NCBI RefSeq assembly: GCF_001281405.1
Contig: NZ_CP010401.1
Coordinates: 396,001-460,000, forward strand
Direction: 5' to 3'
DNA: 64,000 bases
Source: Bartonella ancashensis
GTDB taxonomy: Bacteria; Pseudomonadota; Alphaproteobacteria; Rhizobiales; Rhizobiaceae
Below, one piece after another: positions 1 to 64,000 of the stretch. Position numbers and translations under genes: made by a program. The notes below the pieces were generated by a model. That model worked only from the letters and a program-made list of their open reading frames with translations. It was not told the DNA's origin and did not search any database. Numbering within the stretch: the first letter of the stretch is position 1; every line of letters begins with the position of its first letter.

Positions 1-791
1 ACCAACACACAATCGTTACTTTAAGCAATGGTGAAATTTGGCGAACACCACTACTTATCGCAGCTGATGGAGCACAATCTCGATTGCGCAAAAGGGCAAA
101 TATAAGACATTTTTTGCGCCCCTACAAACAAATAGCTATTCTATGCACTGTTCACCATGAAAAACCCCACTATGGTCAAGCAATACAACATTTTTTTCCT
201 ACAGGACCTTTCGCCATTTTACCTCTCAAAGGTAATCAATCCTCTATCGTGTGGAGTGAAGATCGTAAAATAGCCCAAAATTACCTTAGCATTGATGCGG
301 AGCTTTTTTTAATGGAGCTTGAAAAACGCATTGGTCATCATCTTGGGCAACTTTCTTGGAACGGTGAACGACGAGGATTTCCTCTTACTCTTGCTTTAAC
401 ACGTCAATGTATCAGCCCCCGTTTTGCTCTTATTGGTGATGCAGCTCACACAATCCACCCCCTAGCAGGACAAGGACTTAATCTAGGTCTCCATGATAGT
501 GCTGCTTTAGCACAGATAATCATCGAAGCTACACGATTAGGCCTTGATATTGGCTCTACCACAGTGCTTGAACGTTATCAAAGCTGGCGTCGCTTCACAG
601 TCGTGCGTATGGCTTTAAGCAATGATTGGTTAAATAAACTTTTCTCAAATGATATCTTCGTCGTGCGTACACTGCGCGATATAGGTCTTGGTCTTGTTAA
701 TCAAATGCCCAAGATAAAACGCTATCTCATCCAAGAAGCTTCTGGTCTTACACCTAATGCCCCACGTCTCTTACAGGGACATCCACTCTAA
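1..791 (+). CDS. UbiH/Coq6-family FAD-dependent monooxygenase, 5'-truncated by window edge
   Basis: C-terminal part of an aromatic-ring hydroxylase of the UbiH/UbiF/COQ6 family, which adds hydroxyl groups to the ubiquinone ring using FAD and NAD(P)H. The reading frame is open from base 3, so the gene starts before the window; 262 codons are visible. LLIAADGAQSRLR near the left edge is the conserved DG motif, and ALIGDAAHTIHPLAGQGLN (about bases 426-482) is the GD motif that contacts the FAD ribityl chain. An ATG/TTG around base 84 is internal and not a real start. The exact position hydroxylated cannot be assigned. A decayed partial copy of this gene lies about 1 kb downstream. Confidence 0.85.
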   Translation, partial: QHTIVTLSNGEIWRTPLLIAADGAQSRLRKRANIRHFLRPYKQIAILCTVHHEKPHYGQAIQHFFPTGPFAILPLKGNQSSIVWSEDRKIAQNYLSIDAELFLMELEKRIGHHLGQLSWNGERRGFPLTLALTRQCISPRFALIGDAAHTIHPLAGQGLNLGLHDSAALAQIIIEATRLGLDIGSTTVLERYQSWRRFTVVRMALSNDWLNKLFSNDIFVVRTLRDIGLGLVNQMPKIKRYLIQEASGLTPNAPRLLQGHPL

Positions 792-1090
792 AATTGCAAA
801 GGTGGCTATATCGTATTTCCTATTTTCTACCCAATCTTCTAAATGTCATGATCAGAAAAGCATTTACGCCTTGAGTAAGTAAGATAGCAAAGCTTTTAGA
901 TTTTCTGCCCAATATACTCATAGATGCACACAAACCAAGGCAGCATAAAACCTTCCCTTAATTGCAAAAACAAAGAAAAGATTACCAAAAGCCTCTCAAA
1001 AATATATTACAAAACTTCAAAAATAACCATCAGCTGAACATAAGCGCACAACCTATCTACTTGAGCATATCGTCTCCTATGTTGCCAAAG
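792..1090. other. Non-coding spacer after the UbiH-like gene
   Basis: About 300 bases without a supportable gene. It is AT-rich with stop codons in all frames. No clear terminator follows the monooxygenase gene. The spacer leads into the decayed UbiH-like fragment. Confidence 0.6.
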
Positions 1091-1094
1091 AAAA

Positions 1095-1240
1095 TATCAA
1101 CGCGCAGCCGCACTACTCCTTGCTGAAAACATATCGTCTTACCAACTTCCCTTGCGCAAAAAGACAAACACTAGACATTTTCTATATTTTTTGCACTCTC
1201 ACAGACAAATGCCTACTTTTGTACTATTTACCACTCAAAG
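1095..1240 (+). pseudogene. Decayed fragment of a second UbiH-like monooxygenase gene
   Basis: The stretch from 1152 resembles bases 93-175 of the intact gene at the left edge. The first 30 bases match at about 25 positions; after a 9-base insertion the similarity continues to about base 1235. In translation LRKKTNTRHF aligns with LRKRANIRHF, and upstream LLLAENISSYQLPLRK aligns with LLIAADGAQSRLRK. No flavin GD motif or complete frame remains, and the fragment runs into the 3' end of sdhB on the other strand. It looks like the residue of a tandem duplication of which one copy has largely been lost. Confidence 0.55.
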
Positions 1241-2014
1241 ACGACGCTCAAGCATAAGTTTTTTAATTTCAGCGATTGCCTTAGCTGGATTTAGGCCTTT
1301 CGGGCAAGTCTGCATACAATTCATAATCGTATGGCACCGGTATAACCGAAAAGGATCCTCCAAATCATCAAGACGTTCACCACGCATCTCATCGCGTGAA
1401 TCCACAATCCAGCGATAAGCTTGAAGTAAAATGGCAGGCCCCAAATAACGATCCCCATTCCACCAATAACTTGGACATGAAGTTTGACAACATGCACAAA
1501 GAATACATTCATAAAGACCGTCAATCTTTTGGCGATCAGCGTGGCTCTGCAACCATTCTTTAGCAGGTTCAGGTGAAACAGTCTGTAACCAAGGTTCAAT
1601 GATTCGATGTTGCGCATAAAAATGCTCCAGATCAGGAACAAGATCCTTAACAACAGGCATAGATGGCAACGGATAAACTTTAATGGGATATGCAACATCA
1701 TCCATCCCCTTAGTACAAGCAAGGGTGTTTTTTCCATCAATATTCATCGCACACGAGCCACAAATGCCCTCACGGCATGACCGACGCAGAGTCAATGTTG
1801 GATCAACATGATTTTTAATGAATAAAAGACCATCAAGAACCATCGGACCACAAGCTGAACGATCAACATAATAAGTATCAAGCCGAGGATTATCATCATC
1901 ATCTGGTGACCAGCGATAAACATGAAATTCTGTCAATTGTGCAGAAGTTTCAGGTTTAGGCCAAATTTTTCCAGGTTTAACCCGAGAATTTTTGGGCAGC
2001 CTTATTTGTACCAT
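1235..2014 (-). CDS. sdhB: Succinate dehydrogenase iron-sulfur subunit
   Basis: Electron-transfer subunit of respiratory complex II, carrying electrons from the SdhA flavin to ubiquinone. The 259-residue protein is of normal length. Cys80, Cys85, Cys88 and Cys100 (CREGICGSC region) form the 2Fe-2S site. The motif [11 protein letters not shown] at 170-180 together with Cys227, Cys233 (CMQTC) and Cys237 supplies the 4Fe-4S and 3Fe-4S clusters. It is the last gene of sdhCDAB, starting 14 bases after sdhA with a GAGGAAAAG ribosome binding site in the gap. Its 3' end abuts the decayed UbiH fragment on the opposite strand. Confidence 0.97.
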
Positions 2015-2028
2015 GTCTCACTTTTCCT

Positions 2029-3873
2029 CTAATAAACACGCTTTTTAGGAGCAATCCGCTTTAAATCAATCCCACCCTCTTCTTGAGAAGTTAAGGGATC
2101 CACATGAACGGGTCGATATGATAATATAACTTTCCCATTCTTTGATAAATGCGCAAGGGTATGGCGACGCCACTTTTTATCATCACGCTCCGGATAATCT
2201 TCACGTGCATGCGCCCCTCGACTTTCCAAACGCGCCTCTGCAGAATGAACGGTCGTGATGGCATTGGCCATCAAATTTTCAAGTTCCAATGTCTCAACTA
2301 GATCAGAATTCCATATCAACGAACGATCCGTTACCTTGATATCGAAGAGTTCTTTCCAAATTTCACTAATTCGTTTGCACCCTTGTTTTAAAGAGACAGC
2401 TGTACGGAATACTGCAGCATCTTCTTGCATAGCTCGTTGCATTTTTTCACGCAACACAGCTGTCGGTATATGCCCTTGAGCAAAACGCAAATGATCGAAA
2501 CGCGCCATAATCTTATCAACAGCCTCTTCATTAATTGCAGGAACTGCCGCATCTCTGTCGATAACTTGGCCAGCACGAATTGCTGCTGCACGCCCAAATA
2601 CAACAAGATCAATCAATGAATTTGATCCTAAACGGTTAGCACCATGAACAGAGGCACACCCTGCTTCACCTACAGCCATCAAACCCGGCTGTACACGATC
2701 AGGAGAATCAGCCGTCGGATTTAAAACTTCCCCATAATAATTTGTTGGTATGCCCCCCATATTATAATGCACGGTAGGCAAGACAGGAATTGGATCTTTT
2801 GTTACGTCAACGCCTGCAAAAATACGCGCAGATTCAGAAATTCCTGGCAAACGCTCATGCAAAACAGCTGGATCAATATGATTAAGGACTAAGTGGATAT
2901 GATCCTTCCTAGGTCCAACACCACGCCCTTCACGAATTTCAAGTGTAATGCACCGTGACACCAAATCACGGGAAGCTAGATCCTTAAAGGAAGGAGCATA
3001 ACGTTCCATGAAACGCTCCCCTTCAGAATTAACCAAATAGCCCCCTTCACCACGAGCCCCTTCCGTAATCAAACAACCAGAGCCATAGATTCCCGTCGGA
3101 TGGAATTGAACAAATTCCATATCTTGCAAGGGCAACCCTGCACGCGCGACCATTCCACCGCCATCTCCTGTGCATGTATGTGCTGAGGTTGCTGAAAAAT
3201 AAGCACGACCATATCCCCCAGTAGCAAGAACAACCATTTTAGCAGCAAAACGGTGAATGGTACCGTCATCTAAATTCCATGCAACAACACCTGTGCAAAC
3301 ACCATCGGTCATGATCAAATCAAGAGCAAAATATTCAACAAAGAACTGTGCATTATGCTTCAAGCTTTGCCCATAAAGTGTGTGCAAAATAGCATGCCCA
3401 GTACGGTCAGCTGCAGCACAAGTACGCTGAACAGGCGGCCCTTCTCCAAACTCTGTTGTGTGCCCTCCAAAAGGACGCTGATAAATCTTGCCTTCCTCTG
3501 TTCGTGAAAAAGGAACTCCATAATGTTCCAACTCGTACACAGCCGCAGGCGCATTACGCACCAAATATTCCATTGCGTCAGTATCGCCAAGCCAATCAGA
3601 CCCTTTCACCGTATCATACAAATGCCACTGCCAATTATCAGGTCCCATATTTGCCAATGACGCAGCAATACCACCTTGCGCTGCAACCGTATGTGAACGT
3701 GTTGGAAAAACTTTCGTAATGCACGCTGTTTTTAACCCCTGCTCAGCCATACCAAGAGTTGCACGTAAACCTGCCCCACCAGCGCCCACCACAACAACAT
3801 CAAAACGATGGTCTACAAAATTGTAAGGGGTATTTTTTGTCTTTATACTCGAAGATGATGCCTTACCTGCCAT
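2029..3873 (-). CDS. sdhA: Succinate dehydrogenase flavoprotein subunit
   Basis: Catalytic subunit of complex II, oxidising succinate to fumarate with covalently bound FAD. The 614-residue protein has the N-terminal dinucleotide-binding motif [12 protein letters not shown] (about 27-38), the FAD-attachment segment SHTVAAQGG with His61, and the substrate-site signatures [13 protein letters not shown] and TEGARGEGG. It begins 7 bases after sdhD within the operon. Covalent flavinylation in bacteria uses SdhE and, in some alphaproteobacteria, an SDHAF4-type helper; a candidate for the latter lies at 22560-22760. Confidence 0.98.
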
Positions 3874-3880
3874 ATTCTCT

Positions 3881-4267
3881 TTAACCCCCTAATGCAATTT
3901 TAGAAAGAGCAAAAATCGTAAAACCGCCCATGATAAAACAGTATGCAACATTCAATATCAAGAAAAATGCTCTCGTGTTTTTATGTGGAATATAATCCTC
4001 AATCACAAGCTGCATTTCTAACTTCATATAATAAAGATTTGAAAAAACCATCAAACCCATAAAAACAGCGACAACAGGATGCGAAAGCCGCGCATGAATA
4101 AAATCATAATCCTTGCCAATAAGGGACATTACCAAAATGATGAAAAATACCAAAAGTGGTACATTAACCAAACTTGTTAAATGCTGTAACCAGAAGTGAC
4201 TTGTTCCTTCATGAGCACTACCAAAACCACGTGCCCTTCCAACAGCTGTTCGATAATCTCTTTTCAT
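3881..4267 (-). CDS. sdhD: Succinate dehydrogenase membrane anchor subunit
   Basis: Hydrophobic anchor subunit of complex II (128 residues), with three predicted membrane helices at about 27-48, 58-75 and 95-117. I start it at the ATG giving [14 protein letters not shown], because the longer reading frame to 4354 would overlap sdhC deeply and the typical SdhD N-terminus (a GLGSAH-like stretch, here GFGSAHEGT) follows this start. It lies 13 bases after sdhC and 7 before sdhA. The segment [12 protein letters not shown] is where family members help form the quinone and haem site. Confidence 0.92.
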
Positions 4268-4280
4268 CTTTTTTCCCTTG

Positions 4281-4682
4281 CTAAATGAGATTATAATCAA
4301 TAATCCAAACTGTAATGGTAACTGCAAAAGAAATAAAAATATTTGCCCACGCAATTAAGTCTGCTTTTCCTTTATCCAAAAAATGAGGAAACATATTACC
4401 AATAAAGTGGCGCACATCGCCCACAATATGGTGAATCCCAGCAAATGTATAAAGAAACAAAATACAAAGCCCAAAAGAAGACCCATAAATCTTATTAACT
4501 GCCTTGAATGAATCATTTCCGCAGGCAATAGCCATAAGCCAAACTGCGAGTAAAACCATCCCAAAATAGAGAGCTATTCCCGTTATACGATGCGCAATGG
4601 ACATCGCCATGGTGATCGACCAACGATAAATACTTACATGGGGAGAACGAGGACGATCTTTTGTCGTGATAACTTTTGTCAT
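4281..4682 (-). CDS. sdhC: Succinate dehydrogenase cytochrome b556 subunit
   Basis: First gene of sdhCDAB; membrane anchor that binds haem b and ubiquinone with SdhD. The 133-residue protein starts with RPRSPHVSIYRW, the conserved SdhC N-terminal box (quinone-site Ser and Arg), followed by HRITGIALYFG. The motif AGIHHIVGDVRH holds the likely haem-ligand histidine. Three membrane helices are evident. I chose the ATG at 4682, preceded by AGGATATTTT, rather than an in-frame ATG 24 bases upstream that has no ribosome binding site. Confidence 0.95.
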   Translation of the reverse strand: MTKVITTKDRPRSPHVSIYRWSITMAMSIAHRITGIALYFGMVLLAVWLMAIACGNDSFKAVNKIYGSSFGLCILFLYTFAGIHHIVGDVRHFIGNMFPHFLDKGKADLIAWANIFISFAVTITVWIIDYNLI

Positions 4683-5280
4683 AAAATATCCTGATTTGGC
4701 TTCCACCCTGCTTTATTGTGACTTCATCATGAAGAAGAAACGCATGAGAGCATACATCCTCATTTCCACTTACATCTGATCCCTCAAATGTCTATATGAC
4801 AGGTCGGTTATCTCAAAAAACGGATTAAAGGTCACGCAAAAAAACCGATTATCAGACAGCTATGGACTGCACGGACTTCTTCTAATACAATTTTACCCGC
4901 ACGTCAAAGGCTTAACATCTTTTCTGAAGTGCCAATATGCATTTTTTTAGACACTCTTAGACTTATATTTATTGAAATCAGCATAATTTCCTACAAAAAC
5001 CAAAACCATAGTTCTAATGGAAAAATTGGTTCACATCCCCTTCAGACATGCACATGAATAATCATTTGATTCGACTCAATAAACAAAACTATACGAAATA
5101 ATTTTATGTCATAACTAATCATCAACTATCTTGTAATAATCAATTATCTCGAAAATGAAGCGGGAATCTTCTTCCCTTCATGCTCTAAAATGCGATCTCT
5201 TATTTTTTGTGATTTTTCATTTTCATCATTGTGTAGTTTTTTAAAATTTACGCAAGAATTTTCAATGAAGCAACCAAACA
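4683..5280. other. Spacer upstream of the sdh operon
   Basis: About 600 bases without a gene. It must hold the promoter and leader of sdhCDAB, which reads leftward, and lies downstream of rplS. No convincing consensus promoter was found by eye, and no conserved small ORF is visible. Confidence 0.6.
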
Positions 5281-5307
5281 AAAAGCAGCGTGCACCGCTG
5301 CTTTTTC
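5281..5307 (-). terminator. Rho-independent terminator after rplS
   Basis: An 11-base inverted repeat (AAAAAGCAGCG / CGCTGCTTTTT) around a 5-base loop, followed on the minus strand by TTTTTG. It sits 28 bases beyond the rplS stop codon and should end the rimM-trmD-rplS transcript. Confidence 0.85.
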
Positions 5308-5335
5308 AAAAATCCTAGAGACAACTAATTTCAGC

Positions 5336-5785
5336 TTATTCTGCTGCTTTTTCTTCAATTTCTGTAGCAACAGTTTGTGCTTCTCCCTCCACAACCATCG
5401 CCAAATTTTTCTTACGATAATCTTTTTTCTCTGCGATACGAGCAGCTTTTCCTCTTAAAGCACGTAAGTAATAAAGCTTTGCACGGCGCACTTTCCCCCG
5501 GCGAACAAGCTCGACCTTTTCAATCATGGGAGAATAAACTGGAAATACACGTTCAACACCTTCACCGTAAGAAATCTTACGCACTGTAAAACTTTCATTC
5601 AAACCACGCCCTGACCGAGCAATACAAACACCCTCATAAGCCTGAATACGCGTACGCGTTCCTTCCGTCACGCGGACCATAACACGAACCGTATCCCCTG
5701 CTCTAAATTCTGGAAATTGCCGTTTTTCCTCAATCTTTGCACATTGTTCAGCTTCAAGCTGCGCTATAATATCCATTCTTTTCAT
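5336..5785 (-). CDS. rplS: 50S ribosomal protein L19 (bL19)
   Basis: Ribosomal protein at the 30S/50S interface. The 149-residue protein shows the L19 signature [22 protein letters not shown], then [21 protein letters not shown] and the basic stretch [14 protein letters not shown]. The C-terminal Ala/Glu-rich extension (about 115-149) is typical of alphaproteobacterial L19. It is the last gene of the rimM-trmD-rplS group and is followed by a strong terminator. A second in-frame ATG three codons on (MDIIAQL) is an alternative start. Confidence 0.97.
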
Positions 5786-5989
5786 CCTTCATGTTCTTCT
5801 TGAACAGTCAGAGCGCTCAACTCTTGCTGAAAAAATTATCTTCTCAAGGATCAAAGATATTCTCTAAGCTATGCCTTACACAGGAGCGATTACACCATTT
5901 CTCAATTTTTTGGATGCACAAAGGGCCCCATTCATCAAGAGAATGATCCCCAAAGACGCGTCGTATCCTACTGTATCTTTCAAAATGAA

Positions 5990-6694
5990 TCAAGTTTTCT
6001 GATGATTTTTGTTATTGCTATAAAGAGCATAAAGATCAGGTCGCCGCTGAGAAGTTAATAATTCAGCTTGTTCTTGGCGCCAAGCAGCTATAGCTTTGTG
6101 ATGGCCCGATGTTAAAACAGATGGAATATCAAAACCTTCAAAAAGAGGGGGGCGTGTATAATGAGGATGTTCGAGTAATCCATTCTCAAAACTTTCGCAA
6201 TCCCCAGACAATTTATTGCCCATCACGCCAGGCAAAAGCCGTACAATAGCATCCAAAAGAACTAATGCAGCTGTCTCTCCCCCTGAAAGAATATAATCAC
6301 CAATAGAAATTTCTTCCAATTCTCGTGCTTCTATGACCCGTTCATCCACCCCTTCAAAACGGCCACAAACTAGAATTACCCCAAAACCAGATGCCAAAGA
6401 ACGGGCACGGGCTTGATTAAAAAGTTTCCCACGTGGACTGAGTAAAATTTTCGGCAAGTTATTTGGACAATGATCAATCGCAGCAGCCAACACATCTGCC
6501 CGCATCACCATGCCGGCTCCTCCTCCAGCTGGTGTATCATCAACACTATGGTGCTTGTCTAAAGCAAAATCCCTAATCTGCACTCTATTTAGAGACCATA
6601 TTCCTTGTTGCAAAGCCCGCCCTGCTAAAGAGTGCCCAAGAAGCCCCGGAAACATCTCAGGATAAAGTGTGACAACATGAGCATGAAACGTCAT
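5990..6694 (-). CDS. trmD: tRNA (guanine37-N1)-methyltransferase
   Basis: SPOUT-class methyltransferase that makes m1G37 in tRNAs reading CNN codons and thereby prevents +1 frameshifting. At 234 residues it has family length. Visible motifs are the N-terminal [24 protein letters not shown], the S-adenosylmethionine-binding knot with [12 protein letters not shown] and [12 protein letters not shown], and the C-terminal [10 protein letters not shown]. It lies 60 bases downstream of rimM and 204 upstream of rplS, all reading leftward. Confidence 0.97.
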
Positions 6695-6754
6695 TTATAA
6701 CCTATTTTTCTTGAACCCTTCACTTAACAACTGATCCTTATTGCATTCAATTTT

Positions 6755-7285
6755 CTAATCACTTGATAACCCTGCTGCAATTCGATCAACAATGAGAAAA
6801 CCTGAAGAAAGGGATATTTCTGGCACAGCTGCCTTACTAAAAGGGATAAGCTCCTTTTTGCAAGGCCCCAAATGCACCTCAAGCAAATCACCTGCTCCAA
6901 AATTAAAAAAACCGCTAACTTCACCCAAAATCTGGCCTGCTTCATCATATACTCGCAGCCCTATCAAATCCACCTGATAAAATTCATCTTTCTCTAGATC
7001 GTTTGCGAACTTATCTCGTTCAATATAGAGATGTGTCCCTTTTAATTTCTCTGCATCATCACGACTTTTTATTCCTTTAAAGCGTATAACCACACCTTTT
7101 TTTTGGATAGAAAATGCTTCAATCTCGTAAGGATACCCCGTTTCATCGTAAAAGGTACCATAATCTCCCAATTGTTGTGGTCTATTACCCAAAGCTTTAA
7201 TGTAAACATCTCCCCTTACACCGTGCGCTGCACCAATAATAGCGAGACAAACCGCTTTATTCAGCTTGTTATTGTCCTGTTTCAT
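6755..7285 (-). CDS. rimM: 16S rRNA processing protein RimM
   Basis: Maturation factor for the 30S head that binds ribosomal protein S19. The product is 176 residues from the ATG used here, with the RimM N-terminal barrel (AIIGAAHGVRGDVYIKALG) and the C-terminal PRC-barrel (FYQVDLIGLRVYDEAGQILGEV, then ELIPFSKAAVPEI). A TTG two codons upstream, 6 bases after AAAGAG, is an alternative start. It is first in rimM-trmD-rplS. In most rhizobia rpsP and ffh precede it directly; here they lie 16 kb away. Confidence 0.93.
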   Translation of the reverse strand: MKQDNNKLNKAVCLAIIGAAHGVRGDVYIKALGNRPQQLGDYGTFYDETGYPYEIEAFSIQKKGVVIRFKGIKSRDDAEKLKGTHLYIERDKFANDLEKDEFYQVDLIGLRVYDEAGQILGEVSGFFNFGAGDLLEVHLGPCKKELIPFSKAAVPEISLSSGFLIVDRIAAGLSSD

Positions 7286-7444
7286 ATACAATGTTATCTC
7301 TTTATCAATATTATCCCTTTATTAAAGCGAAAAATTTTACATAATAATATTATATTGTATATTCAGATATTCTTGCCATTCAATAGTCTTATAAAAAGAC
7401 CTCTCTCTATGGCAAAATTAAATGAGATAAGAAAGAGAAGTCTT

Positions 7445-8257
7445 ATGGCGAATGTTATGCTTTTTTATAAAAATGTTGTTCCACTTAATAAAGTAGCTCA
7501 TAAAAATCTTAAATTCCTCCCCTTGAGTGACATGTCTTTTGCGCAGGATACTCACTGGCTTCCTTTAGCAAGTAGTGAATATTTCCAAGCTGCTCTGGAC
7601 TACCCCATTCTATTCATGAGTGCACAAGACGACCAACAAAAACGGCACTACACATCTATTGCCCTTGTTGGTCTTTCAAATAACCAGAATGATTACATCA
7701 CGGCTGATAAAAATTGGCAACCAAATGTATATATTCCTGCTTTTGTCCGCCGCTATCCTTTCATCCTTGCGCAACTCCCTAATGAAAAAGAATTATCTGT
7801 TTGTTTTGATCAGCAACCAAGAACATTTAATGAAGTTGAAGGAACAAATATTTTCAATTCAGATGGTTCTATTTCCCCTTTCATGGAAGAACGTATTCAT
7901 TTTCTTGAGAGTTTTAAAATAGCAATGGAAAAAACTGCTGAGTTTACTGAAACTCTCGACAAAATGGACCTTTTTAGCCAGAAAACAATCAGCGTAAAAA
8001 ATGATAAAGGACGATCGGCGCAATTAGAAGATTTTTGGATTGTTGATGAAGAAAAATTTCATAAATTATCAGCAAATCAATTAGCAAAACTGCATAAAAG
8101 CGGTTTCTTAGGCTTGATCTTTGCTCACCTAATGTCCATGAATAATTTAGTCAAGCTACTTTCTCTAAGAAGTACTAATCAGACCTCTAATTCTCCCCAG
8201 AAGGGTACAAATACTCATCCTGTAGAATTAAATAATGATAATAACCGCCTTAACTGA
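7445..8257 (+). CDS. SapC family protein
   Basis: 270-residue protein of the SapC-like family (named after a Campylobacter S-layer-associated gene; function not established). Recognisable stretches are the N-terminal VVPLNKVAHKNLKF, the central YPILFM and VYIPAFVRRYPFIL, and the C-terminal half with LEDFWIVDEEKFHKLSANQLAKLHKSG. The frame is open much further upstream, but that part overlaps rimM. I chose the ATG preceded by AAAGAGAAG; the ATG at 7409 lacks a ribosome binding site. The stop lies two bases before xerC, so the two are probably co-transcribed and coupled. Confidence 0.8.
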   Translation: MANVMLFYKNVVPLNKVAHKNLKFLPLSDMSFAQDTHWLPLASSEYFQAALDYPILFMSAQDDQQKRHYTSIALVGLSNNQNDYITADKNWQPNVYIPAFVRRYPFILAQLPNEKELSVCFDQQPRTFNEVEGTNIFNSDGSISPFMEERIHFLESFKIAMEKTAEFTETLDKMDLFSQKTISVKNDKGRSAQLEDFWIVDEEKFHKLSANQLAKLHKSGFLGLIFAHLMSMNNLVKLLSLRSTNQTSNSPQKGTNTHPVELNNDNNRLN

Positions 8258-8259
8258 AA

Positions 8260-9252
8260 ATGTGCCCCTTGAATAACAGCAAAAAGAGCCTTTCCATTCC
8301 TGTAGACGAGGTTCTTTTAACTGCGAGAGAAAACTGGCTAAAGAATCTCACTCATATGCAGCGCATGGCTGCACAAACAGTGCAAGCTTATGAACGAGAT
8401 ACACGGCAATTCTTATTCTTTTTATGCCAATATTTAGGACATAAACCAGCATATAATGATCTCGCTAATTTGCGTGTAACCGATTTACGAGCCTTTTTGG
8501 CGCATCGTCGTGCACAGTCCATAAGTGCACGCTCTCTGAGTCGCAATATAGCAAGCATACGTTCTTTTTTTAACTATTTATCCCGTGAAGGGCTTGTTAA
8601 TATTCCTGCTATAAAACTTGTACGAACTCCAAAACATCCAAAATCACTGCCAAAACCTTTAACAGTCAAATCAGCACTGCATGTTATTAAACAGGAAAAC
8701 CAACAAGACGATGAACCATGGATCATTGCTCGAAACGCTGCTGTATTAACACTCCTTTATGGTTGTGGCATGCGTATATCGGAAGCTTTATCACTAACCC
8801 CAAAACAATTTTCTGATCGCCAAGTAACAAGCCTCTCCATCATCGGAAAAGGTGGCAAAACACGCATTGTTCCTCTGATTAAAGCGGTTTATGAAACGGT
8901 AGAGGCTTATCTCAAATGTTGCCCTTATCCCTTAAAAGAAAACCAGCCAATGTTTCGTGGTGCCCGAGGTGGTCCCTTGCAACCAGCTATCATTCAGCGA
9001 GCTGTTAAAAATTTACGGATAAATCTTGGCTTACCAGAAACTGCTACACCACACGCACTACGCCACTCTTTCGCAACCCACCTTTTATCACGTGGAGGAA
9101 ATTTACGCATGATTCAAGAGTTACTTGGCCATGCCTGCCTATCCACAACACAAGTTTATACGCATGTTGATACAGATCGCTTATTGGATATTTATAAAAA
9201 AGCGCATCCACGTGCCTCAAAAAAAGCTATTCCGCAAGAAAAAACAGATTAA
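8260..9252 (+). CDS. xerC: Tyrosine recombinase XerC
   Basis: Site-specific recombinase which, with XerD, resolves chromosome dimers at dif. The 330-residue protein has an N-terminal core-binding domain (about 20-115) and a catalytic domain with the full active-site set: Arg172 (MRISEAL), Lys197 (GKGGK), His265 and Arg268 (HALRH), His291 (GHACLSTTQ) and nucleophile Tyr300. I call it XerC because the other Xer protein in the window sits beside accA, the usual xerD position in this order. It follows the SapC-like gene by two bases and overlaps the convergent bolA-like gene by four. Confidence 0.9.
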   Translation: MCPLNNSKKSLSIPVDEVLLTARENWLKNLTHMQRMAAQTVQAYERDTRQFLFFLCQYLGHKPAYNDLANLRVTDLRAFLAHRRAQSISARSLSRNIASIRSFFNYLSREGLVNIPAIKLVRTPKHPKSLPKPLTVKSALHVIKQENQQDDEPWIIARNAAVLTLLYGCGMRISEALSLTPKQFSDRQVTSLSIIGKGGKTRIVPLIKAVYETVEAYLKCCPYPLKENQPMFRGARGGPLQPAIIQRAVKNLRINLGLPETATPHALRHSFATHLLSRGGNLRMIQELLGHACLSTTQVYTHVDTDRLLDIYKKAHPRASKKAIPQEKTD

Positions 9253-9527
9253 ATATCCTCAATATCTACTGCCAAAGCATGGACGCTCTCTTCCAATTCC
9301 TTTTGTAAAACTTGATAAATTGCTCTGTGACTATCCAGACGTGTCTTATTTGCAAAAAAAGGAGCAACAATCCTTACACGAAAATGTGTTTCCCCCTGGC
9401 CATCAAAAACATCATTGTCATGCTGATGTCCAGCATGCAAATGGCTCTCATTGATTACCTCAAGCTTTTGTGGAGAGAATGCTTCATTAAGCTTCATCTC
9501 GATTCTTTTTTGAACTGTAGTAAACAT
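9249..9527 (-). CDS. BolA family protein
   Basis: 92-residue BolA-like protein, a family that works with monothiol glutaredoxins in iron-sulfur cluster trafficking and envelope stress. Features are the HLHAGHQ segment (about 29-35), ETHFRVRIVAPFF and the C-terminal EESVHALAVDI helix. The conserved histidine in VHAL is a usual cluster ligand. The gene converges on xerC with a 4-base overlap and is divergent from the J-domain gene 120 bases away, a pairing kept in many rhizobia. Confidence 0.9.
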   Translation of the reverse strand: MFTTVQKRIEMKLNEAFSPQKLEVINESHLHAGHQHDNDVFDGQGETHFRVRIVAPFFANKTRLDSHRAIYQVLQKELEESVHALAVDIEDI

Positions 9528-9647
9528 CTTTTTCCTTTACAAAACGAGCAACATCATCAATCCTCTTTCGAACTTTAAGTGAGTCTGACGACGACTTTTT
9601 AAAAATCAATTCTTGTCAAATACATCGATTTTGCATAAACCAAAAAT

Positions 9648-10271
9648 ATGACAACAACATCTAAATTATTTGATTCAATTCGCATAAGCTCTAACAAAAA
9701 AAGACAGGCCGAAGTGCCAACACAACAATGTCAATGGGAAGACTGCGAAAAGACGGGTACCCATAAAGCGCCGATGGGCCGTAACCATGAAGGAAAATAT
9801 TTATTTTTCTGCATTGATCATGTGCGTGCTTATAACAAAAACTTTAATTATTTTTCAGACCTTAGCGACACAGATTTTGCACAGTTTCAGGAAGAAGCTC
9901 TCACAGAGCACCGCCCCGTATGGCCAACTGGGCTGAAAAATAGTACTTCAAAAAAAGCAGCAACGCACTACGCGAAAATTCGCTCTGGAACAGCGGCCTA
10001 TCAAAACCGCATGCGTGATCCCTTTACTATCTTCAATCAGCGCTATTCAGATTATAAGAAAAACACACGAAAATTAAAGCCTTTAGAAGCAAAAGCTTTT
10101 GAGACTTTAGAATTGAAAGCAGATGCATCCGCTGAAGATATCAAAATAAAATATAAAGAGCTTGTCAAAAAACATCATCCTGACGCGAATGGTGGAAAAC
10201 GTTCTTCTGAAGAGCGTTTTCGCGATGTTCTCCATGCTTATAATTTATTGAAAAAAGCAGGTTTATGTTGA
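9648..10271 (+). CDS. J-domain (DnaJ-like) protein
   Basis: 207-residue protein with a C-terminal J domain (about 145-205) holding the HPD tripeptide in KKHHPDANGG, so it should stimulate an Hsp70 ATPase. The N-terminal part is a family-specific region with a possible metal site (CQWEDCEKTGTHKAP, then CIDHV), not the Gly/Phe or zinc regions of DnaJ itself. It lies between the divergent bolA-like gene and cobS-cobT, an order common in rhizobia. Client and Hsp70 partner cannot be inferred. Confidence 0.88.
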   Translation: MTTTSKLFDSIRISSNKKRQAEVPTQQCQWEDCEKTGTHKAPMGRNHEGKYLFFCIDHVRAYNKNFNYFSDLSDTDFAQFQEEALTEHRPVWPTGLKNSTSKKAATHYAKIRSGTAAYQNRMRDPFTIFNQRYSDYKKNTRKLKPLEAKAFETLELKADASAEDIKIKYKELVKKHHPDANGGKRSSEERFRDVLHAYNLLKKAGLC

Positions 10272-10496
10272 AGATTATCAAATCTCTCAAACATTTTTTC
10301 CTTCATATTCTAAAAGCGAAGTATATGTGTTCCTTCTGTCTAGTAATAAAAGATGTACATTTTATTTAATAACAAAATATGAGAGTCAGGGTACTTTGCG
10401 TGCTTTTTCTTAAAGGTAGAGCATTGCATAAGTACTTCATGTTTTGTATGATTTTCCTAATCGAAATAGCAAATAATAGATATTTTTCAAAAAACA

Positions 10497-11483
10497 ATGA
10501 CACAGAAAAAGCTTGAAGGCCTTAATATCCCTGATGAGATGCTTTGCGCTCGCGATGTGTTCAATATTGATACTAATATGCAAATACCGGCCTTTAGCAC
10601 GAAAGGCCCACATGTTCCTGAATTAGATCCTGATTACCTTTTTGATCAGCAAGCAACATTAGCTATCCTATCAGGTTTTGCGTTTAACCGTCGTGTAATG
10701 ATTTCTGGTTATCACGGTACGGGTAAGTCAACCCACATTGAACAGGTAGCCGCCCGCCTCAATTGGCCCTGTGTCAGAATTAATCTTGATAGTCATGTTA
10801 GCCGCATTGATTTAATCGGAAAAGATGCCATCGTTTTAAAAAATGGATTGCAAATTACAGAATTTAAGGAAGGCATTTTGCCCTGGGCTTACCAAAACAA
10901 TGTTGCCCTCGTCTTAGATGAATATGATGCAGGTAGACCTGACGTTATGTTTGTTATTCAGCGGATTCTTGAATCTTCAGGACAGCTCAGCCTACTCGAT
11001 CAAAACCGCATCATTACTCCTCATCCAGCATTTCGTCTTTTTGCGACAGCCAATACCATTGGTCTTGGAGATATAACAGGGCTATATCACGGTACACAGC
11101 AAATTAATCAAGCTCAAATGGATCGTTGGTCTATCGTGGCGCTCCTCAATTACCTGCCCCATGAAAAGGAGATTGATATTGTCTCCTCAAAAGTCAAACA
11201 TTTTCAAACTGCTGAGGGGAAAAAAATTGTTTCTCAAATGGTGCATGTTGCTCATATGGTACGGCAAGCTTTTATGAATGGCGACCTTTCAACGGTTATG
11301 AGCCCGCGTACCGTCATTACTTGGGCAGAAAATAGTGAAATTTTTCAAGATATTGGTCTTGCTTTTCGTTTAACATTTCTCAATAAATGTGATGAACTGG
11401 AGCGAGCAGCGGTTGCAGAATTTTATCAACGAGCATTTGGAAAAGATCTTCCTGAATCAATTATTCATACTGCCTTGTCCTAA
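10497..11483 (+). CDS. cobS: Cobaltochelatase AAA+ subunit CobS
   Basis: AAA+ ATPase of the MoxR-like branch, known as a subunit of the aerobic cobaltochelatase CobNST that inserts cobalt into hydrogenobyrinate diamide. The 328-residue protein has Walker [10 protein letters not shown] (71-79), Walker [10 protein letters not shown] (about 136-144) and the sensor-1 region [12 protein letters not shown]. It lies 15 bases before cobT. No cobN or other cobalamin gene is in the window. The ATG has no strong ribosome binding site. Confidence 0.93.
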
Positions 11484-11497
11484 GGAATACATGAAGC

Positions 11498-13390
11498 ATG
11501 GCCTCGCAAGCTGATAATAACAGCCAAAATCTGGCGCATTTCTCTCCTCATAATATTGAAACATTAAAAAGAGCAATCTCTACCTGTGCACGTTCCATCG
11601 CTAAGGTGCGTGGTTTTGAAATTACTTTTAGTCACCACAAACCTTATATGAACCATATGCGGGCCTATCTACCAGAAATATCATATCGCACGACCAATAA
11701 AGAGATTGCTGTCATCCGCGGATTAAGTGATTTCATGGCCTTACATAAAGCGTGGCATGATAAGCACATTCATGCACAATTTTCCCCAAAAGAACCACGA
11801 GCACGCGTCATATTTGATACTCTTGAACAAGCACGCATAGAAGCCATCGGCACTTTGATGATGGAAGGTATCGCTCAAAACCTTACAATGATGCTGATTG
11901 ATAGATATATAAAAAAACATTATCACCACATTGGCAATCAAAGTGAAGCGCCTATAGGAGAAGCAATTGCACTCTTATTACGTGAAAAAACAACAAAGCG
12001 TCCTCCCCCTAGGGAAGCCAAAGCTATCTTGCAATTATGGCGCCATACTCTCGAACAAAAAATAAAAACTGAACTCGATGAGCTCGCACAACATATATAT
12101 GACCAAAATGCTTTTGCACATATCGTTCATCAAATATTCTTTGCCTTAAAAATATCCACCACATTCTGTGACAAATCCGATGAGATAAACAGTAAAAAAC
12201 AGGGAAATAATTGCGATTTACACACCCAAGAGAATGAACTACGCAAAAAAGAAAGATACCTTCAAAGTAAGGAACAAAAAATAGCTGAACAAGAAAATGA
12301 TGCCGAAGATGAAGGTAAAGCGCAGGCTACTCATCTAAATAACAACATAAAAACTGAACAAGAAAACGGTAATTTGCGGCATATAAATAACATGTCTAAA
12401 CGTGCACTTTACTCTTTTAAGCATGCGAAAAGTTTGACTGATTACAAAATTTTTACACAGCAATTTGATGAAGTATCAGAAGCAACACACTTTTGTTCTG
12501 AAAGTGAATTGAATCATTTGCGCCGTTGTCTTGATCAACAATTAAATCATCTCCAAAATATTGTTGGACGCTTAGCAAATCGGCTACAAAGACGCCTCCT
12601 GGCACAACAAAATCGTGCTTGGTATTTTGATTTAGAAGAAGGATATCTCGACACATCACGGCTGCCACGCCTTATTATCGATCCAATACAATCTCTTTCC
12701 TTCAAAATGGAACAGCAGATGCAATTCCGTGATACGGTTGTTTCATTGCTTATTGATAACTCAGGATCGATGCGTGGAAGACCAATCACCGTTGCAGCCA
12801 GCTGTGCTGACATCCTGACTCAAACTCTTGAACGCTGTGGTGTAAAAGTTGAGATTTTAGGTTTTACGACCAAAAATTGGAAAGGTGGACAATCCCGCAA
12901 AAAATGGGACAAAAATAAAACACCTGACCATCCAGGTCGCCTTAATGATTTACGCCATATCATCTATAAAAGCGCAGATACACCATGGCGTCGTGCTCGA
13001 CGCAATCTAGGATTAATGATGCAAGAAGGGCTTCTAAAGGAAAACATTGACGGTGAAGCACTCATTTGGGCCCATCAACGCCTTTTAGAACGACATGAAC
13101 ATCGCCGCATTCTTATGGTCATTTCTGATGGTGCCCCAGTTGATGATTCAACCCTTTCCGTTAATGCCCACAATTACCTCGATAAACATTTACAGGCGGT
13201 TATTAAAGAAATTCAAGCACGCTCACCGGTTGAATTAGTTGCTATCGGCATTGGTCATGACGTCACTCGTTATTACAAACATGCCGTAACAATCGTAAAT
13301 GCTGAAGAACTAGCTACCGCTATCACACAGCAATTAGCTGAACTCTTCGATAATAAAAAACGAGGAAATCTGCGGACAACTTTTGTGTGA
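11498..13390 (+). CDS. cobT: Cobaltochelatase VWA subunit CobT
   Basis: Partner of CobS in the CobNST chelatase, similar to the BchD/ChlD subunit of magnesium chelatase. At 630 residues it has normal length. The N-terminal half is helical; a charged, low-complexity segment rich in Glu, Lys and Gln lies at about 225-300; the C-terminal von Willebrand A domain has the MIDAS motif DNSGS near residue 420 and VISDGAP further on. All these are intact, so the gene appears to be under selection although no cobalamin pathway is seen here. Confidence 0.93.
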
Positions 13391-13547
13391 TAAGTGATAA
13401 ATATATTAAAGGCCTATACTAGCTCTTTACCCCATAAAAAGCTCAGAAAATACAAATACCCAAACCCTTACAAAGATAACCAAAACAATTCACACCGCTC
13501 CCATACATCATTACACAAAATATATCGGAGTGATAAACTGTTTTTCT

Positions 13548-14204
13548 CTATATCTTTTTTGATAACGGAGAGGCTCTAAAATAAGTTAGAGCAGTGCCAT
13601 AGGGAATGAGCATAAGAAAACTCATAACCATTTTTACCAAAAAATCACCAAAAGCAAGTGAAAGCCAAACTGGAATTTCGATCCCCCAAAAAAGTATACT
13701 CTCCGTAATAGAACCATCGGCATACCCTGTTATTTGATCAAGAAAACTCATATGACCTGCAAAAGCAAGGGCAAAAAACAAAACTGTATCTAAAGCTGAA
13801 CCTGTTAACGCAGCAGCTAAAGGTGCCTTCCACCACGTTTTACGCCGCAAAGGAGTAAACACCATGATATCCAGTAATTGCCCGAATAAAAATGCCGTAC
13901 TAGAAGCAATAGCAATACGCGGTGTTGCCACCATCCAAGAAACAAAAAAACCAGTGATAAAACCAGCATACACCACACTTCGTGCTGCCGCAGGACCATG
14001 GAAACGATTAACCAGATCATTAATTAAAAAAGCAATTGGATACGTAAAAGCTCCATAAGTTAAAAGTTCATGCAAACCAAAAAAATCAATAGGATACTGC
14101 ACTAAAACATTTGAGGCTGTTACAGCACAGCACATCGCAAAGCTTGCCCAAATAAGGAGCTTAATTTTTTGTTGTTTCAGCAAAAATTTTTGCACCGAAA
14201 ACAC
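13548..14204 (-). CDS. VUT family (YhhQ-like) queuosine-precursor transporter
   Basis: 218-residue integral membrane protein with six likely helices. The family (DUF165, VUT, YhhQ) takes up queuosine precursors such as preQ0/preQ1. Matching stretches are YPIAFLINDLVNRFHG, ATPRIAIASSTAFLFGQLLDIMVF and LRRKTWWKAPLAAALTGSALDT. It starts at GTG with AGG upstream; another GTG three codons later is possible. It reads in the same direction as rpmB, 123 bases downstream. I looked for a preQ1 aptamer in that gap and did not find a convincing one. Confidence 0.85.
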   Translation of the reverse strand: MFSVQKFLLKQQKIKLLIWASFAMCCAVTASNVLVQYPIDFFGLHELLTYGAFTYPIAFLINDLVNRFHGPAAARSVVYAGFITGFFVSWMVATPRIAIASSTAFLFGQLLDIMVFTPLRRKTWWKAPLAAALTGSALDTVLFFALAFAGHMSFLDQITGYADGSITESILFWGIEIPVWLSLAFGDFLVKMVMSFLMLIPYGTALTYFRASPLSKKI

Positions 14205-14327
14205 TCTTCTAACCTAAAAAACGGACCAGAACACCCCTCACACCACTGCAATCAAATACACATGGCCCCGCAAAGACACCCTTTCAAAGAAAGAACACCA
14301 AAAATCTCCCCGCAAAGTCAAGAGCCT

Positions 14328-14621
14328 CTAAGCCGCTTGCTCAGCCTTTTTCTTAGTGATTTGGCGTTTCAGCAAACGCGCACGCTGCGATAATTCCTTA
14401 TCATCTGCCTTGATCAAAAAACAATCAAGCCCCCCTCGATGTTCCACTGAACGTAGAGCATTTGCAGAGATCCGTAGACGGTAACTTTGCTGAAGAACTT
14501 CCGAAATCAACGTCACATTGCAAAGATTTGGCAAAAAACGGCGACGCGTCTTATTGTTTGCATGGCTTACATTATTGCCATACTGAACTGCTTTTCCTGT
14601 CAACTCGCAGGCACGGGACAT
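14328..14621 (-). CDS. rpmB: 50S ribosomal protein L28 (bL28)
   Basis: 97-residue L28 starting [32 protein letters not shown], the diagnostic N-terminus. Alphaproteobacterial L28 has a longer C-terminal part than the E. coli protein, as here. The ATG at 14621 is preferred to an upstream in-frame codon because [10 protein letters not shown] matches family starts. Confidence 0.97.
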
Positions 14622-14877
14622 GAATCTCACCTTATAATTCTAAAAATCTCAAATTCCAGACTCAAAAAAAACAGACCCACACGAAAACACGCGCATACTG
14701 CCCTAAATAAGTACCAACGGAAGCTTTGCGTTTTTATAAGTTGTTGGTTAAAAGGTCAAGTCTTTTGTAAAATTAATGAACTTTTCACAGCTTATTTAAC
14801 GGGTCTAACTATCTTTTTTTCCAAGAATCAACAAACTATTTCCGAACATTTCATACAATTATGAGGGCCCTTAAGCA

Positions 14878-15651
14878 ATGGCTAAAATAGATCACCCTAT
14901 TCCAAGTCACTCATGTAAGGCTAGCTGTTTTTCGTCTATACTCTTAGGCATTACCTGTATATTCTTTTTCTGCATTTTCAGTGCACTGGGTACTTGGCAA
15001 GTATATAGACTACAATGGAAACAAAATCTCATTACACATGTTAACCAGCGCACTCACCTACCTCCTGTTGAGGCCCCTCCGCAAGAAAAATGGCCCCATG
15101 TAACTTTTGAGAAAGATGAGTATCGACCAGTCACACTAAAAGGACAGCTTTTAAAAGATAAGAGTATCTTCGTCATTGCCGTTGCACAAGATACCACCGG
15201 TTATTGGATTTTAAGCCCCTTACAAACAGCAGATAAGACATTTACTTTTATTAATCGTGGTTTTATCCCCATGAACATGCGTTCTCAGTTTGAACAGCAA
15301 AATCTCCTACAAGAAAACGACTCTCCAACTACCCATACAAAACAAATCGAAGTTACAGGCCTTTTACGTATGAGTGAAGGAGCCGGGATATTTCCTCGTA
15401 AGAATAACCCCGATCGCAATCTGTGGTACACACGCCAGCTTCCTGCTATGGCCAAAAAATTAAACCTCTCCAACACTGCTCCTTATTTTATCGATGTAAC
15501 TGATAAAATATCCCCCGAGGAAAATTTCCCTGTTGTTGGTCTTACCGTAATACGCTTTTATAACAACCACCTCACCTATGCTATCACATGGTTTATCCTA
15601 GCGGCCGGCACCCTCGGAGCTACTCTTTTACTGATTCGGCACAAAAAATAA
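14878..15651 (+). CDS. SURF1 family cytochrome oxidase assembly protein
   Basis: 257-residue SURF1/Shy1-type protein, which helps insert haem during assembly of haem-copper oxidases. It has the expected two-helix layout: TM1 at about 20-40 followed by LGTWQVYRLQWKQ, a periplasmic domain with YRPVTLKGQLL, GYWILSPL and FINRGFIP, and TM2 near the C-terminus (TYAITWFILAAGTLGATLLL), preceded by the conserved NNHLTYA. GAGGG precedes the ATG. It stands alone here, whereas in many relatives it sits with cox or cyo genes. Confidence 0.9.
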   Translation: MAKIDHPIPSHSCKASCFSSILLGITCIFFFCIFSALGTWQVYRLQWKQNLITHVNQRTHLPPVEAPPQEKWPHVTFEKDEYRPVTLKGQLLKDKSIFVIAVAQDTTGYWILSPLQTADKTFTFINRGFIPMNMRSQFEQQNLLQENDSPTTHTKQIEVTGLLRMSEGAGIFPRKNNPDRNLWYTRQLPAMAKKLNLSNTAPYFIDVTDKISPEENFPVVGLTVIRFYNNHLTYAITWFILAAGTLGATLLLIRHKK

Positions 15652-15892
15652 TAACCTACCCCCAACACCCCTCATGCCACATTAAGCCTTTTTTTCTGTT
15701 TTTTCACAGCCCAAACCACCTTCTCTTGCCTTGCTACGCAAAAGAATAAACAAAAGGCCTCACAAACAGGTAAAAGATATCTCACTCTTCACAAGCCCCT
15801 CCTTTTAATCAGTTAGTCAGCACAAAGGGCCAAAAAAGAAGACCCCCTTGCCTCTTTTTCACCGATAAATTCATAAATATCAAAGATAAATA

Positions 15893-16045
15893 CTACAAAG
15901 ACCCGCGTGAAAAACGCCACGCAACCGACCGAATATCATCACGATTAATACCAACATCCTTTAATTCACATGTCGAAAGGCTGCTAAGTACCCTTACTGT
16001 CCGACGATACCGACGCCAACTTTGAAAAGAATGTAAAATGTTCAT
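15893..16045 (-). CDS. DUF1127 (YjiS-like) small protein
   Basis: A 50-residue reading frame starting MNILHSFQSWRRYRRTVRVL and continuing with LSSLSTCELKDVGINRDDIRSVAW. The L(S)xxxLxDIGIxRxDI pattern is the DUF1127 signature. Such small Arg-rich proteins are common in Hyphomicrobiales and some affect phosphate metabolism, RNA turnover or virulence gene expression. A weak GTCGAG site precedes the ATG. The gene stands alone, about 370 bases downstream of purH and on the same strand. Confidence 0.75.
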   Translation of the reverse strand: MNILHSFQSWRRYRRTVRVLSSLSTCELKDVGINRDDIRSVAWRFSRGSL

Positions 16046-16412
16046 GTTCTCGACTCAAATGATATACTCAAACTCTTGTAATCCTAAGATAGAACAGATT
16101 ACAAAAATGTGATGTGCTATAATTGCATAACTGCTGTGCACTTATAGTATAAGAATATTCTCATTTAAGAGAGCTTTCACTAAAATAAAAAATTATGACA
16201 AGATACCAAATTCAAATTGACGACCTATCGCACATGAATGCAAATCCGTTTAAATAACCACCATCTTCTCAACTTAAAGTACTAAACTATCTGCGAAGGG
16301 CCAAGATAAACGCATTTAACAGATGCTCAATAAGCAATAGCATCAATATTTTCTCTAAGATGTTTTTCCCTTCACCTCAATCAGCAAATTATAAGAACAG
16401 CAAGATATAAAA
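16046..16412. other. Spacer between purH and the DUF1127 gene
   Basis: About 370 bases with no supportable gene; it should contain the DUF1127 promoter (leftward) and the end of the purH transcript. No clear terminator hairpin was seen. Confidence 0.5.
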
Positions 16413-18029
16413 TTAATGGCGAAAATGCCGTACACTCGTGAAAACCATTGCCAAACCATGACGATCCGCAGCAGCAATGACTTCTTCATCACGTATAGAC
16501 CCACCTGGCTGAATAACTGCTGTAGCCCCAGCTTCAGCTGCCGACACCAAAGCATCTGCAAATGGAAAAAATGCATCTGATGCCACGACTGATCCCTTAA
16601 TGAGAGTTTCTGTTAACCCCTGTCTTTGTGCTCTATCTTCTGCTTTAAGTGCTGCAATTATCGCAGAATCAAGGCGACTCATTTGACCAGCACCAATACC
16701 AACTGTTGCACTATTTTTTGCATAAACAATAGCATTTGATTTAACATGCTTCACAACACGGAATGCAAATTGTAGATCACGCATTTCATCTTGGCTTGGA
16801 GCTCGTTTTGTCACTATCTGCAGCTTAAGATCGTCAACAACAACATTATCACGCGATTGAACCAACATTCCCCCTGAAAGCGTTTTAACTACCAAACCTT
16901 CACTGCGAGGATCAGGCACTCCACCCGTTATTAATAAACGAAGATTTTTTTTCTGTGCAATAATATCACGAGCAGCTTGTGTTGCCTCAGGAGCAATAAT
17001 GACTTCTGTAAATAACTTTACAATTTCTGTTGCACATTCCTCATCAAGAGGCTGGTTCAAAGCAACAACACCTCCAAATGCTGACACATCATCACACATA
17101 AGAGCTTTTAGATATGCTTCCTTCAAACTTTTTCCTTCTGCAACACCACAAGGATTAGCGTGCTTAATCAGTGCAACAGCAGCCGTTCTTGAGGGATCAA
17201 ATTCTGAAACAAGTTCAAATGCTGCATCTGCATCATTTATGTTATTATAAGAGAGCTCTTTTCCTTGCAAAAGAACTGCTGTTGCAATCCCAAAATTTGC
17301 ATTATGTGTGCGATAAAAAGCAGCATGTTGATGTGGATTCTCACCATAGCGCATTACTTTTTCAAGACGACCAGAACAGGTTTTCCAAGATGGCATCTCG
17401 CTTCCCAAATCTTGTGCAAACCAGGTAGAGATAACAGCATCATAGGCAGCTGTGCGTCCATAAGCACGTGCTGCTAACTGTCGACGCAATAAAAGGCTCA
17501 AGCAACCATCTTTTTGCTTTAATTCATCTAAAACTAAATCATAATCACACACATCTGTTACAACACCAACATAGGCGTGATTTTTAGCAGCAGCACGAAT
17601 CATAGCAGGACCGCCAATATCAATATTTTCTAAGATTATTTGCGATTCCACGCCAGACTGGCAAATCTTTTCAAATGGATAAAGATTAACAACAACAAGA
17701 TCAATTCCACAAATACCGTGTTCTTCCATAACCGCTTTATGATCTTGGTCATCCCTAATCCCCAACAAAGCCCCATGAAGTAAAGGATGCAACGTTTTTA
17801 CACGCCCACCCATTATTTCTGGAAAACCCGTTATTTCAGAAACATCTTTCACAGGCAAACCAGCATCTTTTAATGTTTTGGACGTTCCTCCTGTCGAAAT
17901 TAATTCGATACCACGAATATGCAATCCTTGTGCAAATTCAACTAAACCTGTCTTATCAGAAACGGAAAGCAAAGCACGACGAACCGGATAAAGATCTGGA
18001 ATAGGATATTTTTTTGCAATAGAAGCCAC
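16413..18029 (-). CDS. purH: Bifunctional AICAR transformylase / IMP cyclohydrolase
   Basis: Catalyses the last two steps of de novo IMP synthesis. The 538-residue protein has the N-terminal IMP cyclohydrolase (MGS-like) domain ([45 protein letters not shown]) and the C-terminal transformylase domain ([53 protein letters not shown]). It is last in rsmB-heparinase-purH, a conserved rhizobial order, with a 182-base spacer carrying a short tandem repeat. Confidence 0.98.
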
Positions 18030-18167
18030 AATAAAAACCCTTTAAAATAAAAACTAGTAATTAAAGCAAAGCTGCGGAATACTTTTACACAAACACACGT
18101 CAACCCATCCTGGTGAAACAGGATAGTTTTTCTTCGAGAAAAATCCAACACAAACTGTTAGGTTTTC

Positions 18168-18201
18168 CCCCACATTGTACAAGGCCCCACATTGTACAAG
18201 G
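18168..18201. repeat. Perfect 17-bp tandem duplication
   Basis: Two adjacent identical copies of CCCCACATTGTACAAGG (18168-18184 and 18185-18201), each containing the palindrome TTGTACAA. They lie between the heparinase gene and purH, 11 bases after the stop of the former. Probably a slippage product. Confidence 0.9.
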
Positions 18202-18211
18202 AATGAGTTGT

Positions 18212-19921
18212 TTACTTTGATTCAAGGCGGACAAAACGCCAACGAACTTTTTCCTGTAAAGCTGGTCGAAAGTACAAAACGATTTGCTGCGTACGCTGTG
18301 GTCCTGTTAACTCGGCAAAATCAATTGAATCTTCTAAATAAATATCAGTGTCAAGTGATACAAAATTCCATACGGCTCCACCCGCTACAGCTAACCTTGC
18401 AGAATTTCCATCATAATTAACCTCAACTTTTGGATGAAGATGAAAGCGAACCGCAACAATATTTGACTCATCGCGAGAATTCCCATTTTTACCTGTATTT
18501 CCATGACATGGCGTAAAAAAGCGATCAAAACCCTCGATCATCTCTCCATCTGTTGTTAAAATAAGACCACGCTCATGTAGCAAATCAAAGGACGATAGAT
18601 AACCATTATGGCATGCAATAAAACCGATTTTTTGGGTATCCTCTATACGCTGCACTTTCACATCTGTGGGACCATTTAACAAGAAAGAAACATCTTTATT
18701 CTTTGCTTTACGAAAAACCCCAACTGAACAATCATTTAATGTTGCTGTCGAATGAGCGGCTGTAATGCGTCCAAAATGCCTATAATCTTCATGCCCATAA
18801 GGATCGACCCCTGCATTAATGATAAAACGACTCCCCCGTGAGGACATTTCAAAAGATAAGCATCCTGAGCAAGCATGTTCTGCAACAAAATGAGCAGGAA
18901 ATCGCCCCGTATCTGCAAGCACCGTTGTTTGATGAGCGTGCAACCGCTGAAAACCTGAGTAACGTGCACAGCCAAAAGAATTGCCTGTTGTTTCATCAAA
19001 TTTTAAAATGGATGATAAAAAACTCCGGCGAAATCGGCCCAACTCCATTAAAATGAGCCAATGTTTTATCTTCATGAACAAAAAACGCAAAGCTGGCAAC
19101 ATACGCTCAACAGTATCAATCAAAACGCGCGGAGCAATATCTTGAGAATTAATGTAAAGACGACGCAATGAAAGCAAATCTGGTAATATGTTAAGCATAA
19201 CAGCGGGATTGCGTGAAATATGGCCTCCATCAGTTAAAATCTGACGCGATAATTCACGGACCAAGCAGGCTTGTGCCTTTTTCTTTATCGCTGCTGAAAC
19301 AGGTAAAGTTAAAGATGCAAAAGCTATGGCTATAGCCACATGCAAGCGATGATCATTATTTTTCATCCCGAGAATTATGATGCGCAAATAACGAAAATGG
19401 AAACCAAGGGTGTGTAAAAAACGCTTTTCAAACCGGCTACTTGCACCATCTAACAACATTTGTGAATGACAAACCCATGCAATCAAACGCCGAGCTACTA
19501 CAGCTCCTTCCCAAGGAAGTCCTCGTGCTTTTTTACCAGTATGATCAAGCCAATCTTCTATTAAAAAACGCGCATGCGCTGTTGCCAATTGGCTCTTTGC
19601 AGCTGTCATATGCCGCAACCAGTGGAAATCATGCAACGCTCTCTCCCACTCTGCTGTAGGAGAAACACAAGAAAAGGGTGAAGAAGAACCAGATTGAACG
19701 ATGCGACCTGCAAAGGTAAAACGACCATGATAAAATTCATGCGCCATTCCAGAATCAGCAATACGCAAATCAATTGGATGCACCAAAATCTTCTGCGGAC
19801 GAAAACCTGAAAAACGCCAATAAAATAACGGTCCTACCCACAAAAACTGCAAAAACTTTGAGACTATATTATACACAAAGGTCAATATTTTAATCTGAAA
19901 ACCTTCAATAGCAACAGTCAC
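18212..19921 (-). CDS. Heparinase II/III family protein
   Basis: 569-residue protein of the heparinase II/III-like family, with an alpha-helical N-terminal toroid (about 30-300) and a C-terminal beta domain (from about 320) containing ETTGNSFGCARYSGFQRLHA, GRFPAHFVAEHACSGCLSFEMS, FIINAGVDPYGHEDYRHFGRITAAHSTATLND. The family usually holds polysaccharide lyases, but the rhizobial members beside purH have no proven substrate. It starts at GTG with GGAAG upstream. It lies between rsmB and purH and probably shares their transcript. Confidence 0.85.
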   Translation of the reverse strand: MTVAIEGFQIKILTFVYNIVSKFLQFLWVGPLFYWRFSGFRPQKILVHPIDLRIADSGMAHEFYHGRFTFAGRIVQSGSSSPFSCVSPTAEWERALHDFHWLRHMTAAKSQLATAHARFLIEDWLDHTGKKARGLPWEGAVVARRLIAWVCHSQMLLDGASSRFEKRFLHTLGFHFRYLRIIILGMKNNDHRLHVAIAIAFASLTLPVSAAIKKKAQACLVRELSRQILTDGGHISRNPAVMLNILPDLLSLRRLYINSQDIAPRVLIDTVERMLPALRFLFMKIKHWLILMELGRFRRSFLSSILKFDETTGNSFGCARYSGFQRLHAHQTTVLADTGRFPAHFVAEHACSGCLSFEMSSRGSRFIINAGVDPYGHEDYRHFGRITAAHSTATLNDCSVGVFRKAKNKDVSFLLNGPTDVKVQRIEDTQKIGFIACHNGYLSSFDLLHERGLILTTDGEMIEGFDRFFTPCHGNTGKNGNSRDESNIVAVRFHLHPKVEVNYDGNSARLAVAGGAVWNFVSLDTDIYLEDSIDFAELTGPQRTQQIVLYFRPALQEKVRWRFVRLESK

Positions 19922-19990
19922 GATTACATCTTCCCATTTCTACCTTCATGAGATGCGCAATATCAGCTATTTAGATGAATGAAGTGTTAA

Positions 19991-21379
19991 CTAAGCTACT
20001 TTGCGTAAACGTGCAGTATAAAAACCATCCATTCCCCAAAACAGCGCATCTTCTGTGTGAGCATTCTCAAAATCAACAACCTCAGCAACCCCACAAAAAT
20101 CAGCAGGCGTTGTGCGCACAGCTCCATTTTCGGTTAATAAATGCTTCATACCTCCTAATTCATAGGCCAAAATAGGTTCTAGAACAACATTATTGCATGT
20201 TGATAAAACTTTCTCAATGAGGTCTTCACCCTCTTCTTTTGCAAGTGAGCAGTTGGAAAAAACAATGCATCCACCCTTTTTAACCAAAGCAATTGCAGCT
20301 AACAGCAAATCATATTGCAAAACAGCCAATTTCAAAACATCATCCCGCGACTTTGTCCATAAAATATCAGGATGACGACGTATTGTTCCTGTAGAAGAAC
20401 AAGGCGCATCAAGCAGAACTGCATCAAAAAGATTTTCAGGATGAAAATCTCTCACATCACCAACCCAATAATGCACTGCAAACTTCAATCGATCCATATT
20501 GGCTTTCAAACGTTCTAATCGACGAACAGAAAGGTCAACAGCCGTGACAGACGCTCCCTGTAAAACCAATTGTGCTGTTTTTCCACCAGGACTCGCACAT
20601 AAATCAGCCACTTGCTTGCCACGAATATCACCTAGTAAACGAGCTGGTAGAGATGCTGCAATATCCTGAACCCACCATGCTCCTTCTGCATATCCTGGTA
20701 AATCCACGACAGAATGATCTGGATCAACAAGTCGAACAGAACCATTTGGAAGAACCTTTCCACCAAGTTTTTCTGCCCAATAAGCACTGTCTGATTTAAC
20801 AGTTAAATCGAGTGGCGGTGTATTTTGTTGAACTGCTAAAATTTGACGCGTTTTATCAATCCCATAAGTTGACACTAGAAGCTGTCCAAACCACTCTGGG
20901 ACATCATGAAGTGTGGGAACACACACATGTAATATTCCTACTTCACGCGCAAAATTGCGCAATACAGCATTTACCAACTTCGAAAAATGGCGCATCCGTG
21001 GATCAATTTTAGCAATACGCACAGCCAAATCAATCGCAGCGTGATTTGGAATGTCTAAATAAAGGATCTGTGCTGCACTTACATGCAAGAGATGTTGAAG
21101 CGCTGTTGCGCGTGACGGCAAAGATCTCTTTAAAAAGCGCGATAAAGCGCTCTCAATTTGCCCTCTATGACGTAGTGCTGTAGCTAAAATAGCCCGGCAT
21201 AATAAGCGATCACGATGTGGAAGTTTTAAATAAAGAGGATGACCATTCACATGATCTGTCAAACCAGAAAAAGATGTGTGTTTATCAAGGATCGCCCCTA
21301 AAAGACGTACACATACTTGACGAACCAACAACCCCGGAACATCCTTTTCAGACATCTGCTCCACTTTCTTATATTCCAA
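19991..21379 (-). CDS. rsmB: 16S rRNA (cytosine967-C5)-methyltransferase RsmB-like
   Basis: RsmB/NOP-family m5C RNA methyltransferase. The 462-residue protein has an N-terminal NusB-like RNA-binding domain (about 15-150) and a C-terminal methyltransferase domain with the S-adenosylmethionine loop LCASPGGKTAQL, the DAPCSSTGTIRRHPDI motif and FSNCSLAKEEGED, where the catalytic cysteine is usually written TCS (here NCS). A later ATG (MSEKDVPG) is an alternative start. It is the first gene of the rsmB-heparinase-purH group. Confidence 0.9.
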   Translation of the reverse strand: MEYKKVEQMSEKDVPGLLVRQVCVRLLGAILDKHTSFSGLTDHVNGHPLYLKLPHRDRLLCRAILATALRHRGQIESALSRFLKRSLPSRATALQHLLHVSAAQILYLDIPNHAAIDLAVRIAKIDPRMRHFSKLVNAVLRNFAREVGILHVCVPTLHDVPEWFGQLLVSTYGIDKTRQILAVQQNTPPLDLTVKSDSAYWAEKLGGKVLPNGSVRLVDPDHSVVDLPGYAEGAWWVQDIAASLPARLLGDIRGKQVADLCASPGGKTAQLVLQGASVTAVDLSVRRLERLKANMDRLKFAVHYWVGDVRDFHPENLFDAVLLDAPCSSTGTIRRHPDILWTKSRDDVLKLAVLQYDLLLAAIALVKKGGCIVFSNCSLAKEEGEDLIEKVLSTCNNVVLEPILAYELGGMKHLLTENGAVRTTPADFCGVAEVVDFENAHTEDALFWGMDGFYTARLRKVA

Positions 21380-21428
21380 AAAAAACGTTTAATATGCCGT
21401 CTCTTTCTGTGAGCTTAAAACTCTAAAA

Positions 21429-22475
21429 TCAAGACTTTTTTGACCCTTTTGACCCTTGACGACGTAACCAAGCAGGGCGATCTGTAACACGATGAAAATT
21501 TTTTCCTTTGTAATTACGTGTAGTGCTCTCTTTAACTTCTGAATTTTTTCCATTCAAATTCTTACCATTTTTACCAAATCTATTGTCTTGACTAAACCCA
21601 ATCCCGTTAATAGCTGATATATTCATCTGTTCCGCTTGGCTACGAAGAGCCACAATACGATTTGCAGTTGCTGGATGCGTGGAAAAAAGGCTATCTGGTC
21701 CTTCACCACTTAAAGGATTAATAATAAACATATGAGCTGTTGCTGGATTAGCTTCAGCCTCTTCATTGTATATTGTCTGCCCACCCCCTGCAATTTTACC
21801 TAAAGCCGAAGCTAACCACAAAGGATTGCCACAAATTTCGCCTCCTCGCCGATCAGCAGCATATTCACGCGTACGACTAATAGCCATCTGTACGAGCATA
21901 GCTGCAAAAGGAGCAACAAACATAGCAACAACACTCCCAAGTACCCCAATACCATGAGAATTCCTGGAAGCACCACGCCGCCCTCCCATAAATAAAGCAA
22001 AATGACCAAGCATCGAAATGGCCCCTGCAAATGTTGCTGTAAGAGTCATTATTAGAGTATCACGATGCTCAATATGGGCCAATTCATGTGCCATCACTCC
22101 TGCAATTTCTTCTGGGCTTAATCGTGACAACAACCCTGTACTTGCAGCAACAGCAGCATGGTGTGGATCACGTCCCGTAGCAAAAGCATTTGGCTGTGCA
22201 CTATCGATAATATAAATTTTAGGCAGTGGAAGAGATGCTTTTTGAACTAAATCTTTCACAATCTTATAGTAAAGGGGTGATGAGTGTTGATCAATTTCAC
22301 GTGCACCATACATTCGCAGAACTATTTTATCGGAGTTCCAATAGGAAAAAATATTGAGACCTCCTGCCATTAAAAGTGCAACAGCCATACCACTACCTCC
22401 TCCAATGAGGTAGCCGACGCCCATAAAAAGAGCCGTCATAAAAGCTAAAAGCATTGCTGTGCGCATTATATTCAT
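21429..22475 (-). CDS. htpX: Zinc metalloprotease HtpX
   Basis: Membrane-bound M48 protease that removes damaged inner-membrane proteins. The 348-residue protein has two N-terminal membrane helices (about 5-25 and 30-45), the zinc motif HELAH (His130, His134), two more hydrophobic segments around 145-200, and AADRRGG with the third ligand Glu/Asp region. The C-terminal tail after residue 300 is basic and Asn/Lys-rich, longer than in E. coli. It is divergent from the DUF1674 gene across 84 bases. Confidence 0.95.
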
Positions 22476-22559
22476 TCTCTAAAACTCCGTGCTAAATCAC
22501 AATTATTCCTGTATGATGGGTTATTTTCCTCGATTCTTCAACGAAAGATTGGATATAGG

Positions 22560-22760
22560 ATGAACAAACAACATAAGGAAATGAATAACACGGTAGATAA
22601 CCGCTTCCCTCTAGCAGCACAACGTGCTTTGCAAGAGGCTGCTGAAAGACGTCTCCGCGAAATGCATGAAGCAAAACCTCTGGAAAATGGTGGACGCGGT
22701 GGTAAAGACCCTGCTCGTTACGGAGATTGGGAAATTAATGGGCGTGCCATCGACTTTTAA
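22560..22760 (+). CDS. DUF1674 protein, SDHAF4-like succinate dehydrogenase assembly factor
   Basis: 66-residue protein whose C-terminus, GGRGGKDPARYGDWEINGRAIDF, carries the DUF1674 signature shared with mitochondrial SDHAF4 (Sdh8). SDHAF4 binds free flavinylated SdhA and promotes its assembly with SdhB while limiting oxidant production. The central part is a charged helix (ALQEAAERRLREMHEAKP). GGATATAGG lies immediately before the ATG. The family match is clear; the function in bacteria is inferred from the eukaryotic homologue. Confidence 0.85.
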   Translation: MNKQHKEMNNTVDNRFPLAAQRALQEAAERRLREMHEAKPLENGGRGGKDPARYGDWEINGRAIDF

Positions 22761-23187
22761 GTAGCAAGCACCATAACGCATCCTTCAAACCACCAAGACA
22801 CTATTAAAAAACCCAATAATAACCCACCAAAATTAAAGGTTGGGAGAGAGTTGTTGCATCGCTTTCTTATCATCACATAATTTAAGGAACTCTCTTTTAG
22901 AGAATTCACTGAAAAAACGCCTCTTAAACTGGATAAAAATTCCTGACCATACACCTTCATAAAGCAACAACACACACCCCAGGGACAACCCCCTAGGGCA
23001 TAAAGAAAACAAAACGCCCCCCCAAAATACGGAAATCGCCAAAACTCTGTTACCAAAACACCTTGAGTAAAACCAAGGCAACATGTTTCAATTAAAAAAA
23101 CTCCTACTCATAGAAGCATCTTAACCTGCGTAAGTACCCGCAATATTTTAATTATCACTCAAATTGATATTTTTCCTATTCTGCGAC
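22761..23187. other. Spacer between the DUF1674 gene and rpsP
   Basis: About 430 bases, including C-rich runs around 22974-23025. A minus-strand frame over 22833-23084 has a plausible C-terminal segment (FSKREFLKLCDDKK) but an atypical cysteine- and tryptophan-rich N-terminus and no recognised homologue, so I do not call it. No terminator was identified. Confidence 0.5.
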
Positions 23188-23544
23188 CTAAGCTTCTTTT
23201 GCCGCAGCTTCCTCTTCAGCTTGTTTTGCTGCTGCTATACGCTCTTGCGCTTTTTTACCTGGTTCACCTTTGTGCGGATTATTACGCGCTGGGCGTTTTT
23301 TAATGCCAGCAACATCTAAAAACCGCAAAACACGATCTGTTGGTTGTGCGCCTTGATTCAACCAATACTGAATACGTTCTTCATTGAGTTTAACGCGCTG
23401 ACCATCCTTCGGCAACATTGGATCCCATGAGCCAACACGCTCAAGAAAGCGCCCATCACGCGGACTACGAACATCTGCAACAACAATATGATAATGAGGA
23501 CGTTTTTTCGAACCTCCACGGGATAAACGAATTTTTAAGGCCAT
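23188..23544 (-). CDS. rpsP: 30S ribosomal protein S16 (bS16)
   Basis: 118-residue S16, starting [33 protein letters not shown], with GSWDPMLP and [16 protein letters not shown]. The Ala/Glu/Lys-rich tail (about 85-118) is typical of alphaproteobacteria. GGAGAGAAAAAT precedes the ATG. It follows ffh on the same strand, but rimM-trmD-rplS, its usual downstream neighbours, are 16 kb away. Confidence 0.97.
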
Positions 23545-23603
23545 ATTTTTCTCTCCTATTGTTCACTTAAGTTTTGTTAGAATTAATCGTTTCTTTTTCT
23601 CAT

Positions 23604-23741
23604 TTAGCAGCTAATCAAATGGTGATGAATGACCTCTCTCCGTAGCATAACTCTACGAGCATCATTACAGTCCACAGCTAAATTTCCAAATTTTATTGAA
23701 GAATTTTTACGTATAAAGTTATCAATTTTTAAGGTTGCAAA
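23604..23741 (-). pseudogene. Probable remnant of a chorismate mutase gene
   Basis: The minus-strand translation contains ATLKIDNFIRKNSSIKF and, ending at a stop, LRREVIHHHLIS. Rhizobial AroQ-type chorismate mutases begin with a stretch like ATLRxSIDNIDxxLI and end like IIxEVIRHHEAI, and sit between ffh and rpsP, which is exactly this position. The middle of the protein (the catalytic Arg and Lys region) is missing and no good start remains. This rests on short matches and gene position, so it is tentative. Confidence 0.4.
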
Positions 23742-23860
23742 AATCCACGCATAAAACCTTACAACTTTACAGATCGGCACAGCATTAACATAACTCATTA
23801 GCTGCTGCATAATCATGCAAGGACCTATTTTTCTTTTTTGCATCATATTTCTTTTATAAT

Positions 23861-25405
23861 TTATTTTTTCTTAGAAAATGGAAAATCTTCTTTCTTCCCA
23901 GGAAGACCTGGAAGAATCGGATTATTTTCTGAAAGTCCTGGCAGCCCTTTTTCAAAAGAATTGCCCTTGATTTGCTTTTGTAGTGCCGAAAGTTGCGCTG
24001 GATCAAAATTTGACAAATCAGGCATAGAACCAGGCATTCCCATATTACCCAATCCCATTTTAGACCCAAGTCCTCCTAACATCTGCCCCATCAAACCACT
24101 TTTTTTCTTTCCTCCCATAGCTTTTATCATATCAGCCATTTGACGATGCATTTTCAAAAGCTTATTAATATCAGCAGCACTTGTACCAGATCCTTTAGCG
24201 ATCCTTTGTTTACGACTATGCTTTAAAATTTCAGGATGAGATCTTTCTGCTTGCGTCATCGAAGAGATAATAGCCAATTGGCGATCCAAAAGACGATCGT
24301 TAAGACCTGAAGCATTTATTTGATCCTTCATCTTACTCAAACCCGGCATCATCCCCATGATATTTCCCATCCCACCGAGTTTCTTCATTTTTCGTAATTG
24401 TTCTGCAAGGTCATTAAGATCAAATTGTCCTGCTTGCATTTTCTTTGCAAGAGCCATCTCATTTTCATGGCTAAGTGCCTCAGCAGTTTTTTCAACCAAA
24501 GAGACAATATCTCCCATACCAAGGATACGATCAGCAATACGACGAGGATAAAACTCTTCCAAAGCATCCATCTTTTCACCAACACCGATTGCTTTGATAG
24601 GCTTACCTGTTACAGCACGCATTGAAAGAGCTGCACCACCACGTCCATCACTATCCATCCGTGTTAAAATAATACCCGTAAGCCCCACACGTTCATCAAA
24701 AGAGCGCGCAAGGTGAACTGCATCTTGACCAGTAAGACTGTCTGCAACTAACAAAATTTCATGAGGATTCGAAGATTTTTTGATCTCTACTAATTCAAGC
24801 ATTAAAGCTTCATCAATGTGATTGCGCCCTGCGGTATCAAAAAGTACAACATCATATCCACCTAATTTAGCAGCCTGAACAGCACGAATAGCAATATCAA
24901 CAGCAGATTGACCAGGAATAATAGGCAAACTAGCAAGCTGTCCTTGCTCTCCCAATTGGCGAAGTTGCTCCTGTGCAGCAGGACGGCGAGTGTCTAGCGA
25001 TGCCATTAAAACTTTTTTATTGTGTTTATCAGTCAAACGTTTTGCAAATTTTGCTGTTGTTGTTGTTTTTCCTGATCCTTGCAAACCAATCAGCATAACT
25101 ACAACCGGCGCTGGTGCATTAAAGTTACCTAAAACACATTCATCCCCAAGCATATTTACGAGTTCGTCATGAACGATCTTAACGACCATTTGGCCTGGTT
25201 TAATAGATTGAATAAGGGCAGATCCAACAGCTCTTTCACGAACTTTATCCGTAAAAGAGCGTACAACATCAAGTGCAACATCTGCTTCTAGAAGAGCACG
25301 CCGAATTTCACGCAGAGCCGTTTCAACATCCTGCTCCGACAAAACACCACGCCCCGTCAAATGAGATAAAATGGAACTAAGACGCCCTTGCAAAGATTCA
25401 AACAT
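23861..25405 (-). CDS. ffh: Signal recognition particle protein Ffh
   Basis: GTPase that binds 4.5S RNA and signal sequences and delivers nascent membrane proteins to FtsY. The 514-residue protein has the N domain (1-90), the G domain with P-loop GLQGSGKTTT (107-116), DTRRPAAQEQL, DTAGRN and TRMDSDGRGG, and a Met-rich M domain (about 310-480). The C-terminal tail beyond 480, with Gly, Pro and Leu repeats, is unusually long. I start at MFESLQGRLS, preceded by GTGAGG; the frame extends 31 codons further upstream without a better start. Confidence 0.97.
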   Translation of the reverse strand: MFESLQGRLSSILSHLTGRGVLSEQDVETALREIRRALLEADVALDVVRSFTDKVRERAVGSALIQSIKPGQMVVKIVHDELVNMLGDECVLGNFNAPAPVVVMLIGLQGSGKTTTTAKFAKRLTDKHNKKVLMASLDTRRPAAQEQLRQLGEQGQLASLPIIPGQSAVDIAIRAVQAAKLGGYDVVLFDTAGRNHIDEALMLELVEIKKSSNPHEILLVADSLTGQDAVHLARSFDERVGLTGIILTRMDSDGRGGAALSMRAVTGKPIKAIGVGEKMDALEEFYPRRIADRILGMGDIVSLVEKTAEALSHENEMALAKKMQAGQFDLNDLAEQLRKMKKLGGMGNIMGMMPGLSKMKDQINASGLNDRLLDRQLAIISSMTQAERSHPEILKHSRKQRIAKGSGTSAADINKLLKMHRQMADMIKAMGGKKKSGLMGQMLGGLGSKMGLGNMGMPGSMPDLSNFDPAQLSALQKQIKGNSFEKGLPGLSENNPILPGLPGKKEDFPFSKKK

Positions 25406-25553
25406 GCCAACCTCACTCCTGTACAACAAGCAAACCAAGATGACACCCGAGAACGCAACGCGTCGTCGGATGTTGACCTCTGGGATTCCCACACTCACAG
25501 CGAGATCTCAGTCGGTGGCTCCAAGATAATTCTTGTCACTGAATGCTTACCAT

Positions 25554-25582
25554 TTCAAACAACAAAAATTGCTACTTGTCAA
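25554..25582 (-). promoter_or_regulatory. ffh: Possible sigma-70 promoter for ffh
   Basis: On the minus strand a perfect TTGACA (25577-25582) is followed after 17 bases by TTTGAA (25554-25559), about 150 bases before the ffh start. The -10 box is poor (3 of 6), so this is weak. Confidence 0.3.
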
Positions 25583-25649
25583 GATTTATCACAGAGCTTC
25601 CCTTTGTTCATCGGGAAAAATTTTGTAAAATAAATACAGATGGCTCTTG

Positions 25650-26282
25650 CTAGACACGAGAAAAGTTACCTGTTTTTTCTTCCATCGTCCATAGCTCACC
25701 ACTTGAAATATCAAACCATGCTCCGTGAACTCTCAAAATATTCTGGTCTTTACGCACCTTTAACCAGGGAAATGTTTCTAAATTCTTCAAGGAACAACGA
25801 ATGGAAGCCCTTTCCAATTCTATCTGCTTTTCTGTTTCGGTCATATGTTGATTCCCTGCAATGATTTCCCCTTCTGGAGCCAAAATACCCATCCACTGAC
25901 CAATAAAATCATCCGATGATAAAGGTTTGCATGTTTTATCAATAATAGTTCGAATCCCACCACAACGCCCATGACCCAGAATAACGATGTGTTTCACCTC
26001 CAAAAACTGAACTGCAAATTCAATAGCCGCTGACGTTGCATGATGCTGATCATCTGGAGAAAAAGGAGGAACCAAGTTTGCAATATTGCGTAAAACAAAA
26101 ATCTCACCTGGATCGGTATCAAAAATAACCTCTGGAGCTGCGCGTGAATCACAACATGCAATCACCATTATCTCTGGCTTTTGTCCTTCATCCGCAAGCC
26201 GCTGGTAACGTACTATTTTAGATGAAAAATGATGATCCATAAAGGACCTATAGCCTTTGAGAAGTCTTGTTGGTAGAGGCAC
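25650..26282 (-). CDS. Beta-class carbonic anhydrase
   Basis: Reversibly hydrates CO2 to bicarbonate. The 210-residue protein has the beta-class zinc site: Cys44-Asp45-Ser-Arg47 (CCDSRAAPE), His104 and Cys107 (HGRCGG). The start is GTG with GAGGA four bases upstream. It stands alone with spacers of over 200 bases on each side and is divergent from the glutamate dehydrogenase gene. Bicarbonate made here would serve the acetyl-CoA carboxylase whose AccA is also in the window. Confidence 0.95.
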   Translation of the reverse strand: MPLPTRLLKGYRSFMDHHFSSKIVRYQRLADEGQKPEIMVIACCDSRAAPEVIFDTDPGEIFVLRNIANLVPPFSPDDQHHATSAAIEFAVQFLEVKHIVILGHGRCGGIRTIIDKTCKPLSSDDFIGQWMGILAPEGEIIAGNQHMTETEKQIELERASIRCSLKNLETFPWLKVRKDQNILRVHGAWFDISSGELWTMEEKTGNFSRV

Positions 26283-26369
26283 CGTATCCTCACGTTATTT
26301 CAGTACATTCAAAGAAGTCATTTAGTCATAAAAAAACTCAATGTAAACATTTATACATTCATGCAATCC

Positions 26370-26399
26370 TTGACATCTACATTTTGCAAGCAAAATAAT
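26370..26399 (+). promoter_or_regulatory. Likely sigma-70 promoter for the NAD-glutamate dehydrogenase gene
   Basis: TTGACA (26370-26375), an 18-base spacer and AATAAT (26394-26399) lie about 95 bases before the start codon. Both boxes are near consensus and the region is AT-rich. Confidence 0.55.
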
Positions 26400-26491
26400 T
26401 GAGATTATTTAAAATAAATTACTATTCTCAAATAAAATGATCCGCTATAAGAGTCGGGGGATATCATATAACGAGAGGGAGGAGCCACTTT

Positions 26492-29400
26492 ATGTCGGGA
26501 CAGGACATGCTAAATTTCAAAAACAACAAAGGTCAGATGGAATCGGTTCTTTTCTCTCATGCAGATCAAGAAGATATAGTTTGTTATGCTAAAGATGAAC
26601 TCAAAAAAGCAGCAGCTACTGCTGTTGAAGCGCTTTGTCAGCATCAAAGCGGGAAAAATACCATTTGTTTTGAACATAGCCTCACACGTAGCGCGAAGCC
26701 TATAACTGTCGTCACACTCGTTAATGATAACAAACCTTTCCTACTTGATTCCATTCTGAATGTCTTCAACCAGCAAATAAATACGATTCATCTCATTGCA
26801 CATCCCGTTCTTGATTACGATTCGGGAAAACGTGTCAGTTTGATGCAAATCCACATTGAAACTTTAAATGAACAACAGACCAAAAATCTTAAGGATGAGC
26901 TTTTTTTGGTTCTTGAACAAGTTAATGTTGCTGTTCGAGACTGGCAGCCTATGCTTGAAGAAATCAGAAAACGTATCCATGCTTATCAAACAAACCTTCC
27001 ACAAAATTACCAGAAAGAAAAACAAAAAACCATCGAGTTTCTTCAATGGCTTATGAACAACAATTTCACCTTTCTTGGACTGCGTGTTTATGATTTTGCT
27101 CATAATACGGGACCTTCAAAGGCATTTAAAGCCGGAGATACCGAATTGGGCATTCTTACAGATGCCTCCATTCGCGTCATCGGCAGTACAGATGTAGAAA
27201 AGCATTCCCAAGAAATTTTATCCTTTATGGAAAGTGATGCTTTATTTATCGTAACAAAGGCCGATAGCCGATCGAAAGTTCACCGCCCTGTTTGGCTTGA
27301 CTACATTGGATTGAAAATTTTTGATGAAAAAGGATCTTTATGCGGAGAATTGCGTATTGTAGGGTTGTTCACATCATCAGCTTATACCCATTCTGTTTTG
27401 CAAATTCCTTTCTTAAAAGACAAGGTTGAAACTATCATTCAACGCCTTGGATATAATCGAACAGACTATTCCGGAAAAGCACTTCTTAGTGTCTTGGAAA
27501 GCTATCCAAGGGATGAAATATTCCGCTCTGATGTAAATATACTTACCGAAAATGCCCAACTTATTTTACAGTTAGATGAGCGTCCTCGCTTACGTATTCT
27601 TGCTCACACTGATTCTTTCGGACGCTTCGTTTCCATGCTAGTTTATATTCCACGTGAGCAGTATGCCAGCAGCATGCGCAAAAAGATTGGTGCATATTTT
27701 GTTGACATCTATGAAGGAGATTTCTTTGAATCTTATCCGCTTTTCCTAGAAAGCACACTCATCCGTATCCATTACATCATTCACCGCAAAAGAGGGAACA
27801 GCACTCCTTTTATTGAACGTACAACATTAGAGCATAATATTCGCTCTATCGTGTGCAACTGGGAAGATGCTGTCCAAGCTGCAGCCTCTACTTACCAAGC
27901 AACAGATCAGCAAATATTTCTTGCAAGCCAGTTGCCTAATAGTTATCGCGATTTATTTTCAGCAGAAGATGCTATAAGGGATGCAGGTCATATTTTAAGC
28001 CTTAGTGATCAAAACCCTCTTTTTGTAAATTTTTATGATACGGTTCATAAAGAAAAACATGCTGTTTCTCTTAAAATTTTTCATCTCAATGAAGTCCTTT
28101 CCCTTTCTAAGCGCGTACCACTTCTTGAGAATATGGGTTTTCGCGTCATTAGTGAACGAACACTAAAATTACCCTATGAAGGTGGGCGGTATGTCTATCT
28201 TCACGATATGCAATTGGAAAGTGCTTTTCAAATATCTGTTGATCTTAATGAAAATGGTCAAAAACATGCAGAGACATTTGAAGCTGTTTGGGCTCAAAAT
28301 GCCGACGATGACGCTTTCAATGCTTTAACACAAACAGCTCAACTTGATTGGCGCGAAATTGTTATTTTACGCCATTATGGACGTTATCTACAACAAGTTG
28401 GCATCCCTTACTCGCAACAGTACGTTGCCCAAACTCTCAATACTTACCCAAATATTACTCAAGATCTCTACGCTCTATTTTATCTAAAGTTTCACCCAAG
28501 TCATACAGAGCAAGAACAACGAGAAAATGAACAGATCATCCAGCAACGTATCGAAGAAAAATTGCAAAAAGTTCCTAGCCTAGATGATGATCTCATTCTG
28601 CGCCGTTACCGTAGCCTCATTACGGCAAGCTTGCGAACAAACGCTTTCACCCCCTTAAAAGATGGAAGTCCACGACGTATTTTGGCAACAAAAATGGATC
28701 CACGCCAAATTGAAGGATTACCTGAACCACGCCCTTATCGAGAAATTTTTGTTTATGGTCCGGAGGTTGAAGGTGTTCATTTACGTTTTGGCCCTCTCGC
28801 ACGTGGAGGTATCCGCTGGTCTGACCGAGCATTAGACTACCGTACTGAGATACTCGACTTAGTGAAAGCCCAACAAGTTAAAAATGCTGTCATTGTTCCT
28901 GTGGGAGCAAAGGGAGGATTTTATCCCCATTATCTTCCTCAAACAAATAACCGCGCAGAAATAGTAGAAGCAGCACGACAAGCTTATATTGCTTACATTA
29001 CAGCACTATTATCTATCACAGACAATTTTGTAAATGGTACAATAAATGCAGCTCCAAATGTAATCCGCCATGACGGTGATGATCCTTATTTTGTCATTGC
29101 TGCAGATAAAGGCACCGCAACCTTTTCTGATACTGCAAACGCCATTAGTCAGGAAAATGATTTCTGGCTTGACGATGCTTTTGCTTCTGGAGGATCTGCT
29201 GGTTATGACCATAAAGCTATGGCAATCACAGCAAAAGGCGCATGGGAAGCAGTCAAAAGGCATTTTAGAGAATCATTCAATCATAATATTCAAACCACAC
29301 CATTCACCTGTGTTGGTGTTGGTGATATGTCAGGTGATGTCTTTGGTAACGGATTATTACTCTCTCAACAAACAAAGTTAATTGCAGCTTTTGACCACCG

Positions 29401-31201
29401 CGACATCTTCATCGATCCAGAACCAAACATCTCTGAAAGTTACGCAGAACGGATGCGTTTATTCCAACTTCCACGCTCAAGCTGGCAAGATTATGATAAA
29501 ACGAAATTATCAAAAGGGGGAGGCATTTTCTCGCGAAAATCCAAAATGATCACTCTTTCTCCTGAAGCAGCAAAAGCCATCGGTTTTGAAAAACAAACGG
29601 GGACTCCCTTTGAAATTATTACAGCTATTTTAAAGGCACCTGTCGACCTTTTATGGTTTGGAGGTATTGGAACTTATATCCGAGCCACAACAGAAACAGA
29701 TATGCAGGTAGGTGACCGCACAAATGATTCTGTGCGTATCACTGGCGAACAGGTTCGTGCTAAAGTTATTGGTGAAGGAGCTAACCTTGGCCTTACCCAA
29801 CGTGGTCGTATTGAATATACCTTAAATGGTGGACGGTGTAATACGGATGCAATCGACAATTCTGCAGGTGTCAATTGTTCTGACCTTGAAGTGAATATTA
29901 AAATTGTGCTTGCATCAGCTTTACAAAGTAAGACACTTACTCGAGATGAACGCAATATACTCTTGAAAGAAATGACACCTCAAGTTGAACAATTAGTCTT
30001 GCGTAATAACTATCTGCAACCACTCGCTCTTTCCTTAGCTGAAAGTCGGGGTACAGCTGACTTGCCTTATCAGGCACGTTTCATACATAACCTAGAACAG
30101 AAAAAACTGCTCGATCGGAGAGTTGAAATTCTACCAGATGAGCAAATTTTGCGCCAAAAAATAGCTAAAAATCAAGGTCTTACACGCCCAGAACTTGCAG
30201 TGATTTTGGCCTATGCCAAATTGACGCTAAAAGAAGAAATTACCAACAATCCCATTGTGGACCATAATTATTTTGATACGACTTTGTTGGAATATTTTCC
30301 GACCCAACTTCAAAATAAATTTAAGAAGGAAATTATTAATCATCAATTGCGCCGTGATATCATTGCAACCCTCATAGCCAATGATATTGTTAATCGTGGA
30401 GGTCCGACCTTCGTTAATCGATTGCAAGATAAAACAGGACAAAAAGTTGATAACATTATCCGTGTTTTTATTGCTATTCGCGACGGTTTTGAAATTCCTC
30501 TCTTATCCAACCAGATTGATGCTCTAGACGACAAAATACCTGGTGTTATTCAAAATAAATTCTATGCAGCAATTACTTCAATGCTCTTTGAAATAACCAG
30601 TTGGGGTTTGCGTAATATGGACTTATCCGCAACGCTAGAAGAACTGGTAACAATGATCAAACAAGCTCGTATGGTTATTGAAGAGCAGCTTATAAAGGAT
30701 AATAGTGACAATATTAATCAAAAGATTGCAGAGAGAGTAACGTATTACTGTGCAGAGGGAACACCTAAAAATTTAGCACAACGCTTGGCGCTTCTCGAAG
30801 TTGCTCCGATGATTTGTGATATTTCTCTAATTGCAAAACGCAGTAACAGTGATCTCATTCAAACAGCAGAGGTTTATTTCACTCTTAATCAAATCATTCT
30901 CACCAATCGCATTAATGAAGCAAGCAAGACAATCCCTGTTGTTGATTACTATGATGGTATGGCCTTAAGCCAAGCAAAAGAAAGTATTGCCGAAAGCTTA
31001 CGACAAATCGTTGTAAAGATCTTGGTCAATTATGGTGATAAAAGTGATCCCCTTGCAGCTTGGATCGAGACGGAAGAAGAACAAATTCAAAAAGTAATAA
31101 ACCGAATTAGTGCACTTCTTGAGAGTGATCTTAATATTTCTCGCTTTACTTTTGCGGAAAATATGATCACTCAACTAAAAAATACGACGTTTCAAACTTG
31201 A
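26492..31201 (+). CDS. NAD-dependent glutamate dehydrogenase, large (about 180 kDa) type
   Basis: Oxidatively deaminates glutamate to 2-oxoglutarate and ammonium, feeding amino-acid carbon into the TCA cycle. The 1569-residue protein belongs to the large GdhB/L180 class. It has a long N-terminal regulatory part with ACT-like segments (about 50-700), then the catalytic core: [44 protein letters not shown] split around residues 765-815, the dinucleotide domain with [14 protein letters not shown], and [14 protein letters not shown]-like [25 protein letters not shown] precedes the ATG. It is a single-gene unit with its own likely promoter, and important in an organism that grows on amino acids. 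Confidence 0.97.
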   Translation: [1569 protein letters not shown]

Positions 31202-31707
31202 GATGATGTCAAGTAATTTAAGTACAGTTGACAGACCACCTTCTCTATCCCCTCATGGTCTATGAAACATAGAATAGAGCAAAAAAGTCTACGATGAACA
31301 CATGTTATTCTTAAACTAACATGCCAACATAAATTTACATATTGATAAAACTTCTTTTCGCTACATTTTTTGAAAATACAAAACTGTAATCCAGCAATTA
31401 TCTTTTAAAGTAATCATAATATTCAAATTTTGTAAAAAACAAAGAAAGAAGATCTACCATCAATATTTTAAAAAAATCATAAATGATTTTTTTACACATT
31501 AAGCATTCTTGAATATTAGAAAAAAGTTTAGTTGTCTATCTCACCTTACACTGCTCTCATGTATTAGCGAAAGAAAAAGCTCAACTGTAAGCTTACTATT
31601 TTGCTTTATTTTTACGAAAATATTTTTTAAGCGATCCATCATGTCACTCAATAAAACTCTATCTTCAATTGCATCAATCAATATTTCCTACAACAACTCT
31701 TCTATGA
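31202..31707. other. AT-rich spacer after the glutamate dehydrogenase gene
   Basis: About 500 bases between two convergent genes. It contains one strong AT inverted repeat (listed separately). A 68-codon frame at 31509-31715 is low-complexity and not convincing as a gene. Confidence 0.6.
31470..31493. terminator. AT-only inverted repeat, possible bidirectional terminator
   Basis: Perfect 11-base inverted repeat AAAAAAATCAT / ATGATTTTTTT around AA. It lies between the convergent glutamate dehydrogenase and hemY genes and gives a T-run on both strands. The stem has little GC and the site is 270 bases from the first gene, so its efficiency is doubtful. Confidence 0.35.
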
Positions 31708-33231
31708 TTACTTAAAATTTTCTTTTGCACCAGGAGAGACTTCTTCCCCCTGAACTCCCGGATCATCAACATTCAAACGTATTTTATTATCTTGCTTTTG
31801 ACCCGCTATATTTTCAGCTACAAAGCTATCATCTAAAGGAAAAGATTGGTTTGACGATTCACTATCAATAAAAGTAACTTTTGTTATCTCATCTTCTTTT
31901 TCAGGCTTTACAGGATCTATTTCTAATGTCACAGGCACTCGACATGGCGGAGCCTTCCATTCAAAACCTCCCAATTTTCCACTCACTGGAGATACAATAG
32001 ACCAAGAAGGGAAGATAACCCCTTCACACATCCATACTGGATCCCGTTGTGCATACACTGCCAACGAAAGCCATTGACGAGCAGCAATCTGATTATTGCC
32101 TTGAGCTTCTTCAATATCAGCTAGCAATAAATAAACATTTTCACGTGGATAAATTTCAAGCGCCTTTTGCGCCTGTTCTCTTGCTAACGCAACTTCACCC
32201 GCATCCAAGGCAGCTTTAGCAACTAAAAAAGCAGATTCAAAGGTATCTGGGCAATAGGAAGCTAATTTTCTAGCATTTTTCAAGCGTCCCACAGCTCCCC
32301 TTTCCCTTTCAACGTAAAGAGTTCCAATATCGGGATGAGGGTCCTTTTTCCAAGCATTAAAGACTATTTTATCGGCTTTTTTTGTTTCACTTAGCTTGTA
32401 GAGAATATCTGCTGTTATAGTAATTATGGGTATAAAATCAGGCTGTAACTTATATGCTTTTAAAATTGTTTTTCGCGCTTCTATGGGATATTTCTCCAAC
32501 AAACGCAACGCTCGTCCACTTAACAGCAAAGCGTGCATATGCCGACGATCCTCTGTAAAATGGGCGGCATATGGTAATACTTCCTGAGCCTTATAAAAAA
32601 CATCAAGAGCTTCATCCCACTGCTCTTCAGAAGCCAAACGCTCTAATACAGCCTGCTGCGCCCAAGACAATGCTGGTGATAAAGCAAGTGCTTCTTCTGC
32701 ATAATGCTGCGCTACTTCATGAGCATTCATGCTCACAGCTTCTCGAAAAAGGCCATAAAGCCCCGCAAGCCTTGTTGATTCTTCTTTTTTCATATTCTCG
32801 TAAAAGCTAATAGAGCGTGCAGAATCCTTTTGCAAAAATAACGTATGAGCCTGTAGAAGTTTCATCAACGGATCATGCTCTCCTGAAAAATACTTAAGTG
32901 ACCGTTGTTCCATTTTTTGTGCGGTTACATAATCACCTGCAAAGACAGCAAGTAATCCTTCTGAAAGGGCCTCGCGACATTTTTTCTGACGACGAGCATA
33001 AAAATAATTATACAGGACTTTTGGCGCTGAAAAGAGGCTTTGTAGAAACCACCACAAAAAAATCAGTGTTATCAAAAATACAATCGATAAACTAAAAAAC
33101 GTAAGCAGTGAAAAAGAAATGCGTGTCTGCAACGCAGTAATAACTACAATACCATTATAACTGGCCACCCATCCAAAAACTGCACTAACTAAACATACAA
33201 CAACACTGTACAGAATAATCCGCATTATCAT
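31708..33231 (-). CDS. hemY: HemY-like TPR membrane protein
   Basis: 507-residue protein with two N-terminal membrane helices (about 5-25 and 40-62), the HemY N-terminal region (FFSLSIVFLITLIFLWW, RRQKKCREALSEGLLAVFAGDYVTAQK), and TPR-like helical repeats to about 400, then a variable acidic tail. HemY of this kind was named from hem operons but has no shown enzymatic role in haem synthesis; it is not protoporphyrinogen oxidase. It follows the Mic60-like gene by 13 bases, as in most alphaproteobacteria. It remains although hemC and hemD are gone from this locus. Confidence 0.88.
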   Translation of the reverse strand: MIMRIILYSVVVCLVSAVFGWVASYNGIVVITALQTRISFSLLTFFSLSIVFLITLIFLWWFLQSLFSAPKVLYNYFYARRQKKCREALSEGLLAVFAGDYVTAQKMEQRSLKYFSGEHDPLMKLLQAHTLFLQKDSARSISFYENMKKEESTRLAGLYGLFREAVSMNAHEVAQHYAEEALALSPALSWAQQAVLERLASEEQWDEALDVFYKAQEVLPYAAHFTEDRRHMHALLLSGRALRLLEKYPIEARKTILKAYKLQPDFIPIITITADILYKLSETKKADKIVFNAWKKDPHPDIGTLYVERERGAVGRLKNARKLASYCPDTFESAFLVAKAALDAGEVALAREQAQKALEIYPRENVYLLLADIEEAQGNNQIAARQWLSLAVYAQRDPVWMCEGVIFPSWSIVSPVSGKLGGFEWKAPPCRVPVTLEIDPVKPEKEDEITKVTFIDSESSNQSFPLDDSFVAENIAGQKQDNKIRLNVDDPGVQGEEVSPGAKENFK

Positions 33232-33244
33232 CCTTGTCCCCCTC

Positions 33245-34585
33245 TTACATCTTTACAGGTTCGAGCAATCCTTGTTGTGTAGAATTTAATAACTGCTGCA
33301 ACACATGCTGTATGGTAAGATACTTTTTAAGTTTATGTACGAAATTGGCAGAGATTTCTTGAGCCTCTTTGGGTAGTATTTGCCATTCAATCAAGGCTTT
33401 TTCATAATCACCAGCTTGAATAGCAGCCTCCATCCGCGCCACAATTGCACCAAGTGTCATACCTTCAATATTACCAATAGGGCGTGAAACGACTAAACCT
33501 TTTATCCATGCCCACATACGTTTTAAAAAACCTGCATCTTGTGCAACGGAATTTCGTAAACTGATAATTGTATCAGCAATATTAGCAAACTCAGCAGAAA
33601 ATTGAACAGAATTAGGCAGACCATCTTTTGCTGTTTTTTGTAAAAGCTCTACCCCAGAAAATGAAGGAAAAAATCGCAGCACCATTTCCAATTCATGCAT
33701 ATAAGATCCACCACGATCCACCGCATTTTTTAAAGTGCTAATTGCCATTAATACTTTTGCATCAACTGCTCTTTTTTCATTATTTTTTGTAGAGATTTCT
33801 TTTTGTATGGCTTCTAGCTGTTTTTTAAACTCAGAAAGATCATTTTTATGGCTTTCTTCTGCCACTAAAACCGCCTTCACAGCATCTGACACTCCAGTTA
33901 AATTTTGAACATTTTTTTCAAGATCGCTTATCCTTTTCTCCAATTTTGTTAGGTGTTCTTCATTCCCCTGTTGGAGAGCTTTTCCCTCTCTCATATTCTC
34001 AACATGTTGCGATGAAAAAGTTGATTTCATATCTTCCAACGCTCCCATCAAATTCTGGGTACGTTCTTCAAAGAGAACAACTTTTCTTTCCAAGGTATCT
34101 AAAATTTTTTTATTTTCCTCTTGAAGGGGTCCTTTTTCTTGAACACCCTCAATAGCTTGCAATGAAAAAGATAAATATTTTCCTTTCAATTCATCGAGTT
34201 CTTGAAGAGCATATTCTAGTTTTTCTCCTATTTCCTTCGTTCGTTCCCCTACAATTTCAGAAATTCGCAAAGCGTCTTTCCCCTCAGCATGACGCCCTCC
34301 TTCGAAAGAAGGTAAAAAACCAAACAACTGAAACCCTATAACAAGACCCGCTGTTATAACACTACCAATAATCCCTGCACTTAGCGAACCAATGCAACCT
34401 ACATTAAAAGAATATTGTCTTTTTTTCTGCTGTTCGCTATTCATTTCTAATGTAACTGACTCTTCTGGAGTGTGCGCTTCCTTATCTCTTAAATCACGAT
34501 CTGTATTTTCATGCTCAATTACAAATCTATTACGCTTAACACCTTTATAATGCGGAGTTTTTTTTGACTTTGAAGAATCAGCCAT
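33245..34585 (-). CDS. Mic60/mitofilin-like inner-membrane protein
   Basis: 446-residue protein with a cytoplasmic basic N-terminus, one membrane helix at about 62-85 (GSLSAGIIGSVITAGLVIGFQ), a long coiled coil (about 100-270, repeated Glu-Lys-Leu heptads) and a C-terminal mitofilin-like domain with GGSYMHELEMVLRFFP and GDYEKALIEWQILPKEAQEIS. This is the layout of alphaproteobacterial Mic60, which shapes inner membranes and contacts outer-membrane proteins. It lies directly before hemY, its usual partner. I start at MADSSKSKK, preceded by AGGAAGG, not at the upstream in-frame codon. Confidence 0.8.
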   Translation of the reverse strand: MADSSKSKKTPHYKGVKRNRFVIEHENTDRDLRDKEAHTPEESVTLEMNSEQQKKRQYSFNVGCIGSLSAGIIGSVITAGLVIGFQLFGFLPSFEGGRHAEGKDALRISEIVGERTKEIGEKLEYALQELDELKGKYLSFSLQAIEGVQEKGPLQEENKKILDTLERKVVLFEERTQNLMGALEDMKSTFSSQHVENMREGKALQQGNEEHLTKLEKRISDLEKNVQNLTGVSDAVKAVLVAEESHKNDLSEFKKQLEAIQKEISTKNNEKRAVDAKVLMAISTLKNAVDRGGSYMHELEMVLRFFPSFSGVELLQKTAKDGLPNSVQFSAEFANIADTIISLRNSVAQDAGFLKRMWAWIKGLVVSRPIGNIEGMTLGAIVARMEAAIQAGDYEKALIEWQILPKEAQEISANFVHKLKKYLTIQHVLQQLLNSTQQGLLEPVKM

Positions 34586-34924
34586 CTTCGTTTTCCTTCC
34601 TCTTGCACTCCTTGACACCAATACAATAACAAAGTGAAAGAAACTTTAAAGATGCAATGCCTTCTTTTCCCTATAGACCTAATTCCCATTCATGTTAGGC
34701 TTCTCAACAGAGCATTCTCATCGAATATATTACAAAAAATATAGTGTTGAATTTTAAAATTTCATAACACCCAGCAAAGCTCTAAAGATACAGTTGTAGA
34801 CCATCCCTTATCCTTCATATTATTGCTGTTTGTAAACACCAATTTTAAGAGAAACTCTTTGCATCTTCCTTTGTCCATGATACCGATTGATTCAATAACT
34901 TTCGAACATAAGGTTTAACCTAAA
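34586..34924. other. Divergent spacer between mic60 and tsaD; site of missing hemC/hemD
   Basis: About 340 bases holding the promoters of the divergent units. In related rhizobia hemC and hemD occupy this place. I found no recognisable remnant of either. Confidence 0.5.
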
Positions 34925-36019
34925 ATGCGCTTGTTAGGAATAGAAACAAGTTGTGATGAAACTGCTACTGCTATCATTGAACACAGCTTGAAAGAAAAAA
35001 GCCGTATTCTTTCTAATGTTGTTTGGAGTCAAGTTGAAGATCATGCACCTTACGGAGGTGTTGTTCCTGAAATCGCAGCACGTGCTCATGTTGAAATTTT
35101 GGATAGTTTGATTCTTAAAACACTAACAGAAGCTAAAGTAACACTGAAAGAAATCGATGCTATTGCAGTTACAGGTGGCCCCGGCTTGGTCGGAGGGCTG
35201 TTAGTCGGATTAATGAGTGCAAAAGCATTGTCCTTAGCTACCGGAAAACCCTTCATTGCCGTCAATCATCTAGAAGGTCATGCCCTAACTGCGGTTTTAA
35301 CCCATCAAGTCAAATTCCCTTACTTATTGCTCTTAGTTTCAGGAGGTCATACACAGATAATTATTGTCCACGGAGTTGGAAAATACCAACGTTTGGGCAC
35401 AACTATTGACGATGCCCTGGGAGAAGCGTTTGATAAAACCGCGAAACTTTTAGGACTTCCTTATCCTGGTGGTCCAGCGATTGAGAAAGCCGCTTTTCTG
35501 GGAGACAAAGATCTCATCCCTCTTCCTCGACCTTTAAAGGGAACAAAACATCTTAACTTCTCTTTTTCTGGCCTCAAAACTGCTGTTAGACAAGCGGCAA
35601 CGGCCTTAGCTCCCCTCTCAAAAAAGGATATTTCAGATATTGCTGCAAGCTTTCAAGCTGCTGTAATCGATGTCTTACAGGACCGCATTCATCTAGCTTT
35701 ACAACATTTTACTCATTGCTGTTTATCATCTCAAATTTCTGAAAAACACCGTCCCGCTTTTGTCGTAGCTGGCGGTGTTGCAGCCAACCAAGCTATTCGT
35801 TCTACCTTACAAAACCTCACGCATCAGCATGGCTTTGAATTCATTGCTCCCCCCCCTCTTTTATGTACAGACAATGCCGCAATGATTGCTTTTGCAGGTG
35901 CAGAGCGTATAGCACGAGGACAAACAAGTTCCTTTGATATTGTTCCTCGCTCACGCTGGCCACTAGATGAAAATGCCTCTCCTATAGTCGGAACAGGACG
36001 CCGCGGAACGAAAGTATGA
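34925..36019 (+). CDS. tsaD: tRNA N6-adenosine threonylcarbamoyltransferase TsaD
   Basis: Catalytic subunit that transfers the threonylcarbamoyl group to A37 of ANN-reading tRNAs. The 364-residue protein begins [17 protein letters not shown] and has the metal-binding HLEGH motif (His115, His119), [43 protein letters not shown] and a C-terminal [12 protein letters not shown], all typical. AAGG lies upstream of the ATG. It is divergent from mic60-hemY and leads into an EVE-domain gene 78 bases on. Confidence 0.97.
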
Positions 36020-36097
36020 AAATAAGACTCTTTGAGTATATGCTACCCATCCAACAAACATCCATGCTTAAAACGAATAATAAGGAGAATACCCATC

Positions 36098-36532
36098 ATG
36101 GCTTATTGGCTCTTTAAATCTGAACCTGATAAATGGTCATGGAGCATGCAAAAACAAAAAGGTGCTCGTGGTGAACAATGGGATGGTGTGCGTAATTATC
36201 AAGCACGCAATTATATGCGCTCTATGAAATATGGTGATAAAGGTTTTTTTTATCATTCGAATAAAGGATTAAACATCGTAGGTGTTGTGGAGGTGTGCGC
36301 GGAAGCACATCCCGATTCAACAACATCTGATCCACGTTGGGAATGTGTTGATATTCGCGCTATTTGTGATATGCCAATCCCTGTTTCATTAAAACAAATC
36401 AAAGATAATCCACATTTAAAAACTATGGCGCTTGTTAGATTTATGCGTTTGTCAGTGCAACCCGTCACAGAAAGTGAATGGAAAGAGATTTGTTCTATGG
36501 GCGGGCTTAAACTACAAACTCTCTTAACCTAA
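36098..36532 (+). CDS. EVE domain protein
   Basis: 144-residue single-domain protein beginning MAYWLFKSEPDKWSW, with EQWDGVRNYQARNYMRSMKYGDKGFFYHSN and PRWECVDIRAI. The EVE fold is a PUA-like pocket thought to bind modified bases in DNA or RNA. AAGGAGAA precedes this ATG; the frame runs further upstream but without support. It follows tsaD as in many rhizobia, though the intervening genes often seen there are absent. Its last 9 bases overlap the convergent L,D-transpeptidase gene. Confidence 0.9.
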   Translation: MAYWLFKSEPDKWSWSMQKQKGARGEQWDGVRNYQARNYMRSMKYGDKGFFYHSNKGLNIVGVVEVCAEAHPDSTTSDPRWECVDIRAICDMPIPVSLKQIKDNPHLKTMALVRFMRLSVQPVTESEWKEICSMGGLKLQTLLT

Positions 36533-37087
36533 AATCACGATATTTGTTCGCTTATTGATATAAGGTAAAACACGCTCAAAATCACGACGAGAAAGCGCAA
36601 TACATCCTTCTGTTGGCTCATAGTTACTACGTGCTAAATGCATAAAAATAGCACTTCCTCTCGCCATTTTTCTTTCTGTACTATTCCAATCTAAAATAAG
36701 TCCAAGATCATAAAGACCATCTTTACGTTGCATTTTTTCGGCACTTTTAGGATAGGGCAGACGAACTAAACGATTATAATTGGCATCACCACTTGCATCA
36801 CACCAACCATCATATGCTTTAATACGACGAAAAGACAAAACAGAACGCGGAAAAAATTGATAAAAATTACTACGAAATCCTCCCAAGCAACGCACCGTTG
36901 CTAGAGGTGTTGCTCCATCACCCTCACGCTTTAGTGCAGAAATGCCAGATCTTCCCAAAGAACATAAGAAACGGTGCTGACCAACGCAAAAAATGCCTCT
37001 TGAACATCCCCTTAACTGTCGACGAATAACTATAAAAGATATAAAAGTTCGTTTTTTACGTAGTTTTTTTCTTGATTTTACTTGCAT
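36524..37087 (-). CDS. L,D-transpeptidase (YkuD domain)
   Basis: 187-residue YkuD-domain protein with His150 and nucleophile Cys162 in HLARSNYEPTEGCIAL. Such enzymes form 3-3 peptidoglycan cross-links or attach proteins to peptidoglycan in alphaproteobacteria. The N-terminus is very basic (KSRKKLRKKR) and lacks a clear cleavable signal peptide, so how it reaches the periplasm is unclear. It is divergent from an OmpR-type regulator across 69 bases and converges on the EVE gene. Confidence 0.85.
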   Translation of the reverse strand: MQVKSRKKLRKKRTFISFIVIRRQLRGCSRGIFCVGQHRFLCSLGRSGISALKREGDGATPLATVRCLGGFRSNFYQFFPRSVLSFRRIKAYDGWCDASGDANYNRLVRLPYPKSAEKMQRKDGLYDLGLILDWNSTERKMARGSAIFMHLARSNYEPTEGCIALSRRDFERVLPYINKRTNIVILG

Positions 37088-37156
37088 GAGATTCCATTTT
37101 TCATGAAATTACTCTTTTGTAAATTATATTTTAAACACGCTCCATGAGGAAAAGAA

Positions 37157-37840
37157 ATGAGTGATTATGCCCTTTTAATTATTGAGGATGATGATGACTT
37201 ACGCCCCATTTTAGCAGAGCAACTACAAATGCACAAAGAATTTAAAATTTTTCAAGCAAAAAAAGGAAAAGAAAGTATCTCAATAGTCCAAAAAGAAAAT
37301 ATTCACCTCATTATCATTGATATCGCATCGCCAAACTATAATGAACATCAAACTGTAAAAATATTACGGCAACAAGGATTTCGTGCCCCCATTATCATAA
37401 TTACAGACCATAGTACTAATGGTGATACTCTTTTAAGCCTCGAAGATGGTGCCAATGATTACGTAACAAAACCTTTCCGCTTTGCCATTTTATTGGCACG
37501 TATTCGTGCCCAATTACGCCAATACGAACTCAACGAAGATATTACCCTTCATATTGGACCATATAATTTTAAACCTGGGCAAAAACTTCTTACAGATCAA
37601 CAAAACCGCAAAATTCGCCTTACGGAAAAAGAAACAGCTCTTCTCAAATATCTCTATTGTACCAAAAATAAGATCGTCAGCCGTGAAACATTATTGAAAA
37701 AAATTTGGGGTTATAACGAACATATTGTAACCCACACGCTTGAAACTCACATTTACCGTTTGCGCAAAAAAATTAGAAATGGCCCTTCCAACACGCCAAT
37801 TCTTATTACAGATGGCAATGGCTACCGCCTTAATATTTAA
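37157..37840 (+). CDS. OmpR-family response regulator, orphan in this window
   Basis: 227-residue two-domain regulator. The receiver domain has the acidic pocket Glu10-Asp11-Asp12, phosphoacceptor Asp55 (IIIDIASPN), Thr83 and Lys105 (VTKPFR). The C-terminal winged helix (about 135-227) has RLTEKETALLKYL, LLKKIWGYNEHIVTHTLETHIYRLRKK and DGNGYRLN. AGGAAAAG precedes the ATG. No histidine kinase gene is adjacent, and the divergent neighbour is an L,D-transpeptidase, so a role in envelope control, such as that of CenR-type regulators, is possible but not shown. Confidence 0.9.
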   Translation: MSDYALLIIEDDDDLRPILAEQLQMHKEFKIFQAKKGKESISIVQKENIHLIIIDIASPNYNEHQTVKILRQQGFRAPIIIITDHSTNGDTLLSLEDGANDYVTKPFRFAILLARIRAQLRQYELNEDITLHIGPYNFKPGQKLLTDQQNRKIRLTEKETALLKYLYCTKNKIVSRETLLKKIWGYNEHIVTHTLETHIYRLRKKIRNGPSNTPILITDGNGYRLNI

Positions 37841-37899
37841 AGAAATTATAATCTGCATTTTTTCCTTATTTAATATTTACCTTCGTTCCATAATTTTGG

Positions 37900-38667
37900 T
37901 TATTTCTTTTTCCCTTCGGGCAGCAAAGAAAATAGAGTCTCATCACATTTTTTACGAATTTGTGGAGAAAGCGTAGGGATGAAAACACGCCGAGATTGAC
38001 GGCGCTGAACAAGCAAACCTTGATATACACGTTTTTGCGCATGACATACCAATAACCCACCCAAATAGGGAAAAAGATAACGTGCAAATGATTCATAGCA
38101 CAATGAAATAAACCGCTGAACATAACCTGAGGAAGGCATATAATGTACAACATCATGTATAGGTCCAACGGCAAAATTTGTTTCTTGAAATAAATGGATA
38201 ACTTGTTGTCGTGTGTAGGGTTGTCCGTAACCAAAAGGCGTTCTATCGTTACATGCCCAAAACCCAGAACGGTTAGGAACAATGAGAATTAAATGGCCAT
38301 TAGGTACTAAAATACGCCATATTTCATTAAGTGTTTCACGTGCATTCTCTGTATACTCAAGTGCATGAATTAGTAAAACACAATCGATCGAAGCATCAGG
38401 AAGAGGTAAATCTTCTTCAAAAACCAGCGCTGTGGCAACTTTATCTGCACAAGGCCAAGGCACAGCACCCTGGCTGGCTGGCATAAAAGCTAAACACTGC
38501 TGTGCACGCATATGCAATGTAGAAAGATAGGGCAACGCATAGCCAAAACCGAGAACCCGTTTATCAACCAAATCGGGCCAACTGAGATCGAGTTGATGAC
38601 CCAATGTTACCTTTACTCTAGCACCTAGTGTAGAAGCATAAAAATCTCTTAGTGCGATTATATCCAA
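37900..38667 (-). CDS. Class I SAM-dependent methyltransferase
   Basis: 255-residue methyltransferase-11-type protein. Motif I is degenerate (VLGFGYALPYL in place of DxGxGxG), followed by LPLPDASIDCVLLIHALEYTENARETLNEIWRILVPNGHLILIVPNR, the typical motif II and post-II region, and PYTRQQVIHLFQETNF. The substrate is unknown. The final residues converge on the response regulator gene 60 bases away. Confidence 0.8.
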   Translation of the reverse strand: MDIIALRDFYASTLGARVKVTLGHQLDLSWPDLVDKRVLGFGYALPYLSTLHMRAQQCLAFMPASQGAVPWPCADKVATALVFEEDLPLPDASIDCVLLIHALEYTENARETLNEIWRILVPNGHLILIVPNRSGFWACNDRTPFGYGQPYTRQQVIHLFQETNFAVGPIHDVVHYMPSSGYVQRFISLCYESFARYLFPYLGGLLVCHAQKRVYQGLLVQRRQSRRVFIPTLSPQIRKKCDETLFSLLPEGKKK

Positions 38668-38929
38668 CGTAACATACCATTTAGAAATAAATTTCAGACA
38701 TTATAAGCCTTTAACATCTAACTTTGTAAACTATCTCCTTCCTTTTTTTAAAAGCAAGTCATTTCCCCATCTATGTTTCACTTTTTTAACTAAAATAGCT
38801 ACAGGTTATCTAAACAATACAACATCATTCCATCACTCTTAAATTTTCACCTGCTTTACACCCTTTATTCCTCTATCCTATACCCCCTGAGCATATTCTT
38901 TAAGAATAAATACACCAAGAATTTTTGGA

Positions 38930-41344
38930 TTAGTGAAAACGAAGCAATCTCTCAAGGTAATTTTTTTCCTCCTCCGGAAGATTATCATGACTAAGACGTT
39001 TACGAATTTCTTCCAAAATCTGTCGTGCTCGTGCTCTATCACCTTCTTGTGGTACAATTACACTTTTATCTTGATCACCTTTTGACGACAATGGATGTCC
39101 CAAAGGATCCAGAGGTTCAAAAGAATCTTGCATATCTCCAGATTTTTTCAAAACTTCACGCATTACTTTTAAAACACTCTGCGCCCCTTGTCGCAATGTT
39201 TCTAAAGAATCTGACTGATTTTGCGCGGATATTTCATAATCTCCACGACTAAGAGCATTTTGGGAAGAATCCATTTTCTTCTCCGCATTTTTTAATGAAT
39301 TGTCCTGTATCAATCCTTGCTCTGACAATTTTTGTTCTAGAACTGATAACTCAGATTGTAGCTCTCCCTGGCGTTTTTCTAAAGCTTCACTAAGTTCTTT
39401 TGGTACATGCTCCCCATTTCGTTGTTTTGTTTCTAAACTATGTGTTTCGTTTAAAATTTCCTGCTGACGACGCATCACATTGCCCAATATATCCACCAAC
39501 TCTCTCATCTGTGTTGCTTGGCCATTACTTTGCCCTTTAGCCTTATTTCCCCTATAAACACGCAAATGATCAAGTGTCTTTTCAATTTCAGATAGGAGAT
39601 TTTCAGCCGTAGAAGAAGAGCCCATTTGAGCCATTTCTTCAATCTCATTGAGTTGTTCGTATAGGCTATTCTCAGAAAGATTAATCTCGCTTGAATTATC
39701 ACTTTCTGGTGCTTTTATAGATAAATCATAAATATAATCATTCATGGCTTGGCGTAAATCAACCATGAGGCGTTCGATTTCTGTCCCTGAAGCACCACGG
39801 CGCAATGCATCACGCAAAGCAGCCTGCGCTTGCTTTAATTTTTGCTGAATAGAATCCGACTGACCACCTTCAATACCTAAAGCGATGTGCCACAAATAAT
39901 CGACAATATCACGCAATTCATCTTTTGTTTGTGCTAATGATAATCTGCTCCATGCACTTTGTAATACGAGAAAATGAGCCATGTTCCTAATTCCATCTTC
40001 CGGGCGCACAAGCAAAGCGGAAAGCATGTCAAGAACATGCTTGTACGTAGAAGCATCGAGAGCTAATAAACGACGCTGTTCACTCACAGCACGCGCAATA
40101 GGATGGGTAAAAATACGCTGAGGCAACGTTACTGTCACTGTTTCACTCTGTCCCCTCTGACCAGCCCCATCTTCTGCAACTAAAGTGATCTTAACTTCCG
40201 CACCAGCCCACGGATGACTTGATAAATCATGTACTATCCGCATTTTTCCTTTTCCACCACGCGCTAGGAGGAGTTTTACTTGAGGAGCTTCATAAAGGGG
40301 AAGAGCATCTTTATAGATGTCTGTTGGTGGCTCTATCACAGCAAAAGCACTTGTAACGCCATAATCATCATCCATTTCATATTGTAGCTCCAACGCTCCC
40401 GCTAAAACCTTTCCTGGTTTTTCTAACCATTGAATTATTGGCTTTTGATCCTTAATCACCTCCAAATACCATTCTGTTTGTCGATGACGTGATAACCAAG
40501 ATAAACGCGTTGATTGTTCTAGCTGCGCTTCAAAATGCACAACAGAATCACCTGACGCAGTCTTTTCACTTTTTTTAGAAAGTAAAATCCGACGTCCTTT
40601 ATCCTCTTCAGCCACCGCTTTAACTGTAATACCATCCCCATTTGTAATGCGTAAATTCACCGCACTTCCCTTAGGAACTTTGAAATCCTTTATATTATCT
40701 TGTGTTAGATAAATAGGAGAAACACCTGTATAAGTAGGTGGTGTAACCCAAGCATCGATACGGATTGACGCATCATCAACCACAGGGCGCAAATCAAACG
40801 CATCACTCAAGCGTCCTCCCTTTGAACCAAAAGAAAAACTAAACGCACACACAAGAAGTAAAATAAATAACGCCCTAAAAGCCATAGGATCATAGATGGC
40901 ACTATTGGGATAAGCGTTCTCAATTTTCACATGCTTCAAATATTCTGCCATACGATATTGGTGTTCTCGCCAAATGATCGCACTCAGATTACTGTCATCT
41001 TCAACACATAAACGATCATTTTGAACACTTAACGGCTGGTTTTTTAGCCCATTTTTACACTCTATAAAATGGTCTACATCCTCCATTGTAGGAAAATGAA
41101 AACCAAAAAGAGGATATAGACACCCCACAGCACCAGCACATAAAATAAATAGAAAAGATAAATGCCACCAATAAGTTAAAAGATTAAAAAGGCCAAACCA
41201 ACTTAATGAACAAAAAAGGCTCAAAACGAAAAAAAATGGCAAAAGATGTGGCCATATCCGTTCAAAAAATAAGGCACACCAAGATATAAAACGTACAAAA
41301 AAAAGTTTTATGGCAATAGATCTTTTGACATCTTTATCTCTCAT
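38930..41344 (-). CDS. TIGR02302/DUF4175 family membrane protein
   Basis: About 804 residues. Two or three N-terminal membrane helices (within the first 90 residues) and another near 155-175 are followed by a large periplasmic part, with ASIRIDAWVTPPTYTGVSPIYL as a family marker, and a C-terminal coiled-coil region rich in Gln, Glu and Ser (about 560-750). The family is confined largely to alphaproteobacteria and is next to lysA, as here; its function is unknown. A GTG nine codons upstream (41371) is an alternative start; the ATG used has GGAT 11 bases before it. Confidence 0.88.
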   Translation of the reverse strand: MRDKDVKRSIAIKLFFVRFISWCALFFERIWPHLLPFFFVLSLFCSLSWFGLFNLLTYWWHLSFLFILCAGAVGCLYPLFGFHFPTMEDVDHFIECKNGLKNQPLSVQNDRLCVEDDSNLSAIIWREHQYRMAEYLKHVKIENAYPNSAIYDPMAFRALFILLLVCAFSFSFGSKGGRLSDAFDLRPVVDDASIRIDAWVTPPTYTGVSPIYLTQDNIKDFKVPKGSAVNLRITNGDGITVKAVAEEDKGRRILLSKKSEKTASGDSVVHFEAQLEQSTRLSWLSRHRQTEWYLEVIKDQKPIIQWLEKPGKVLAGALELQYEMDDDYGVTSAFAVIEPPTDIYKDALPLYEAPQVKLLLARGGKGKMRIVHDLSSHPWAGAEVKITLVAEDGAGQRGQSETVTVTLPQRIFTHPIARAVSEQRRLLALDASTYKHVLDMLSALLVRPEDGIRNMAHFLVLQSAWSRLSLAQTKDELRDIVDYLWHIALGIEGGQSDSIQQKLKQAQAALRDALRRGASGTEIERLMVDLRQAMNDYIYDLSIKAPESDNSSEINLSENSLYEQLNEIEEMAQMGSSSTAENLLSEIEKTLDHLRVYRGNKAKGQSNGQATQMRELVDILGNVMRRQQEILNETHSLETKQRNGEHVPKELSEALEKRQGELQSELSVLEQKLSEQGLIQDNSLKNAEKKMDSSQNALSRGDYEISAQNQSDSLETLRQGAQSVLKVMREVLKKSGDMQDSFEPLDPLGHPLSSKGDQDKSVIVPQEGDRARARQILEEIRKRLSHDNLPEEEKNYLERLLRFH

Positions 41345-41461
41345 AGATGAACATTTATCCTTTTTGATCACACCGCATTAAAACTGCAAAATCCATATAC
41401 AACAGCTCATTCTAAATATGACGATAACACTCTAATTTGATAAAAATTAAGTGCAAGCACT

Positions 41462-42733
41462 TTAAGCACTTCTAACCCAATCTGGAACATGGTCTAGCCC
41501 TATTAATTGCGCATAATCGAGGCGCGGTCGAACAACAGCGTAGCGCGCATTTTGTACTAAAACCTCTGGGATCAAAAGTCGGCTATTATAAGTGCTGGCC
41601 ATGACCGCACCATAAGCCCCTGCTCCTGTAATTGCTAAAAGGTCGCCTACTGCAAACTCTGGTAAAGAACGATTCAACCCTAAATAATCACCAGTTTCAC
41701 AAACAGGACCAACAATATCTGCAACAATCCGTGATATATCCTCTGACGCTTGTTTTACAGGAACAACAGTTTGCCAAGCGTCATAAAGTGTTGGCCGAAT
41801 AAAATCATTCATTGCAGCGTCAACAATGATAAAATTCCGTCCTTCCCCCTTCTTTACATATATAACGGATGTCACCAATATACCGGCCCCACCAACAATA
41901 CTGCGTCCAGGCTCTAAAATAATATTAATCCCCAAAGGAGCAATATATTTTTTAACAAGTGCTGCATATTCAAAAGGAGATGGAATCTTTTTTTCTTCAT
42001 TATGATAAGAAATACCAAGCCCACCACCAACATCTATATGGGTTATTGCATAACCTTCATTCCATAAATGACGAACAAAATCAGCAGCAATTAGAAATGC
42101 ATCCTGGAACGGTTTTAAGTCACAAATTTGACTCCCGATATGCATATCCACCCCACATACTTGTAAACCAGGCAATTGCACCGCTTTTCTGTACGTATCA
42201 TCTGCTAACGATAGTGGGATACCAAATTTATTTTCAGATAAACCTGTTGTAATTTTTCTATGGGTCTTAGCATCCACATCTGGATTGATACGCAAAGAAA
42301 CCCGCGCCGTTTTTGACAAGGCAATAGCACGCGCTGATAACTGCTCAAGCTCTGGCTCAGATTCGACGTTAAAACAAAAAATGTCATGTGCAAGAGCAAA
42401 ATCGATTTCCCTAACTGTTTTACCAATACCTGCATAAACAATGCGTTGAGGTGAAATACCGGCAGCAAGTGCACGCCGTAATTCGCCTTCCGATACAACA
42501 TCAGCTCCTGCTCCATTTGCTGCTAAAATCTTTAAAACAGCTTGATTAGAATTCGCTTTAACAGCATAGGCAATTAAACTGGGTATATCCTGGAAAGCAT
42601 CTTGATAATTTTTCAAATGAGCAACAAGTGCACTTGCTGAGTAACAATAAAAAGGTGTCTTTACATCCTTTGCAAGTACAGAAAGTGAAACAGCTTCAGC
42701 ATGAAGCTCACCTTTATGATAAGAAAAAAACAC
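41462..42733 (-). CDS. lysA: Diaminopimelate decarboxylase
   Basis: PLP enzyme converting meso-diaminopimelate to lysine. The 423-residue protein has the PLP lysine in AYAVKANSN (about 57), HIGSQI, HIDVGGGLGISY, the PLP-phosphate motif EPGRSIVG, and the C-terminal dimer-site residues CETGDYL. It starts at GTG, 11 bases after the stop of lptM, with AGGAAG six bases before. It belongs to argH-lptM-lysA-TIGR02302, all leftward. Confidence 0.97.
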   Translation of the reverse strand: MFFSYHKGELHAEAVSLSVLAKDVKTPFYCYSASALVAHLKNYQDAFQDIPSLIAYAVKANSNQAVLKILAANGAGADVVSEGELRRALAAGISPQRIVYAGIGKTVREIDFALAHDIFCFNVESEPELEQLSARAIALSKTARVSLRINPDVDAKTHRKITTGLSENKFGIPLSLADDTYRKAVQLPGLQVCGVDMHIGSQICDLKPFQDAFLIAADFVRHLWNEGYAITHIDVGGGLGISYHNEEKKIPSPFEYAALVKKYIAPLGINIILEPGRSIVGGAGILVTSVIYVKKGEGRNFIIVDAAMNDFIRPTLYDAWQTVVPVKQASEDISRIVADIVGPVCETGDYLGLNRSLPEFAVGDLLAITGAGAYGAVMASTYNSRLLIPEVLVQNARYAVVRPRLDYAQLIGLDHVPDWVRSA

Positions 42734-42743
42734 ATAAGACTTC

Positions 42744-42923
42744 CTATTGAATCAACCCATCGAGAATAAAGGGCTTATCTTCCTTATCTTTAGATATCAA
42801 TGTCCCTTGTGAAGATTTAGCAGTATCTAGAGAAAATTCTTCCATAGTTCCTTTACGCCCACATCCAATAAGAATAACAGATCCCAAAAGTGAAATTACC
42901 AGAACTTTTGCAATTATTTTCAT
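42744..42923 (-). CDS. lptM: LptM-like small lipoprotein
   Basis: 59-residue lipoprotein: basic start MKIIAK, hydrophobic stretch and lipobox LIGC with Cys21, followed by GRKGTMEE and ending DKPFILDGLIQ. The GCGRKG sequence after the lipobox is the mark of LptM (formerly YifL), which binds the LptD-LptE translocon and helps its disulfide maturation. It lies between argH and lysA, the standard position. It is too short to stand out among open frames, but family, lipobox and neighbours agree. Confidence 0.85.
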   Translation of the reverse strand: MKIIAKVLVISLLGSVILIGCGRKGTMEEFSLDTAKSSQGTLISKDKEDKPFILDGLIQ

Positions 42924-42979
42924 GCACCCTTTTCTTTCATTTCAATATCTTGCCCCACATTAATTTTGCATAAAACTAT

Positions 42980-44380
42980 TTAAACAGTCGTCAAATAGTT
43001 TTTCCAATACGCAACTTGGCGTAGGACTTCCAAGGGAGCAGTTCCGCCAAAACTATTGCGACTTTCAACAGACTTTTCAACTGTCAAAACATCAAAAATA
43101 GCTGCATTTATATCTGGACATAAAGTTTGAAGTTCAACCAATGATAAATCATGGAGGCTGCATTGCTTTTGCTCTGCTAAAGCTACAGCTTTCCCTGTGA
43201 TATGGTGTGCTTCACGAAAGGCAAGCCCCAATTCACGCACAAGCCAATCAGCTAAATCAGTAGCTATAGCATAGCCAGAATCTGCAGCTTTCTTCATCGC
43301 GTCTTGATTCACCTCAAGATCACCAATGATCCCTGTCATTGCAGCTAATGATAATTCTAAATTCGCAATTCCATCAAACACATACTCTTTGTCTTCCTGC
43401 ATATCCTTTGAGTAAGCAAGAGGTAAACCCTTCATCACAGTCAAAAGCCCAATTAATGCGGCATTTAACCGCCCAGCCTTAGCGCGTATAAGCTCAGCCG
43501 CATCAGGATTTCTTTTTTGTGGCATAATAGAAGAACCTGTTGAAAAGGAATCTGATAAACGAATAAAGTGAAATTGCACACTTGACCAAAGAACAATTTC
43601 CTCTGCTAAGCGTGAAAGATGCATAGCGCAAATAGCTCCCGCACTTAAAACTTCCAAAGCAAAATCACGATCTGAAACACTATCTATTGAATTACGCATA
43701 GGTTCTCGAAAACCCAGAGTTTCTGCTGTCATAAAACGATCAATTGGAAAGCTTGTTCCTGCTAAAGCAGCAGCCCCGAGAGGTGATTCATTCATTCGTT
43801 CAAGCGCATCACGCATACGTGATAAATCCCGACCGAACATTTCAACATAAGCCATCATGTGATGGCCAAATGTAACTGGTTGCGCTGTTTGTAAGTGTGT
43901 AAAGCCTGGCATCAATGTATCGGCATGTTGTTCAGCACGAATAAGAAATTGGTCTATCAATCCTTTCAAAGCTTGCATTATTCTCTGTGTTGCTTCGCGC
44001 GCCCATAAACGAAAATCAACAGCAACCTGATCATTACGTGAACGTGCAGTGTGTAAACGCCCTGCTGCAGGGCCAATTAACTCACCAAGCCGCGCCTCAA
44101 TATTCATATGAATATCTTCAAGTCTTCTTGAAAAAGCAAACGTGCCATCTTCTATTTCTTGACGAATAATTTGCAAGCCATGAACTATTTTTTCATAATC
44201 AGATTGCAAAATTATTCCCGTTTGCGCTAACATCGCCGCGTGTGATAGTGAGCCATCAATGTCTTGACTGTAAAGTTTTTTGTCAAAATCAATCGAAGCA
44301 TTAATTTCTTCCATAATTTCAGCAGGCCCTGTAACAAAACGACCACCCCACATTTTATTGTTTAATTTGCTATCCGACAT
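42980..44380 (-). CDS. argH: Argininosuccinate lyase
   Basis: Cleaves argininosuccinate to arginine and fumarate. The 466-residue protein has MWGGRF near the start, the [14 protein letters not shown] segment ([16 protein letters not shown]), [13 protein letters not shown] and the fumarase-superfamily signature [12 protein letters not shown]. It is first of a leftward group and divergent from tlpA across about 30 bases, so their promoters overlap. Confidence 0.97.
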
Positions 44381-44411
44381 ATCTCAACAAACCCCATTCA
44401 AAGGATAAATT

Positions 44412-45104
44412 ATGATTCTTAAATTTTTTACTGATTACAAAAATAAAAAAATACGGCTTTTCATTGCTACCCTTATCATTGCTCCAGCTTTATATGCAAT
44501 AATAAACAACGATAGCAAAAAAAGTACCTCTTTGCCCAATTTTATTTCAGAAGAAAAAGCACAAAAACCAAATCCTAATAAAATAAAAATAGATGAAATA
44601 ACCGCAGCAAAAAAAGCAGCCAAAGGCTTTTTCAGTAACCTTAGATTCGCTGATAATTTTTATGATGCAACCCAACTCTCATTCAAAGATAGTCAAGAAA
44701 AGGACCACACACTTTCTGAATTTACTGGAAAACCAATGCTTGTCAATATATGGGCTATTTGGTGTATGCCATGCCGAGCGGAAATGCCAGAATTAGCGCA
44801 ATTACAACGAGAAATGGGTGGAGATAATTTTGATGTTATAGCAATTAATATCGATCACTCAGCTCCTTTTGAGAAAATTCAAAATTTCTTACGTGACGTC
44901 AACGCAGATAATTTAATTTATTACCGTGATAAAACAACAAACATTTTAAAAATCCTTCGTAAACAAGGGCTTGCTTTTGGACTACCCGTTACCTTATTGC
45001 TAAATAAGGATGGTCATCTCATTGCCTCCTTCAATGGTGCGGCCCCATGGGCTAATGATGACGCCAAAGCACTAATAAGAGCTGTCATTGAAAAAACGCT
45101 ATAA
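44412..45104 (+). CDS. tlpA: TlpA-like membrane-anchored thioredoxin
   Basis: 230-residue thiol-disulfide protein with an N-terminal membrane anchor (about 15-32) and a periplasmic thioredoxin domain whose active site is Trp-Cys118-Met-Pro-Cys121. TlpA reduces periplasmic targets such as the copper chaperone ScoI and the CuA site of cytochrome oxidase. The variant CMPC instead of CxPC with Val or Pro is common in the family. It lies divergent from argH, a conserved arrangement, and its stop is 2 bases from that of the convergent YaiI-like gene. Confidence 0.88.
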   Translation: MILKFFTDYKNKKIRLFIATLIIAPALYAIINNDSKKSTSLPNFISEEKAQKPNPNKIKIDEITAAKKAAKGFFSNLRFADNFYDATQLSFKDSQEKDHTLSEFTGKPMLVNIWAIWCMPCRAEMPELAQLQREMGGDNFDVIAINIDHSAPFEKIQNFLRDVNADNLIYYRDKTTNILKILRKQGLAFGLPVTLLLNKDGHLIASFNGAAPWANDDAKALIRAVIEKTL

Positions 45105-45106
45105 CT

Positions 45107-45577
45107 TTAATAGCCACATCTTTTCAAACGCTGTATCGTAACATCCAATGCCGACAAAAAAGCAGAACGATCCTTGCTACAAAAGGGCCGTGGCCCTCCC
45201 ATCATACTACCCTGTTCCCGTAAATCCTCCATTAAATTGCGTATCGCTAAAGCATGGCCAATTGAGTGAACATCAAAAATACGCCCTGCAGGAGAAAGGC
45301 ATTTTCCTCCTGCTTGTACAGCTCGCGCGGCTAGCGGAATATCACTTGTAACAACAACACTAGCTTCATGAACATGATCAACAATCCAATCATCCGCACA
45401 ATTAGGATCCTTAGAAACAACCACTCTTTCAAGAAGTGGATCATCTGGAAGAAATAAAAAACAATTCGACACCATAAATGTTTTGAGTTGATAACGATTC
45501 ATAACACGATAAATTTCGGATTTTACAGGGCAAGAATCCGCATCTATTAACATAATAATTTCAGGTTTCTTCGACAT
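45107..45577 (-). CDS. UPF0178/YaiI family protein
   Basis: 156-residue protein of the DUF188 (YaiI/YqxD) family, a PIN-like fold of unknown function. Signatures are LIDADSCPVKSEIYRV, VSKDPNCADDWIVDH, VVTSDIPLAARAV, and GPRPFCSKDRSAFLSALD. I use the ATG that gives MSKKPEIIMLIDADSCP, in line with family N-termini; a GTG eight codons upstream with GGAAGAG before it is a real alternative. Confidence 0.88.
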   Translation of the reverse strand: MSKKPEIIMLIDADSCPVKSEIYRVMNRYQLKTFMVSNCFLFLPDDPLLERVVVSKDPNCADDWIVDHVHEASVVVTSDIPLAARAVQAGGKCLSPAGRIFDVHSIGHALAIRNLMEDLREQGSMMGGPRPFCSKDRSAFLSALDVTIQRLKRCGY

Positions 45578-45950
45578 CTCTATTGCTTCATTTTCGACTG
45601 ACACAAAAACTCTTCCATTAACCAAAAGGATGCAAAAAATTTTAATACAACACGATAGAAGTGCTCATTTCATCTCTAAAAATAAAAGTTGCACCCAACA
45701 TATAAAGAAAAATAACAACAACTAATTCTAAACAGATTAAAACATGATTAGACAACATCAGGTATGTGTGTAAATACATTAGCACGACACACAGAATAAA
45801 CATTATTATTGCATCTTGTCCTGTGGCGAAATGCAAACTGGACCTTTTCTGATAACCATTTTTACCAAAAAAGATCTTTTCTCAAATAAAATCACTTACA
45901 GAAGCCTCATGTGAAGGTTAAAAAACCCTACACATGAACAAAAATAATAT
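45578..45950. other. Spacer between the YaiI-like gene and holA
   Basis: About 370 bases without a convincing gene. A 64-codon hydrophobic frame (45642-45836, minus) has no ribosome binding site or recognised family. No terminator seen. Confidence 0.5.
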
Positions 45951-46991
45951 TCAAGATGGTAACCTATGCTGTACCATAGCAGTCAACTCTAATAAAATTT
46001 GACCAACAATTGCTTCACCTAAAAGTGAATTTTGACGACTCTCTAAAATAGCATCTTGAATTTTTACCATAGCATGGGAAATCTGCTCAAGTTCCCAATA
46101 TTTTAAGGCTTTTTTCGATCGTTTTTTTGCGCTGAAAAAATATTGGTGGTCGTGCTTGAGAAATAACTTCAGAAATTGTTTTTTTTCAATTTCTACTTGA
46201 TAACGCAAAAGTTGCAATTGCTGAAAATGCCTTTGTGCGGCAGTCAAAACAAAAAAAACTGCATCCTGCATAGCAGCACGCCGAAAATGAGCATCAAAAC
46301 CAACTACATCACCCAGTAAAATAGCATCAATCACTTCATCGTAAGAAAAAGCGCTGACATTACTCACCACCTTTTTGACATCCTCGAGAACAATATGCCC
46401 TTTCTCCGAAGCATAAAGGCACAATTTTTCCAATTCACTCCGTGAAACAAGACGATCTCCTCCTAAATTTTCACGTAACATTTTGCGTGCTTCCAAAGAA
46501 AGAGTCATCTTAAAATCATCTAAAACATCATCAATAAGAGCATCTAAAGAACGAATATCATCGGAATAACAGGGCAAAGCCATTGCAACTGGTGCTGTTT
46601 CAATAATATTGCGCAGTCCCGTTCCCTTTTTTAAATCACCTGCTTCAATTAAAATAAAACTTCTTTCTGGTATATCCGTCATTAAAGACTTCAGCTCTGC
46701 AATGAGAGTCTTTTGATTAGCGGCATTTGAAATCCATACCAAACGATCATTACCAAAAAGTGATAATGTACGTACCTCATTGCTTAATCGCGCAGGATCT
46801 TTTTCAATCTCAGAAGCATCAAGACGAACCGTTGAGAAAGGATCATCCACAGCTATTTGCGTGAGCTTGATGAAACACTGCACGCGCTCGCATACAAGAC
46901 CACGATCAGGACCGTAAACTAAAACAACCGGAAAGGAACGCGAAAAATGCGTTAGAAAACACTCAACTTCATGTGCCTTTTTCTGAGCCAA
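45951..46991 (-). CDS. holA: DNA polymerase III subunit delta
   Basis: Clamp-loader subunit that opens the beta sliding clamp. The 346-residue protein has the HolA pattern: FPVVLVYGPDRGLVCERV near the N-terminus, LSLFGNDRLVWI, LIEAGDLKKGTGLRNI and the helical C-terminal collar domain. It starts at TTG only 4 bases after the stop of the ABC ATPase gene, so it appears translationally coupled to the importer. In relatives it usually follows leuS-lptE instead. Confidence 0.9.
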   Translation of the reverse strand: MAQKKAHEVECFLTHFSRSFPVVLVYGPDRGLVCERVQCFIKLTQIAVDDPFSTVRLDASEIEKDPARLSNEVRTLSLFGNDRLVWISNAANQKTLIAELKSLMTDIPERSFILIEAGDLKKGTGLRNIIETAPVAMALPCYSDDIRSLDALIDDVLDDFKMTLSLEARKMLRENLGGDRLVSRSELEKLCLYASEKGHIVLEDVKKVVSNVSAFSYDEVIDAILLGDVVGFDAHFRRAAMQDAVFFVLTAAQRHFQQLQLLRYQVEIEKKQFLKLFLKHDHQYFFSAKKRSKKALKYWELEQISHAMVKIQDAILESRQNSLLGEAIVGQILLELTAMVQHRLPS

Positions 46992-46995
46992 ATAA

Positions 46996-47790
46996 TTAAT
47001 CCATTAAAAGTCTATCATCATCGAGGACGACCTCGCGAGCTTTTTGAAACATATTCATCACATCACTCATCTTCAAATCTTTTCGCTCCTCCTTACAAAG
47101 ATCTAAGACAACTTCTCCTCCATGCAACATCAACATACGATCCCCATAATCAAGAGCTTGACGAATAGAATGTGTCACCATAATCGTAGTTAATTGTTTT
47201 TCTTCAACAACCTTTTTTGTTAAATTCATGACAAAATCGGCCATTCCTGGATCTAGCGCTGAAGTGTGCTCATCAAGCAATAAGATATCTGCACGTGCTA
47301 AAGTGGCCATGATAAGACATACTGCCTGGCGCTGCCCCCCAGATAAACTATCCATACGATTGTGTAAATGCTCTTCAAGATTAAGTCCCAACTGAGCAAT
47401 TTTGTCACGGAAAAATTGCTTTTTTTCACGTCTCAAAGCTGAACGGAAACGACGACGGCTTCCCCGAAGAGCTGCAAGAGCCAGATTTTCTTTAATTGTT
47501 AATGCACCACAACTTCCCACTAGAGAATCTTGAAAAACGCAGGCAACTTTTCCAGCTCGCTCACGAATTGGTTGATGAGCAATGTTATGTCCATTAATAA
47601 TTATTTGCCCCTCTGTAGGAAGAATTTCTCCTGATAACACACCCAGAAAAGTTGATTTACCGGCTCCATTTGAGCCGATAATTGTAACAAAACTGCCCTG
47701 ATCAATTTTGAGATTAATATTGGTTAGGGCACGTCTTTCTTGAGATGTTTTGGGCTTGAATACAACCCCTATACGAGATAATTCAATCAT
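46996..47790 (-). CDS. ABC transporter ATP-binding protein
   Basis: 264-residue ATPase with Walker A GSNGAGKST (39-47), signature LSGGQRQ, Walker B ADILLLDEHTSALDP (here DEH where DEP is usual) and the switch His in MVTHS. It belongs to a three-gene importer with the permease (4-base overlap) and the binding protein. Systems with this kind of binding protein (PF04392) include the TrpXYZ tryptophan importers; the substrate here is not determined. Confidence 0.93.
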   Translation of the reverse strand: MIELSRIGVVFKPKTSQERRALTNINLKIDQGSFVTIIGSNGAGKSTFLGVLSGEILPTEGQIIINGHNIAHQPIRERAGKVACVFQDSLVGSCGALTIKENLALAALRGSRRRFRSALRREKKQFFRDKIAQLGLNLEEHLHNRMDSLSGGQRQAVCLIMATLARADILLLDEHTSALDPGMADFVMNLTKKVVEEKQLTTIMVTHSIRQALDYGDRMLMLHGGEVVLDLCKEERKDLKMSDVMNMFQKAREVVLDDDRLLMD

Positions 47791-48680
47791 ATTGAGGTCC
47801 TTCTCAAATAACGTGGCAAAATAAGAGCAGACATAACTAAAAGCGCTGTAATGAGCTGAAGGTCTGTGGATGTATCAATCCCTATACCACTTGCCTCAAA
47901 AGCAAATTGCACCACAATACGGTAAAAAACAGATCCCGCAATGCAACTGAAAAGGATCCAAAAAATGCTACGCGTACGAAATAGAGTTTCACCGATAATA
48001 ACCGCTGCCAAACCAAACACAATTGTACCGGCTCCTCCCGTAATATCCGTAGCAATTGCAGTTTGAATATAAAGAGCTCCCCCAAGTGCAACACATGCAT
48101 TCGCAAGCCCCATACCAAAACAAATCAATACTGCAGCGTGAATTCCTTGTGCCCTTGCCATCCTTGGATTGCTCCCCGTTGCTCGCATGGCAAGACCTAT
48201 TTCACTAACTAAAAATCGCCAAATTAAAAATGCTACAATCAGCAAAAAAAGTCCTACAAAAAGAGGGCGTATCAAAAAGTCAGGCAAACCAAATAAACCG
48301 TAAAAAGGAGTTAAGGCCGTATCAGAAAGCGCCAAATTAATGTTGGCTCCTCCCATGATCCCCATAATACGAAGATTAACGGTATAAAGTGCAGACATTG
48401 TTAAAATTGAAGCTAAAAGATTTAAAATGCCAAATCCTACATTTAACGAAGCAGTTAATAATCCAGCTATCATTCCTGCACAAAAAGCACATAACATAGC
48501 AATCCAAGCATTAGCGCCCAAAAGAATCAAAACACCGCAAATACATGAGCCAAGGAGAAAAGAACCATCAACTGTCAAATCAGGAAAATCTAAAATACGA
48601 AAAGATAGATAAACCCCAACAGCAACAAAAGCATAAATCAAACCTAATTCTACAGCCCCCCAAAAAGCAAACATACTCAT
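47787..48680 (-). CDS. ABC transporter permease (branched-chain/ribose type)
   Basis: 297-residue permease with eight or nine membrane helices, of the BPD_transp_2 family. Typical stretches are YLSFRILDFPDLTVDGSFLLG, SALYTVNLRIMGIMGGANI and GLAMRATGSNPRMARAQGIH, the last being the loop that contacts the ATPase. It overlaps the ATPase gene by 4 bases (ATGA type). Confidence 0.93.
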   Translation of the reverse strand: MSMFAFWGAVELGLIYAFVAVGVYLSFRILDFPDLTVDGSFLLGSCICGVLILLGANAWIAMLCAFCAGMIAGLLTASLNVGFGILNLLASILTMSALYTVNLRIMGIMGGANINLALSDTALTPFYGLFGLPDFLIRPLFVGLFLLIVAFLIWRFLVSEIGLAMRATGSNPRMARAQGIHAAVLICFGMGLANACVALGGALYIQTAIATDITGGAGTIVFGLAAVIIGETLFRTRSIFWILFSCIAGSVFYRIVVQFAFEASGIGIDTSTDLQLITALLVMSALILPRYLRRTSI

Positions 48681-48724
48681 TTAAACATCACCCCTACGAT
48701 TTTCTGTTTTGTATGATTAATACT

Positions 48725-49687
48725 TTATTGAATGACCTTCGTTGCATTCTCAAGAATTTCACGTGGCACAATAATATCTAGTTTTTTAGCAATTTTCATA
48801 TCAACTTGAATATTGTGATTACGAGCCTGCACAACGTCAATATCACCTGGATTTTCTCCCTTTAAAATACGCAAAACTAACTCGCCAGTGTCAACTCCAA
48901 CATCATAATAATCAACCCCTTGCGTCATAAAAGCTCCACGTCCAATAGTATTACCATCCAAAACAAACAAAGCTGTTTTAGTTTCAAGTGCAATTTTTGC
49001 AGCTCCCTCTAAAACAGCAATAACTGTATTGTCAGTAGGAACAAAAATAACATCTACCTTACCTACCAAGGTCCGTACCGCAGCTTGAACGTCAGAAGAT
49101 TTGGATGCAGATGAAGGAATAACTTCAATTCCCATTTTACTTGCTAAATTGGTCAATATTTTTAACGTTGAAAGAGAATTGGCTTCAGCCGCGTTATACA
49201 GGTAGCCTAATTTTTTTAAATTAGGTTTTATTTTTCGTAGCAATTCCAGATTCTCTGCAATATTTGCACTATCAGAAACCCCCGTAATATTGCCACCGGG
49301 CTGTATAAGTGAAGATACTAACTTTGCCTCAACGGGATCGGAAATTGCAGAAAAAACGATTGGTATTTCTTTTGTCGCAGCTAGCACCGTTTGTGCTGAA
49401 GGCGTACTGATTGCAACGATAACATCCGGTTTATCGCCAACAAATTTACGAGCAATTTGTGTTGCCGTAGAGAGATTTCCCTGTGCTGATAGAAATGTCA
49501 ATTTTAAATTATCACCATTTTTATAACCATTTTCCGCTAATACATCCTCTATTCCCTCACGAACTTTATCTAAAGCAGGATGAGAAACTATCTGTGTAAT
49601 AGCAACATTAACCTGATCAGCTGCTCTGGCAAACTGATTTATTGAAAAAACTGATATAGCAACGCATAGGCCTATTGCTCTTAACAT
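48725..49687 (-). CDS. ABC transporter substrate-binding protein (PF04392 family)
   Basis: 320-residue periplasmic binding protein with a signal peptide of about 22 residues (MLRAIGLCVAISVF..., cleavage after ARA). Family stretches are VNVAITQIVSHPALDKVREGI, NLKLTFLSAQGNLSTATQIARKFV, IVFSAISDPVEAKLV and GNITGVSD. Homologues bind tryptophan or tyrosine in Firmicutes, but ligand residues cannot be read safely here. It is first in the operon, 44 bases before the permease. Confidence 0.92.
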   Translation of the reverse strand: MLRAIGLCVAISVFSINQFARAADQVNVAITQIVSHPALDKVREGIEDVLAENGYKNGDNLKLTFLSAQGNLSTATQIARKFVGDKPDVIVAISTPSAQTVLAATKEIPIVFSAISDPVEAKLVSSLIQPGGNITGVSDSANIAENLELLRKIKPNLKKLGYLYNAAEANSLSTLKILTNLASKMGIEVIPSSASKSSDVQAAVRTLVGKVDVIFVPTDNTVIAVLEGAAKIALETKTALFVLDGNTIGRGAFMTQGVDYYDVGVDTGELVLRILKGENPGDIDVVQARNHNIQVDMKIAKKLDIIVPREILENATKVIQ

Positions 49688-49862
49688 TATGTAATCTCCC
49701 CAATGTAGTAATTATCAGGCAGTACTTTAATTGGATAATTTCTTTGAATGCAAGATTTATTTACAAATAAATCATTCTAAAATTTTATTTTTTTGTTGCA
49801 ATTAAGATAAGTCTAAGCCATACAAGACCCAATTTGATGCGAAGCATGTTTCAAATTTGTGA

Positions 49863-49937
49863 GCGGGTGTAGCTCAGGGGTAGAGCACAACCTTGCCAAG
49901 GTTGGGGTCGTGGGTTCGAATCCCATCGCCCGCTCCA
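49863..49937 (+). tRNA. tRNA-Gly(GCC)
   Basis: 75 bases including an encoded CCA. Acceptor stem GCGGGTG/CGCCCGC, D-arm GCTCAGGGGTAGAGC, anticodon arm CAACCTTGCCAAGGTTG with GCC, and T-arm GTGGGTTCGAATCCCAT are all well paired. Confidence 0.97.
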
Positions 49938-50505
49938 TATGCTAGTGTTATTCCTGTTTATTACTTAAGTTTCTGAAGTTATAATCTTTTTTTTGTTTAA
50001 AAGCTTCGTCTATTATTTCAAGTATATATGGCAAATATTTCCCGTAGTGATATTTTTACAGGCATGCAGATCTCAGAACTCTTTCAAAAAAGCCTATACT
50101 TAAATTAGCTATAAAAATGCCCTGGTCTGCAATAGACATCTGAGCAGAATTAAAATGCCTATAACCGCAGCCCATCTGAGATGGACACAAATATCTTATT
50201 TGAAAAATAAGAATTTTTTTCTTCATAAAAAGAAGCAGATAAATCGGAGTTCTTCTCTTTTTGAAGGAAAGATTTAAAAACCATCATTGCAGAAAATTTT
50301 CAGGTTTAATCTACCAGATTTTATAAATGATAACCCAAGATCAGTTTTAATAACATTCATGATTTATATTTATCTTCGTTCGCTTGTAATTTCATAAATT
50401 CCTTTCTTTACATTTTAAAATATTTTAAAATGATAGAGAGGTCTTTATCATGAAAATTATCTCCCGATATGAAGTTTTTTTGCAGATATAAAATGGAAAA
50501 ATGCA
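49938..50505. other. Spacer with hairpins between tRNA-Gly and the PlsC-like gene
   Basis: About 570 bases with no gene seen. It contains a perfect CCATCT-G-AGATGG inverted repeat at about 50172-50184 and a terminator-like hairpin at 50195-50220. A short non-coding transcript is possible but unproven. Confidence 0.5.
50195..50220 (+). terminator. Terminator-like hairpin
   Basis: CTTATTT / AAATAAG around GAA, followed by AATTTTTTT. It is 258 bases downstream of tRNA-Gly, so it could end a long tRNA transcript or a separate small RNA. The stem is AT-rich. Confidence 0.45.
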
Positions 50506-51309
50506 GTGCTTATTCTTCGTTCTCTTTTCTTTACATTTGCTTTTTACATAACAACTCTCGCGCAGATGTTTTTATATGCCCCTTTTTACTTTTTAATGCC
50601 ACGTAAAAAGGCATGGATCATTCCAAAAACATGGGCGCGCATTACATTATTTCTACAAAAATATATCGTCGGTACAAACTACGAAATTGAAGGTATAGAA
50701 AACCTCCCAGACGGGGCTTATATTATTGCTCCTAAACATCAATCTTCGTGGGAAACCTTTGGTCTTGTTCCCTATTTAGATGACCCCGCTTTTATTATGA
50801 AGCGCGAGCTTATGTGGCTTCCTTTTTTTGGCTGGTATATGGCAAAAATACAAATCATTCCAATCAATCGTACCACACCTATCAAAGCTCTTAAAATGAT
50901 CATCAATAGTGCAAAACAACAAATAAAGAAGGGACGCCAAATTCTTATTTTTCCAGAAGGGACACGCCGACAACCTGGTCAAGAACCAGTCTATAAATCA
51001 GGTATTCTTGCTCTTTACAATGAACTAAAACTTCCTGTTGTTCCCATTGCACACAATGCTGGATTATATTGGCCACACAATAATTTTCGCCGTTATCCAG
51101 GAACCATTCGTGTCCGCATCCTTCCCCCCATTAAAACGGGTCTAAATAAGCATGATTTTTTAAAAAAGCTCATCCAAACAACGGAAAATGCTTGCGATGA
51201 GTTGCTTATACAAGCAACAAAAGATCCAATATCTCCTCCTATGCCTCCTTCTGCTATTAAAAGGCTTAAAGCACTTGGATATAACTGGGAAGGTCCTGTA
51301 CGTAGCTGA
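50506..51309 (+). CDS. 1-acyl-sn-glycerol-3-phosphate acyltransferase (PlsC-like)
   Basis: 267-residue membrane-associated acyltransferase that makes phosphatidic acid from lysophosphatidic acid. It has an N-terminal hydrophobic segment (about 5-31), the catalytic motif HQSSWETF with His78, the substrate motif FPEGTRR (149-155) and PVVPIAHNAG. The HQSSWE variant of HX4D/E is normal for this subgroup. It starts at GTG with GGAAAA upstream. It may be paired with the S11-like gene 41 bases downstream. Confidence 0.9.
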   Translation: MLILRSLFFTFAFYITTLAQMFLYAPFYFLMPRKKAWIIPKTWARITLFLQKYIVGTNYEIEGIENLPDGAYIIAPKHQSSWETFGLVPYLDDPAFIMKRELMWLPFFGWYMAKIQIIPINRTTPIKALKMIINSAKQQIKKGRQILIFPEGTRRQPGQEPVYKSGILALYNELKLPVVPIAHNAGLYWPHNNFRRYPGTIRVRILPPIKTGLNKHDFLKKLIQTTENACDELLIQATKDPISPPMPPSAIKRLKALGYNWEGPVRS

Positions 51310-51350
51310 GCTGTGTCTTTTTTCTTTTATAGATGAAATTTTAGTACATT

Positions 51351-52475
51351 ATGTCTTATAACGGGCGTTTGTTGCTTAGTCAAAAGATGAAAGTCTCTTT
51401 AATGCGTCAGCTCTTTTACAAATTCCCTTTGATTTATATTTTGAGTATGGCAAATACTCTAGCCTTGAGTCATCCTTTTATTTCTGTTGATGTTGCAACT
51501 GGACGCATATTAGAACATAACCAAGCCTTCGAACGTTTGCACCCTGCCTCTCTAACACAATTGATGACTGTTTATATCGCTTTTCGTGCTATGAGTATGG
51601 GAAAAATTTCACCAGAAAAATTTATTCTCATAAGCAAAAATGCGAAAAAATCCCCTTCCAACAATTCAGACTACAAAGCTGGTTCTACTTTAACTCTCGA
51701 CGCAGCTTTAAGTATTACTTTGGTGAAATCCGCCAATGATTTAGCAATTGCCATCGGCGAAGCAATTTCTGGATCACAAGAAGCCTTTGTAAAACAAATG
51801 AATGCTGAAGCTCAACGTTTAGGCATGTTTGGGACTCACTTTGTTAATGCAAGCGGAATGCTGGATCCTGAAAATTATTCAACTGCACGTGATCTTGCTC
51901 TTTTAGCTGTTCAAATTCGTCGAGAATTTCCCCAATACGCTCATTATTTTTCTACCCCAGCAATTGATTTTGGAGCCAATCAAAAAATTCAATATAACTC
52001 AAATAATCTCATTGGTCGTTTTGACGGAATAGATGGTATGGCTGCAAGTTTTATTTGCTCATCTGGATTTAGCCTTGCTGCTTCCGCAACTCGTAATGGT
52101 CGTACAATTATCGCTATTATCTTAGGAGCAAAAAACATTAATGAAAGAGAGGAAAAAGCTGCACAATTACTTAACAAAGGCTTCTCATACAAAGGATCAT
52201 TACAATCGACCTTAGCAACATTGGAGCCTTATGGTATAAAAATTAAGCAAATAACAGATATGGAACGACAAATGTGCTCCCATGAAACCGCCAAAAAACA
52301 ATTAGACTCCAATGACGATGATCATAACATCGCTTTCACTTCACCTTTAATTGCTACCGCACCATCTTCTATTATTCCATTACTAATATACTCTACAACT
52401 GCGCCAAAAACACATAAAGTTACAGCTAAAATACTAAGAAACATTCCCGTTCCTCGTAAACGGCCTGGTACATAA
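51351..52475 (+). CDS. S11-family D-alanyl-D-alanine carboxypeptidase homologue, probably inactive
   Basis: 374-residue relative of DacA/PBP5-type carboxypeptidases, with a signal peptide from about residue 18 to 40 and a clear S11 domain (SVDVATGRILEHNQAF to about 265). The active-site set is damaged. SxxK reads Ser67-Leu-Thr-Gln70, so the general-base lysine is missing; KTG reads Ala231-Ala-Ser233 inside DGMAASFICSSGF, where active relatives have DGMKTGFICASGF. Only SxN (Ser127-Ala-Asn129) is intact. The reading frame is otherwise full length and the rest is well conserved, so this looks like a maintained pseudoenzyme and not a frameshifted relic. Later ATGs (MKVSLMRQ, MRQLFY) are alternative starts. 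Confidence 0.85.
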   Translation: MSYNGRLLLSQKMKVSLMRQLFYKFPLIYILSMANTLALSHPFISVDVATGRILEHNQAFERLHPASLTQLMTVYIAFRAMSMGKISPEKFILISKNAKKSPSNNSDYKAGSTLTLDAALSITLVKSANDLAIAIGEAISGSQEAFVKQMNAEAQRLGMFGTHFVNASGMLDPENYSTARDLALLAVQIRREFPQYAHYFSTPAIDFGANQKIQYNSNNLIGRFDGIDGMAASFICSSGFSLAASATRNGRTIIAIILGAKNINEREEKAAQLLNKGFSYKGSLQSTLATLEPYGIKIKQITDMERQMCSHETAKKQLDSNDDDHNIAFTSPLIATAPSSIIPLLIYSTTAPKTHKVTAKILRNIPVPRKRPGT

Positions 52476-53034
52476 CCATAAAACTGTTCACGCTTTTCAC
52501 TATATGCAGTATTTCAATAAATTGGATGTACAATTATAGGAACTTTGACAGAATTTTTGTTATTTTTCATGTGTTCTTAATAATTCATACCAAAATCGTT
52601 CACTGTATTGCACAGTGATCCGTTGCTGTCTTTTTATATGAACAAAATTGCCAGATTTTTCCCTTGCTTTAATAAAAACTCTAAAATCATCTAATTTTCG
52701 ACATCTACCCTTTATCAACCAACAACACATACTTACATTGCGTGATAAGTACATTGATTTCAAAATATTACAAAAATAAAGGAAAAACGCTTTTAAACTC
52801 AAACTCGCTTACTTGAAAAATACTGCTTGGATATCTTTTAATTATTTAAGAGGTAGATTTTCTTCTCTTGAATTTTACCAACGTCATTAACAAATATGCT
52901 TACTCTCTAACATGATATACTCCCTCTAATTACAACGATTAGGTTTCTAGAAAATCCTAAAATCAATGAATGCGCCCGTTATACCGTAAATTTACGTTTT
53001 TTGCATGATAGAAATCAGGATATTACTGATAACA
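52476..53034. other. Spacer between two convergent envelope genes
   Basis: About 560 bases. A minus-strand frame at 52560-52802 (80 codons) is basic and cysteine-containing, with no recognised family, and is not called. At 52985-53002 the palindrome CGTAAATTTACG is followed by TTTTTT on the plus strand and could be a weak terminator. Confidence 0.5.
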
Positions 53035-53748
53035 CTAACTAAAAACGTAACGTTTTTCCCGTACGTCAACTTCTGGAGGTATATGATGCTTTTCAAAAAA
53101 ATCATATCCCTCCTTCAACATCATCCAAAATGGATAATGCGGATAAGTGCGATAACGATCCATATTGGCATCAGTCATACGAAAGGGGAAGGAATGTACA
53201 TAAAATTCCTTCTGTCCACCTCTTAAAGCATCTCGTGCAAAAGCATAGATCTGTGCCATATTTTTGTCACTCATCGCATAACATCCCACAGAAGAACATC
53301 CACCATGAACCATGATATAACTTCCTGTACGATTATGAGCCCTGTCATATGAATTGGGGAAACCAATATTAAAGGAAAGGTAATATTGTGAACGAGGATT
53401 CATTTGATTTGCACGAACCGTATAAAATCCTTCCGGTGTTTGATAATCACCCTCTTTGTACTTTGGTCCAAGTCCACCCGACCATTTACAGATACCGTAA
53501 TATGCAACAAGTACAAAGCGCCCTTTACGATTTTGTTTCCAAATTTCGGCAATACTTTCTTCTTTAAAAAATCGCATCATAATTGGTGCATATTGATCAA
53601 TACCATTTACAGCCATTTTCCATCGAATTCTCGTAGGCAGCGGCCGTTCGCTCTTGGTTGTAAAAAACGCAAAAGCTTCCCTCTGATAGGCACTGAATAT
53701 TCCAATTATACAAAAAATAGGTATTAAGAATAATTTCCTAAACATCAT
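53035..53748 (-). CDS. L,D-transpeptidase (YkuD domain)
   Basis: 237-residue periplasmic protein with a signal peptide (about 1-27, FRKLFLIPIFCIIGIFSAYQ with cleavage after AFA) and a YkuD active site His148-Gly-Gly-Cys-Ser-Ser-Val-Gly-Cys156. The upstream part, YYGICKWSGGLGPKYKEGDYQTPEGFYTV, is typical of the ErfK/YbiS-like group. It is the second L,D-transpeptidase in the window and lies just downstream of accA (28-base gap), the same arrangement as in several rhizobia. Confidence 0.9.
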   Translation of the reverse strand: MMFRKLFLIPIFCIIGIFSAYQREAFAFFTTKSERPLPTRIRWKMAVNGIDQYAPIMMRFFKEESIAEIWKQNRKGRFVLVAYYGICKWSGGLGPKYKEGDYQTPEGFYTVRANQMNPRSQYYLSFNIGFPNSYDRAHNRTGSYIMVHGGCSSVGCYAMSDKNMAQIYAFARDALRGGQKEFYVHSFPFRMTDANMDRYRTYPHYPFWMMLKEGYDFFEKHHIPPEVDVREKRYVFS

Positions 53749-53776
53749 ATGACATCACCCCCCTATTACGAAAAAA

Positions 53777-54733
53777 TCATCCTAATGAGCGACCAATTTG
53801 GAGATATTTTTGTCGACGTTCTTGTTTAATCGTTTCACCACTCTTTCCCATCATAGATTTCAGAGCTGTTGCAATAACATTACCTGTTGCTTCAACAGCC
53901 ATTTCTTTTTGCCGATGCGCACCCCCCAAAGGCTCTGTAATGATACCATCAATAATTTTTAATTTATAAAGATCTTGAGCTGTAATATGCATATTAGTCG
54001 CTGCATCTTTTGCACGAGTTGAATCACGCCATAAAATCGAGGCAGCTCCCTCTGGAGAAATGACAGAATAAATAGAATGCTCCAGCATATAAACTTTATT
54101 TGCAGCGGCAATTGCTATCGCCCCTCCAGATCCACCTTCTCCGATGATAACCGAAACAACAGGAACCTTCAGACGCAAAGTAGCAGCTGTTGACTGAGCA
54201 ATTGCTTCAGCCTGACCACGCTCCTCAGCACTCACACCAGGGTAAGCTCCTGCTGTATCAACAAACGTAAGAAGTGGCAGCCCAAAGCGATCAGCCATCT
54301 CCATAATCCGCACAGCCTTACGATATCCTTCAGGACGTGCAGAACCAAAATTATAACGCAACCTAGTCTGTGTATCATAGCCCTTTTCTTGACCAATATA
54401 CGCAATTGCTTCACCCCTAAATCTTGCAAAACCAGCTTGGATAGCCTCATCTTCTGCAAATTTACGATCCCCTGCCAAAGGTGTCACATCACTTAATAAT
54501 TGTGCTGAATAATCCATAAAATGGGGGCGATCAGGATGGCGAGCAACTTGTGTCTTTTGCCATGGTGATAATTTTTTATACAAATCCCGCAAAGCCGTTT
54601 GAGAGCGCATCTCAAGATGCGTAATCTCATCACTCATATCAAGAGCACCCTTTTCCTGAACAATTTTCTTTAGCTCAAGAATTTGTACATCGAGATCCGC
54701 AACTGGTTTTTCAAAATCAAGATAATTATACAT
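53777..54733 (-). CDS. accA: Acetyl-CoA carboxylase carboxyltransferase subunit alpha
   Basis: With AccD, transfers the carboxyl group from biotin-BCCP to acetyl-CoA in fatty acid synthesis. The 318-residue protein starts MYNYLDFEKPVADLD and shows FMDYSAQLL, LPLLTFVDTAGAYPGVSAEERGQAEAIAQ, IGEGGSGGAIAI and MLEHSIYSVISPEGAASILW. I use the second ATG, which has GGA five bases before it and matches family starts; an ATG two codons earlier is possible. xerD lies 85 bases upstream on the same strand, a conserved pairing. Confidence 0.97.
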   Translation of the reverse strand: MYNYLDFEKPVADLDVQILELKKIVQEKGALDMSDEITHLEMRSQTALRDLYKKLSPWQKTQVARHPDRPHFMDYSAQLLSDVTPLAGDRKFAEDEAIQAGFARFRGEAIAYIGQEKGYDTQTRLRYNFGSARPEGYRKAVRIMEMADRFGLPLLTFVDTAGAYPGVSAEERGQAEAIAQSTAATLRLKVPVVSVIIGEGGSGGAIAIAAANKVYMLEHSIYSVISPEGAASILWRDSTRAKDAATNMHITAQDLYKLKIIDGIITEPLGGAHRQKEMAVEATGNVIATALKSMMGKSGETIKQERRQKYLQIGRSLG

Positions 54734-54818
54734 TTGCATCCAACTTATTTTGCGTAATTTTCGCGCAACTCTACATTCGTTAATTTATTTTATACAATTC
54801 TATTTACAAACTTTTTTA

Positions 54819-55757
54819 TTAACCACTCTTCTGCTGATCAACAAGGGGATGATGCTCATTTACTAAACGATAAAGGCCTGTTTCTAACACATGTGTGTAA
54901 ATTTGAGTGGTTGAAATATCACTGTGGCCTAATAAATGTTGCACTACACGTAAATCAGCACCATTTTGCAAAAGATGGCTTGCAAAAGCATGGCGCAAAA
55001 CATGAGGAGAAAAATCTTCACCATTTATTCCTGCTCTTTTAGCGAGATCTTTCAGTCCTCTAGCAATAAATTGGCGAGCAATATATCCTGTTGATGAACG
55101 TGCAGGAAAAAGATATGGACTTCCAGCATCTTGCCCCTTGTCACGCACAAGAAGCCACTGAGAAAGAGTTTGGCACGCCTTCGCAGAGAGGAGAACCATC
55201 CTTTCTTTTTTACCCTTACCACACACTAAAATAAACTGCTCCTCTCCTCGTACTGCTTGCACAGGAAGACTCACCAACTCACTAATACGAAGACCTGTAG
55301 CATAAAGCATTTCAGCTAAAACTTGAAGACGTAACGTGCGAAGATAATTCTTAGATCCATGATCTGCTTGATCAACTTCTAACTGTGCATGGTCGAGTAA
55401 TTTCATAACCACATCCTCACTTACAATCTTGGGCAAAGAACGCCCTTGACGAGGTGTATCAATATCACTAGAGGGATTATCTTTCCTCAATCCTTCGGCA
55501 TAAAGAAATTGGTAAAATTGACGCAAAGTTGATAAACGGCGTGCTTGTGAAGTTGCTGCAAAACCAGACATATGCATAAATGACAAAAGGCTAATTAAAT
55601 CTTTCCTTTGTGCTGAAAAAAGAGAAACTTCGCGTGAAGACAATTCATCTTGTGCCCATTGTAAATCGCGATGATAAGCTGCGAGCGTGTGAACAGAAAT
55701 CCCTCGCTCAGCACTCATCATTTCAAGAAATTGATCAACAATAACATTGTTTTCCAT
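54819..55757 (-). CDS. xerD: Tyrosine recombinase XerD
   Basis: 312-residue partner of XerC in dimer resolution at dif. The N-terminal core-binding domain (about 5-95) precedes a catalytic domain with Arg157 (TGLRISEL), Lys181 (GKGKKER), His252 and Arg255 (HVLRHAFASHLL), His278 (LLGHSDISTTQ) and nucleophile Tyr287. The start MENNVIVDQF has GAGGA eight bases upstream; the frame extends 15 codons further without better support. Position beside accA identifies it as xerD. Confidence 0.93.
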   Translation of the reverse strand: MENNVIVDQFLEMMSAERGISVHTLAAYHRDLQWAQDELSSREVSLFSAQRKDLISLLSFMHMSGFAATSQARRLSTLRQFYQFLYAEGLRKDNPSSDIDTPRQGRSLPKIVSEDVVMKLLDHAQLEVDQADHGSKNYLRTLRLQVLAEMLYATGLRISELVSLPVQAVRGEEQFILVCGKGKKERMVLLSAKACQTLSQWLLVRDKGQDAGSPYLFPARSSTGYIARQFIARGLKDLAKRAGINGEDFSPHVLRHAFASHLLQNGADLRVVQHLLGHSDISTTQIYTHVLETGLYRLVNEHHPLVDQQKSG

Positions 55758-56484
55758 GAAATAATCCTCAACCACATACCTAATGAATTTACAACCATAC
55801 ATCTAAAAGAGACCAACAGGCGAACCCATCGCTTACTATTTTATTTGTTCAATATAAATCACCATCATACCGATGAAGAATAATCGTAATAAGAGAAATC
55901 ACTAACCTAACCCTATATAAAACGTGGAATAACTGATTATCTCTTCTATTATATATTAATATTATACCTCGTAAAAATTAACAGGAACTGACTTTAGAAA
56001 AAATAAATACAACACCAAAATCATCAATAATGATACTGTAACCCAATTTTCATTGCTTATAATATGGTAAATTACACTACAATTTAATCAATAACCACTT
56101 GTATTTATTGACTTTATTAGACAATAATCAACAGTTAATCGAGATATTGCAGCCATTATCTGTTAACTATCCCACAATTAGTCGGCCAAGTGACTAAAAA
56201 ATATACATGAGAATTTCTAAGTTTTTCAAAATTGGTATTGTGCTTTATCGCACTCCTTCAAAGAGAAAATTACACTCCTAATGTCCTCTAAAGAGATATC
56301 TCTACTCTTACAGTGAATAGAAACATGAAATTTTCCTCATGCAAAAAATAACAGCTGATAATTCATTGTCAAAACATCTCATATTCAATCTTTCTACAAT
56401 AAAAATTCGTGGAAAATCATTTAATCACACTTACTGAATTGATTATAACTTACCTTTTCGCTAGATTAAGAAAAAAGTCGCTGT
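55758..56484. other. Long AT-rich spacer between xerD and tRNA-Arg
   Basis: About 730 bases with no supportable gene on either strand. In many relatives aroK and aroB lie upstream of xerD; no trace of them is seen. It should contain the divergent promoters of xerD and the tRNA. Confidence 0.6.
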
Positions 56485-56793
56485 GTCTGCGTAGCTCAGT
56501 AGGATAGAGCACAGGATTCCTAAGAAATTGGGCGCTTTGAAAAGAAATTTTCATTGTGGATCTGCTCAAATTCGGGGAACGCTTCATGGGGAACCATATG
56601 CCAATCCCGAGCCAAGCCTGCTTTATAAAGAGTAGGAAGGTGTAGAGACTGAACGGGTAGTACCTAAAGAGCATCAGCTTTAAGGTAAAGAGACAGTCCA
56701 GACCACGAACAGCCTATTACTTATAGGTTGGCGGCGAAAGTCGAAGTGGTATGAATCCTGGGGTCGTAGGTTCAAATCCTACCGTAGACACCA
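56485..56793 (+). tRNA. tRNA-Arg(CCU), interrupted by a group I intron
   Basis: The 5' exon is 56485-56521 and the 3' exon 56754-56793; joined they give a 77-base tRNA with encoded CCA. The acceptor stem GTCTGCG/CGTAGAC pairs fully with one G-U, the D-arm is GCTCAGTAGGATAGAGC, the anticodon arm CAGGA-TTCCTAA-TCCTG has anticodon CCT, and the T-arm is GTAGGTTCAAATCCTAC. The intron follows the third anticodon base (U36). Without splicing the product could not function as a tRNA. Confidence 0.93.
56522..56753 (+). ncRNA. Group I self-splicing intron in tRNA-Arg(CCU)
   Basis: 232-base intron. The 5' site is after U36, and P1 forms from CCU|AA-GAAA-UUGGG, giving the required U-G pair at the splice site and a GAAA loop. 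The last base is G (56753). Core elements are visible: P6 as CCTGC...GTAGG, the P7 5' strand in GTAGAGACTGAACGGG (about 56642-56657), P8 as TACCTAAAG/CTTTAAGGTA, the P7 3' strand in AAGAGACAGTCCAGACC (about 56688-56704), and a P9 hairpin CCTAT-TACTT-ATAGG. It has no ORF or homing endonuclease. The small size and tRNA host fit the bacterial IC3 subgroup, and an intron at tRNA-Arg(CCU) is known from Agrobacterium. Confidence 0.9.
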
Positions 56794-56834
56794 TTGTATC
56801 AATAAGATCTATTTTGAATAATGAAGGAAATATA

Positions 56835-57221
56835 ATGAAAAAGATAACCTTGTTTATTTTAGGAACTTTACCTCTTGGAGGTATTTTACTTTTTAAACAA
56901 TTCAACCCTTTTAGCGATTCTTTGACCATTGAAATACCGAAAGATTCAAAATTAACCAAAGAAACAGTCAAATATCTATGTGACACCGGAGTAGATAAAG
57001 AAAAAGTCGACGTAACTTATTTCAATGCTAGAAATATCTCCCTAGCTGACTTTACTTGGAAGGGCGACCGCGTTGTTGGTGCAAATGTTATTTCTGCATC
57101 TGGGGTTAAATTTATGGGAGGCCAGTATATTTGGTGGACAAGAAAAAATGAAGCTGTGCTCTACGACCTTATAAACGATCCAGCACAGGAAAATCCTACT
57201 CACTGTGAAGAAGAAAAATAG
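56835..57221 (+). CDS. MliC-family lysozyme inhibitor
   Basis: 128-residue secreted or membrane-anchored protein with an N-terminal hydrophobic segment (MKKITLFILGTLPLGGILLF) and the MliC/PliC domain: VKYLCDTG, VDVTYFNARNISLADFTWKG, NVISASGVKFMGGQYIWWTRKNEAVLYD. In MliC the SASGAKY-like loop plugs the active site of c-type lysozymes. No lipobox cysteine is seen in the signal region, so it may be anchored by its helix. AAGGAAATATA precedes the ATG. It lies 41 bases after the intron-bearing tRNA-Arg gene. Confidence 0.82.
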   Translation: MKKITLFILGTLPLGGILLFKQFNPFSDSLTIEIPKDSKLTKETVKYLCDTGVDKEKVDVTYFNARNISLADFTWKGDRVVGANVISASGVKFMGGQYIWWTRKNEAVLYDLINDPAQENPTHCEEEK

Positions 57222-57243
57222 TAGAAGGTAAGATTCTACCGAT

Positions 57244-57278
57244 AAAAAGAGCTCTTTGCGCTTCAATCGAGCTTTTTT
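57244..57278 (+). terminator. Rho-independent terminator after the MliC-like gene
   Basis: AGCTC / GAGCT stem extended by A/T pairs around a 14-base loop, with a TTTTTT run on the plus strand. A-rich sequence on the left side gives a U-run on the minus strand as well, so it can also serve the convergent phaG gene, whose last codons it overlaps. Confidence 0.6.
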
Positions 57279-57655
57279 GTTTTCAATTTAGTTCTTTCTT
57301 GCTCTTGTTGATGAATTAGAAAAGTGGGTGGTTTTTCTTGCCACCCCTTTGGAGGATCCCGGTAAGCTGCGGCTTGTGATAAAAGCATTGACGTTATTGG
57401 TATTGTCATAAGCAAAAATACTACTAATAATACTTCGTGAAAAATCAACTGATGATCTACAAATATTGAGTAGAAAAGTGATGCAGTAGCAATACTAATA
57501 GCTCCCCAACTTGCACCAAGCGAAGGTGTGTGAAGACGATCATAAAAAGTAGAAAAACGAATTAGACCTATCGTTCCAATAAGAGTAAGGCCAGATCCTA
57601 TAATAAGGAAAATGGCAATGATAATAGCAAATAAGAGCGGTACATCGTCATTCAT
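57263..57655 (-). CDS. phaG: Monovalent cation/H+ antiporter subunit G
   Basis: 130-residue MnhG/PhaG/MrpG protein with three membrane helices (about 10-30, 45-62, 70-90) and the family segment IGLIRFSTFYDRLHTPSLGASWG. It is the last gene of the Pha operon and overlaps the preceding phaF by 4 bases. Mrp-type antiporters need all subunits. Confidence 0.93.
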   Translation of the reverse strand: MNDDVPLLFAIIIAIFLIIGSGLTLIGTIGLIRFSTFYDRLHTPSLGASWGAISIATASLFYSIFVDHQLIFHEVLLVVFLLMTIPITSMLLSQAAAYRDPPKGWQEKPPTFLIHQQEQERTKLKTKKLD

Positions 57656-57933
57656 TCAATAATTTCCCCACGCATTAAAAATTTTGCTAAAGCGATACTT
57701 GAGATAGGACCTAATAACCCAATAATAAGGGCAACTTCAAAGTAAATATTTGTTCTTGAACGAATATCAAACACAAGAAATAAAAAAATAGCTGTCATAT
57801 AAAAGGTGTCTAAACCCATGATACGATCCTGTGCTCTTGGTCCGCGAATCAAACGAAAGACCGCGAAAATCATCGCCAAACTTAAAAAAACTTGAGAGAT
57901 AAACATACTCCAATAAAGAATCACCATACTCAT
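57652..57933 (-). CDS. phaF: Monovalent cation/H+ antiporter subunit F
   Basis: 93-residue MnhF/PhaF protein with three helices and the diagnostic FRLIRGPRAQDRIMGLDTFYM. It overlaps phaE and phaG by 4 bases on each side. Confidence 0.94.
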   Translation of the reverse strand: MSMVILYWSMFISQVFLSLAMIFAVFRLIRGPRAQDRIMGLDTFYMTAIFLFLVFDIRSRTNIYFEVALIIGLLGPISSIALAKFLMRGEIIE

Positions 57934-58415
57934 GAAAAAATCTCCAAAAGCAATTGCTCATAACGTTGCTTGATGAATTGTGGATAGTTATTTCCATCAT
58001 TTAAATTAAGAACGTGGATCAAAAGTTTATTATTTTTGCTATTATATGCAACCCAGATAGTTCCTGGAACCGCAGATAAAATGCATGCTAAAATAGCCAA
58101 AGATGTGCGATTTTTAAGAGAGAGGGGCACAACAACGAAACCAGACTGTTGTTCTGAATGCTTTTTTGTAAGAATAAACCAAGCAACAGCAATATTTGAG
58201 GTAATTGAATCAACAAAAATCCGATAAAGCAATCGAAAAAAAGGGTTCCAATTTTTAACCCTGATGGTTTCTGGCTCAAGGAACCGCATCATCCACCCTC
58301 CCAGTAAAGCAACTGCAGTTCCCACAAAAAATTGGCCCATACTAAAACCGCTTAAAAGCAGCCACATTAAAATAATTCCACTACTTAAAAAAGGGTAAGG
58401 CAAAAAGCACTTCAT
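57930..58415 (-). CDS. phaE: Monovalent cation/H+ antiporter subunit E
   Basis: 161-residue MnhE/PhaE protein: two N-terminal helices, then LLYRIFVDSITSNIAVAWFIL, a family stretch, and the C-terminal soluble part with LACILSAVPGTIWVAYNSKNNKLLIHVL. It overlaps phaD and phaF by 4 bases. Confidence 0.93.
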   Translation of the reverse strand: MKCFLPYPFLSSGIILMWLLLSGFSMGQFFVGTAVALLGGWMMRFLEPETIRVKNWNPFFRLLYRIFVDSITSNIAVAWFILTKKHSEQQSGFVVVPLSLKNRTSLAILACILSAVPGTIWVAYNSKNNKLLIHVLNLNDGNNYPQFIKQRYEQLLLEIFS

Positions 58416-60031
58416 GGTTTTTTTCCTGGAATTTTTAAAGGTAAGTCAGTTAAGACACTTCCGATATAGTTCTGAGGGTTGTGCAAGATTTTAGCAGTTT
58501 CAGACATATAACTACCCACAGGACCCGCCATAATAGTCATCATTAAACATAAAGTAAGAAGAGCTGCTATAGGTGCAAACTCGATCACCTGTGCACATAG
58601 TTCTCTTCCCTCAAGAGAGGCCCAAAATATTCGAATCCCCGTTCGCACCATTGCAATCAAGGCAGCAAAACCAGAAATAATAACTAAAATAGCCACAATC
58701 CAATCACGCGTAGCTAACATATAAGACGATGAATTGCTTTCACTTAAATTAAAAATAGCTACAAGCATCATAAATTTTGCAACGAAACCAGAAAAAGGTG
58801 GTAGTCCAACAATGAGAATCGTACAGACAGCAAAACAAGATCCAAGAATTGCTAAAGTTGCTGGCAAATAAGTACCAACTTCATCTTCTTCTTCATCTTC
58901 TTCACCATATACTTCCATTGTAACAGCCAAAACATTAGGAGACATATCTTTGTTGCACTCCACAAGTTCTGCCAAAAGAAAAAAAGCACCAAGTGTCAAA
59001 GTTGAAGATACAATATAAAAAAGTGCCCCTGATATAAGAGCTTGATTACCCATTCCAATCGCTGTTAATAAAATACCAGAAGACACAAGAACACTATAAG
59101 CTGCTAAACGCCCCACAACCTGACTTGCTAGTACTCCGGTGATACCAAAAACCAAAGTAGCTAATCCCCCATAGAAAAGAACTATATGACCAAAATGAGT
59201 AAAATACCCATCCTCAGAACCAAACCATAAAAGTGTTAAACGCAAAATAACATAGATACCAACTTTACTTAGAATTGCGAAAGCAGCACTCACAGGGGCG
59301 GCAGCTGCACTATAAATTGGTGTTAACCAAAAATTGAGAGGCCACATACCAGCCTTAAGTAAAAAGACGATTCCTAAAAATGCTGCGCCAATCTCAAATA
59401 AAACAACATCTTCTTTGGCTATATGCTGCATTTTAATAGCCAAATCAGCCATGTTAAGTGTGCCAGTAACCCCATAAATCAAAGCTGAACCGATTAAGAA
59501 AAATAATGAAGCAACGAGATTAATCACAATATAATGCATGCCTGCGCGCACCCGTGACTGTCCTGAACCATGTAAACCAAGCCCATAGGAAGCTGTTAAC
59601 ATTACTTCAAAAAATACAAATAAATTAAAAAGATCACCTGTTAAGAAAACGCCATTAAGCCCCATAATAAAAAACTGCATCAGGGATTGAAAATGGGGAC
59701 CAGCCTTGTACCAATAAGCACGCGCAAAAACCAACACAGCTGTGGTTAATAAACTTGATAGCAAAAGCATCATAACACTTAAACGATCAAGAACTAATAC
59801 AATACCAAAGGGAGGAAGCCAGTTACCAAGATGATAAACATCTGTGGCTGGTGTAATTTCAAGAGTACGTGCAAATAGTAAAACAGAAACAACAATCAAA
59901 GAACTCGCAGAAATAAGACCGACGAGTGATTTAAATTTTGAACGACGTTCTTCGTAAAAAAGGAGCGTTGCTCCAGTAATTAACGGTAAAAGAATAGGCA
60001 CAATAATCAAATGACGTAACCAAACATCCAT
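58412..60031 (-). CDS. phaD: Monovalent cation/H+ antiporter subunit D
   Basis: 539-residue proton-translocating subunit related to NuoM/NuoN, with about 14 helices. Key features are the charged glutamate in LFVFFEVMLTASYGL, the lysine in FLLKAGMWPLNFWLTPIYSAAAAPVSA, and GLPPFSGFVAKFMML near 410. An acidic insert (EVYGEEDEEEDEVG) at about 370-385 is unusual. It overlaps its neighbours by 1-4 bases. Confidence 0.95.
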   Translation of the reverse strand: MDVWLRHLIIVPILLPLITGATLLFYEERRSKFKSLVGLISASSLIVVSVLLFARTLEITPATDVYHLGNWLPPFGIVLVLDRLSVMMLLLSSLLTTAVLVFARAYWYKAGPHFQSLMQFFIMGLNGVFLTGDLFNLFVFFEVMLTASYGLGLHGSGQSRVRAGMHYIVINLVASLFFLIGSALIYGVTGTLNMADLAIKMQHIAKEDVVLFEIGAAFLGIVFLLKAGMWPLNFWLTPIYSAAAAPVSAAFAILSKVGIYVILRLTLLWFGSEDGYFTHFGHIVLFYGGLATLVFGITGVLASQVVGRLAAYSVLVSSGILLTAIGMGNQALISGALFYIVSSTLTLGAFFLLAELVECNKDMSPNVLAVTMEVYGEEDEEEDEVGTYLPATLAILGSCFAVCTILIVGLPPFSGFVAKFMMLVAIFNLSESNSSSYMLATRDWIVAILVIISGFAALIAMVRTGIRIFWASLEGRELCAQVIEFAPIAALLTLCLMMTIMAGPVGSYMSETAKILHNPQNYIGSVLTDLPLKIPGKKP

Positions 60032-60372
60032 TACTTCACCTCACGTCCATCAACATGATCTGAACCTGTTAAACCGCGTAAAACTAAAAGAATAACCAAA
60101 AATAAAGCTGTTGTTGCAAAACCAATCACAATAGCTGTTAAAACCAAGGCCTGTGGTAAAGGATCAGCATAGTTAGTTAAATTCACTATATCAGAAGGAG
60201 GCACAATAGGTGCTACATTACTACGCGGTCTGCCCATAGCAAAGATGAACAGATTAACACCATAAGAAGTTAATGATAAACCAAGGATAACCTGAAAAGT
60301 TCTTGGACGTAAAAGAAGCCAAATCCCTGATCCAATAAAAACACCAATGCCTAAAGAAAGAATAATTTCCAT
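60031..60372 (-). CDS. phaC: Monovalent cation/H+ antiporter subunit C
   Basis: 113-residue NuoK-like subunit with three helices and the family segments GIWLLLRPRTFQVILGLSLTSYGVNLFIF and DPLPQALVLTAIVIGFATTAL. It overlaps both neighbours by one base, consistent with tight translational coupling. Confidence 0.95.
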   Translation of the reverse strand: MEIILSLGIGVFIGSGIWLLLRPRTFQVILGLSLTSYGVNLFIFAMGRPRSNVAPIVPPSDIVNLTNYADPLPQALVLTAIVIGFATTALFLVILLVLRGLTGSDHVDGREVK

Positions 60373-63290
60373 TAATTTTCCTTCTCTTTATCTACAAATT
60401 TCTTACCAACTCGGTGAATACGGATTGATTGGTGGGCAATTGCAATCAAAATAAGAACAGTTGCTCCCAAAACCAATGAAAACACACCCAAATCAAACAA
60501 AAATGCAGATGCTATAGGAACTTTTCCAATAAAAGGAAAACTTACATATTGAAATGATGATGTTAAAAAAGGGAACTTAAAAAACCAAGAACCAATCCCT
60601 GTCGCTACCGATAATAACAAACCAAAACCCATCCATCGCAGAGGTAAAACTCGTAAATGAGTTTCCACCCAGCGAATGTTTGCAACAAGATATTGCAAAA
60701 TAAATCCTATCGCTAAAGTTACACCACCAGCAAATCCACCTCCTGGAAGATCATGTCCACGCATAAAGAGATAAATTGCAAAAGCAATGATAATAGGAAA
60801 GAACCAATGCATCATAACAGAAGGAATGGCCAGATAATCTGATAAAGTATCTCCTGCTCTACGGTTAGGTTGTGCTGTATCAAAAGCCATCTGCATACGT
60901 TGTTGAAATGGCGCATCAATACTTTCAGGAGCAGGACGAAAACGCCGTAAAAGAGCAAAAACAGTTAAAGAAACAATCCCTAAAACAACGATTTCTCCCA
61001 TAGTATCAAAACCACGAAAATCCACTAGCAACACATTAACGACATTGCGACCGCCAGCAGCAGAATATGAATGAGTAAGGAAAAAATCAGAAATTGTTGT
61101 TCCTTGAGGGCGTGTCATCATGGCAAATGAGAACCATGCCATACCTGCCCCCCCAATTAATGCTATAATAAAATCGCATCCTCGACGCATATATACTGTT
61201 AAATTGTCCGGCGGTTGAGTAGTATTGTGATAACGTTTTGGTAACCATCGCAAACCAAGAAGCAAAAGAACTGTTGTTACAATTTCGACTACTAGTTGCG
61301 TTACAGCTAAATCAGGTGCAGAAAGCCACAAAAATGTCGCGCAGGTTGTCAAACCTGCTCCTCCTAAAAGCATCAATGATGCTAACCGATGAAATTTCGC
61401 TTGCCAAGCAACAAGGAGCGCACAACTCCCACCAATCAACCAAAGAACAATAAAAGGAAGATCAGGCGGAAAAAGTGGCAACGCACCAGGAACGATCAAA
61501 CCATCATTCCAAAACAAAAATGCAATAAAGAGAAAACATAAATAAACAACCCAATGTAACTGAGGTTGTAAGCGACGTGTTGATAAAAAAGATTCCAACG
61601 CACGCGCCCATTTCCAAGAAATAATCACGTGAATTCGCTCAAAAATACGCTGTCCTTTAAAATGGCGAAAGAACGGAGGCCCTTCTTCACATGATAAAAA
61701 ATAACGATGTCCTACAGTGTAGAGGAGTACACCCCCTAACAACGCCAAACAACTCATAATCAATGGTGTATTAAAACCGTGCCAAACAGCCAAACTATAA
61801 GAAGGCGCAGCAGACCCCAAAACAGCAACAACTGCATTGTCTAAAATAGATCCTATTGTCAAATTCGGAAGAATACCAACTGCCAAACAAATAAAAACCA
61901 AAAATTCTATTGGAAAGCGCATAAAACGAGGAGGCTCACGAGGTATTTTAGGTAAATCTATAGGTTTTTTACCCCAAAAAACACCGTGAATAAAACGTAC
62001 GGAATATGTGACACTAAACAAACTTGCCAACGTTGCCACATAAGGTGCAACCTGATCTAGCCATGATTCCATGTGGGTCTCAACAGCTTCAGCAAAAAAC
62101 ATTTCTTTTGATAAAAAACCATTCAGCAAAGGAACACCTGCCATTGCTGCACTTGCAACTAGGGCAAGAGTCCCTGTAATAGGCATATAATGAAAAAGGC
62201 CTGTTAATTTACGCATATCACGTGTGCCTGTTTCATGATCGATGATACCTGCGGCCATAAATAAAGAAGCTTTAAAGGTCGCATGATTGGCCATATGAAA
62301 AATTGCTGCAACACATGCAAGTGGACTACCAAGACTCAAAAGTGTTGTAATCAAACCAAGATGACTAATAGTCGAATAGGCAAGCAAACCCTTTAAATCA
62401 TGCTGAAACATTGAAAAATATGCTCCGATTAATAATGTCGTCAATCCAGCAAAACCAACGAGAAAAAACCAAGATTCTGTCCCTGATAAAACTGGCCATA
62501 AACGAACAAGTAAGAATAAACCTGCTTTAACCATTGTTGCTGAATGAAGATAAGACGATACAGGTGTTGGAGCAGCCATTGCATTAGGAAGCCAAAAATG
62601 AAAAGGAAACTGTGCACTTTTGGTTAATCCTCCTAACAAAACACAAATAAGCACTGCATTATAAAGGGGATGGGATCGTATCAAATCTCCAGATTGTAGA
62701 ATTATATCTAAATCAAAACTTTCAACGATATGACCTATGAGCAAAACACCAATAAAGAGTGCGAAACCGCCAAAGCCTGTAATAGTTAAGGCCATACGTG
62801 CTCCCTCTCGAGCACTAGCATTATGATACCAATAACCGATCAATAAAAAGGAAAAAACACTTGTCAATTCCCAGAAAATTACTAAAAAACAAGATTTCCA
62901 GATAGGACTATTCCTGTCATCGACCCCATAAAGGCAAGAAAAAAGAAAAAATCGAGGAACTGGATCTGCTGGATCCATATAGTAGCGCGCGTAAACAACA
63001 ACAAGTAACCCTATACCCGTAATCAAAAGACAAAAAAGCCATGACAAACCGTCCATGCGCAAAGTCATGTCAACGCCCCATTCTGGAAGCCAGGGAATAT
63101 TCAAACGAGCCACATTATTTCCGCGAACAGCCGGATAAAGCATGATCGTAAAAAGGAGACTAAAAAGTGCAATAGCTCCTGCAAACCACGCTTCATTATT
63201 CTTAGCTGTTGAACGAAAAAAGCCAATGATAACACTTCCTCCAAAGGGAAGCAAAATCAGCAATATCAACATTGCTCCCTGTGTTGCCAT
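60372..63290 (-). CDS. phaAB: Fused monovalent cation/H+ antiporter subunit A/B
   Basis: 972-residue fusion of MrpA and MrpB, as in the group 2 six-gene operons (for example Sinorhizobium pha, a K+/H+ antiporter). The N-terminal part (about 1-500) is NuoL-like, with WELTSVFSFLLIGYW, KSAQFPFHFWLPNAMAAPTPVSSYLHSATMVKAGLFLL and HDLKGLLAYSTISHLG. The segment around 600-750 is the MrpA C-terminal domain, and the last 200 residues (HWFFPIIIAFAIYLFMRGHDLPGGGFAGG) are MrpB. GAGG precedes the ATG very closely. It opens the operon phaAB-C-D-E-F-G, which supports pH and cation balance. Confidence 0.96.
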   Translation of the reverse strand: MATQGAMLILLILLPFGGSVIIGFFRSTAKNNEAWFAGAIALFSLLFTIMLYPAVRGNNVARLNIPWLPEWGVDMTLRMDGLSWLFCLLITGIGLLVVVYARYYMDPADPVPRFFLFSCLYGVDDRNSPIWKSCFLVIFWELTSVFSFLLIGYWYHNASAREGARMALTITGFGGFALFIGVLLIGHIVESFDLDIILQSGDLIRSHPLYNAVLICVLLGGLTKSAQFPFHFWLPNAMAAPTPVSSYLHSATMVKAGLFLLVRLWPVLSGTESWFFLVGFAGLTTLLIGAYFSMFQHDLKGLLAYSTISHLGLITTLLSLGSPLACVAAIFHMANHATFKASLFMAAGIIDHETGTRDMRKLTGLFHYMPITGTLALVASAAMAGVPLLNGFLSKEMFFAEAVETHMESWLDQVAPYVATLASLFSVTYSVRFIHGVFWGKKPIDLPKIPREPPRFMRFPIEFLVFICLAVGILPNLTIGSILDNAVVAVLGSAAPSYSLAVWHGFNTPLIMSCLALLGGVLLYTVGHRYFLSCEEGPPFFRHFKGQRIFERIHVIISWKWARALESFLSTRRLQPQLHWVVYLCFLFIAFLFWNDGLIVPGALPLFPPDLPFIVLWLIGGSCALLVAWQAKFHRLASLMLLGGAGLTTCATFLWLSAPDLAVTQLVVEIVTTVLLLLGLRWLPKRYHNTTQPPDNLTVYMRRGCDFIIALIGGAGMAWFSFAMMTRPQGTTISDFFLTHSYSAAGGRNVVNVLLVDFRGFDTMGEIVVLGIVSLTVFALLRRFRPAPESIDAPFQQRMQMAFDTAQPNRRAGDTLSDYLAIPSVMMHWFFPIIIAFAIYLFMRGHDLPGGGFAGGVTLAIGFILQYLVANIRWVETHLRVLPLRWMGFGLLLSVATGIGSWFFKFPFLTSSFQYVSFPFIGKVPIASAFLFDLGVFSLVLGATVLILIAIAHQSIRIHRVGKKFVDKEKEN

Positions 63291-63908
63291 TCCTCAAACT
63301 CCATATTTGACTTCAAAGGTACGGTCGTTGAAAAATAAAACGTAAAACACAGCACCGTATCCTATATCTTTGTATCCTTACAATAATAAGATTTAAATAA
63401 AACTTAAAAACACCGTAACCCTCAACAAAATAACCACTTTCATAAAAAAATGATCCTATGCACAATGATTAAGGTTTTCTATTCTCTACTTGCCTCTTAG
63501 TCTTTTAATGATAGTTAAAACCTTTCATAAGTAGTATTATTTTAATGAATATAAATTCTCTCCATAAAATGAGAGATTTCGTCTACTTTCAGCGGAAAAA
63601 ATATCTACATTTATTGAGGTAGTTGTTGATACTGCTCTGAGCACTAGAAAGTTCTTTGTCGTAAGAACTATAACTATCATCTCCATAATTTTAAAATGAT
63701 CAAATATTCCATATTTTACTACAATTTCTAAAGCCTTATTCTTGTTGAATTAAGATAAAACAATAAAAATAAAACATGACTACAAAATTTGTCTTTTACC
63801 AAATGGCAAATAGATTCTTTTTGAGAACTTTTCTTCTTGAGATATTATGTTTCTATCACTACTAAACAATAATGTTGATATGAAGCTTTTCCAAAGAATG
63901 GATTAACA
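63291..63908. other. Divergent spacer between phaAB and the right-edge gene
   Basis: About 620 AT-rich bases with no supportable gene on either strand. It should carry the pha promoter and that of the rightward gene. No clear consensus promoter or terminator was picked out by eye. Confidence 0.55.
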
Positions 63909-64000
63909 ATGATCAAAACTCCTTATTATCTCATAGATAAATCCAAATTGATCAAAAATATGGAAATTATCGTTCGTTTACGAGAAATGTCAGGAGCCAA
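63909..64000 (+). CDS. nspC: Probable carboxynorspermidine decarboxylase, 3'-truncated by window edge
   Basis: Only 30 codons are visible, beginning MIKTPYYLIDKSKLIKNMEI and continuing to MSGA at the edge. Bacterial NspC proteins start in the same way (xKTPYxxIxxxKLIxNLExxxxLKExSG), the N-terminus of an alanine-racemase-fold PLP decarboxylase. NspC makes norspermidine or spermidine from the carboxylated precursor. GGATTAACA precedes the ATG. The match is good but short, and related PLP decarboxylases cannot be excluded. Confidence 0.65.
   Translation, partial: MIKTPYYLIDKSKLIKNMEIIVRLREMSGA

Follow-up and report, generated by a model that had tools for sequence, protein, structure and literature searches.

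A group I intron in the tRNA-Arg(CCU) gene of Bartonella ancashensis and its relationship to BbgpI of Bartonella bacilliformis

A tRNA-Arg(CCU) gene in the 64,000-nucleotide stretch of the B. ancashensis chromosome analysed here (the window) is split by an insert directly after its anticodon, between U36 and A37, according to both ARAGORN in intron mode and a direct reading of the letters. What is this insert, is it likely to splice, does the cell depend on it, and how did it come to lie in this gene? When introns were allowed, ARAGORN called a tRNA-Arg(cct) with a 232-nt intron, and the two exons, joined by a script, give a standard 77-nt tRNA-Arg(cct) with intact stems. A preliminary description of this DNA, made from the letters alone, had proposed a 232-base insert between tRNA halves that fold perfectly, and its coordinates and length proved exact. 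Its warning that a simple tRNA search would miss the gene was also borne out: without intron mode ARAGORN missed the split gene and returned only a tRNA-Gly (49863-49937) in the window. At 232 nt the intron is too short for an endonuclease gene. A promoter scan upstream of the tRNA gave no site on the plus strand, and sites were fewer than in shuffled sequences. The features of the locus are collected in Table 1.

Table 1. Coordinates of the split tRNA gene, its proposed intron helices and its neighbours in the window
Feature	Position	Strand	Basis
Integrase/recombinase gene	54819-55802	-	
Stretch between integrase/recombinase gene and tRNA; aroB not here	55803..56484	.	Protein comparison
tRNA-Arg(CCU) gene, whole	56485-56793	+	ARAGORN intron mode and direct reading
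5' exon, acceptor 5' side to anticodon base U36	56485..56521	+	ARAGORN intron mode, direct reading
Group I intron, 232 nt, last base G	56522..56753	+	Rfam match, ARAGORN, hand-placed structure
P1: exon CCU 56519-56521 with intron GGG 56530-56532, U-G at splice site	56519..56532	+	Same in 60/60, partly via row choice by exon letters
P2 hairpin, GAAA loop	56533..56558	+	8/9 pairs changed on both sides; 85.5% of cells paired
P3: 56562-56567 with 56655-56660	56562..56660	+	100% of cells paired; 3/6 pairs changed on both sides
P4 (56571-56576 with 56606-56611) around P5 (56581-56601)	56571..56611	+	Hand-placed, covariation count
P6 and P6a	56612..56640	+	Hand-placed, covariation count
P7: 56647-56651 with 56694-56698	56647..56698	+	Invariant, hence without covariation evidence
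P8	56662..56686	+	Outer pairs firm, distal pairs weak
P9 with P9a (56711-56729) and P9b (56732-56743, GAAA loop)	56702..56750	+	Hand-placed, covariation count
3' exon, A37 onward, CCA encoded	56754..56793	+	ARAGORN intron mode, direct reading
MliC (lysozyme inhibitor) domain protein	56835..57221	+	Pfam PF09864

The insert has the makings of a group I intron. The preliminary description had suggested a run of the Rfam group I model; cmscan of the window with RF00028 gave a match at 56509-56712 scoring 53.0 bits, above the gathering score of 50 (E 1.3e-10), although a search of the whole window genome (G000; 1,467,695 bases) with the same model returned no match. The intron has the P3-P7 core, ends in G and carries a U-G pair in P1 at its 5' splice site; P6, P8 and P9, which the preliminary description had also listed, are present too, the distal part of P8 being weak. 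Helices P1 to P9b were assigned manually in the window sequence, and we counted the 67 named pairs over an alignment of 60 introns, picked for diversity from 160 distinct tRNA-Arg introns (25 of the 70 from the genus and 35 of the 90 from elsewhere). Standard pairs fill 89.2% of 3875 cells (78.0% in shuffles) and both sides of a pair have changed in 546 cells (179.8 in shuffles), with such double changes at 42 of the pairs; none of 500 shuffles equalled any of five measures, and sliding the partners by one to three columns lowers the pairing to 29-45%. Because one of the 60 rows served as the template for the structure, the count is somewhat favoured. Pairing is least regular in P8 (62.1% of cells, the distal part not being conserved as drawn), and the outermost pair of P4 is unpaired in 27 of the 60 rows. 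P1 and P7 are invariant, partly by selection, because the pattern scan and the extraction rule admitted only rows with the P1 exon letters and a portion of P7; this invariance speaks neither for nor against pairing. All 101 loci that were found by DNA similarity alone (71 in the genus, 30 elsewhere in the family) retain P7 and the terminal G. Covariation over the 60 introns supports P1-P9 beyond chance, and with the Rfam match and the properly joining exons it upholds the earlier reading of a group I intron in tRNA-Arg(CCU). Its subgroup is putatively group IC3.

Guanosine-initiated splicing in two steps is established for group I introns generally, and P7 is their guanosine site. The window copy is inferred to splice by these steps: the precursor tRNA would fold around the intron core, P7 would bind a guanosine that attacks after U36 at the U-G pair of P1, the freed U36 would attack behind the intron's terminal G, and the joining of U36 to A37 would yield a normal tRNA-Arg(CCU).

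A close relative has already been described. According to the report on BbgpI, the group I intron in tRNA-Arg(CCU) of B. bacilliformis, this intron splices in vivo and self-splices in vitro, has CCT repeats on either side and first came to light as a small RNA with high expression; its host gene was unannotated, and tRNAscan-SE detects it only once the intron is removed (PMC7717549). Our minus-strand match in one of the genus genomes (G006:C1:42403-42709) falls within two bases of the BbgpI locus as given in that report (c42404-42711; PMC7717549), and the window intron is identical to this copy (L005) at 195 of 229 aligned bases.

The preliminary description had also held that, if the gene is single copy, splicing is needed to decode AGG, and had called for a check for another AGG-reading tRNA. 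No second tRNA-Arg(CCU) was found in the window genome, where the window query has two further DNA matches, both short (33 and 22 bases), in tRNA-Met and tRNA-His; our tRNA list for this genome, with 38 genes, is incomplete, since Ile(GAU) and Ala(UGC) are missing from it. A tRNA-Arg(UCU) is present there, and such a tRNA is expected to read AGG by wobble. Full-length matches to it of at least 95% occur in 70 of the 71 genus genomes (the anticodon was read in the window genome only), the one genome without a match (G062) being 85% complete. Because this expected AGG reader is so widespread, essentiality is unsupported, and we rejected the proposal that AGG decoding requires splicing.

How widely is the intron distributed? 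All 71 Bartonella genomes have a full-length match (72-100% identity), and all 71 loci are tRNA-Arg(cct) genes with an intron of 220-278 nt, representing 70 distinct introns. The family is patchy. In a sample of 297 family genomes, 51 have a match with an E value of 1e-8 or lower, a threshold that weak relatives could escape: 35 of these carry tRNA-Arg introns (five of them in the genus), 11 carry tRNA-Leu(UAA) introns and five have an uninterrupted tRNA-Arg(CCU). Some sampled genera are uniform (g18, 5/5; g7, 4/4) and others are mixed (g70, 2/4; g80, 1/4). A 77-base tRNA query against the 297 genomes also matches other tRNAs among the matches listed, so it gives no intron-free count. An exact pattern for tRNA-Arg(CCU) split after U36 hit at least 120 stretches of named genomes, a scan that yields names and not frequencies; the matches listed include Agrobacterium, Rhizobium, Phyllobacterium, Aureimonas, Gluconobacter, Bombella, Siccirubricoccus, Magnetospirillum and others. 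The window intron has kin in sequence among the tRNA-Arg(CCU) introns of other genera, and the kinship with the Agrobacterium intron, to which the preliminary description had pointed, holds (Agrobacterium records have the same split, and a family member shows about 70% identity).

The combined collection of 237 loci holds 172 distinct introns: 70 from the genus, 90 other tRNA-Arg introns (none bearing the genus name) and 12 tRNA-Leu introns. Three loci (L071, L076 and L089) were included under a looser extraction rule, and L111 (G149), which is cut by a contig end and has no ARAGORN call, was taken as tRNA-Arg by its exon pattern. ARAGORN misnamed several loci by choosing other intron edges: L090, L097 and L098 as tRNA-His, L099, L100 and L108 as Ser, and L031 as Stop. 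We read L090, L031, L099 and L108 by hand as Arg or Leu, and assigned L097, L098 and L100 by exon pattern. In each of four viral contigs (L277-L280) a split tRNA-Arg(CCU) lies close to one of the ends. The examined parts of these contigs showed no further copy of the tRNA end. The gene on the outer side in L277 and L280 resembles, by eye, a chromosomal peptidase, so the contigs are more likely to be prophages that integrated next to the tRNA than phages that carry the intron.

The tRNA-Leu(UAA) relatives (L099-L109, in 11 of the 297 family genomes) are group I introns between U34 and A35, which is where the group I introns of cyanobacterial tRNA-Leu(UAA) sit; one of the genomes that carry them (G114) is perhaps Liberibacter crescens. 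Three examples (L031, L099 and L109) share a related core with the window intron, identical at 151-154 of 212-215 aligned bases, but differ from it in the tRNA and in the insertion point. L031 comes from plasmid pCTX-M3 (NC_004464.2; L031 2766-3231), with the intron-split tRNA-Leu(UAA) at L031 2933-3231, and is grouped with L281, L282 and L283. Searched with the window intron, 1266 of 72,556 plasmid records match at 60-80% and none over 80% of the query. The plasmid tRNA is found in 635 of 5426 complete Escherichia coli genomes (656 of 658 records at 99% or more), and in two enterobacterial plasmid records that we inspected it lies near aac(3)-IId (aac(3)-II). No annotated feature lies under it in the six rows examined, the plasmid gene table being without RNA genes, and a literature search on the plasmid split tRNA-Leu(UAA) found nothing. 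The plasmid stretch is 86% identical over 469 bases to G274, of the Rhizobiaceae family, and 95% identical over about 300 bases to G327, identities that hint at an origin in an alphaproteobacterial chromosome.

The neighbourhood of the gene bears on its history. In most genus loci the gene directly before the tRNA is aroB, for 3-dehydroquinate synthase (PF01761, PF24621). With the B. bacilliformis protein as query, matches covering 300 or more of 390 residues turned up in 63 of the 71 loci, all on the strand of the tRNA and stopping 46-76 bases short of it. Four loci (L003, L027, L131 and L133) retain no more than remnants, and aroB is absent beside the tRNA in another four (L001, which is the window, L002, L115 and L128). 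We found no aroB match in the 64-kb window and no match to PF01761, the DHQ synthase domain, in the window genome (11 of 14 control genomes were positive); aroB has gone from this genome, and the tRNA with its intron has stayed. Downstream, 56 of the 71 genus loci have matches to the MliC-domain protein and to its MrpG- and MrpF-like neighbours. A match to the ffh sRNA family lies elsewhere in the window (25436-25487, minus strand). Outside the genus, aroB adjoins the split tRNA in seven relatives (L073, L076, L077, L089, L094, L096 and L113), and in G142 (L155) it precedes an uninterrupted tRNA-Arg(CCU), an empty site.

Intron distances follow AroB distances with a Mantel r of 0.92 (0 of 2000 permutations) over the 63 genus loci that keep enough AroB, the window genome not being among them, and with an r of 0.89 (0 of 2000) when the seven relatives are added; as AroB is physically linked to the intron, the comparison addresses joint inheritance of the locus and not of the genome. 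The intron appears to have been inherited vertically within Bartonella, as the preliminary description had suggested, and this reading is well supported because of the presence in all 71 genomes, the aroB neighbour and the Mantel result. The comparison of intron and host that had also been proposed was mixed: the distances agree with AroB, but two quick intron trees break up the genus, since the genus clade of the FastTree tree takes in nine other rows and the genus needs two changes on the quick IQ-TREE tree. The intron tree is weakly resolved (77 of 169 inner branches are open), and a tree constrained to hold the genus together has the better likelihood (p-AU 0.9), which does not prove a clade.

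Almost certainly, then, the insert belongs to the alphaproteobacterial tRNA-Arg(CCU) family of self-splicing group I introns, is an orthologue of BbgpI and has been vertically inherited within Bartonella. That the Bartonella species each gained it independently, instead of inheriting it from an ancestor, is very improbable: the broken genus in the quick trees and the patchy family would fit such gains, but the constrained tree, the agreement of intron with AroB distances and the position directly behind aroB, or behind its remnants, argue against them. An older event is another matter. The ancestor of Bartonella and its near relatives, and not that of the whole family, may have gained the intron horizontally at the aroB locus, a possibility that is compatible with our preferred reading and to which we give a substantial chance, somewhat short of even. 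The empty site in G142 and the patchy family distribution speak for it, and a 1999 paper by Paquin et al. on the tRNA-Arg(CCU) introns of Agrobacterium and other alphaproteobacteria reportedly argues, by its title, for horizontal transmission; a loss in G142 would give the same pattern, however, and the trees are unrooted and undated.

Could the insert instead be a dead intron in a tRNA pseudogene, which no longer splices and leaves AGG to tRNA-Arg(UCU) alone? With that tRNA present, loss of the CCU gene could be tolerated, and AGG accounts for few arginine codons (48 of 1005 in 47 ORFs of the window that were chosen mechanically); but the exon stems are intact, the paired structure is kept across the 60 sequences, both exons and the intron are kept in all the genus genomes, and the BbgpI report describes splicing of the B. 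bacilliformis orthologue (PMC7717549), so that a dead intron is exceedingly improbable. Domestication, in which Bartonella would have kept the self-splicing intron throughout because the excised RNA or the splicing rate serves the cell, e.g. by controlling how much AGG tRNA is available, strikes us as very improbable too. The high expression by which BbgpI was first noticed (PMC7717549) would fit it, but retention alone proves little, because other genera (g18 and g7) are also uniform.

The intron opens no new kind of system. Being present throughout the genus and patchy in the family, it offers a reasonable example for studying the fixation of a selfish RNA, and the locus illustrates that reading raw sequence can spot a gene overlooked by a standard tRNA search; tRNA lists for Bartonella may omit tRNA-Arg(CCU). 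Compared with the alphaproteobacterial tRNA-Arg(CCU) introns (Agrobacterium, Rhizobium, Aureimonas, Bombella and Magnetospirillum), the window intron has the same tRNA and the same split, with lower identity to a family member such as L080 (154 of 221 aligned bases). It is closest to BbgpI: the two share the genus, the tRNA, CCT on both flanks and the downstream neighbours, and they differ in that the window copy lies in another genome, measures 232 rather than 230 nt and is without the adjoining aroB. It is thus an already known intron, published in a sister species and correctly spotted here.
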